Shown here: one piece after another, positions 1 to 33,900 of the stretch | Position numbering within the stretch: the stretch's first letter is position 1 | Layout: each line of letters begins with the position of its first letter | Source of the DNA: Nitrospirota bacterium | Lineage (GTDB): Bacteria > Nitrospirota > Thermodesulfovibrionia > UBA6902 | Reading direction: 5' to 3' | NCBI GenBank assembly: GCA_016222905.1 | Contig: JACRPZ010000060.1 | Location: 1 to 33,900 of the forward strand | Length of the DNA: 33,900 bases | Notes under the pieces: model-generated | Seen by the model: only the letters and a program-made list of their open reading frames with translations | What the model was told of the DNA's origin: nothing | The model's database searches: none | Made by a program: the position numbers and the translations under genes

Positions 1-136
1 AAAAAATCGTAACAAGGCAAGAAAGTTTAAGTAAAAACAGGAAATAACGATAGACTTATAAAAACAGAAGACGGATTTTAAAAAATCCGGCATGGAAAAA
101 CTGAAAATCTCTAAATGACTTTTTCAGGAGTCTCAA
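1..136. repeat. Left copy of a 136-bp inverted repeat shared with the right window end
   Basis: Read base by base, positions 1-136 are the exact reverse complement of 33764-33899; the match stops abruptly at 136/137. Inside is a small hairpin, CGGATTTT-aa-AAAATCCG, near 73-90. No open reading frame is seen. The two copies are inverted with respect to each other, so the same element terminus faces inward at both ends. It could be the end of an insertion sequence or other dispersed repeat on which the assembly stopped, or the end of a real element spanning the window. The sequence alone cannot decide. Confidence 0.9.
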
Positions 137-189
137 TTTATTGCATCTACTATTAATATCAACAAAATCATTTGTGTCTTCTCTTTTTT

Positions 190-1146
190 ATGAATATTAA
201 AGTTAAAAAAAGTTTTTTGTTAGCGATGTTAGTTTCCATCGGCTTTATGATCTTTCTGCTCATGCGTGTTGAATGGCAGCAATTTTCTTTGATTGCCGGC
301 AGAGTGAATGTCAAATATTTAATTGCTGCATGCGGTGTGTTTGTATTTGCTAATTTTGTCAGAGCATCTCGTTTTTCTAAGCTGGATCATATGGATAATA
401 CCTTAATACATTGGTGGAACATAAATGCGTTTTATAATTTTATAACCGCGACTCTGCCCGGTGGAGCCGGTGAAGCATCCACAGCTTATGTTTTAAAGCG
501 ATTTACAGGTCTTAATTTATTAAGTGCGATCAGAATACTTCTTCTTTCACGCTTGATGGATCTATTTGCAATGTCCGTATTATTTTTTATTAGTGCTTTG
601 CTGATAAGCGACATTACCCCCTATCGTGAAGCAGCGATCTGGATTTCAGGTGCCTTATTTCTTGTATCATTACTTGCTATTCTACGTTCAAGCGAGCAGT
701 TTTTTGTGAAAATGATGCAAAAACTTCCCGGGCAAAGCAATATAAAACAAAGGATATGCGAAAAACTTTCCGAACTGTTGAAAATATCAGAAGAACAGCG
801 CAGAAATAATACTTTTAGAACGACACTGTTTCAGTCAATACTGATGATGATAGGAGGTGTTGTATCAGTTCATCTGTTGTTACGGTCATTCGGCATTGAT
901 TTTACTCCTGTACAAAGCGCTTATGGTTATGGAATATACATGATTTTCCAAATTTTGCCAGTTCAGGGTATTGCCGGTATCGGCACCCAGGCTGCCTGGT
1001 GGGCGCTTGCACTCCATGCCGCCGGCTACAGTGCACCTGACGCAATTGCATTAGGTATTGTTTTACACGGAACATTCTATGTTTTTATTACAATTATAGG
1101 TATAACAGCTTTCTTACCATGTCTTATTCACCGTACTCACAATTAG
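190..1146 (+). CDS. Flippase-like integral membrane protein (LPG synthase TM / UPF0104 family)
   Basis: A very hydrophobic protein of about 318 residues with some seven or eight predicted membrane segments. The pattern fits the lysylphosphatidylglycerol-synthase transmembrane/AglD-like family: a short N-terminal helix, the conserved TLPGGAGE turn near residue 90, and a glycine-rich IAGIGTQAAWW segment near the C terminus. Members are often found in polysaccharide or glycolipid loci, where a flippase or lipid-transfer role is proposed but seldom proven. The length is normal, so the gene looks complete although it starts only about 50 bases from the terminal repeat. I chose ATG at 190; an in-frame TTG at 172 is possible. 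Neither has a visible Shine-Dalgarno, and a stop codon lies at 154. The substrate is unknown. Confidence 0.75.
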   Translation: MNIKVKKSFLLAMLVSIGFMIFLLMRVEWQQFSLIAGRVNVKYLIAACGVFVFANFVRASRFSKLDHMDNTLIHWWNINAFYNFITATLPGGAGEASTAYVLKRFTGLNLLSAIRILLLSRLMDLFAMSVLFFISALLISDITPYREAAIWISGALFLVSLLAILRSSEQFFVKMMQKLPGQSNIKQRICEKLSELLKISEEQRRNNTFRTTLFQSILMMIGGVVSVHLLLRSFGIDFTPVQSAYGYGIYMIFQILPVQGIAGIGTQAAWWALALHAAGYSAPDAIALGIVLHGTFYVFITIIGITAFLPCLIHRTHN

Positions 1147-1218
1147 TATGTTGGTAATTATAAAAAACCTGGTATAGTTTTAGATTTTGAACCAGTTAAA
1201 TGAAAATGTTTTTACGTT

Positions 1219-1260
1219 TGTTATAATGTAACAGATATTATGCTATCAGAGTATCTGTTA
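1219..1260 (+). promoter_or_regulatory. Possible extended -10 promoter with a 9-bp inverted repeat upstream of wecB
   Basis: TGTTATAAT at 1219-1227 matches an extended -10 element (TGn-TATAAT); no good -35 is seen. It is followed at once by a perfect 9-bp inverted repeat, TAACAGATA (1229-1237) and TATCTGTTA (1252-1260), with a 14-base loop that would span the predicted start of transcription. The stem could be an operator or a 5' mRNA hairpin. It has no T-run after it, so it is not a convincing terminator for the preceding gene. Confidence 0.35.
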
Positions 1261-1355
1261 GATAAAAAGGAATAATTTAAAAGGTTAATAAGGAGATAAC
1301 CGGAAGCCCTTTAGCAAGACTACACGTAATATAAACATTTAAAAAACTAAAAAAA

Positions 1356-2489
1356 ATGAAAACTCTTTCAATTTTTGGCACTCGTCCTGAAGCTATTAAG
1401 ATGGCTCCTGTATTGAAATTCCTTAAAAATACAGATGGACTAGAATCAATCGTATGCGTTACTGCTCAACACAGGGAGATGTTAGATACAGCCTTAGATC
1501 TATTTAATATAGTTCCTGATTATGATTTTAATATTATGAAAGAAAATCAGGATTTATATCATATTACATCTCAAGTTCTTTTAAACCTCGAAAAAGTTTT
1601 AGAAAAAGAAAAACCTGATATGGTTTTAGTTCAGGGGGATACAACTACGACTATGGCAGCATCATTAGCGGCATTCTATCAAAAAGTCCCCGTAGGACAC
1701 GTAGAAGCGGGCTTGAGGACATATGACAAATATGCTCCATATCCTGAAGAGGTAAATCGTCGCATAACGAGCGTAATAGCAAAGTTCCATTTTGCTCCTA
1801 CAGAATGGGCTAAGGGCAATTTGATAAAAGAAGGAATTAGTGAAGATCAAATTTTTGTAACCGGCAATACAGTTGTTGATGCTTTAAAAAGCATCATCGA
1901 GAAGATTAAATTTTCTGATTTACAAAATAAATTTGACAAGATGTTTGATTTCATTGATAAAGAAAAGCGGTTAGTATTAATAACAGGACATAGGAGAGAA
2001 AGCTTTGGAGATGGATTTATTAATATATGTACTGCTATAAAGGAACTCGCTTTCAAGTTTATTGACTGTGAATTTTTATATCCGGTGCACTTAAATCCGA
2101 ATGTTCAAAATCCGGTAAAGGACATTCTTGGGAAAGAGGGCTTATCTAATGTCCACTTAATTGAACCTCTGGAGTATTTACCATTTGTTTACCTTATGAA
2201 CAAGGCATATATTATCATCTCAGATTCCGGAGGTGTTCAGGAAGAAGCGCCGTCACTTGGGAAACCGGTATTGATAACTCGTAATATAACAGAAAGGCCT
2301 GAAGGTGTAGCGGCTGGTGTTGCAAGGCTTGCGGGTAATAATAAAGAGGGTATTTTTAAAGAAGTTTCTTTGTTGCTTGGGAATGAAGATGAATATAAGC
2401 TCATGTCCACTAAAAAAAATCCCTATGGGGAAGGAAAAGCCGCTGAACAAATCGTTAATATAATAGTTAAAAAATTAAGGGAGAAATAG
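1356..2489 (+). CDS. wecB: UDP-N-acetylglucosamine 2-epimerase (non-hydrolysing)
   Basis: Interconverts UDP-GlcNAc and UDP-ManNAc, giving ManNAc or ManNAcA precursors for surface polysaccharide. The 377 residues match the family length. Diagnostic segments are the N-terminal GTRPEAIKMAP, QGDTTTT with Asp95, Glu117 in HVEAGLRT, Glu131 in YPEEVNRR, His212 in GHRRES and the SGGVQEEAP nucleotide-binding loop near 290. These positions correspond to the catalytic acids and histidine of E. coli WecB. The gene sits alone between long AT-rich spacers. No close Shine-Dalgarno precedes the ATG; a GGAG lies about 60 bases upstream, too far to serve. No wecC-type dehydrogenase follows, so the fate of the ManNAc is not set by this window. 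Confidence 0.95.
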   Translation: MKTLSIFGTRPEAIKMAPVLKFLKNTDGLESIVCVTAQHREMLDTALDLFNIVPDYDFNIMKENQDLYHITSQVLLNLEKVLEKEKPDMVLVQGDTTTTMAASLAAFYQKVPVGHVEAGLRTYDKYAPYPEEVNRRITSVIAKFHFAPTEWAKGNLIKEGISEDQIFVTGNTVVDALKSIIEKIKFSDLQNKFDKMFDFIDKEKRLVLITGHRRESFGDGFINICTAIKELAFKFIDCEFLYPVHLNPNVQNPVKDILGKEGLSNVHLIEPLEYLPFVYLMNKAYIIISDSGGVQEEAPSLGKPVLITRNITERPEGVAAGVARLAGNNKEGIFKEVSLLLGNEDEYKLMSTKKNPYGEGKAAEQIVNIIVKKLREK

Positions 2490-2694
2490 CGGCAAAGACC
2501 ACATCACAGGGATTTATATAAAATCCGATAGAACATCGAGGAACTCCTTTTATTAAAGATGGTAGTTTGATTTTTTCTAGTAATACTCGCTCAATCTAAC
2601 TATGTTTCTCTGTTAATTTCGAATACGGTAATTATCTCCATTTGATGTTATATTACTCAATTTCTAAAATTATAAGTTTGTAAAATTAAACAAA

Positions 2695-4167
2695 ATGTCC
2701 CTTTCAATTCGAAAATTATTAGAAAAAGAAGTAGTCATCGAATCTGCCGGCATCACATTACTTCTTATGATAGTCGAAAGAGTAATTGGAACCTTAAGAG
2801 GAATAATATTTGCGCGACTGCTCGGTCCCTCAGAATATGGCGTCTTCAACTTAGCTTTCTTCTTTGTTCCCTTAATAGTTGCATTAGGCAGGCTGGGCAT
2901 CCCATCATCTTATACACGATATGCCCCCCAATATGAAATAAAAGGCATGTTAGGTGATTTCTTAAGGAAAACTTACTTCCTAACAGTAGTAATAAGTGTT
3001 TTTTTTACTATTATTTCGCTGATCTTTTCAAGGCAGATATCTGCTTTGATATATAAGACTGCCGAATACAACTTTATAATTATGCTATGTGCGCTTACTA
3101 TAATTCCATCAGTAATGTATGAAAATATTACAGCTTCATTTAACGGCATAAGAGTTTTTAAGATGAGTTCCCTGTTACGTTTCAGTCAATTAATATGCTT
3201 TACTGTAATAGGTATTGTATTTGTAATTTTATACCCGAAAGCTGAATCAGCAATTTCGGCTAATTTAATGTCATCAGTTCTTGTATTGCCTGTGTTTGGT
3301 TTTATTGTTTGGAAATATATTTTAAATTCTGATTCTCAAAACATAAAAATACAGGAAGACAATTTCTACAGCAAAATATTTAAATTTTCCATATGGTTTA
3401 CGTTCTTACCTATAATTGATACTTTATTTAATTATACGGGGCGATTAGTGCTTAACAGGTTTTTAGGTCTGGAAGAAGTGGGTATCTATTCTATGGCTAT
3501 TAATATAGCAAACATTCTTTTTATGTTTGGTGCTATTGCGAATAATGTATTAGCCCCAAATTTAAGTCACCGATGGGAAATGGGGGAAAGGAACAAAGTT
3601 GTTTCACATGTAAACCTGAGTATTAAAATTAACATTGTCTTTCTAATGTTTATTGCTGTGACACTATCGTTATTTAAAGAACAATTCGTTTCTATTTTAT
3701 ATGGTCAGGCTTACATAAAGAGCATATCTGTTTTAAATATAATGATGATATTTTCAATATTTTCAAGCATTACCTTAAATCTTGGAGTATTCCCATGGCT
3801 TATTGAAAAGCCGTATATATTTATTGTAAACAATGTTCTTGGTTTGGGGATTAATTTAATACTTAGCTATATTTTAATCCCCCATTATCATATGCAAGGT
3901 GCTGCAATAGCTAATACTATTTCCATATTCGTTAATATAGTGTTAATGAATATTTGGTTGTATATATTTAAATTTAAGATAAAAGCAGCCACTGTTTTTT
4001 TATGTATAATTCCGATTTGCCTTCTGCTGGATAATATGCTTATGAGTATTGTTTTCTTTTTTCTTATTGCAAGTATTTTGTTTACAGATTTGATTTTTGA
4101 TAAAAATGAAAAAAACATATTTTTGAAGAATTTCAAAAAAGCGCTCTCCAGATATAGGAAATCCTGA
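2695..4167 (+). CDS. Wzx-type polysaccharide exporter / flippase (MVF/PST superfamily)
   Basis: A 490-residue polytopic membrane protein with roughly 12-14 hydrophobic segments, as expected for a lipid-linked oligosaccharide flippase that moves repeat units across the inner membrane. Family-like features are the N-terminal GTLRGIIFARLLGPSEYG segment and a second-half ALA-type helix set containing GRLVLNRFLGLEEVGIYSM. Length and topology are full. It has a 205-base AT-rich upstream spacer and no visible Shine-Dalgarno before the ATG, like wecB. Base composition is very AT-rich (for example 17 G+C in bases 3001-3060), consistent with horizontal acquisition. The exact glycan is unknown. Confidence 0.85.
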   Translation: MSLSIRKLLEKEVVIESAGITLLLMIVERVIGTLRGIIFARLLGPSEYGVFNLAFFFVPLIVALGRLGIPSSYTRYAPQYEIKGMLGDFLRKTYFLTVVISVFFTIISLIFSRQISALIYKTAEYNFIIMLCALTIIPSVMYENITASFNGIRVFKMSSLLRFSQLICFTVIGIVFVILYPKAESAISANLMSSVLVLPVFGFIVWKYILNSDSQNIKIQEDNFYSKIFKFSIWFTFLPIIDTLFNYTGRLVLNRFLGLEEVGIYSMAINIANILFMFGAIANNVLAPNLSHRWEMGERNKVVSHVNLSIKINIVFLMFIAVTLSLFKEQFVSILYGQAYIKSISVLNIMMIFSIFSSITLNLGVFPWLIEKPYIFIVNNVLGLGINLILSYILIPHYHMQGAAIANTISIFVNIVLMNIWLYIFKFKIKAATVFLCIIPICLLLDNMLMSIVFFFLIASILFTDLIFDKNEKNIFLKNFKKALSRYRKS

Positions 4168-4542
4168 CCAGTTAACTAAGAATATGCATTATGAGTCAAC
4201 GATATGTTGTATTTTCTCCATACGTTAATATTTTTTATGAGTCAATTCGTTGAAAAGAATTTACGGAACAAATCAGTCAGATTATGTTATTATTTAATAT
4301 AACTCTGCATTTTTAAAATGGTTTTAGCTTCAATTAGTTAGCTGAGCTAATTTCTTAATATTTGTATTTTCGTTAATTGTATAAAAACTTATAACATGAT
4401 GATGTAAGTTTTTCCGAATCTTTTTTATAATGTCATCATTAACTTAATTCAGACACTGTAACTTCAGCAATAACATATTGAGCGTAAATATAGTTTAATT
4501 ACAGTTAGTTAAGGAAATATATTATTACAGGAGAGATTTAAT
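4168..4542. other. AT-rich intergenic region with a short direct repeat and a weak hairpin
   Basis: No coding sequence is supported in these 375 bases. TTATGAGTCAA occurs twice in direct orientation (4189-4199 and 4235-4245). A 9-bp stem, AAAAACTTA (4383-4391) with TAAGTTTTT (4405-4413), could act as a weak bidirectional terminator, but it is almost all A-T. The end of the region carries a good ribosome binding site (AGGAGAG, about 4530-4536) for the next gene. Confidence 0.5.
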
Positions 4543-5595
4543 ATGCAGACAAAAGAAAAAATAGGGAATTTTTATAAAGATAAGATCATTTTAGTAACAG
4601 GTGGTGCAGGTGCAATAGGTACAAACCTTTGCAAACAACTCTCGGATTTAGATGCAAAACTTATTATTATTCTTGATAACATGTCAGCTTCTTATGAGTG
4701 GAATATTCCGTCGAGACGAAACATAATGTTTGTCAAGGGCAGTGTTTCCGACGATATTTATTTAAAAAGGGTTTTCAATGAAAAACCAGATCTTGTTTTC
4801 CATCTCGCTGCATTTTTTGCAAATCAAAACTCTGTAGATTATCCGGAGCATGACCTTGAGGTAAACGGTCTCGGCACTCTTAAACTGCTTGAATATTCCT
4901 ATTTATCAAACACAGAACGTTTCATATACGCTTCATCAGGCTGTTCAATTTATGGAAGTGAAGCCCCTCTGCCGCTTAAAGAAGAATTCATGTCTATGAA
5001 TTTGACAACACCATACCAGATTACCAAAATGCTCGGAGAACTATACTGTAATTTCTTTAACCACCATTATGGGTTGAAGGTTATTAAAACCCGTTTTTTT
5101 AATTCCTACGGTCCAGGGGAAGTCCCGGGGCAATACAGAAACGTGATCCCAAATTTTATTTATTGGGCATTGAAAGGCTTACCATTGCCTATCACAGGAA
5201 ATACAGAAGCAACAAGAGATTTTACATATGTTGAAGACCTTGTAGATGGATTGCTGAGGGCGGGGTGTTTCATAAAAGCAGTAGGCAAGGAAATGAATCT
5301 GGCATCAGAACGAGAGATTAAAGTAGGAGAACTTGCAGCAATGATAAATGAACTAACAGGAAATAAAGCAGGTATAAAATTGGTTGGTAATAGAAAATGG
5401 GACACTAAAAGCAGACTTTTGGCATCAGTTGACAGAGCAAGAGAACTTATTGGTTATGAACCTCAAACAGCCTTTGAAGACGGACTGAACAAAACAATTC
5501 TATGGTTTAAAGGAAACTGGGAAAATATTGAGAAAAGCGCCTCTTTTCTTTCGGGGATTTCTTCTGCTGTAAGGGAACAGATAACAGAAAAATAA
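4543..5595 (+). CDS. NAD-dependent nucleotide-sugar epimerase/dehydratase (extended SDR)
   Basis: A 350-residue extended short-chain dehydrogenase. The Rossmann motif TGGAGAIGTNL lies near residues 20-30, the serine of the catalytic set is in YASSGCSIYG, and the YxxxK pair is in PYQITKMLGE. The substrate-domain signature FFNSYGPGE and RDFTYVEDLVDGLL complete the UDP-sugar type. It probably epimerises, dehydrates or decarboxylates a UDP- or dTDP-sugar; the exact reaction cannot be told from the motifs. The start has a clear AGGAGAG ribosome binding site. About 90 bases separate it from the next glycosyltransferase gene, so it may head that transcript. Confidence 0.88.
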   Translation: MQTKEKIGNFYKDKIILVTGGAGAIGTNLCKQLSDLDAKLIIILDNMSASYEWNIPSRRNIMFVKGSVSDDIYLKRVFNEKPDLVFHLAAFFANQNSVDYPEHDLEVNGLGTLKLLEYSYLSNTERFIYASSGCSIYGSEAPLPLKEEFMSMNLTTPYQITKMLGELYCNFFNHHYGLKVIKTRFFNSYGPGEVPGQYRNVIPNFIYWALKGLPLPITGNTEATRDFTYVEDLVDGLLRAGCFIKAVGKEMNLASEREIKVGELAAMINELTGNKAGIKLVGNRKWDTKSRLLASVDRARELIGYEPQTAFEDGLNKTILWFKGNWENIEKSASFLSGISSAVREQITEK

Positions 5596-5686
5596 AAGCT
5601 TAGGACCAAAAACGCAAATATAAAATCATAATGTCATAATAAATAAAATAGCAGAAAGTTGGCATTGTTTTTTAAACGAAACATAA

Positions 5687-6877
5687 ATGGTAAAATATGA
5701 AAAAAGAAAGTCACTAATAATCTCATATTATTTCCCGCCTATTACTTCAGCCGCATCAAACGTAATAACAAGTATAGTGAAATTTCTCCTAAAAGACGAT
5801 GTATGTGTTTTAAGGGGGAAACCTAATGAAAAAAATGCTGGAGCTATTGTAGATAATGAATCCGAATTAGATATTCTGCAATATATATGTGATCTGCCAA
5901 CCTTTCTTAAAAAAAAATCCTTTAAAATTAGCCTTCCCGTATATTTTAATCACTTGTGGATTATAGTTATTATAATAAAAGGATTGAAAATAATTAGAAA
6001 AAATAAAATAGAAACCATATTCGCCCTATTTCCAAATCATTACTACATAATAGCTGCTTATTTTATTCAAAAAATATCCAAATTGCCTCTTTCAATTTAC
6101 TGGGTAGATGTTTATCAGGAGGGTAGGCCGCATTTTTTTGAAAGATGGGTTGCTAATTATTTTGAAAAAAGAATATTCACATCTGCAAAAAAAAATTTTG
6201 TAATGACGCCTTTTTTAAAAGATCATGTAAGAAAAAAACATGGAATAGAGACAGAAGTATTGCCAATCCCTACTGAATTAAGGCCGCGACATAATAACAC
6301 TGATGATCTCCCAAAAAAGAATGGAGAAGTTAACATTGTTTTTACCGGCAGCATATATGACGCTCAATTGGATGCAATAATTAATTTAATAAATGCCTTA
6401 AAATTAATTGATGAATATAAAGTAAATTTACTGTTAATTACCACGTCTTCAAAGGAGGGACTTGCAAAGCATGGGATTATTTCTGCAGGGAATATATTAA
6501 TTAGTTCCGCACATAGAGATGAGTGCATTGCGCTCCAAAGGCAAGCGGATATCTTGTTTTTGCCTTTAGCCTTTAATTGTCCAGACCCATTAGTTGTTAA
6601 GCTATCATTACCAAGCAAAATATTAGAGTACTTTGCTGCGGGAAAACCTATTCTAATTCACGCTCCTGCTGACAGCTATATTGTAAGCTATGCAAAAGAA
6701 AGAAATTTTGCTGTGGTCGTAGATAATCCTGATCCGGAAGAATTAAAAAATGCAATTTTCTCTCTTTTAAATAATAATAAGATGAAAGACGTTATTGTTC
6801 AAAATGCGCGATCAACTCTTTTAGAGCATGATGCAAGAAAAATATCTGAAATAATTAAAAACACCCTTCAATTATAA
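5687..6877 (+). CDS. Glycosyltransferase family 4-like protein
   Basis: A 396-residue predicted GT-B enzyme. The N terminus (SLIISYYFPPITSAAS) is typical of GT4 sugar transferases that build surface polysaccharide on the cytoplasmic face. The C-terminal half has the TGSIYDAQLDAI start of the donor domain (near 220) and a PSKILEYFAAGKPIL segment near 308 that replaces the usual E-x7-E donor loop, as in the WbuB-like branch. No signal peptide or clear membrane anchor is seen. Codons are very AT-rich and no Shine-Dalgarno is visible before the ATG, so transfer from another lineage is possible. Acceptor and donor sugars are unknown. Confidence 0.8.
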   Translation: MVKYEKRKSLIISYYFPPITSAASNVITSIVKFLLKDDVCVLRGKPNEKNAGAIVDNESELDILQYICDLPTFLKKKSFKISLPVYFNHLWIIVIIIKGLKIIRKNKIETIFALFPNHYYIIAAYFIQKISKLPLSIYWVDVYQEGRPHFFERWVANYFEKRIFTSAKKNFVMTPFLKDHVRKKHGIETEVLPIPTELRPRHNNTDDLPKKNGEVNIVFTGSIYDAQLDAIINLINALKLIDEYKVNLLLITTSSKEGLAKHGIISAGNILISSAHRDECIALQRQADILFLPLAFNCPDPLVVKLSLPSKILEYFAAGKPILIHAPADSYIVSYAKERNFAVVVDNPDPEELKNAIFSLLNNNKMKDVIVQNARSTLLEHDARKISEIIKNTLQL

Positions 6878-6949
6878 GTTAAAAGAAATTATTCATTTTA
6901 AAACCAGAAGCAAAAGTTGTTAAATCTTGAATTCAATGCAGGCGAATGG

Positions 6950-7144
6950 ATGAGTCATAGAATATTTTTTTTAGATATATTAAAAGCAATTGGGAAAATT
7001 TGTGTTTTCTTAGCCCCTGCTCTGTGTTTGAACAATGACTTAAAGATTTACATTTTTTCATTTTGCATGCCGCTATTTCTTTTAGTATGCATATTTTTTA
7101 AGTCTGATTATATCACTGCCGGATTTAAAAGATATTATGTCTAA
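6950..7144 (+). pseudogene. Remnant of an acyltransferase-3 / O-acetylase membrane protein
   Basis: Sixty-four residues with two hydrophobic helices. RIFFLDILKAIG at the start and LKIYIFSFCMPLFLL after the first loop resemble the first two membrane segments of acyltransferase-3 sugar O-acetylases, which usually read like LDIxKxIGIxLVVLGH and IYxFHMPLFFFISG. Here the histidine that normally ends helix 1 is replaced (FLAPAL), the HM of the second motif is CM, and the remaining roughly 250 residues are missing because the frame ends inside the next glycosyltransferase gene. I therefore read it as a 3'-deleted, inactive remnant. An in-frame TTG at 6917 could extend it. The alternative is a real small two-helix membrane protein. 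Confidence 0.5.
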
Positions 7145-8276
7145 AATAAATCTGCTTCATATTCTTTCCTCTTTACAAATTGGCGGTGCTGAGAAACAGG
7201 TTGTGACATTGCTGAAGTATCTTGATAAAAAAAAATACCGTGTTATCCTTTGCTGTTTCCATGCAGACGGGCCATTGCAAAAAGAAATAGAAAATGAAGC
7301 CGTTGAAATTATTATATTGCGAATGAGGCTTCGTTATATATTTTTTGCATTGTATAAACTGATTCGTCTAATGAAGAAAGAAAAGATCCAAATTGTTCAT
7401 ACGCATCTTTATTTTGACCATTTATGGGGTCGTATTGCCGCGCGAATTGCCGGGGTGCCTGTTATAATGACAACTGAGCATGGAAGAGGTATGTGGAAAA
7501 AGAGAAGACATTTATTTTTTGAGCACATAGCAAACAGATTCACCGACATGAGAATTGCTGTTTCAGAAGATATTAGGCAGATCAGGATACAAAGAGAACT
7601 TTCGACGCCGGAGCAAGTCATTACAATTCCAAATGCCATAAACGAGGATGATTTCATTGTCTCTGATTATGTACGTTCGGATAAAAGAAAAGAACTTGGG
7701 ATAAATAGAGACGATTTAGTAATAGGGACTGTAGCACGATTTGACCCGGATAAAGCCCTTGATAAATTATTAGAAGCCGCCGCGCTTGTTGTAAAATCCA
7801 TTGAAAACGTAAAAATAATACTGGTTGGCAACGGACCGTTAAGAAATAATCTTGAAGACCATGCGGCACGGCTTAGAATTGCTGATAAAGTGGTTTTTAC
7901 AGGGGCACGTACCGATATAGCAGAACTTTTAAGCATTATGGACGTATTTGTTATTTCATCAATCCGTGAAGGGATCCCAGTCTCTTTGTTGGAAGCTATG
8001 GCAGCAGAAAGGGCTGTTGTTGCAACGAATGTGGGCGGTAATGCAGAAGTGATTAATGATGAATCCTGCGGCCTGATAGTAGAACCAAATGATACAGCTG
8101 CATTGGCAAGAGGTATTATCTCGCTTCTTAACGATAAAGCATTAAGGGAGAGAGTGGGGCTTAAAGCCAGGCTGAGAATTAAGGAGCATTTTTCAGTGAA
8201 AAGTCAGGTCAGGAAGATTGAAAGTCTTTATGAAAGAATATTAATGTCAAAATTAAAGAGCAGGAAGGATAAATGA
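7137..8276 (+). CDS. Glycosyltransferase family 4
   Basis: A 379-residue GT-B retaining glycosyltransferase. The start, LLHILSSLQIGGAEKQVV, is the classical GT4 N-terminal glycine-rich loop. THLYFDHLWGRIAAR (near 85-100) and TTEHGRG follow. The donor domain begins at GTVARFDPDKALDKLLEA, and the E-x7-E donor-binding motif is EGIPVSLLE near 280. It overlaps the acyltransferase remnant by 8 bases, and its own stop overlaps the following deacetylase start (ATGA). This starts a run of coupled genes reaching 15353. The sugar specificity is not predictable. Confidence 0.9.
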   Translation: MSKINLLHILSSLQIGGAEKQVVTLLKYLDKKKYRVILCCFHADGPLQKEIENEAVEIIILRMRLRYIFFALYKLIRLMKKEKIQIVHTHLYFDHLWGRIAARIAGVPVIMTTEHGRGMWKKRRHLFFEHIANRFTDMRIAVSEDIRQIRIQRELSTPEQVITIPNAINEDDFIVSDYVRSDKRKELGINRDDLVIGTVARFDPDKALDKLLEAAALVVKSIENVKIILVGNGPLRNNLEDHAARLRIADKVVFTGARTDIAELLSIMDVFVISSIREGIPVSLLEAMAAERAVVATNVGGNAEVINDESCGLIVEPNDTAALARGIISLLNDKALRERVGLKARLRIKEHFSVKSQVRKIESLYERILMSKLKSRKDK

Positions 8277-9484
8277 GTATAAAAGTGCCGGTTATAATGT
8301 ATCATTCTGTTGGTCGGAATAACCCTGATTGGATATGGAATCACTTAATAACCCCCGTAAATGTGTTTGAAGCTCAAATCAAATTCCTATCTAAAAGAGT
8401 TTTTAACTCGATAAACTTACAGGAACTTTATGTATATATGAAGTATAATAATAAAATATCTGATAATCCTATTGTACTAACTTTTGATGACGGGTACTTA
8501 GATAATTGGGTGTACGCATTCCCTATTCTAAAAAAATACGGAATGAAAGGAACGATCTTTGTTAATCCGGAATTTGTTGATCCCATAGATAAATGCAGGT
8601 TAAATTTAGATGATGTCTGGAACGGCAAATGCGAGGAAAAGGATTTATTCAGCAAAGGCTTTCTATCATGGCATGAGATGAGAAAAATGGAAGAATCAGG
8701 GATAATTGATATTCAATCACATTCCATGTCTCATACGTGGTATTTTACAGGAGATGAAATAGTGGATTTTCATCATCCGGGAAATGATCAATTTCCATGG
8801 CTTTTCTGGAATGCTCATCCCGAAAGAAAAAGCTTCTATTTAAATGAAAATCAGGAGACCTTTGTTCCTTATGGAACGCCGATTTATAAAAACGGAAGAT
8901 CATTAGGAATAAAAAGGTACTTTGAAGATACGGGACTTAGCAGACATTTAACGACATTTGTTAAAAATCAAGAGGATGATTTTTTTACATGTAAGGACTG
9001 GAAAAATGCACTGTTTCAGCAGGTAAATATTTACAAGTCCGAGAATAAATTGAATGATAGATACGAGACGGATGAGGAGCAGGAAGAAAGATTCCGGTAT
9101 GAACTATTTAAAAGCAAGGCGTTACTGGAAGATAAACTGAATAAAAAAATAGACTTTCTTTGCTGGGCCGGAGGAGCTTTCAACAATAAAGCATTATCTA
9201 TAGCCAATGAGGCGGGATATCTTTCATCAACCCTATTTTATAACGATTCAGAAAGAAAAAATAGTTTTGGAGATGATCCGTCAGAAATTAATCGTACAGG
9301 GTGTGTTTCCGAGTTTAATTGGCATAATAACTTCATATCATATACCGAACCGCGCTATTTTATGGCAAATATAAAATATTTTTGCGGCGATAAAATATAT
9401 CTCTGGGTTATCAGATTATACAAGATAAAATATTTTGCAAAATTTATCATCAAAAAGTTGTTGAAGCGAGGAGAGATGCGATGA
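8273..9484 (+). CDS. NodB-type polysaccharide deacetylase
   Basis: A carbohydrate esterase 4-like protein of 403 residues. The metal-binding and catalytic motif TFDDGYLDN lies near residue 65, and the paired-histidine motif HSMSH lies near 145, the usual two metal-ligand sites of NodB domains. It is longer than a minimal NodB domain, with an extra segment (about 150-260) before the C-terminal part, as in large deacetylases of polysaccharide loci. No signal peptide is evident, so it may act in the cytoplasm on lipid-linked sugars. It overlaps both neighbours by 4 bases and has AGGAAGGA before the ATG. Removing an N-acetyl group would expose an amine for the next gene product; that link is inference. 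Confidence 0.85.
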   Translation: MSIKVPVIMYHSVGRNNPDWIWNHLITPVNVFEAQIKFLSKRVFNSINLQELYVYMKYNNKISDNPIVLTFDDGYLDNWVYAFPILKKYGMKGTIFVNPEFVDPIDKCRLNLDDVWNGKCEEKDLFSKGFLSWHEMRKMEESGIIDIQSHSMSHTWYFTGDEIVDFHHPGNDQFPWLFWNAHPERKSFYLNENQETFVPYGTPIYKNGRSLGIKRYFEDTGLSRHLTTFVKNQEDDFFTCKDWKNALFQQVNIYKSENKLNDRYETDEEQEERFRYELFKSKALLEDKLNKKIDFLCWAGGAFNNKALSIANEAGYLSSTLFYNDSERKNSFGDDPSEINRTGCVSEFNWHNNFISYTEPRYFMANIKYFCGDKIYLWVIRLYKIKYFAKFIIKKLLKRGEMR

Positions 9485-11172
9485 ATTCACGACTTGTCAA
9501 AAATATTATTTATCCAACATATAAATTTATAAAAAATGATGACGTATTCTTAAGATTAAAAGAACTCGAAAACAATCAATGGCTTCCGAGACAGGAATTA
9601 CAAGATTTGCAGTGGAAAAAGCTGATATTTTTATTGGAATATGTTTACGCAAATATTCCTTATTACACCCAACTGTTCAACGAATGGGGGCTAAAGCCAG
9701 GCGACATTCAAAGTCATGACGACTATCTGAAAGTACCGGTGTTGACAAAAGAAATGATTCGGAACAACGCTAAAAAAATGATTACTGTTGATCCGTCAAT
9801 AAAAGGCACGAGCGCCAATACAGGAGGTTCAACTGGAGAGACCTTATATTTTTATAAGGGTGTAACCGGCTATGGGCTTGCAAATATTATACGCCTCAAT
9901 AGGTGGTGCGGTAAGGATATAGGAGACAGAGAGGCGGTTTTTTGGGGGACGGCGTTTGATGAAAGAAAAATAAAAAGAATAGCGGGCAAGATGAAAGATT
10001 ATTTTCAGAATATTTTGTATCTTTCCACATTTAATATGTCTGAAGAGGCAATGCAGCAATATTCAAAGAGGCTGCGTAAATTCAAGCCCCATCTTATAAG
10101 GGGATATCCTTCAGCTTTGTTTGCTTTTGCAGATTTTCTAAAGAAAAAAGGCATAACAGATATCAAACCAAGGGCTGTTATTTCAACTGGAGAGAAGTCA
10201 TTCCCTTTTCAAAAAGAATTGATGGCCGATGTGTTTGGCTGCGAAGTCTATGAGCGATATGGCAGCAATGAATTTGGGAACATAGCTCATGAATGTTCTC
10301 ATCATCATGGGCTGCATATTTTAACTGACATGTATTATGTGGAAATTCTGAAAGATAACAGACCTGTAGAGAAGGGGGAAACCGGTGAAATAGTTGTTAC
10401 AGGATTACATAATTATTATATGCCATTTTTAAGGTACAAAATTGGGGACATGGGGGTTTTGACAGACGCACAGTGCAGTTGCGGACGCGGGTTTCCTATG
10501 CTGGAAGAGGTTACAGGCAGATCATTTGATATGATTGTAACACCTTCAGGCAAAGCCCTTGGCGGTTTCTTCTGGACATTTATTTCGAGGGCTGTGCCTG
10601 GAATTAAACAATTTCAGGTTTCCCAGAAAGACTTGGGAAATGTAGATTTTAAAATCGTGCCCGATGAAACTTTTCAGAAAGACTCTATAAAACAGCTTGA
10701 AAATGAGCTACAAGAAAAAGCTGGAAAGGATTTTAAAGTTCACTTCAAAATAGTTGACGAGATCCCTCTGACCCCTTCAGGAAAGTTCAGATTTATCGTT
10801 TCAGAAACATCAAAAGAGCGATTAGTTATGAAATCAAAAATACATAAAGCAACTGTCACCGAAGCCAATTTAAATCATACTGACAGCATTACAATTGATG
10901 AGGACTTAATGAAGATGGTTAATCTAAAACAATACGAGAATGTTCTTGTGGTTAATAATACAAGCGGCGCACGTCTGGAGACCTTTGCTGAGAAGGGCAA
11001 AAGGGGTTCCGGTATTGTTTCAGCAAACGGGGCCGCTTCTCATCTTATGAAAAAGGGTGATGAGATTATCATTATGTCTTTCACATGGACAAATAAAAAA
11101 TTTATACCAAAAGCAATCCTTGTTGATAAAGAAAATAAATTTGTGGAATTTTTAGAAGGGGGTGTGTTCTGA
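9481..11172 (+). CDS. CapK/PaaK-type adenylate-forming enzyme fused to a C-terminal PanD-like domain
   Basis: Residues 1 to about 445 form a phenylacetate-CoA-ligase-like adenylation domain: the phosphate loop NTGGSTGETLYF near 118, STGEKSFPF, ERYGSNEFGN (aromatic-acid ligase signature) and YKIGDMGVL followed by CSCGRGFP. Residues 450-563 are an unrelated aspartate-1-decarboxylase (PanD)-like barrel, homologous to the whole next gene. Relative to E. coli PanD the fused copy keeps Lys9, His11, Ser25, Arg54, Thr57 and Asn72 equivalents but has His for Tyr22, Asp for Gly24 and Phe for Tyr58. Self-cleavage to a pyruvoyl group is therefore doubtful. An internal ATG exists at 10828. The ligase probably activates a carboxylic acid for transfer to a glycan. 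GGAG precedes the start; it overlaps both neighbours. Confidence 0.85.
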   Translation: MNSRLVKNIIYPTYKFIKNDDVFLRLKELENNQWLPRQELQDLQWKKLIFLLEYVYANIPYYTQLFNEWGLKPGDIQSHDDYLKVPVLTKEMIRNNAKKMITVDPSIKGTSANTGGSTGETLYFYKGVTGYGLANIIRLNRWCGKDIGDREAVFWGTAFDERKIKRIAGKMKDYFQNILYLSTFNMSEEAMQQYSKRLRKFKPHLIRGYPSALFAFADFLKKKGITDIKPRAVISTGEKSFPFQKELMADVFGCEVYERYGSNEFGNIAHECSHHHGLHILTDMYYVEILKDNRPVEKGETGEIVVTGLHNYYMPFLRYKIGDMGVLTDAQCSCGRGFPMLEEVTGRSFDMIVTPSGKALGGFFWTFISRAVPGIKQFQVSQKDLGNVDFKIVPDETFQKDSIKQLENELQEKAGKDFKVHFKIVDEIPLTPSGKFRFIVSETSKERLVMKSKIHKATVTEANLNHTDSITIDEDLMKMVNLKQYENVLVVNNTSGARLETFAEKGKRGSGIVSANGAASHLMKKGDEIIIMSFTWTNKKFIPKAILVDKENKFVEFLEGGVF

Positions 11173-11516
11173 TGAAGTTCAAAATGTTAAAATCAGCCAT
11201 TTTAGACGCAACTGTTACAGAAGCGGATTTGAATTATATCGGAAGCATTACAATTGATGAAGATCTGACAGAAAAAGCAAATTTGAGGGCCGGCGAGAAT
11301 GTTCTGGTGGTAGACCAGACCAACGGCTCACGTTTAGAAACCTATGTTATCGTAGGGAAAAGAGGCTCTGGTGTTATATGCATGAATGGAGCGGCAGCTC
11401 ATTTAATTAATAAAAGCGATAAAGTTGCTATCATGACTTTTGAATGGACAAATAAAGAGATGACTCCTCTATTTGTACTTGTTGACAAAGAAAATAAGTT
11501 TGTCAAATATTGCTGA
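11172..11516 (+). CDS. Aspartate 1-decarboxylase (PanD)-like protein
   Basis: 114 residues that align without gaps to the start of E. coli PanD, so residue numbers are shared. The self-cleavage pair Gly24-Ser25, Tyr22, Arg54, Thr57, Tyr58, Asn72 and the NGAAAH segment (72-77) are all present. Lys9 is Ala, His11 is Leu and Trp47 is Val, so substrate binding may differ from aspartate. Classic PanD makes beta-alanine for pantothenate and carries a pyruvoyl cofactor. Here the context is polysaccharide synthesis, not pantothenate. The ATG overlaps the previous stop by one base (TGATG) with AGGGGG upstream, implying coupled translation with its fused paralog. It may form mixed oligomers with that domain. 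Confidence 0.8.
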   Translation: MKFKMLKSAILDATVTEADLNYIGSITIDEDLTEKANLRAGENVLVVDQTNGSRLETYVIVGKRGSGVICMNGAAAHLINKSDKVAIMTFEWTNKEMTPLFVLVDKENKFVKYC

Positions 11517-11547
11517 ATGGACATAGCATAAGCTTTATTGTTATTAA

Positions 11548-12294
11548 ATGCAAACAATTACTAATAAATCGAAAACTCCGTCGGTTCCATCTTTTTTGTC
11601 GTGGCTTTTTCCTTATAAAAGAAAAGGATTATCCATTTCCACAAATTCTCCTGTCTCTTACTACTTATTTCAAAACAAGATTTCACTGACAGTTATTAAT
11701 TGGTTATCTCAGGGAATGAGAGGTATGGGCATTGCTGATATTATCGGGAAGGTAACATTTGAGATTTTGGTTTTTGTTTTATTTATATTTTTATTGAACG
11801 GTTCAGGAATTTATCGTATCAGCTTGGCTCTGATTCTTGCTCATACACTTAACTGGCTTATTAATAGCCATTTTTGGGATCTTGGGAGATTTCTGGGATT
11901 TACTCGTACACCGCCAAGCCGTTTTTTTCCCTATTTGAGAAAAACCAGCACGAGAATCAGGAGTAATAATTCCATATCAGCAGTAATTGTTATCGGCGGT
12001 TTATCAAGGAATGAGAGTTTTAAGACTACCTCTGATATAGATATGATTTTTATAAGCGGGAAAGGATATGCGAATATCGTTAAGGCAATTATTGTAAGTA
12101 TCCGGGAAAGAGCAGTTGCTTTTCTAAGTAAATTCCCGCTGCATCTTGAATTGTACAGCGACATGGAGTCCATGCATAAATTCAGAAATGATGAAGTTCC
12201 TGTAGTATTAAAAGACGCAGGGGGGATAGCTCAAAGCTGGTATGGCAGAACAGGCAGAACAATAACAAGACTGGAAGACTATGAAAAGCGCTAA
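11548..12294 (+). CDS. Membrane-anchored MNT-type nucleotidyltransferase domain protein
   Basis: 248 residues in two parts. Residues about 68-106 hold two hydrophobic helices. Residues 145-230 hold a polymerase-beta-like nucleotidyltransferase core: GGLSRNE at 150-156 followed by SDIDM, with Asp163 and Asp165 as likely metal ligands. Such domains transfer a nucleotidyl group to small molecules, proteins or nucleic acids; the target here is unknown. No partner HEPN protein is adjacent, so it does not look like an MNT-HEPN toxin-antitoxin pair. No Shine-Dalgarno is visible before the chosen ATG. Its 3' end overlaps the next glycosyltransferase by 14 bases, tying it to the polysaccharide operon. 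Confidence 0.65.
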
Positions 12295-13093
12295 GATAAC
12301 AGCTGCGATTATTACATTTAATGAAGAAAAAGACATCGCAAGGTGTCTTGAACATTTAAAATGGGCTGATGACATTGTTATTGTTGATTCTTTTAGTGAA
12401 GATAGGACAGTAGATATATGCAAGAAATATACTGATAAAATATACCAGCAAAAATGGCTTGGCTTTGGGCGGCAAAGAAACCATGCAATTCATCTCGTTG
12501 ATACTGAATGGGTTTTATGTGTTGATGCAGATGAGGTTGTACCTAAGGAACTTGCTGAGGAAATAAGAGAAGCTATCAATTCCAATCAGGATTTTGAAGG
12601 GTATGAAATACGACTAAAAAACTACTTTCTGGGAAAACCATTGCGTTTTTCAGATCAAGAACTTAAAATTATCCGGCTTTTCAGAACGCGTTCTGGAAGT
12701 TACGAAGACAGGGAAGTTCATGAAAGGCCAATCGTCAAGGGGAAAATAGGCAAATTAAGAAATCCTATGATGCATTTTGGCAATCATATCTCCACCATAT
12801 GGAACTATATGGAACAAGCGAATGTTTATACGGACCTTGAAGTCCAGGAACGTCTTAAAATAAAGAATCATCAGATAAATTTCAAATGGCAATCAGCTTC
12901 CGCTCGAATGAGGCTGAAATATATAGCATGTTATCTGCCTTTTAAACCTGTTCTAAGATTTTTGTGGATATTTGTATTGAGATTGGGTTTCCTGGACGGA
13001 TATAGAGGACTACTGTGGGCGATGCTGCATGGGTTTATTCTTGAATTCCTTGTTTCCGCCAAACTCTATGAGTATAAATTAAAGAGGAGATGA
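12281..13093 (+). CDS. Glycosyltransferase family 2 (WaaE/KdtX-like)
   Basis: A 270-residue GT-A enzyme. [20 protein letters not shown] at the N terminus is the usual GT2 opening; VDSFSEDRT follows, and CVDADE (near 82) supplies the DxD metal and nucleotide-sugar site. The [10 protein letters not shown] segment resembles the lipopolysaccharide-core glucosyltransferase group WaaE/KdtX. A C-terminal hydrophobic stretch ([23 protein letters not shown]) probably associates with the membrane. GGAAG lies just before the start, inside the overlapped upstream gene. The donor is probably a UDP-hexose; the acceptor is unknown. Confidence 0.88.
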
Positions 13094-13098
13094 TAATA

Positions 13099-14124
13099 AT
13101 GAATAAAAGCTCAAATAATGATAAGCTGATTTGTGAAAATATAATGCGGCCTAAAGTTTATATTGCAAAAACAGGTTCAGACTTAGAAAAGTCAATTAGA
13201 GAGTCTTTAAAGTGGATAGATTATGAAAAAATAATTCGCCCAGGCAATAGAGTTTTTATCAAACCTAACCTTACATTTACAGTTCACAGACAAGGGGTTA
13301 CTGTCTCTCCTCTATTTCTCAAGTCTCTTGTAACTGTCCTGAGAGATCTGACTCCAAATATAACCATCGGGGAGTCAGACGGAGGGTACGGCTCTTATAC
13401 CGCTGAAGAGGCTTTTTATGGACACAATCTTTTCGATATGTCAAAGGAGTTAGGATTTGATTTAGTAAATTTATCGAAATGTGAAAAAGAATACATAGAT
13501 ATTCCCGTAGGAAATAAGGCTGTGCCCATTCCATTGCCCAAAATGCTGCTGAATGATGTGGATGTATTTATATCTGTTGCGGTTCCAAAAGTTCACTCAA
13601 TGACAGGAATCAGCTTATGCGTAAAAAACCAATGGGGATGCATCCCGGACAAAATGAGGTTATTACATCATTACTTGTTCGAAGAAGCGATAATTAAAAT
13701 TAACAAGCTCTTAAATCCCGGGATAAATTTTATAGACGGCACATATGGGTTGACAGAAAATGGTCCCATCATCGGTGTTCCGCTTAAACTTGATCTGATA
13801 TTAGCTTCCGACAATATATGGGCAATTGATTCTGCAGGTAGCCATATCATGAGTTTTGATATTAGAAAAGCTCGATACCTTTCCATAGCAAAAGAATCCG
13901 GACTGCTCCCATCGGTTAACGAAATTAACTTTAATGATAATATAAATAATTTCATTTCAGATAAGTTCTTCTTAAAAAGGACAATGTGGAATAGATATGC
14001 GCTCTTTGCTTTTAAGCACAAATTTGCTTCAAAAATTGTATATGATTCTACGATTGGTGATATCCTTCATTGGATTATGTATGCTACTCGCGGTAGAATT
14101 CATATGCCGAGATTTAAGGTGTAA
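13099..14124 (+). CDS. DUF362 domain protein
   Basis: About 341 residues matching the DUF362 pattern: VFIKPNL near the start, TIGESDGGYG, a VDVFISVAVPKVHSMTGISLCVKNQWG core and a FIDGTYGLTENGP segment followed by ASDNIWAIDSAG. Many DUF362 proteins also carry ferredoxin cysteines; none are present here. The function of the family is not established. I chose the ATG at 13099 because AGAGGAG (13083-13089) lies at a good distance from it, whereas the in-frame ATG at 13090 would overlap that site. It sits between two glycosyltransferase genes, so a role in handling the glycan or a precursor is likely but unproved. Confidence 0.8.
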   Translation: MNKSSNNDKLICENIMRPKVYIAKTGSDLEKSIRESLKWIDYEKIIRPGNRVFIKPNLTFTVHRQGVTVSPLFLKSLVTVLRDLTPNITIGESDGGYGSYTAEEAFYGHNLFDMSKELGFDLVNLSKCEKEYIDIPVGNKAVPIPLPKMLLNDVDVFISVAVPKVHSMTGISLCVKNQWGCIPDKMRLLHHYLFEEAIIKINKLLNPGINFIDGTYGLTENGPIIGVPLKLDLILASDNIWAIDSAGSHIMSFDIRKARYLSIAKESGLLPSVNEINFNDNINNFISDKFFLKRTMWNRYALFAFKHKFASKIVYDSTIGDILHWIMYATRGRIHMPRFKV

Positions 14125-14126
14125 AG

Positions 14127-15353
14127 ATGCATGTTTTAGTCGTAGGGATGAACTATGCGCCCGAACAAACTGCCATTGGCCCGCTGACAACTGAACTGTG
14201 CGAGCATCTCGTATCTCAGGGACATCGAGTGTCTGTAATCACAGGGTTTCCGCACTTTCCGGAGTGGAAAGTTCATAATAATTACAAAAAAAAAATCCTT
14301 CAGCGTGAAAATATAAAAGGCGTCTCAGTGTATCGCGGCTATGTCTATGTACCCAGTCAACCAAGAAATGCATTGCAGCGAATTATTTACGATACTTCCA
14401 TTTGCATTTCTTCATTCCTATGGGGACTTACAATCAGACGTGTTGATGTTATTCTGGTCGTTAGCCCGCCTCTCCAATTATGTCTAACCGCCTATTATTT
14501 AAGTAAAATCAGAAATTGCGGTTTAATAATGCTGATACAGGATATCGTCCCTGATGCAGCTATTGATATGGGAATCATCAAAGATTCTATTGTAATAAAG
14601 ATTGCGCGTAAACTGGAACGATATGTCTACATAAAGGTGCAAACTATAATAGTCATTTGTCAGGGATTTGTTAATAATCTGAAAAATAAGGGTGTGCCGG
14701 ATTCCAAGATTGTACTCTTGCCGAATTGGGTGGACACGGATTTCATAAGGCCTTTAGTGAGAAATAATATTTTTCGTCAAAAGTATGGTATTGCAGAAAA
14801 TCGATTCTTGGTTCTGCACGCCGGTAATGTGGGAGTTAAACAGGGATTGGAGAATGTTCTAAAAACTGCAAAAGAATTCAAATCGGAACCGGATATATTA
14901 TTTTATATTGTTGGCGGAGGCAATGAACTTGATTATCTGGCGAAGTTATCGAATGAAGAGAATTTAAATAATGTTAGATTCTTACCTCTTCAGCCGAAAG
15001 AAATGCTGCCGCACATGCTTTCGGCTGCCGACGCATTAATTATTAATCAACGTTCCGATGTAGTTGATATAGTCATTCCTTCCAAGCTTTATACATACAT
15101 GGCTTCGGGAAGACCTATTATTGCAGCTGTTCATCCAAAGAGTGAAGCCGGACGATATATAACCATGGCGGATTGCGGTTTAGTTATCCCGCCTGAGCAG
15201 CCAAAAGTACTGGCAGATGCTATTCGCCAAGTTAAAACTGATTCTTCGCTTGCTGACCGATATGGCCGCAATGCACGAAAATATTTAGAAGAAAACTTTG
15301 ATCGCAAAAAGATACTAAAGAAATTTACGGCTGTTTTGGAGCGTTCTATTTAA
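14127..15353 (+). CDS. WbuB/WcaI-like glycosyltransferase family 4
   Basis: A 408-residue GT-B enzyme. The opening VLVVGMNYAPEQTAIGPLT and the FPHFPEW segment near residue 47 are typical of WcaI/WbuB, fucosamine- or fucose-transferring enzymes of capsule and O-antigen loci. The C-terminal donor region has HAGNVGVKQGLENVL (near 230) and IPSKLYTYMASGRPIIAA (near 316). It starts 2 bases after the DUF362 stop with AAGGTG upstream, so it is cotranscribed. It is the last gene of the polysaccharide block; base composition rises after it. Transfer of an N-acetyl-6-deoxyhexosamine is possible but not shown. Confidence 0.88.
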   Translation: MHVLVVGMNYAPEQTAIGPLTTELCEHLVSQGHRVSVITGFPHFPEWKVHNNYKKKILQRENIKGVSVYRGYVYVPSQPRNALQRIIYDTSICISSFLWGLTIRRVDVILVVSPPLQLCLTAYYLSKIRNCGLIMLIQDIVPDAAIDMGIIKDSIVIKIARKLERYVYIKVQTIIVICQGFVNNLKNKGVPDSKIVLLPNWVDTDFIRPLVRNNIFRQKYGIAENRFLVLHAGNVGVKQGLENVLKTAKEFKSEPDILFYIVGGGNELDYLAKLSNEENLNNVRFLPLQPKEMLPHMLSAADALIINQRSDVVDIVIPSKLYTYMASGRPIIAAVHPKSEAGRYITMADCGLVIPPEQPKVLADAIRQVKTDSSLADRYGRNARKYLEENFDRKKILKKFTAVLERSI

Positions 15354-15436
15354 AAAAAGAAAAGCAACCGAGTGAAATTCCCAATAAAATGAGGTGGGTC
15401 AGAGCAATGGACTCTTCTTAATGAAAGCGCTGTTAA

Positions 15437-15445
15437 TGCTATAAT
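15437..15445 (+). promoter_or_regulatory. Extended -10 promoter placed for a leaderless mRNA
   Basis: TGCTATAAT is a perfect extended -10 element (TGn-TATAAT). Only six bases separate it from the ATG at 15452, so transcription should start at or within a base or two of the start codon. No Shine-Dalgarno precedes that ATG and no good -35 is seen, which fits an extended -10 promoter driving a leaderless transcript. Confidence 0.6.
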
Positions 15446-15451
15446 TGGCAA

Positions 15452-15691
15452 ATGAGCGAATGGGTTGAGCTTCTATTTACCTACGATGAAATTGAAGCGC
15501 AGATAGTAAAGAGGCTTTTGGAAGGCGATGGGATACAGGTTGTCCTCAGATCAATGAAGGTGAGGCCTTATCCTGTAAGCATCGGTAAAATGGGTGAGGT
15601 GAAGCTGATGGTCAGGGAAGAAGAGCTCGAAAGAGCAAAAGAGATAATAAAAGCGATGGGTGACTTATCCTCTGAAAGCGTGAGTGAATAA
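15452..15691 (+). CDS. DUF2007 small protein
   Basis: A 79-residue protein with the DUF2007 (putative signal-transducing protein) layout: ELLFTYDEIEAQIVKRLLEGDGI, then a short strand-rich middle, then MVREEELERAKEII. It is predicted soluble, with a ferredoxin-like small alpha-beta fold; its biochemical role is unknown. Family members often lie beside regulators. Its TAA stop directly abuts the ATG of the Crp/Fnr gene, so the two form an operon driven by the promoter at 15437-15445. Confidence 0.75.
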   Translation: MSEWVELLFTYDEIEAQIVKRLLEGDGIQVVLRSMKVRPYPVSIGKMGEVKLMVREEELERAKEIIKAMGDLSSESVSE

Positions 15692-16384
15692 ATGATTATT
15701 AGAACGCTGAAAAAGTGCGAGATTTTTACGGAGTTGACAGATAAGGAACTGTCAAAGATCAGCGTTCTATTTGAAGAGCGCAGCATAAAGAAAGATGAGT
15801 ACATCTTCATGGAGGAAGACCCTTCAGGGTGGTTTTATATATTATCCAGCGGCAGGGTGAAGATCGTTAAGCATTCTCAGTCAGGCAAGGATATTATATT
15901 GGAGATCATTTCGCCGGGCGATGTCTTCGGCGGCGTTGCCGTGCTCGATAAAAAACCCTTCCCTGCCTCAGCGCAGGCGATGGAGCCTGTTTCTGTTGTC
16001 AGGATCAGCCGCAGGAATTTATTTGACTTAATGGAGGAGCATCCTGTCCTGAAGCTTGCGATTGTTAAGTCCTTTAGCGACAGGCTCAGAAATGCGCATG
16101 AGACGCTGAAGAATATCGCGACAGAGCGCGTTGAAAGAAGAATCGCCTCTCTGCTGCTGAAGCTCTCTGAAAAAGTCGGCATTGATGATAAGGGCTATAA
16201 AAAGTTGGACTTTCCTCTAACCAGGCAGGAGATTGCCGAGATGGTAGGGACCACCGTTGAGACATGCATAAGGTCGATGAGTAAATTTCAGAAAGAGGGC
16301 AGGGTGAAGTCCTCCGGCGGCAGGATTTTTGTAAACGCGGATTCTCTTAAGGGTTATCTTAAGGCAGAAGAGAATGGCTGGTAA
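15692..16384 (+). CDS. Crp/Fnr family transcriptional regulator
   Basis: 230 residues. An N-terminal cyclic-nucleotide-binding beta barrel (about 10-120) contains the LSSGRVKIVKHSQSGKDIILEIISPGDVFGG-type core (quoted in part), then a dimer helix (125-155), then a winged helix from FPLTRQEIAEMVGTT to GGRIFV. No N-terminal cysteine set is present, so it is not an oxygen-sensing Fe-S Fnr; the effector may be a nucleotide or another small molecule. It has no space for a separate ribosome binding site, since it starts directly at the previous stop. Targets cannot be named. Confidence 0.92.
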   Translation: MIIRTLKKCEIFTELTDKELSKISVLFEERSIKKDEYIFMEEDPSGWFYILSSGRVKIVKHSQSGKDIILEIISPGDVFGGVAVLDKKPFPASAQAMEPVSVVRISRRNLFDLMEEHPVLKLAIVKSFSDRLRNAHETLKNIATERVERRIASLLLKLSEKVGIDDKGYKKLDFPLTRQEIAEMVGTTVETCIRSMSKFQKEGRVKSSGGRIFVNADSLKGYLKAEENGW

Positions 16385-16495
16385 CGTATCGCTCATTTCC
16401 AAATTTCTGAACAACTTTTGCGTTTTTTCTGTTTTCTGAGATAATCTGTTTGAAAAATACGGAAACTGTATAATCACTGGTAGAAATTGTAATTT

Positions 16496-17374
16496 ATGAA
16501 AGATGATCATGTTATTTTTGGAGGTCATTTAGTTGCTTTTTTAGACCTACTTGGCCAATCAGAAGAACTAGAAAAATTTAATACGATTGAGTGGTGGAAG
16601 CAGTCGGAAGAAGTTTTACATTTAATTAAGGAGAGTTACGGGAAGGTTCTTCACCTTAGAAAAGACTTTGCTGAATGTATTGATGATTTAGCTAAACCGT
16701 CTACTGAGGAAGAACTTGGCCGCAAAATACCTCCTCATTTCACGGAGACATGGGACGAAGTGAATAGCAATAAAATAATTTACAAGTATATATCTGACTC
16801 TATAATAATCTCCGTACCCTTAAAAATTAATAAAGGGATTCTACCCTTAAGAAGTATTATGAATGTATTATGTTGTTGTGCTTTCAACATGCTATCCACA
16901 CAAATGCGAGGAATATTCTATAGAGGTGGTATTGAAATAGGGCCATGTCTTTATGATTCTCAACTGTCAGAGCTTTACGGTAGTGCCTTAAGTAAGGCTT
17001 CTAAATATGAGAAAGAAGCGGACTATCCGAGAATTATTGTTGGCAAGATTTTGATAAATTATTTAGATTCATGCATAAAAAGCGCTGATCCGGCACTTCA
17101 TTCAGTTAATTCAATTTTAGCCCAAAATTGCTTAAGTGTAATAAGCGAGGACATGGATGGCCAGTATATTATTGACTATCTCGGCGAAGGTTTAAGGAAA
17201 CTTGTTATTGCTGAAGATACAACCTTTTTCATTAAAAGCGGCGTAGAATCTATTGAGGCCAATATTAAACTGCATAAGGATGATGCAGAAAAAAGAAGTA
17301 AGTACGAAAGATTGAAGGAATACTATAAATCAAAAGTGGATGTCTGGGGGGCAGAGATTATTAATTTTCAATAA
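16496..17374 (+). CDS. Uncharacterised protein with a class III nucleotide-cyclase-like pattern
   Basis: 292 residues, no signal peptide. Three segments recall the catalytic fold of class III cyclases: HLVAFLDLLG with Asp17, YISDSIIIS with Asp101 (the two usual metal-binding aspartates), and RGGIEIG followed by YGSALSKASKYEKEADYPRI near 143-180, where a cyclase has its glycine-rich and active-site helix region. The standard substrate-specifying residues cannot be assigned, so activity is not proven. The gene is clearly more AT-rich than its neighbours and may be acquired. A TATAAT at 16469-16474 may be its -10. It follows a Crp-type gene by 111 bases and converges with the yacP-like gene 23 bases away. 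Confidence 0.5.
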   Translation: MKDDHVIFGGHLVAFLDLLGQSEELEKFNTIEWWKQSEEVLHLIKESYGKVLHLRKDFAECIDDLAKPSTEEELGRKIPPHFTETWDEVNSNKIIYKYISDSIIISVPLKINKGILPLRSIMNVLCCCAFNMLSTQMRGIFYRGGIEIGPCLYDSQLSELYGSALSKASKYEKEADYPRIIVGKILINYLDSCIKSADPALHSVNSILAQNCLSVISEDMDGQYIIDYLGEGLRKLVIAEDTTFFIKSGVESIEANIKLHKDDAEKRSKYERLKEYYKSKVDVWGAEIINFQ

Positions 17375-17397
17375 AACACTGGCGTAATTTTAAACGA

Positions 17398-17907
17398 TTA
17401 AAGCTTCTTAAGCGTCCGCAGTTTCATCTTCTCTTTTTTTGAGAGCTTCCATGGATTGCCTTTCATACGAACGGGCTTAATATCCATTTCTTCATCATCT
17501 TCTTCGACAGGTTCTTCTTCGGAATCCTCTGCAGCTTCAAACGGAGAGTACAGCTTATATTGGAATTCATCTGATGTGACAGGCGACGCTCCTTTTGAAC
17601 GCGCAAAATCAGCTATCTCCCTGTCGGAGCTGACGACTATCCATGCCTTATGCCCGGAGGATATTATCCGCATGATGACCCTGTCAGCCTTCTCCGCAAG
17701 CCGTGAATAGATGACCTTTACGCCGCCGATCATCATATTCGTTTCAGCGCCCATGCCGTTTTTCCAGCCGTCAAAGACAACGGTGATATCATGCCCTGTT
17801 TTGTTTGAGTATTTAGAGAGGTCTTCGATAAGTTTGCCGCGTTCTTTTTCGAGGTCTTGGTGAGCAGTGCCAATCAGATTGTAGCCGTCAATCAGTATAT
17901 AAGCCAT
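17398..17907 (-). CDS. YacP-like NYN domain protein (putative ribonuclease)
   Basis: 169 residues. The N terminus, ILIDGYNLIGTAH, is the NYN/PIN-like acidic motif of the YacP (DUF901) family, whose Bacillus member Rae1 cleaves mRNA in a ribosome-dependent way. Further acidic residues occur in VVFDGWKNG and VVSSDREIADFA (about 90), giving the expected metal-binding set. After residue 120 a very acidic tract (EDSEEEPVEEDDEE) is followed by a basic tail, a low-complexity extension not needed for the fold. The strong ribosome binding site (GGGGAGGGTGA on this strand) lies within or at the edge of the 100-bp repeat upstream. Confidence 0.82.
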   Translation of the reverse strand: MAYILIDGYNLIGTAHQDLEKERGKLIEDLSKYSNKTGHDITVVFDGWKNGMGAETNMMIGGVKVIYSRLAEKADRVIMRIISSGHKAWIVVSSDREIADFARSKGASPVTSDEFQYKLYSPFEAAEDSEEEPVEEDDEEMDIKPVRMKGNPWKLSKKEKMKLRTLKKL

Positions 17908-17913
17908 TATAAA

Positions 17914-18013
17914 TCACCCTCCCCTTAATCCCCTCCCCTCAAGGGAGTGGAATTTAAAAAGTTCCCTCGCCCCCTGGGGGAGAGGGTTAGGGTGAGGGGT
18001 ATTTTCGGGTCAA
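17914..18013. repeat. 100-bp GC-rich dispersed repeat, copy 1
   Basis: Its reverse complement matches 31303-31402 at about 88 of 100 positions by eye, with no gaps. It is composed of CCCTC/GAGGG-type palindromic units, a kind of intergenic repeat common in many bacterial genomes. This copy lies between the yacP-like gene and the 3' end of the carbon-fixation genes. It also supplies a terminator-like hairpin and the yacP ribosome binding site. Confidence 0.85.
17956..17986 (-). terminator. Probable intrinsic terminator of the carbon-fixation cluster
   Basis: On the - strand, CCCTCTCCC and GGGCGAGGG pair around a CCAGG loop (17964-17986, one T-C mismatch) and are followed by AACTTTTT. It lies about 70 bases after the NuoG-like stop codon, inside the repeat, in the correct orientation to end transcription from the acs/nuo genes before yacP. 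Confidence 0.6.
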
Positions 18014-18054
18014 TACCGACTTTTTACGAGTTTATCAAAATTACAAACTGCCGA

Positions 18055-20079
18055 CTACGACTGGCAGACGGCTGCTTTCAGACATTCTTCGAGCCATGCG
18101 AGTCTTGATCCAGTAATTACAGACTTGTTAATGGATTTCGTGAATTCCGAGGGATCAATATCAAGCCCTGACTGCTTCTCGAATGGACTGACTTTTGCCT
18201 TTGCTTTGGTCTTAAGCGCTTTTTTGACATCAGTTTTTGAAGCCTTAAGCGTTGTTCCCATAGCCTCCGCAAGGTCGGCGAATATCTCTTTATGCTGTTT
18301 TGAATCACCTGCAGGTGGAACAGCCTTATGAACCTTCTTGATCTTGCCGAGATAATTAACGATTGTACCTGAAGATTCAAGGTATGAAGTTGAGGGCAGT
18401 ATGAGATCAGCCTCTTTTGCAAGATCGGTCCAATACGAAGTCTGGACGACCATAAACTTTGTATCAGGCCTTCCTGCAGCGGGTGTTTCACCGATCACAT
18501 AGAGGGCGTCAGTCTTTCCAGACAGTATATCCTGATAACTAGTACCTTTTCTTTCAAGCCCAGCAGCAATAACACCCCTTGCATTTGCCTCAAATGGCAC
18601 GGCAACAACGTTTGCGCTGGTCAGTATGGAAATATTCCTTGAAGCACTAAAGAGTGAAGGGGAACAGAAGATGACCGGGGATTTTGCTCCGGTGAATAGT
18701 TCAGCGGCCTTGTCGGAATCCTCTGTTGAATTTATGCCTGAGAGCAAGGCGTATATATCTTTACTTGCTTTACCGCTTTTATCTGAAATGGATTTGGCTA
18801 GCTGTGCAAGTGATGCTGCCTCATCTCCAATAATATTTACCGCTGCAACAGCTCCTGCTTTTGTTTCTGCAGAATTAATCACGATCAGCTTTGCGCCTCT
18901 TGATACTCTCTTTCTGACAGCGGCATCGAGAGCAGGAAGTCCTCTTTGCCATTGTGATGGATCAAGCCCTGCAAGCACTATAAGGTCTGAGGCGTCCAAA
19001 TCGACGATATCCGAAGACTTCATAGAATCTGCATCAGAATAGAGGCTGACAGTTGTATCAATGTCTTTTGTCTTAATAACATCGGAAGCAAGTTTTGAGA
19101 GCGCGGAGGCATCCTCATTCAGTATGCCGGCCGAGCTTATAATCCCTTTGACTTTAGCGGATTTTAATTTTTCAGCGGCAATGCTAAGTGCGTCTTCCCA
19201 TGTTGTCTCCTGCAGTTCGTTTCCAACTCTCTTCATCGGCACAGTGATCCGCTGATCCGATAATAAGGCGTCAAAACCGAATCTGCCTATTGCGCAGATG
19301 TATTTCTCTACAGACTCTTCGTCCGCTCCCGAATTTATCTTTGCAATGTTGTTATCTTTTGTGCTTATTATTATGTCGCAGCCGTTTCCGCAGGCGAGGC
19401 ACGCGGATGCCGTCTTTGTATATTCCCATTCCCTTCCTTTTCTCCATCTGTCAGCTTCAAGGAGCGCGTTCACCGGACATGCGTCAACACAGCTTCCGCA
19501 AAATGTGCAGGCTGACTCCTGAAGGGGTTTGTCATGGGCTGTTGTGACCTTGGAGCCTACCCCTCTGCCCATAAAGTCGAGCACATTTGTCCCCTGCTCT
19601 TTGCAGACCCTTACACATCTTGCGCAGAGTATGCAGTAGTCCGGGTCTCTCTTTATGAATGGATTTGCCTCATCAATGGGATAGCCGAAGTACTTTCTCG
19701 TAAAGGAGGATTCTTTGATCTCGGCATCATACGCGTACTGCTGAAGCCTGCAGACCCCGGCCTTTGTGCAGGTCATGCAGTCAAGCGGGTGCATGGAGAG
19801 GATAAGGTCAAGGACAAACCTTCTCATCTCTTTTAGGCTTTCAGTATCCGTATTAACAGCCATCCCTTCCTTCACCTTTGCGGTGCAGGCTGGGACGGTG
19901 CCTTTGCCGCCTTCCACTTCAACAAGGCACATCCTGCATGCGCCTATGCCTTTCAGCCCCTTTAAATAACAGAGGTTCGGTATATGGATCCCCGCCTCTT
20001 CAGCGGCATCAAGCAATGTAGCGCCTTCCGCTGCCTTCACTTCTTTGCCGTTTATTTTCAAGCTGACCGTCTTAGCCAT
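18055..20079 (-). CDS. NuoG-like multi-cluster iron-sulfur subunit (molybdopterin-oxidoreductase fold)
   Basis: 674 residues. Ligands read off directly: [2Fe-2S] Cys37, 48, 51, 65; a His97-Cys101-Cys104-Cys110 cluster; two ferredoxin clusters (Cys149, 152, 155, 159 and 191, 194, 197, 201); and a molybdopterin-domain cluster (Cys227, 230, 234, 262). After that comes a shortened molybdopterin-oxidoreductase domain without a recognisable catalytic Cys or Sec, so I read it as an electron-transfer subunit like NuoG and not as a formate dehydrogenase catalytic chain. The start is the ATG at 20079 behind GGGAGGAA; an upstream in-frame extension overlaps the previous gene and is unlikely. It probably passes electrons between NuoEF and a partner. 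Confidence 0.85.
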   Translation of the reverse strand: MAKTVSLKINGKEVKAAEGATLLDAAEEAGIHIPNLCYLKGLKGIGACRMCLVEVEGGKGTVPACTAKVKEGMAVNTDTESLKEMRRFVLDLILSMHPLDCMTCTKAGVCRLQQYAYDAEIKESSFTRKYFGYPIDEANPFIKRDPDYCILCARCVRVCKEQGTNVLDFMGRGVGSKVTTAHDKPLQESACTFCGSCVDACPVNALLEADRWRKGREWEYTKTASACLACGNGCDIIISTKDNNIAKINSGADEESVEKYICAIGRFGFDALLSDQRITVPMKRVGNELQETTWEDALSIAAEKLKSAKVKGIISSAGILNEDASALSKLASDVIKTKDIDTTVSLYSDADSMKSSDIVDLDASDLIVLAGLDPSQWQRGLPALDAAVRKRVSRGAKLIVINSAETKAGAVAAVNIIGDEAASLAQLAKSISDKSGKASKDIYALLSGINSTEDSDKAAELFTGAKSPVIFCSPSLFSASRNISILTSANVVAVPFEANARGVIAAGLERKGTSYQDILSGKTDALYVIGETPAAGRPDTKFMVVQTSYWTDLAKEADLILPSTSYLESSGTIVNYLGKIKKVHKAVPPAGDSKQHKEIFADLAEAMGTTLKASKTDVKKALKTKAKAKVSPFEKQSGLDIDPSEFTKSINKSVITGSRLAWLEECLKAAVCQS

Positions 20080-20119
20080 GTAAATTCCTCCCTTTATTTC
20101 AATTGAAGACTGTAATTTT

Positions 20120-20719
20120 CTATACTCCTGCAGGTTCTTTCTCAGCGCATACTGATATAAATTCAATCGCTCCTGCTGGGCACACTTTTATGCACTCCCC
20201 GCATTTTGTGCAGCGCTTTTGTGCTATCTCAAACGGCAGATAGCCGGATAGGTGGGGCTTTCTCTTTTCGCCTATTATTGCATTATCTTTGCAGACATCT
20301 TTACAGATGTTACATGATGTGCATTTTTCAGGAATAATTATATATTCGAAAAGGGTATCGCATTCTTTTTCAGAGCACTCTTTGCCGATATGTCCTGCAT
20401 ATTCGCCCGACTCTATCTTCTCCGCTATGAACTTTGCGGTATCTTTGCCTTTTTTGCACATTGAAGCCTCAAGCATATTGGTTGAAATGCGCTTTAAACG
20501 GGCGATGTCTTCATCCGTTCCTGTGCCTCCGACTATCTTTTTTATCCGTATCCTCATCTCATAACTTCCAAAAGAGCAGGGGAAACACCTTCCGCACATA
20601 GGCTCTGCAAGGAACTCCTCTATAAAGACAAGAGATTGCTGCACTTGGCATTTTTTTTCTTCAGCTTTCGCCTGAACATCCTTCATTGTTACTGGAGTTG
20701 GTTTTTTCTCTTCGCTCAT
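20120..20719 (-). CDS. NuoF C-terminal-like Fe-S domain fused to a 2[4Fe-4S] ferredoxin
   Basis: 199 residues. Residues 42-88 (Cys42, 45, 48 and 88) repeat the NADH-dehydrogenase 4Fe-4S domain found near the end of NuoF: CGRCFPC here, CGKCPPC in the upstream gene. No NAD- or FMN-binding part is present. Residues 133-143 and 170-180 form two classical ferredoxin cluster motifs (CxxCxxCxxxC). It thus looks like a duplicated tail of NuoF acting as an extra electron-carrier subunit. AAGGAG precedes the ATG. It lies between nuoF and the NuoG-like gene in a tight run. A free-standing role as a ferredoxin docking subunit is inference. Confidence 0.78.
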   Translation of the reverse strand: MSEEKKPTPVTMKDVQAKAEEKKCQVQQSLVFIEEFLAEPMCGRCFPCSFGSYEMRIRIKKIVGGTGTDEDIARLKRISTNMLEASMCKKGKDTAKFIAEKIESGEYAGHIGKECSEKECDTLFEYIIIPEKCTSCNICKDVCKDNAIIGEKRKPHLSGYLPFEIAQKRCTKCGECIKVCPAGAIEFISVCAEKEPAGV

Positions 20720-20735
20720 TACATGCTCCTTATGA

Positions 20736-22622
20736 CTAAGGCCTGCTGCCTACTTTCTGGCTTTTCTGTTTTTCAATCTTCACCGCTCCTATCGGGCATG
20801 CCGTATAGCAAGCCTTGCATTTTGTGCAGTAGTCCTGATCAATGAAATATTTGCTTCTCAGTTCTTTTACAGCTCCGAAGGCGCATGCTTTTTTGCAGAG
20901 TCCGCAGAGAAAGCATTCATCATTATCTATGCTGTATAGACCGAGGCCGCTGCACTGCTTTGCGCGGCAGAATTTATTATGTATATGTTCTTCATACTCT
21001 TCACGGAAATATTTGATCGTGGTCAGCACTGGGTTAGGGGCGCTGTTTCCAAGTCCGCAGAGCGAACCTGCAACTATCTTCTTGCCTAACGCCTCAAGCC
21101 TCTCAATATCGCCGTCCACTCCGTGTCCTGAAGTAATCCTCTTCAGTATCTCAAGCATCTGATACGTTCCGATCCTGCACGGAGGACACTTTCCGCAGGA
21201 TTCGGACTGGGTAAATGAGAGGAAGAATTTTGATATGTCAACCATGCACGTATCTTCATCCATTACAACCATTCCGCCTGAGCCCATCATTGAGCCGACT
21301 GAAGCGAGTGAATCAAAATCAACGGGCAGGTCCAGATGCTCGGCTGGAATACATCCTCCGGAAGGTCCGCCTGTCTGAATTGCCTTGAATTTCTTGTTCT
21401 CTAAAATCCCTCCGCCTATATCAAAGATTATCTCCCGCAATGTAATGCCCATCGGGACTTCAACGAGTCCTGTGTTCACGACTTTCCCGGTCAGGGCGAA
21501 GACCTTTGTGCCCGGCGAGGTCTTTGTCCCGATTGAACGAAAATAGTCAGAGCCTTTATCAACGATTACCGGCACGCAAGCATAGGTCTCAATGTTATTC
21601 AGATTGCTTGGATAGCCCCATGCTCCGCCTCCTCTTTCCGAAAGGCGAGGGGGCCTTGGCCTTGGAAAACCTCTTTCACCTTCGATAGATGCAATAAGGG
21701 CGGTTGATTCACCGCATACGAACGCGCCCGCGCCTTCTCTTATATCCATAGTAAAACTGAAATTGGTGCCGAGGATATTTTTGCCGAGAAGCCCCATCTC
21801 TTCAGCCTGTTTAATTGCAATCTTTAAATTCTTGACCGCAAGCGGGTATTCGTGGCGCACGTAGATGATCCCGTACTGCGCTTCTATTGCGTATGCGCAG
21901 AGCGCCATGCCTTCAAGCAGGCTGTGCGGGTCGCCTTCCATAATAGACCTGTCCATGAATGCTCCAGGGTCGCCTTCGTCGCCGTTTGCTATTACGAACC
22001 TGATCTTCTCCGGTGATGCCTTGGTATGCTTCCATTTTCTCCCTGCTGGAAAGCCAGCGCCTCCGCGTCCTCTCAAATTCGCTTTATCTACTTCGTTCAT
22101 CACGTCGTCAGGCGTCATCGTGGAGAGCGCCTTGCCCAAAGCTGCATAGCCGCCGACAGCAATGTAATGATCTATGTTGCACGGATCTACCACGCCGTTA
22201 TTTCTCAGCGCGATCCTGACCTGTTTTTTGTAAAATGGTATGTCAGACATCACAGGCACCGGCTCGCTCAGGATATCATCCCTGTAAAGCCCCTGCCGGA
22301 AAGGCATATTGCCGAGGACTGAATAACTCATTATCCACGGAACATTGTTAGGTTTTGTTCTCTGATAGAAAATGTTCAGGGGCTCTACTTTCAAGACAGG
22401 CCCTTTCTGGCATATCCCCTGACAGCCAGTCTTGACTATCTCAAGGTCAACGCCGGTCTTTGTCGCTTCCTTCTTAAATGAATCAATTACCTTATGCGCT
22501 CCTGTTGCCGTGCAGGCTGTTCCGCAGCAGACCCTGGCGCGAAGCGCATCAGGCTTGAAGGTCTCGCCCTTCATCTTTTCAGTGTATGCTTTCAGCTCAT
22601 TAACGTTATTAAGTTTTGACAT
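20736..22622 (-). CDS. nuoF: NADH-binding NuoF-like flavoprotein subunit (HydB/NuoF family)
   Basis: 628 residues from N to C terminus: a thioredoxin-like [2Fe-2S] domain (Cys32, 37, 67, 71); the FMN/NAD domain with GRGGAGFPAGRKW and NGDEGDPGAFMDR; GAGAFVCGESTALI and the NLNNIET segment; an SLBB part; CGKCPPCRIGTYQ with a later SLC for the next [4Fe-4S]; and two ferredoxin motifs at the C terminus. This long form is typical of soluble NAD-linked hydrogenase, formate dehydrogenase or bifurcating modules, not respiratory complex I alone. I chose ATG at 22622, with AAGGTGGG upstream; the in-frame GTG at 22631 is part of that site. It should exchange electrons with NAD(H). Confidence 0.92.
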   Translation of the reverse strand: MSKLNNVNELKAYTEKMKGETFKPDALRARVCCGTACTATGAHKVIDSFKKEATKTGVDLEIVKTGCQGICQKGPVLKVEPLNIFYQRTKPNNVPWIMSYSVLGNMPFRQGLYRDDILSEPVPVMSDIPFYKKQVRIALRNNGVVDPCNIDHYIAVGGYAALGKALSTMTPDDVMNEVDKANLRGRGGAGFPAGRKWKHTKASPEKIRFVIANGDEGDPGAFMDRSIMEGDPHSLLEGMALCAYAIEAQYGIIYVRHEYPLAVKNLKIAIKQAEEMGLLGKNILGTNFSFTMDIREGAGAFVCGESTALIASIEGERGFPRPRPPRLSERGGGAWGYPSNLNNIETYACVPVIVDKGSDYFRSIGTKTSPGTKVFALTGKVVNTGLVEVPMGITLREIIFDIGGGILENKKFKAIQTGGPSGGCIPAEHLDLPVDFDSLASVGSMMGSGGMVVMDEDTCMVDISKFFLSFTQSESCGKCPPCRIGTYQMLEILKRITSGHGVDGDIERLEALGKKIVAGSLCGLGNSAPNPVLTTIKYFREEYEEHIHNKFCRAKQCSGLGLYSIDNDECFLCGLCKKACAFGAVKELRSKYFIDQDYCTKCKACYTACPIGAVKIEKQKSQKVGSRP

Positions 22623-22639
22623 AAGTCCCACCTTTTGAA

Positions 22640-23113
22640 CTACTTTTTTATATCTTCAATTATCCCGTCAATCTTCTTCATGTCAATCTCGCCGACTATA
22701 TCCTCATTGATTGTTGCAACCGGAGCAAGGCCGCAGCAGCCGATACAGCCAACTGTTTCAAGAGTCATGGAGAGGTCAGGCGTTGTTTCGCCTTCCTGTA
22801 TGGTGAATTCATCCTTTATCTTGTCCAGCACCTTGCTCGCGCCTCTGACGTGGCATGCTGTGCCTGTGCAGACCCTGACTATTTTTTTGCCTCGTGGCGT
22901 GAAGTAGAACTGCTTATAAAAAGTTGCGGTGCTCAAAACGTCTGATAAAGGTATGTCAAGATTCTTCGACAGCTTATGCAGTTCTTCTTCAGGGATATAA
23001 TTGTGTTCCTCCTGGATCTGCTGAAAGGCGTGTATCAATACGCCTCTCTTTTTCTGGGTTTCGGTAAGAACTTCACCTACAGCTCCGAAGACTTCATTAA
23101 CCTTGAGACTCAT
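22640..23113 (-). CDS. nuoE: NuoE-like [2Fe-2S] subunit
   Basis: 157 residues of the NuoE/HydC thioredoxin-like family. A helical N-terminal region is followed by Cys82-Cys87 (VCTGTAC) and Cys123-Cys127 (CIGCCGLAP), the four ligands of the [2Fe-2S] cluster that accepts electrons from the flavin of NuoF. The ATG lies inside the last codons of acsA (17-base overlap) behind GGAGGG, so the two proteins are probably made from one mRNA with coupled translation. The next gene, nuoF, starts 17 bases later. This fixes the Nuo-like module as part of the CO dehydrogenase operon. Confidence 0.92.
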   Translation of the reverse strand: MSLKVNEVFGAVGEVLTETQKKRGVLIHAFQQIQEEHNYIPEEELHKLSKNLDIPLSDVLSTATFYKQFYFTPRGKKIVRVCTGTACHVRGASKVLDKIKDEFTIQEGETTPDLSMTLETVGCIGCCGLAPVATINEDIVGEIDMKKIDGIIEDIKK

Positions 23114-25097
23114 TTATCCCTCCAACACCGGCATGCGCCGTATTCTTGATCTCTCTTCTGGCAGCCATATCCATAAGGACCCTTTCAGCGCCGAATTTGC
23201 CGGGCTCGTATTTTCTGAGTTTCAGGTTCTCTCTCGCCTTGTCAATATAGTCCAGACACATCTGAAGCATCTTCTCAGGATCAGGTTCAAAGTGAAGCGC
23301 TCCCATAAAGCGCTCAAACCATACTTCTGTCATTATTTTTGTAACTTCCTTGCTTGCGCCTACAGGAGACTCTCCGCCGAATATTACAGGCACTCCTGAT
23401 GCGGCGAAATAGCAGCCGATAGCTATAGCTTTCTCAGACATCCATTCAGGTGCGATGCCAACTGCCGGCATGCCGGCGATCTCGTCAGAAAGCCCGCCTT
23501 CCGCAGCCATTGCAGTGGCTATAGTCAAGATTCTTGAGTTGTCAACGCAAGCGCCAAGATGCAGAATAGGCGGTATGCCTATCGCCTCGCAGACCTCCCT
23601 GAGTCCGGGTCCCGCATTCTCCAGTGCCATTTCCGGTGTCATATAACCTGCAGTTGCGCATGCGGCCGAACCGCAGCCTGTTGAAACTATCAGCACATCG
23701 TTCTTTATTAATTCCGTTGCGAGATACTTATGGATTCCGGTAGACGCAACCCTTGGATTGTCGCATCCGGCAAGCCCGACGACACCACGGATCCTGCCGG
23801 CCATGATAGCGTCATTTAATGGCCTGAATGAAGCGCGCCATTTGCCGCCCTGCATGTAAGCGATATACTCCTCTGAAAACCCGCCGATTAGCGTTGATTT
23901 AAGGGTAATATGGCTTCCCTCTGCCTTTCTGTTGGGGAAATTGTCACATGCTGTTTTAATTATCTCTCTTGCAACTTCCTTTGCCCTGTGCTCATCGTAT
24001 TCTATATGGACAGCTCCCTGCATCTTTGCCTTTTCGCTGGTGGTGATCACCTTTGTATGAAACTTCTTTGAAAGTTCTCCAATAGCAGGCATTATGCACT
24101 GGACATCAACTGTCATGGCGTCTATCAGGCCTGTCATGATCCCGAGTTCCTGATTTGTAAAGCCTCCCGCCGTGGGTATGCCGTGTCTCATGAGTATCTC
24201 ATTTGCGGTGCAGCACATTCCGCCGAGGTTAATGCCTTTAGCGCCTTTTGATTTTGCGTACTCGATCATTTCAGGCTCATTAACAGTGTCAACTATCACC
24301 TCCGCAAGAGTTGGCTCATGGCCGTGGACGATCAGGTTAACTTCGTCCTCTTTAAATATGCCGAAACTCGCCTCTGCCTTTATCGGAGATGGTGTCCCGA
24401 AGAGTATATCTGATATGTCTGTTGAGATCATGCAGCCGCCCCAGCCGTCTGCAAGGGCGACTCTAAGACCATGCGTAAGCAGATGGTCCGGCTCATGGTC
24501 AACGCCGATATTTGTGCGGTGCATAGCCTCAACAACTTCCCTGTCAATTCCGCGGGGCACTATATTCCATTTCCTCCACCTCTCCTGCGTCTTCTGAGGT
24601 GCGCGCTTGGTATAATTGATCTCGCCTTTCTGGCGTCCGAAATCTTCGACGAAGGTAGTGGCAACGTCTCTTGCAACGTCGTTCACCGGCCTTCCTTCAA
24701 ACTCAATGCCTAAAATACCTGCAACTCTGTAAAGCTTCTTCACATCGGTTATCTTGAAGTCTTTGGCCTCTCCATTGGCAACTGCGAGCAACGTCAGAGC
24801 CATATCGCGGGCATGGTCTGAATGTGCGGCCGTGCCGGCGGCGATCATTCTAACCATATTTCTTGCCGCTACGGTCCCCAAAGTTGCACCGCATACGCCT
24901 CTTGCCTCTTCTTCGGCATTCTTGCCGGTGAACCTGCATGGCCCCATATGACATACCTTGCAGCAGGCCCCTGATTCGCCTATAGGACATGGTTTCATCT
25001 TGAGTGCCCTGTCAAAACATGTCTCTATATCATGTTGCTTGCCCCATTCAATTATCTCTTCAGCTGATGTGCTGGCGCTTTTTATTGTCTTATCCAT
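23097..25097 (-). CDS. acsA: Carbon monoxide dehydrogenase catalytic subunit
   Basis: 666 residues, the size of bacterial AcsA/CooS. The D- and B-cluster cysteines are in place: Cys37, the CC pair 45-46, Cys49, Cys54 and Cys69. C-cluster segments follow: GINLGGMCCTANE, GLAGCDNPRV, VSTGCGSAACATAGY and HLGACVDNSR. The enzyme interconverts CO2 and CO at a Ni-Fe-S site and, next to AcsB, should feed CO to acetyl-CoA synthesis. GGGAGG precedes the ATG. The gene lies 78 bases downstream of acsB and overlaps nuoE, which suggests electron supply from the NuoEF module, directly or through ferredoxin. Confidence 0.97.
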   Translation of the reverse strand: MDKTIKSASTSAEEIIEWGKQHDIETCFDRALKMKPCPIGESGACCKVCHMGPCRFTGKNAEEEARGVCGATLGTVAARNMVRMIAAGTAAHSDHARDMALTLLAVANGEAKDFKITDVKKLYRVAGILGIEFEGRPVNDVARDVATTFVEDFGRQKGEINYTKRAPQKTQERWRKWNIVPRGIDREVVEAMHRTNIGVDHEPDHLLTHGLRVALADGWGGCMISTDISDILFGTPSPIKAEASFGIFKEDEVNLIVHGHEPTLAEVIVDTVNEPEMIEYAKSKGAKGINLGGMCCTANEILMRHGIPTAGGFTNQELGIMTGLIDAMTVDVQCIMPAIGELSKKFHTKVITTSEKAKMQGAVHIEYDEHRAKEVAREIIKTACDNFPNRKAEGSHITLKSTLIGGFSEEYIAYMQGGKWRASFRPLNDAIMAGRIRGVVGLAGCDNPRVASTGIHKYLATELIKNDVLIVSTGCGSAACATAGYMTPEMALENAGPGLREVCEAIGIPPILHLGACVDNSRILTIATAMAAEGGLSDEIAGMPAVGIAPEWMSEKAIAIGCYFAASGVPVIFGGESPVGASKEVTKIMTEVWFERFMGALHFEPDPEKMLQMCLDYIDKARENLKLRKYEPGKFGAERVLMDMAARREIKNTAHAGVGGINESQG

Positions 25098-25175
25098 AAA
25101 ACCTCCCTTTGAAAGGGTTGAAGATTGGGATTTCGCTTTTAATAATCCCTGACTCCTAACCCCGGATCACTATAT

Positions 25176-27389
25176 TTAAAACATCGGCTCCATTTCAAGC
25201 GCCGGATGTCCTGCGTTTGTTAAGAACTCCAGAAGCTTCTCGGAATCTTCCGCTGCTGTTTCATCAGCTATCTTATCAATCAGGTCAGGCACACCTTCTT
25301 CCACGCACCTTTTCTTAAAGTCTTCGCCTAACCTCTCTTTCAGGTTCTTTGTCATCCAGACGATTCTCTTAATGCCGCCGTCGGCAAAGAGGAATTTTTT
25401 GCTGGTGATAAAGTTAACGCCGATGCCTGAGAATCCGGGGTTCTGTGTGCCTCCACCGACAGTTCCGGCTAAAGTGGAGAATTTCATCCCTACAGGTGTT
25501 TCGCCTGTATGACCTCTCTGCACCAGCATCACACCGTTGGCTTCAGGTACTATTGCTACAATGCACTCAAAGCATCCGCAAGATGTCATTGGATTATCCA
25601 TTATGGTGTAAAGGTTCAATGTCTCCACAGCGCCTGCGGAGTTGCTCTTAAGGTACTTGTCAACTCCTTCCCACCTGCCGCGTTTATCATCAACCGCAGG
25701 ACCCTTTGCGATAGGCTGATTGCCGCCGGTCGGGTCAATCTCGAATGCGGCTTTGCAATCGAGCCAGTTATACGCGCCGCAGAGGCCGAGACGCTCCGGA
25801 CTTATTACGCAGACATGAGACGGAGCAAATGACTGGCACAGGAGGCATGAATAGAAGGTGTCAACGGTCTCGTCCGTCATTCCTCCGAGCCTCTTGTCAC
25901 GCTCTCTGTAGACAGCCCTTGCCTGCTCCTGAAGCTCAAGCACATCTTTTTCATCGCAGTAAAGGGTTGTCTGCACCTTGTCAACTATTGACTTGAACCT
26001 GTGGTGTGTCATAGTGTTGTGTATAATGCCTATATGTTCAAGGGTAATGCCGTCCTTGTATGATTGGTTGCTGATCCTCATCCATACGATGTCGCGCTGT
26101 CCCATATGCCAGAGTCCCTGCGCTTCGTTTATATTGTGATGCATTTTCCTCTCGATAATAGCCTCAAAGTCATTCTGCATCTTTCTGCCTGCAACATCTA
26201 TTACAATTGCGAGAGGCATCTTGCCGCCTGCCTTGAACCTCTCCTCGACATTTGTGCCGACAATGATCACCTTATTGTCCTCTATCTCATCAAGCTCTTT
26301 TGTCCTTACCCATTCAAAAGCAGGGGTGCGCTGCCCGCCGAACTCGATGAACATATCCTCTTTTCTAATCCTCTCGCCCTCAAAAGCAGGGCCGTAAGCT
26401 ACAGGGATCGGCGGTTTCTCTACGGTAACCTTTAATCCCCTTATCTCAAACGCCCTCTGGACAATCTTTTTGTGGTCGAACTCTTTTTCAACATGCTCAT
26501 AAGTGCATACGCCGGTGGGGTGGATAACAGGGACATCAGTATCGCATATTGCGGGGTAGCCCATGTTGATTGCGCCTGCGCCTGTGGACCATTTTATCTC
26601 ATCAAGCTCTCCCAAAACGAGCGCAAATGCGAAGACCCTGTCCTTTGTATATTTAAGGTGAGCCTTGTAATCGCCGGGCTTGTTTCCGCCGAATATCATT
26701 GACGCCCTGATGGACCAGCTTAACGCATAAAGCGTATGTTCAGTATCAGGACCCAATGGAACGATATAAGTGTCCCAGCCGAGTTCAACTTTCCGTGAAA
26801 GAAGCTGCTGCGTCACATTTGTAAGCTTGCCATTTTTATCCTTTGCCTGTCCTGAGAGAAATGTCAGGATATTCTTCTCCTGAAGTTCCCTGACAATTTT
26901 TTCAGCGATCTCAGCGTCAGGCGCTGCTCCTATGATCGCTGCAAATCCTGGCATTCTGCCGTCAACAAGCTGGATCCCGAGATTTCTCTGAATAGTGTCG
27001 GTGATAAAACCGTTATAGACATAACCTGTTTCCGGATCGGTTACAGGCTCAAGACCGTTGAGATACCTAAGCGCGAGGATTATCTCTTCGCAGAAGAGGG
27101 TTGCCATTCCGGAATCAAGCGCTTCTCCCAGATACGGTTTCCAGAGTTTCTCTTCGGGCATATCATGCAGCATCTCTCTTGCCATTTCGAGCGCGACCTT
27201 CATGTCAGCGAGGGTCTTCACCGGGAATGCGGTCATCGCGTATATCTGCGGCAGGTAGAACGCGGTATCCGGAAATTCAATAACAAAATCCTTGCCCTTT
27301 TCAGCAATAGCCTTCTCAAGCATTTCTTCTGCTGTCTTAAACAGATGATGTGAAGCACTGATAGCAGCAGAGGCTATAATCTTTGACAT
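25176..27389 (-). CDS. acsB: Acetyl-CoA synthase / CO-methylating subunit
   Basis: 737 residues, the full bacterial length with the N-terminal domain that contacts CO dehydrogenase. The A-cluster ligands are visible: CLLCQSFAPSHVC followed by a fourth cysteine in ERLGLC (spacing C-x2-C-x8-C-x9-C, about residues 512-536) and the CGC motif near 605 that binds the proximal and distal nickel. It condenses CO, a methyl group from the corrinoid protein and CoA into acetyl-CoA. GGAGG lies six bases before the ATG. The PerR-like gene lies immediately upstream on the same strand, so acsB may be expressed together with that regulator or from the short spacer between them. Confidence 0.97.
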   Translation of the reverse strand: MSKIIASAAISASHHLFKTAEEMLEKAIAEKGKDFVIEFPDTAFYLPQIYAMTAFPVKTLADMKVALEMAREMLHDMPEEKLWKPYLGEALDSGMATLFCEEIILALRYLNGLEPVTDPETGYVYNGFITDTIQRNLGIQLVDGRMPGFAAIIGAAPDAEIAEKIVRELQEKNILTFLSGQAKDKNGKLTNVTQQLLSRKVELGWDTYIVPLGPDTEHTLYALSWSIRASMIFGGNKPGDYKAHLKYTKDRVFAFALVLGELDEIKWSTGAGAINMGYPAICDTDVPVIHPTGVCTYEHVEKEFDHKKIVQRAFEIRGLKVTVEKPPIPVAYGPAFEGERIRKEDMFIEFGGQRTPAFEWVRTKELDEIEDNKVIIVGTNVEERFKAGGKMPLAIVIDVAGRKMQNDFEAIIERKMHHNINEAQGLWHMGQRDIVWMRISNQSYKDGITLEHIGIIHNTMTHHRFKSIVDKVQTTLYCDEKDVLELQEQARAVYRERDKRLGGMTDETVDTFYSCLLCQSFAPSHVCVISPERLGLCGAYNWLDCKAAFEIDPTGGNQPIAKGPAVDDKRGRWEGVDKYLKSNSAGAVETLNLYTIMDNPMTSCGCFECIVAIVPEANGVMLVQRGHTGETPVGMKFSTLAGTVGGGTQNPGFSGIGVNFITSKKFLFADGGIKRIVWMTKNLKERLGEDFKKRCVEEGVPDLIDKIADETAAEDSEKLLEFLTNAGHPALEMEPMF

Positions 27390-27430
27390 CTTTACCTCCT
27401 GAATTCATTTTTCAAACTATAAACTGTTTT

Positions 27431-27461
27431 TATTCTGAAATATTCTGTTAAGGCGAGAATA
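27431..27461. promoter_or_regulatory. Cluster of AGAATA/TATTCT half-sites upstream of acsB
   Basis: TATTCTG occurs at 27431-27437 and again at 27441-27447, and AGAATA follows at 27456-27461 in inverse orientation. A related AGAATAATTC lies in the promoter of the adjacent PerR-like gene. The shared hexamer could be a binding site for that regulator, but it does not match a full classical Fur or PerR box, so this is a weak proposal. Confidence 0.3.
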
Positions 27462-27479
27462 CTTTTACGTCACTCAATG

Positions 27480-27884
27480 CTACTTACTGCATTTTGAACA
27501 TATCCCATAAAATTCAATATGATTGCCTTTTATATCGAACCCGTTAGCCATACTGTCCGAGAGGTCAAGCTTGAATTTTTTGAATATATCAATAATGTCC
27601 TTGCACTCTGTACATATAAGATGATGATGCGACGTAATGTCAGGGTCATACCTTTTTTTGCCCGGCTCAATCGTTAGCTCCTGCAAAGCGCCCTTGTTCT
27701 TAAGCGCTTCAAGTGTGTTATACACCGTTGCAACAGACATGGTCGGAAATTTTTTCGAGACAGCGCTGTAGATGGTATCGGCAGAAGGGTGCGACTTGTT
27801 GCCTTCCATATAATTCAGTATTGCAAGCCTCTGCGGCGTTAATTTTATACCGATATTTCTGTATTTTTCCATATGAGTTATCAT
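27480..27884 (-). CDS. Fur family regulator, PerR-like
   Basis: 134 residues. A winged helix (about 15-70) with SVATVYNTLEAL as the recognition helix is followed by the dimer domain. The structural zinc site is complete: Cys91-Cys94 (CTEC) and Cys129-Cys132 (CSKC). The regulatory metal set resembles PerR: Asp80 in RYD, the HHH run at 86-88, and Asp99 in IIDI where Fur proteins usually have Glu. It may therefore sense peroxide or Fe/Mn status. It sits in the same orientation between acsC and acsB, with its own strong promoter. Control of the oxygen-sensitive carbon-fixation genes is a reasonable inference. A second in-frame ATG is at 27872. Confidence 0.85.
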   Translation of the reverse strand: MITHMEKYRNIGIKLTPQRLAILNYMEGNKSHPSADTIYSAVSKKFPTMSVATVYNTLEALKNKGALQELTIEPGKKRYDPDITSHHHLICTECKDIIDIFKKFKLDLSDSMANGFDIKGNHIEFYGICSKCSK

Positions 27885-27902
27885 AAGCGCACCAAGTGAG
27901 AA

Positions 27903-27932
27903 ATAATATCAGTTTGGAATTATTCTTGTCAA
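27903..27932 (-). promoter_or_regulatory. Sigma-70 promoter of the PerR-like gene
   Basis: On the - strand TTGACA (27932-27927) and TATTAT (27908-27903) are separated by 18 bases. The -35 is perfect and the -10 has one mismatch. Transcription should start near 27896, giving a leader of about a dozen bases. The spacer contains the palindrome GAATAATTC, which could be an autoregulatory site. Confidence 0.65.
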
Positions 27933-27949
27933 TTGCTGCGCAAAAGATT

Positions 27950-27971
27950 GTCATACCCGCAAAGGAATGAC
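27950..27971. repeat. Short GTCATNCCC...GGAATGAC palindrome remnant
   Basis: GTCATACCC and GGAATGAC flank four bases. It resembles a shortened copy of the GTCATTCC-type palindromic repeat seen at 31409-31478 and probably is a degenerate dispersed element. It lies in the spacer between acsC and the PerR-like promoter. Confidence 0.4.
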
Positions 27972-28008
27972 GACCAAATGTATAAAATAGTTTTTCAGTA
28001 GTCTATTT

Positions 28009-29352
28009 TCAAGCAACTTTGTTCTTGAGGAACGTAGGAATACTATTGGCCTCTCTGGGGCCGACAGTGATCTTCCAGCCTTCCAATTTATCCTCAAGAG
28101 CGCCGCTCAATATAGCAACCTGTCCGGGTATGATCAGTTCTTTATGGCTGATCTGCTTATCAATGCCGCTTTCCTGTATGAAGGCCGCGATTTTTGACGC
28201 GATAAATTTACCCGCTGCCCATGCGGTAAGCACAGATAGTCCTTCGCAGTCCATCACCGCAAGCCGGCTCGGGACCTTGCTGTTCTCTATTTCGCCTGAG
28301 ACTATAAAATATGTGAGCGAGAAGTTGGTCGTTATCATTAACGGGGAATCAGCCTTTGCTTCCCCTATGTTATAGACCTTCTGCTCTACCTGCATCGGCA
28401 CCTGAGGGTCGGTATAGATGTTCTGCCTTAATGTGTAGAGCGCGAGATTTTTCCACTGCTCTATGCTGCTGAGAATAACAATGGAAGCATACTTTGCAAT
28501 CGCAACAGATGCAATATTCGCTTCAAGTAGAGAGTCGTCTCTCTGAACATTATTTATTACAGGGTAGCCGAGAGGCTTAAAGCCTTTTTTGAGCGCTGAA
28601 CGTCTTATCTGGGTGTTATTTTCCAGTATATCTTTTGCTGTCTTTACGCCGGAATCAAGTACTATGTCTTCAACTCCCAGACCGGCAATTTTTTCCGAAA
28701 GGGCGCTTAACGCATCGAGTCCTTCCGCGCAAATTGCAAGGGGCACGCCGTATGTTTTGGCGATATTCGCCATTGCATCAGCATTCTTATCAGTGGCGCA
28801 ATAGATCAAGGGCTTTCTGTCTGCGACCGCTTTTACCGCAGCCTCAATTACAGAGGCGTCTTTGCAGTTAAGTATAATGGCCGCTTCAGGCGCCTTCCCT
28901 GCGACAAGTTTAACAGCGGCTTCATATTTTGCGCTGTCATTTGACACGCACTCTATCGAGACGGCGTCAATCCTGAGCTTCTGTCCGACCCTGTCCATTT
29001 CAGAGTTCGCAACTTCGGACGCCTTTTTTGCAAGATCATCAGCGCTCAGGTCATCCTTTATATTCAATGCAAGGGCGCAGGGATTAAAGAACTTCTTTTC
29101 ATGCCTGAAGAGAACGGTTTCCCCGCCCATCTTAACAGCCTTTTCTCCTGTACCAAGGCTGAATGTCCTTATTGCCGGTGCTGATGCATCTCCCAAGGAT
29201 TTCTTTGCTTCCTCGGAAATATCAGGGCACTTCGATATATCAACGCCGCTCTGGGCAAGCTTCATTGCAAACGCAAGGCATGTTGGAAACCCGCACTTTT
29301 TGCAGTTTGTCTTGGGAAGAAGTTTAAATATCTGGATACCTGTCAAAGCCAT
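28009..29352 (-). CDS. acsC: Corrinoid iron-sulfur protein, large subunit
   Basis: 447 residues. The N-terminal [4Fe-4S] motif is exact (Cys17, Cys20, Cys25, Cys42 in CKKCGFPTC and SKCP). A TIM-barrel part follows, and the C-terminal third is the cobalamin-binding domain. With AcsD it carries the methyl group on cob(III)amide from AcsE to AcsB; the Fe-S cluster supports reductive reactivation. GGAGG lies eight bases before the ATG, and the gene starts 39 bases after acsD. The reading frame is intact and of family length. Confidence 0.96.
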   Translation of the reverse strand: MALTGIQIFKLLPKTNCKKCGFPTCLAFAMKLAQSGVDISKCPDISEEAKKSLGDASAPAIRTFSLGTGEKAVKMGGETVLFRHEKKFFNPCALALNIKDDLSADDLAKKASEVANSEMDRVGQKLRIDAVSIECVSNDSAKYEAAVKLVAGKAPEAAIILNCKDASVIEAAVKAVADRKPLIYCATDKNADAMANIAKTYGVPLAICAEGLDALSALSEKIAGLGVEDIVLDSGVKTAKDILENNTQIRRSALKKGFKPLGYPVINNVQRDDSLLEANIASVAIAKYASIVILSSIEQWKNLALYTLRQNIYTDPQVPMQVEQKVYNIGEAKADSPLMITTNFSLTYFIVSGEIENSKVPSRLAVMDCEGLSVLTAWAAGKFIASKIAAFIQESGIDKQISHKELIIPGQVAILSGALEDKLEGWKITVGPREANSIPTFLKNKVA

Positions 29353-29391
29353 TTATTTACCTCCAAAATAATTATTATTCAAGCCGTTTAA

Positions 29392-30333
29392 TTAGCTGAG
29401 TTCACCGATCACTTTTTCAATTGTCTCAACAGCCTTCGGATGCCTCATTATCAGCAGGTTAGTTCCCGCCATAAGCATTGATGTAGATGTCACCGTCTCC
29501 CATGCAATGCCTCTCTCCTCAAGTCTTCCCCATCCCGGCACATCCGTCTCTGAAGCAGACGTCTCTTTTGTCTTCCATACATTTATGCCCACGTCGCCGA
29601 CTATCGGAGGCTGCATGGTTGCGTCATTCTGCATCAGTCCGGCAAGCCTGATCCTCTCCATAACCGAGTATGTGTACTCCAGTCCGTAACCGAGTGCGGA
29701 GCACATAGGATCTGTGATAAGCCTTGACTTGTCAAACCCCATCTGTGTTATCAGGATGTTCAACTGCTTTGCAAGGTTAATATCAAGCTCGGACATCGCT
29801 ATTAATTTATGATTATGAGCCAAAGCAGCCGCTACAATTGTCTTGTAATTTCCCTCTTGAGCTTTGCCTATGACGCAGTTGTATCCGCTTGCAGCCTCTG
29901 CTGCCGCGACAATTACGGATGCATCTTTTTCAATATGATTTGAACCGAGAATTATAAGAGGCACATTGATTGCCGCCAATACATCTTTCACTGTCTTTGC
30001 CGCATCTGCGGCAGAACGATCGCCTCTGTCAGGGTGCGTGCTTACCAGCCTTAATGCTATGGCCTTTGCGTTAAGTTTGTCCTGACAGTGCCTTGCCCAT
30101 GTGACAGGGTCATTGCTGACATCTTTATATGGCTCTTTAACAGACTCAGGCCAGTCATCCGGCGCTATATCCTGTATCTCATACGCGATAACAGGCTTGT
30201 TCGGAATAGTTCCTTCAAATGAGAGAAAGGGCAGGGAGCTTTCACCGCCTATTGCTACCGCCTTATCGCCTTTGCCAAAGTCAAGGCCGAGCACTTTGCC
30301 GTTATAAGTCTCTTTTGGAGCTACAAATGACAT
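29392..30333 (-). CDS. acsD: Corrinoid iron-sulfur protein, small subunit
   Basis: 313 residues of the CdhD/AcsD family, a TIM-barrel partner of AcsC. The N terminus (APKETYNGKVLGLDFGKGDKA, quoted in part) and the central LGSNHIEKDASVIVAAAEAA and LITDPMCSALGYGLEYTYSVMERIR segments are characteristic. No Fe-S motif is expected or seen. The start is behind AGGAGG. Genes order acsE-acsD-acsC with 26 and 39 bases between them, so they form one transcription unit. Confidence 0.95.
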   Translation of the reverse strand: MSFVAPKETYNGKVLGLDFGKGDKAVAIGGESSLPFLSFEGTIPNKPVIAYEIQDIAPDDWPESVKEPYKDVSNDPVTWARHCQDKLNAKAIALRLVSTHPDRGDRSAADAAKTVKDVLAAINVPLIILGSNHIEKDASVIVAAAEAASGYNCVIGKAQEGNYKTIVAAALAHNHKLIAMSELDINLAKQLNILITQMGFDKSRLITDPMCSALGYGLEYTYSVMERIRLAGLMQNDATMQPPIVGDVGINVWKTKETSASETDVPGWGRLEERGIAWETVTSTSMLMAGTNLLIMRHPKAVETIEKVIGELS

Positions 30334-30359
30334 ATAATTCCTCCTAAACGCTTGTTTTT

Positions 30360-31148
30360 TTACATCTCTAAATACGAGTGAGCGTAGAGTGTTTTTCCCA
30401 TAAACACTTCTGTTGTCTTGACTACGTCCATAAGCTCTTTATCAAGAGGGTTGGCTATTGCCGCAGTAAGCCCTTCATACATCAGGAGCGTTAAATAAAC
30501 CCTGTCAATCAGGCTTCTCATATCTTTTGGGACGCCGTTTGAGATGTTGCTTAAACCTACCACTGTCTTCATCGGCGGGTCATTTAATTCCTGGAACATC
30601 TTTACAGCTTTAATTGCATGCTGCGCCTGGTCCTGCATGGTGCAGACCTGAAGGATCAGGGGATCAAGATAGAGGTCCTCCATGGGCACGCCATATTCCG
30701 CTGCCCTTCCCATGATCTCAGCGGCAATACCGCATCTCTCCTCAGCGTCAGCAGGCAGACTGCCTTTGCCTAATGTAAGCGCTATGCAGAGGGCGTTATA
30801 TTTTGCGGCTAATTCAAGCATGATAAACCTGTCAGGCTCGTTCGAAGTGGAATTGATCAGCGGCCTGCCCCATGCATTATTGTGCGCTTTCAGTCCGGCC
30901 TCCAGCGCCGCGGCGTTGGTGGTATCGAGGCAGAGCGGCGCCTGGACTGTCTTCTGTATGCTCTCCACCATCCATGTCATCAGCTCTCCGCCTTTCTCTT
31001 CAGCAGGTCCTATATTGACATCAATAAAATGCGCTCCGGCTTTCCACTGCGCTTCTGCAAGCTCCTGAATAGGCTTGGGATCACGGCTGTTCATCGCTTC
31101 CCTCACCTTTTTGGCTATAATGCTTATCTTTTCACCTATAATTATCAT
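30360..31148 (-). CDS. acsE: Methyltetrahydrofolate:corrinoid iron-sulfur protein methyltransferase
   Basis: 262 residues, the exact size of the Moorella enzyme. The pterin-binding barrel shows IDVNIGP near 42, Asp75 in LCLDTTN, NSTSNEPD near 99, a LYLDPLILQ strand near 160 and VVGLSNISNG near 196-205; these carry the folate-binding aspartates and asparagines. It transfers the methyl group of methyltetrahydrofolate to Co(I) on AcsCD. Two purine-rich stretches (AAAGGAG and AAAAGGA) precede the ATG. It is the first gene after the 31149-31510 spacer, so the acs promoter probably lies there. Confidence 0.96.
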   Translation of the reverse strand: MIIIGEKISIIAKKVREAMNSRDPKPIQELAEAQWKAGAHFIDVNIGPAEEKGGELMTWMVESIQKTVQAPLCLDTTNAAALEAGLKAHNNAWGRPLINSTSNEPDRFIMLELAAKYNALCIALTLGKGSLPADAEERCGIAAEIMGRAAEYGVPMEDLYLDPLILQVCTMQDQAQHAIKAVKMFQELNDPPMKTVVGLSNISNGVPKDMRSLIDRVYLTLLMYEGLTAAIANPLDKELMDVVKTTEVFMGKTLYAHSYLEM

Positions 31149-31302
31149 TCCTTTTGTCTCCTTTAGGAACTATTTTTAGCTGGTAGAGGATTTAAACAAG
31201 AGATGCGTCTTAAAAAGCTTTTCACTTTAACATAGAAAAAGGCGTTTTATTAAGGAGTTAATTTAAAAATAAGAATTTTAAATAAAAGCTTAAATGGAAA
31301 TG

Positions 31303-31402
31303 TTGACCCAAAAATACCCCTCTCCCTCACCCTCTCCCCCAAGGGGCGAGGAAACTACTTCAATTCCCCTCCCTTGAGGGGAGGGGACAAAGGGGAGGGT
31401 GG
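31303..31402. repeat. 100-bp GC-rich dispersed repeat, copy 2
   Basis: In the opposite orientation to 17914-18013, with which it agrees at about 88 of 100 positions. Two hairpin units can form: CCTCTCCCC with GGGGCGAGG (31331-31351) and CCCCT with AGGGG just after. The pair brackets the block from acsE to the NuoG-like gene. Confidence 0.85.
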
Positions 31403-31408
31403 GCTCAT

Positions 31409-31478
31409 GTCATTCCCGCAAGCGAAGCGCGTCGGGATTCCTTTTTCTACAGATAGATTATGGGCAAGCCGGAATGAC
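31409..31478. repeat. GTCATTCC...GGAATGAC palindromic repeat
   Basis: GTCATTCC (31409-31416) and GGAATGAC (31471-31478) are perfect inverted arms around a GC-rich centre. This is a familiar kind of dispersed intergenic palindrome in bacteria. It lies directly beside the 100-bp repeat, so two different repeat families have accumulated in this spacer. Confidence 0.6.
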
Positions 31479-31510
31479 AAACTGTCTGGTACTTATGTCG
31501 CCGTGTATAG

Positions 31511-32284
31511 TTAAGGAATGTTAAGTTTGTCTAAAATTCCGAAAATTCCCTTTACAGCTTTTGAATCAGCAGGCAGATCAAAGACCGGCTTTCCAGTGAG
31601 ATCAAGCCGGGCGATATTTTCGTCCTGTGGTACATTGAAGACATTCTTAACAGGAAAGTCTATCTCTTTTATCATATTCTCAACATCAGTTAAATCAGTC
31701 TCCGTTACCCTGTTCACTATCAGAATACGTTTAGCAATCTCAAGCTTAAGGTCGTCAATCAGGCTGTTTATCCGCTTTGCGGTCTGAATGCCTTTCTTCG
31801 TGGGATCGCTGATAATAAAGAGGAGGTCAACTTTATGTGTGGTTCTCCTGCTCATATGTTCCATGCCTGCCTCATTGTCCAGCACAACATAATTATAATC
31901 ATCAGACAGTTTATCGGTGTATTTTCTGATTATGTTGTTGGCAGCGCAATAACATCCGGGGCCTTCAGGTCTTCCCATCACAAGAAGATCAAAACCCTTT
32001 GATTCGATTATGGACTGCTGGACCTGATAATCAAAGAGCTGTTCAGAGCTCATTCCGCCGGGACGACTGGCGCCTGAACGGATTGTTTCAAGAGACTCTT
32101 CGCGCAGGTCTCCTATTGTCGCGTGCACATGCACTCCGAGCGCTTCATTAAGGCATGCATTGCTGTCAGCGTCAACCGCAAGGACAGGCTTTCCTCTTTT
32201 TTCTACGAGGTATCTTATTGTGAGGCCTGCGATCGTTGTCTTGCCTGTCCCGCCTTTACCTGCAAATGCTATTACGTATGACAT
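31511..32284 (-). CDS. cooC: CO dehydrogenase maturation ATPase
   Basis: 257 residues of the deviant-Walker P-loop (MinD/CooC) family. The nucleotide site is GKGGTGKTT (residues 9-17), with VDADSNACLNEALG next. Cys111-x-Cys113 (GPGCYCAANN) is the dimer-interface metal-binding motif of CooC, which loads nickel into the C-cluster, or in related proteins into AcsB. No ribosome binding site is evident before the ATG. It reads in the same direction as the acs genes but is separated from them by 362 bases of repeats, so it is probably transcribed separately. Confidence 0.93.
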   Translation of the reverse strand: MSYVIAFAGKGGTGKTTIAGLTIRYLVEKRGKPVLAVDADSNACLNEALGVHVHATIGDLREESLETIRSGASRPGGMSSEQLFDYQVQQSIIESKGFDLLVMGRPEGPGCYCAANNIIRKYTDKLSDDYNYVVLDNEAGMEHMSRRTTHKVDLLFIISDPTKKGIQTAKRINSLIDDLKLEIAKRILIVNRVTETDLTDVENMIKEIDFPVKNVFNVPQDENIARLDLTGKPVFDLPADSKAVKGIFGILDKLNIP

Positions 32285-32335
32285 GAGATTAGGATATATT
32301 TTTGAGGATTGTTAAAGCAAGAGAGAGAAGACAAA

Positions 32336-32344
32336 TGGTATAAT
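32336..32344 (+). promoter_or_regulatory. Second extended -10 promoter placed for a leaderless mRNA
   Basis: TGGTATAAT is a perfect TGn-TATAAT element and ends five bases before the ATG at 32350, so the transcript should begin at about the start codon. No Shine-Dalgarno is present. The arrangement is the same as at 15437-15452. Confidence 0.55.
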
Positions 32345-32349
32345 ATTAC

Positions 32350-32556
32350 ATGTCCAAAAAGTCATTGCTTGAAACCAACCCTTTCCTGAAAGACCCGGAT
32401 ATACGTATACAAATCATTGAGACTGTGACGGTATCTTCCTCGTCTGTTGAGGGTGTCCATGTAGCTGCCGAGCAAGCCATGAAAAATGTCGCTAAGACTA
32501 AAACGGCCGTAAGCGCTGCGCCTGCGTGCGTCTCGTCCGGGAAAGCACGGCCCTGA
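32350..32556 (+). CDS. Small protein with a Fic-inhibitor motif (candidate antitoxin)
   Basis: 68 residues, predicted mostly helical: SLLETNPFLKDP at the start and a segment SSSVEG at 30-35 that fits the (S/T)xxxE(G/N) inhibitory helix known from Fic antitoxins such as VbhA. In those systems the glutamate blocks ATP binding in the Fic active site. The neighbouring Fic protein lacks such a motif of its own, which supports pairing. Unusually, the gene faces the fic gene and overlaps its 3' end by 59 bases, whereas class I antitoxins are normally encoded upstream in the same direction. It could also be a chance or unrelated small ORF, but the promoter at 32336 favours a real gene. Confidence 0.5.
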   Translation: MSKKSLLETNPFLKDPDIRIQIIETVTVSSSSVEGVHVAAEQAMKNVAKTKTAVSAAPACVSSGKARP

Positions 32557-33163
32557 AAACCTTTTTCATAGGCTCGTAATCACGATCTAATCCAGACTGA
32601 ACAGCAGCAAAGTATTCTTTTCTCTTCTTCCCGCGAAGCCCCATAAAATCAAGACCGGGCAGCCCTGCCTGAAATGCCATCAACACGGAAAATAATCTTC
32701 CTACCCGACCATTTCCTTCCCGAAAAGGATGGATTAGCATAAGTTCTGTATGGACAACAGCCAGTGCTGTAATGATTTCCTCGTCAGTAGAGAACGTGCA
32801 AGGCGTATATTTCTTGAGAGGCCCCTTTTCAAATTCTTGCATCAACTTTGGGATATAACGTGCCATAGCAAAATCAAAATCGTCTTTTGAGACATTCACT
32901 TGACGATACTGTCCTGCCCAAGTATATATTTCACCGAGCCATAACCGGTGAATTTCGCAAACATCCTCAGTGGTAAAGCAATGCTCTTTCGTGAACATGC
33001 CCATGAGTTTTGGTTGCACAAGGGCGTAACGTTCAGCCTCGATAACGTCCATCTCACGTTTGCGCTTTATCTGAAGAAGGTTTTTTAGCACCAAGCCACG
33101 AGACCTAGGCTCGAACTGGTCTTCAATTAAATGCGCTGTTTTATATCGGTCTGATTTTCTCAT
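32498..33163 (-). CDS. Fic domain protein (putative AMP transferase)
   Basis: 221 residues. The complete catalytic motif HPFREGNGRVGR is at 145-156: the histidine is the base, the acidic residue binds metal and the GNGR loop binds phosphate. The flap region lies near KDDFDFAMA (93-101). The N-terminal SRGLVLKNLLQIKRKREMD belongs to the cell-filamentation-type Fic family. Such enzymes attach AMP, or sometimes another nucleotide part, to target proteins. No (S/T)xxxE(G/N) auto-inhibitory motif was found at either end, so a separate inhibitor is expected. The start has no clear ribosome binding site. Confidence 0.88.
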   Translation of the reverse strand: MRKSDRYKTAHLIEDQFEPRSRGLVLKNLLQIKRKREMDVIEAERYALVQPKLMGMFTKEHCFTTEDVCEIHRLWLGEIYTWAGQYRQVNVSKDDFDFAMARYIPKLMQEFEKGPLKKYTPCTFSTDEEIITALAVVHTELMLIHPFREGNGRVGRLFSVLMAFQAGLPGLDFMGLRGKKRKEYFAAVQSGLDRDYEPMKKVFRAVLSRTRRTQAQRLRPF

Positions 33164-33235
33164 AAGTAGCCCATACCATCGTCACGAAGGGCGTAGTTTC
33201 AGAGTCATTGGACACGCGTGTGCCGGGCTCATACT

Positions 33236-33682
33236 TTACTTCCTACGCAATGCATAAAATTTTTCTGTCTCTTTAGTTCCCTTTTCATATACTTTAATTT
33301 GTTGCATGTTGTCAGTAATAATCATTAGCCCTTCTTTTGACGGGCCAATGAAAGGTAAGGCTGTTAGCAAAGAAGACCTCATTCTCTTTCCTTCATCTTC
33401 AATATACAGCTTAAATTCAATTCCATGACCAGTTATGACACCTTCATAACGAACATTTACTTTTACAATCTTTTCTTCTGAATTTATTGGATGTCCCGCA
33501 TACGGAACGCCTATGCCAATATGTGAGGTCTCCTTCTTCTGATAACTTCCTTTTGCAATAAAACTCTTCCCGTCAATTTCAATAGTAAGATCACATTGAG
33601 GTCCAGACCATATTCCCATATAACTTTTAGAGGGTTGTTTTATGCACGCTGTGCCATAATCAATATAGAACTTACGTCTCAT
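33236..33682 (-). CDS. Hypothetical protein, possibly missing its N terminus
   Basis: 148 residues from the ATG, rich in beta-strand pattern (DLTIEIDGKSFIAKG and KVNVRYEGVITGHGIEFKLYI), with no recognised family. The same frame stays open upstream for another 27 codons to the border of the terminal repeat and a few codons into it, where TGA stops it. Those codons read as a polar, probably coiled-coil stretch (ITSIQETRDNENQKQKK), typical of the linker after an N-terminal membrane helix. The real gene may thus have been cut by the repeat. Composition is more AT-rich than the acs genes. The function is unknown. Confidence 0.5.
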   Translation of the reverse strand: MRRKFYIDYGTACIKQPSKSYMGIWSGPQCDLTIEIDGKSFIAKGSYQKKETSHIGIGVPYAGHPINSEEKIVKVNVRYEGVITGHGIEFKLYIEDEGKRMRSSLLTALPFIGPSKEGLMIITDNMQQIKVYEKGTKETEKFYALRRK

Positions 33683-33763
33683 TTCATTATCTTCTAATAT
33701 CTTCTTTTGTTTTTGATTTTCATTGTCTCTGGTTTCTTGAATGCTTGTAATAGCAGATCCAAC

Positions 33764-33899
33764 TTGAGACTCCTGAAAAAGTCATTTAGAGATTTTCAGT
33801 TTTTCCATGCCGGATTTTTTAAAATCCGTCTTCTGTTTTTATAAGTCTATCGTTATTTCCTGTTTTTACTTAAACTTTCTTGCCTTGTTACGATTTTTT
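33764..33899. repeat. Right copy of the 136-bp inverted repeat
   Basis: Exact reverse complement of bases 1-136. Its inner border, TTGAGACTCC, starts at 33764, directly after an open reading frame that it seems to interrupt. Only one base (33900) lies outside the repeat, so the contig probably ends within a longer element. Confidence 0.9.
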
Positions 33900-33900
33900 G

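Follow-up and report, generated by a model that had tools for sequence, protein, structure and literature searches.

A conserved convergent gene pair that very probably encodes a class I-type Fic toxin-antitoxin module with an inverted antitoxin gene

A fic gene and a small gene that face each other tail to tail in Nitrospirota very probably constitute a class I-type Fic toxin-antitoxin (FicTA) module, with the inhibitory helix acting in trans and the antitoxin gene inverted. The basis of this reading is the gene orientation, conservation, purifying selection, the motif, the Fic fold, the survival of the antitoxin and the spacing of its promoter box, all observed in this work. In the window, the whole stretch of 33,900 nucleotides analysed here, the antitoxin-like small gene (32350 to 32556, + strand; ATG start, 68 aa, stop included) converges on the fic gene (32498 to 33163, - strand; ATG start, 221 aa), and the two coding regions share 59 bases on opposite strands (32498 to 32556). 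Convergence and the 59 shared bases had been claimed in the original prediction, and the ORF coordinates agree with both. The pair is flanked by a gene for a MinD/ParA-like ATPase (31511-32284) on one side and by an ORF that matches no Pfam model (33236-33682) on the other, and therefore no defence context is seen at the window locus. No RNA family was found in 31400-33900. The nearest named carriers of the module were Nitrospirota MAGs. The ATPase (CooC-like) is also the last gene of a CO dehydrogenase/acetyl-CoA synthase-type cluster on the - strand (23097-32284), in which all names except that of the ATPase were taken from reading the ORFs.

The window Fic matched the Pfam Fic family with an E value of 6.5e-20 and the PADLOC model PDLC04839 (PDC-S04, the S of which we take to denote a one-gene candidate) with 3.1e-70 and 234 bits, over residues 6-208 and profile positions 3-203 of 205. 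The predicted full active site was indeed present as HPFREGNGRVGR (residues 145-156; 32696 to 32731, - strand), the FIC active-site motif with both arginines. The pattern HPFREGNGRxxR occurred in 27/27 aligned rows, and R156, the second motif arginine, was invariant. The Fic chain itself had been said to lack an inhibitory motif; the window chain contains none, and only one of the 27 rows showed a match. The model of the window Fic had a pLDDT of 86.5, and its top solved folds were EcFicT (5jff; Z 20.8, 3.1 Å, 188 residues aligned) and VbhT (3zcb; Z 20.6, 3.4 Å, 184 residues aligned), both class I toxins solved with their antitoxins. Chains of these two proteins took ranks 1-4 (Z 20.6-20.8), and the next row was within 1 and so tied with them. 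The modelled toxin fold was closest to class I FicT, and the nearest PDB sequences were 8wt0 (Fic-1) and VbhT.

The small protein contains SSSVEG (residues 30-35; 32437 to 32454, + strand), which fits the inhibitory-helix motif S-x-x-x-E-G and the general pattern [S/T]xxxE[G/N], as predicted. Such a motif by itself is common, as 3 of the 87 window ORFs of 50-100 aa have one. However, a chance motif was ruled out by conservation and selection, because the small gene converges on 41/41 full-length Fics and its dN/dS is 0.12. This value was obtained over the non-overlapping codons 1-49, and that over codons 1-36 was 0.08, in ten close relatives whose pairs are not independent; the codon comparison indicates that the small ORF is under purifying selection. 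Among 27 small proteins whose Fic partners were aligned too, M1, K3, K4, L6, T9, N10, P11, L13 and E34 were invariant, and S5 and S30 were nearly so (S30 in at least 90%). The residue following the motif glutamate was G in 47 of 58 modules, drawn from the window and 56 named loci, and T, S, N, C or V in 11. Furthermore, the divergence of Fic and that of the small protein were correlated (mirror-tree r of 0.75, with 0.19 the largest of 2000 permutations), a correlation to which shared ancestry contributes.

The structural model of the small protein was weak (mean pLDDT 65.6), with a predicted helix at residues 16-34 ending at E34. In class I antitoxins the motif is placed at the C-terminal end of the first helix, according to the part of PMC8401265 available, and the equivalent Ser and Glu of Fic-1/AntF, with a spacing of four residues, touch the second motif arginine (PMC13327609, in part). 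No match to the small ORF was found in Pfam, NCBIfam, PADLOC or PHROG, and no solved antitoxin gave a significant sequence match. One match to a solved structure (E 0.55) was judged to be chance, and hhalign of the small protein against a YhfG relative gave a probability of 0.8%. A plasmid search with the window's exact small protein returned no match. No small protein was confirmed in viral_contigs, where the search used a short N-terminal pattern and is not a strong negative.

The same geometry was sought in other genomes by separate profile searches for the Fic and the small protein in the same 395 Nitrospirota genomes. These contained 67 Fic places, 41 full-length (profile start of 6 or less and end of at least 205) and 26 partial; one of the 41, in G188, has an internal stop. 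The small gene lay tail to tail with all 41 full-length Fics and was codirectional with none. It also accompanied 20 of the 26 partial ones; of the other six, three were cut off by a contig end, two belong to a single frameshifted Fic and the last is a distant Fic (E 2.8e-27). PDLC04839 was further run against 369 genomes from the class that contains a betaproteobacterial MAG (G418) and against 195 genomes from that of Trichlorobacter (G417). Both centres had been picked because the module was present; like the window, they were known beforehand, and all three are included in the convergence counts. In the class of G418 a convergent small gene was found at 15/15 strong Fic places (E <1e-60) and at none of five weaker Fics; four of these followed the usual class I arrangement, with a motif ORF upstream on the same strand, and one had no such ORF either. 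In the class of G417 all 27 Fic places were convergent and none codirectional, with 26 full-length, including one with an internal stop (G968:C274), and one partial. Conservation of the small ORF beside fic, on which the original prediction depended, therefore extends over Nitrospirota and two further classes. The small protein was present in 19 of 61 relatives, and its 56 named-contig loci belong to Nitrospirota, Desulfuromonadales/Geobacter, Planctomycetota, Nitrospinae, one Betaproteobacterium and others. No intact Fic of the window subfamily without the antitoxin was seen in the Nitrospirota sample, in which counter-examples were checked.

Class I Fic systems are defined by an inhibitory helix on a separate protein (PMC5033356, available part), and this definition fits the pair. 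The same text places the genes of type II systems in one operon, whereas here all full-length cases (41, 15 and 26 in the three samples) had the two genes on opposite strands; we therefore call the module a class I variant. In the accessible portions of PMC5033356 and PMC13327609, class I antitoxin genes lie upstream of the toxin, in an operon with it or overlapping it, in line with the codirectional, antitoxin-first order that the original prediction gave for known pairs. In contrast to this directly upstream position, the gene described here is downstream and inverted, with its own box beside the ATG. In the literature searched, type II papers included and within the coverage that licences allowed, neither a convergent Fic antitoxin nor an experiment on any member of this group was found. 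Convergent Fic pairs apparently represent a conserved, undescribed branch of Fic toxin-antitoxin pairs in several phyla.

In a Fic tree of 71 rows, which has an unknown root and some long branches, the 62 convergent rows formed one side of one branch (99/96, and in all 200 bootstrap trees). The tree took 31 of the 43 convergent loci from the two-class search, with 12 omitted as near copies, a duplicate or partial (L166). Since a single ancestral inversion suffices for the clade, the convergent order could be an inherited accident with no regulatory meaning, the pair working as an ordinary FicTA; we give this explanation a little less than an even chance. The drift in overlap length is consistent with it. 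However, the orientation was held over several phyla despite toxin decay, the leaderless box was conserved together with the orientation, and P2-like prophages have a second, distant convergent Fic pair.

The fate of the two genes bears on the preferred reading, that of a class I-type module with an inverted antitoxin gene. In the 58 modules, fic was intact in 29, broken in 22, absent in five and cut by a contig end in two, with one unrelated Fic (L041, overlap -182) among those counted, and with both L060, in which only the N-terminus is missing, and L063, which is split by one frameshift, scored as broken. The antitoxin ORF (at least 50 aa, with the motif) was kept in 26 of the 27 modules with a broken or absent fic, and was truncated in L041. 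In several broken fic genes (e.g. L028, L029 and L069) the middle, with the active site, is gone and the 3' portion overlapping the antitoxin gene is still present; single broken cases may be MAG assembly errors. Internal deletions that removed the active site and left both gene ends were seen in L028, L029, L053, L069 and L071; in L028 and L053 the two fic pieces are in one open frame, like non-autonomous derivatives. Two tandem antitoxin copies in the same orientation were observed on one short contig in L030 (3605 bases) and L063; they are separated by about 2 kb, and behind each copy lies a Fic or what remains of one.

A TATAAT -10-like box lies 5 nt before the antitoxin ATG of the window (32339 to 32344, + strand) and is preceded by TGG, as in an extended -10 promoter. 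Boxes with at most one mismatch were found within 16 bases of the ATG in 56 of the 57 modules that have 16 bases of upstream sequence, compared to 7% of random 16-mers from the same loci, and the gap to the ATG was 5-6 nt in 51 of these 56. In a second set, the box stood at 6-7 nt in 29 of 35 modules (27 from the class of G417 and eight from that of G418). In two cases of a 52-aa type of the small protein, described below, it was further upstream (L081 and L128). A Shine-Dalgarno-like sequence preceded only 3 of 56 antitoxin genes, and a comparable box was found upstream of fic in only 3 of 29. Transcription from sigma-70 promoters starts about 7 nt past the -10 box, and a box 5-7 nt before the ATG would therefore place the mRNA start at or near the ATG. 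Judged from this spacing, the antitoxin mRNA is probably leaderless and made from its own extended -10 promoter.

The orientation was constant among intact modules, and the coding overlap ranged from -13 to 68 bases, with values of 14-68 in the window and the 56 named loci and down to -13 in the two-class set. The overlap in the window is 12 bases above the commonest value, 47, because the window fic stop is four codons later. The reading register was almost constant: the overlap equalled 2 modulo 3 in 29/29 intact modules of the 58-module set, and two intact loci outside the named set (L015, overlap 4; L017, overlap 13) depart from this register. Over 15 codons in ten close relatives, synonymous differences were lower inside the overlap than outside, at 0.30 versus 0.52 for the small gene and 0.36 versus 0.735 for fic. 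As the length varies, the overlap is at least as plausibly a by-product of compact packing as a control element.

A gene on the fic strand was found upstream of fic in 27 of 29 intact modules (within 120 bases in 21) and beyond the antitoxin in 22 of 26. RNA-level control of the toxin/antitoxin ratio is possible in this arrangement. In a stronger form, which we regard as rather unlikely, the antitoxin would be dual: its leaderless antisense transcript would also restrain fic by pairing or transcriptional interference, and read-through of the fic operon would shut the antitoxin promoter. The constant orientation in all full-length cases and the same-strand runs around fic are in keeping with this idea, and no terminator-like site was found in the window on the + strand at 32556-33163 or on the - strand at 32498-32284. 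A precedent exists in the type I system yonT/SR6, in which the antisense RNA overlaps the toxin mRNA at its 3' end (PMC5848175, available portion). The likeness lies in convergent transcripts at the toxin 3' end, which here would follow from the gene positions; however, the antitoxin of yonT/SR6 is an RNA, whereas the small gene described here codes for a protein and is under purifying selection. The variable coding overlap also argues against the dual antitoxin, and the selection on its codons at the protein level means that an RNA is not the sole product.

The fic gene usually belongs to a series of genes on one strand, frequently together with type I restriction genes, and the antitoxin gene lies antisense inside this series. 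Among 55 flanking ORFs, counted with no random-neighbour control set, HSDR_N was matched six times, HsdM_N four times and HEPN three times; in a non-random selection of 20 of these 55 ORFs, reverse transcriptase, TIR, HerA, GmrSD, HsdS and KAP domains were matched once each. This context and the PADLOC match suggest a defence role, a suggestion weakened by a negative knockout: E. coli NILS69 from which a PDC-S04 locus had been deleted showed no phage phenotype, in a report whose accessible part leaves the PDC-S04 model unstated (PMC12409345). One could speculate, with less confidence still than for the dual antitoxin, that the toxin sits in defence operons (often type I restriction) with a leaderless opposite-strand antitoxin that doubles as active-site inhibitor and antisense or interfering transcript. 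Rising operon transcription would then silence the antitoxin promoter and free the toxin, a transcription-wired abortive-infection guard. That the small ORF is instead an annotation artefact, or a conserved gene unrelated to Fic, is very improbable, for although it lacks a family or solved-structure match and its motif alone recurs among the window ORFs, its strict pairing with fic, purifying selection, invariant motif glutamate, coupled divergence and survival after toxin decay all argue against this.

Some further features of the surroundings were observed. In three loci (L030:144-407, L056:1401-2954 and L073:1475-2956), hsdM begins 44-46 bases away from the start codon of the antitoxin gene and on the opposite strand. 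Several fic genes were preceded by DNA like the first hsdM codons (upstream of fic in L025, L049, L061 and L066), giving the appearance of a module flanked by a partial hsdM 5' end on one side and a complete one on the other. Geobacter-type modules (L042, L043, L054, L055 and L059) adjoin tRNA-like sequences, which were read by eye.

In the class I-type module that we favour, the helix of the small protein ending in S30-x-x-x-E34 would be placed against the Fic active site, where E34 would pair with R156 and block AMP transfer, or possibly turn it to de-AMPylation, as for AntF. The antitoxin would be produced from its own extended -10 promoter on a leaderless mRNA, and fic would mostly be transcribed behind same-strand upstream genes, so that each gene would be crossed in antisense by transcription of the other. 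Binding of the two proteins and toxicity of the Fic would be expected of such a module, and by analogy the target may be gyrase or topoisomerase IV. As in VbhT/VbhA, EcFicT/EcFicA (Fic/YhfG) and Fic-1/AntF, the Fic has no inhibitory helix of its own and the small partner carries S-x-x-x-E[G/N], here at a predicted helix end. Apart from the motif, however, no sequence kinship of the small protein with known class I antitoxins could be detected, and no PADLOC model matched the window's small partner. The nearest described case is AS1/Sofic of E. coli H397, which resembles the pair in having a small antitoxin gene downstream of the Fic gene. Sofic, however, belongs to the class II type and has an N-terminal helix of its own, and AS1 has 47 aa; the strand of AS1 is not given in the available part of the source (PMC12249575).

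Inhibition of the class I kind is itself already known, and the pair is broad and easily tested. Most descriptions of protein toxin-antitoxin pairs present them as operons, and surveys of genomes seek neighbours on the same strand. A clade with an opposite-strand antitoxin would be missed by such surveys and logged as a lone Fic with a 'hypothetical protein', or as a candidate defence gene, and if a Fic candidate were tested without its antitoxin, its toxicity would be misread. The inverted layout also allows a gene-order test by flipping one gene.

The 'hypothetical protein' labelling was indeed seen in E. coli and plasmid records. Citrobacter plasmids carry a 52-aa convergent gene after the Fic gene with a 4-base overlap, and a Marinomonas plasmid has a convergent small gene with a 14-base gap to the Fic gene, both under this annotation. 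DNA similar to the 52-aa-type locus was found in 29 of 5426 complete E. coli genomes, 24 of which reached at least 80% query cover. In the one satellite-like E. coli element inspected, an integrase gene directly precedes fic, and its Fic matched PDLC04839 with 3.8e-90. By hhalign, the 52-aa gamma-proteobacterial type was aligned with the Nitrospirota small proteins at a probability of 80.6% (E 1.3e-5, 21 columns); as the Fics of this type are placed within the convergent clade, the kinship was accepted as likely. The P2-type pair, in contrast, consists of a Fic of 346 aa and a convergent 65-aa small protein with SFSLEG (phrog_9918), with a 4-base overlap (L087 and L089). Its small protein gave an hhalign probability of 8.7% and was not accepted as family kin, and the pair is seemingly a second, distant and independent convergent Fic pair. 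It was found in a P2-like Salmonella phage and in 12 of the 5426 E. coli genomes, and at the E. coli locus inspected it lies between the portal and replication-endonuclease genes, a site that is presumably the old/tin region.
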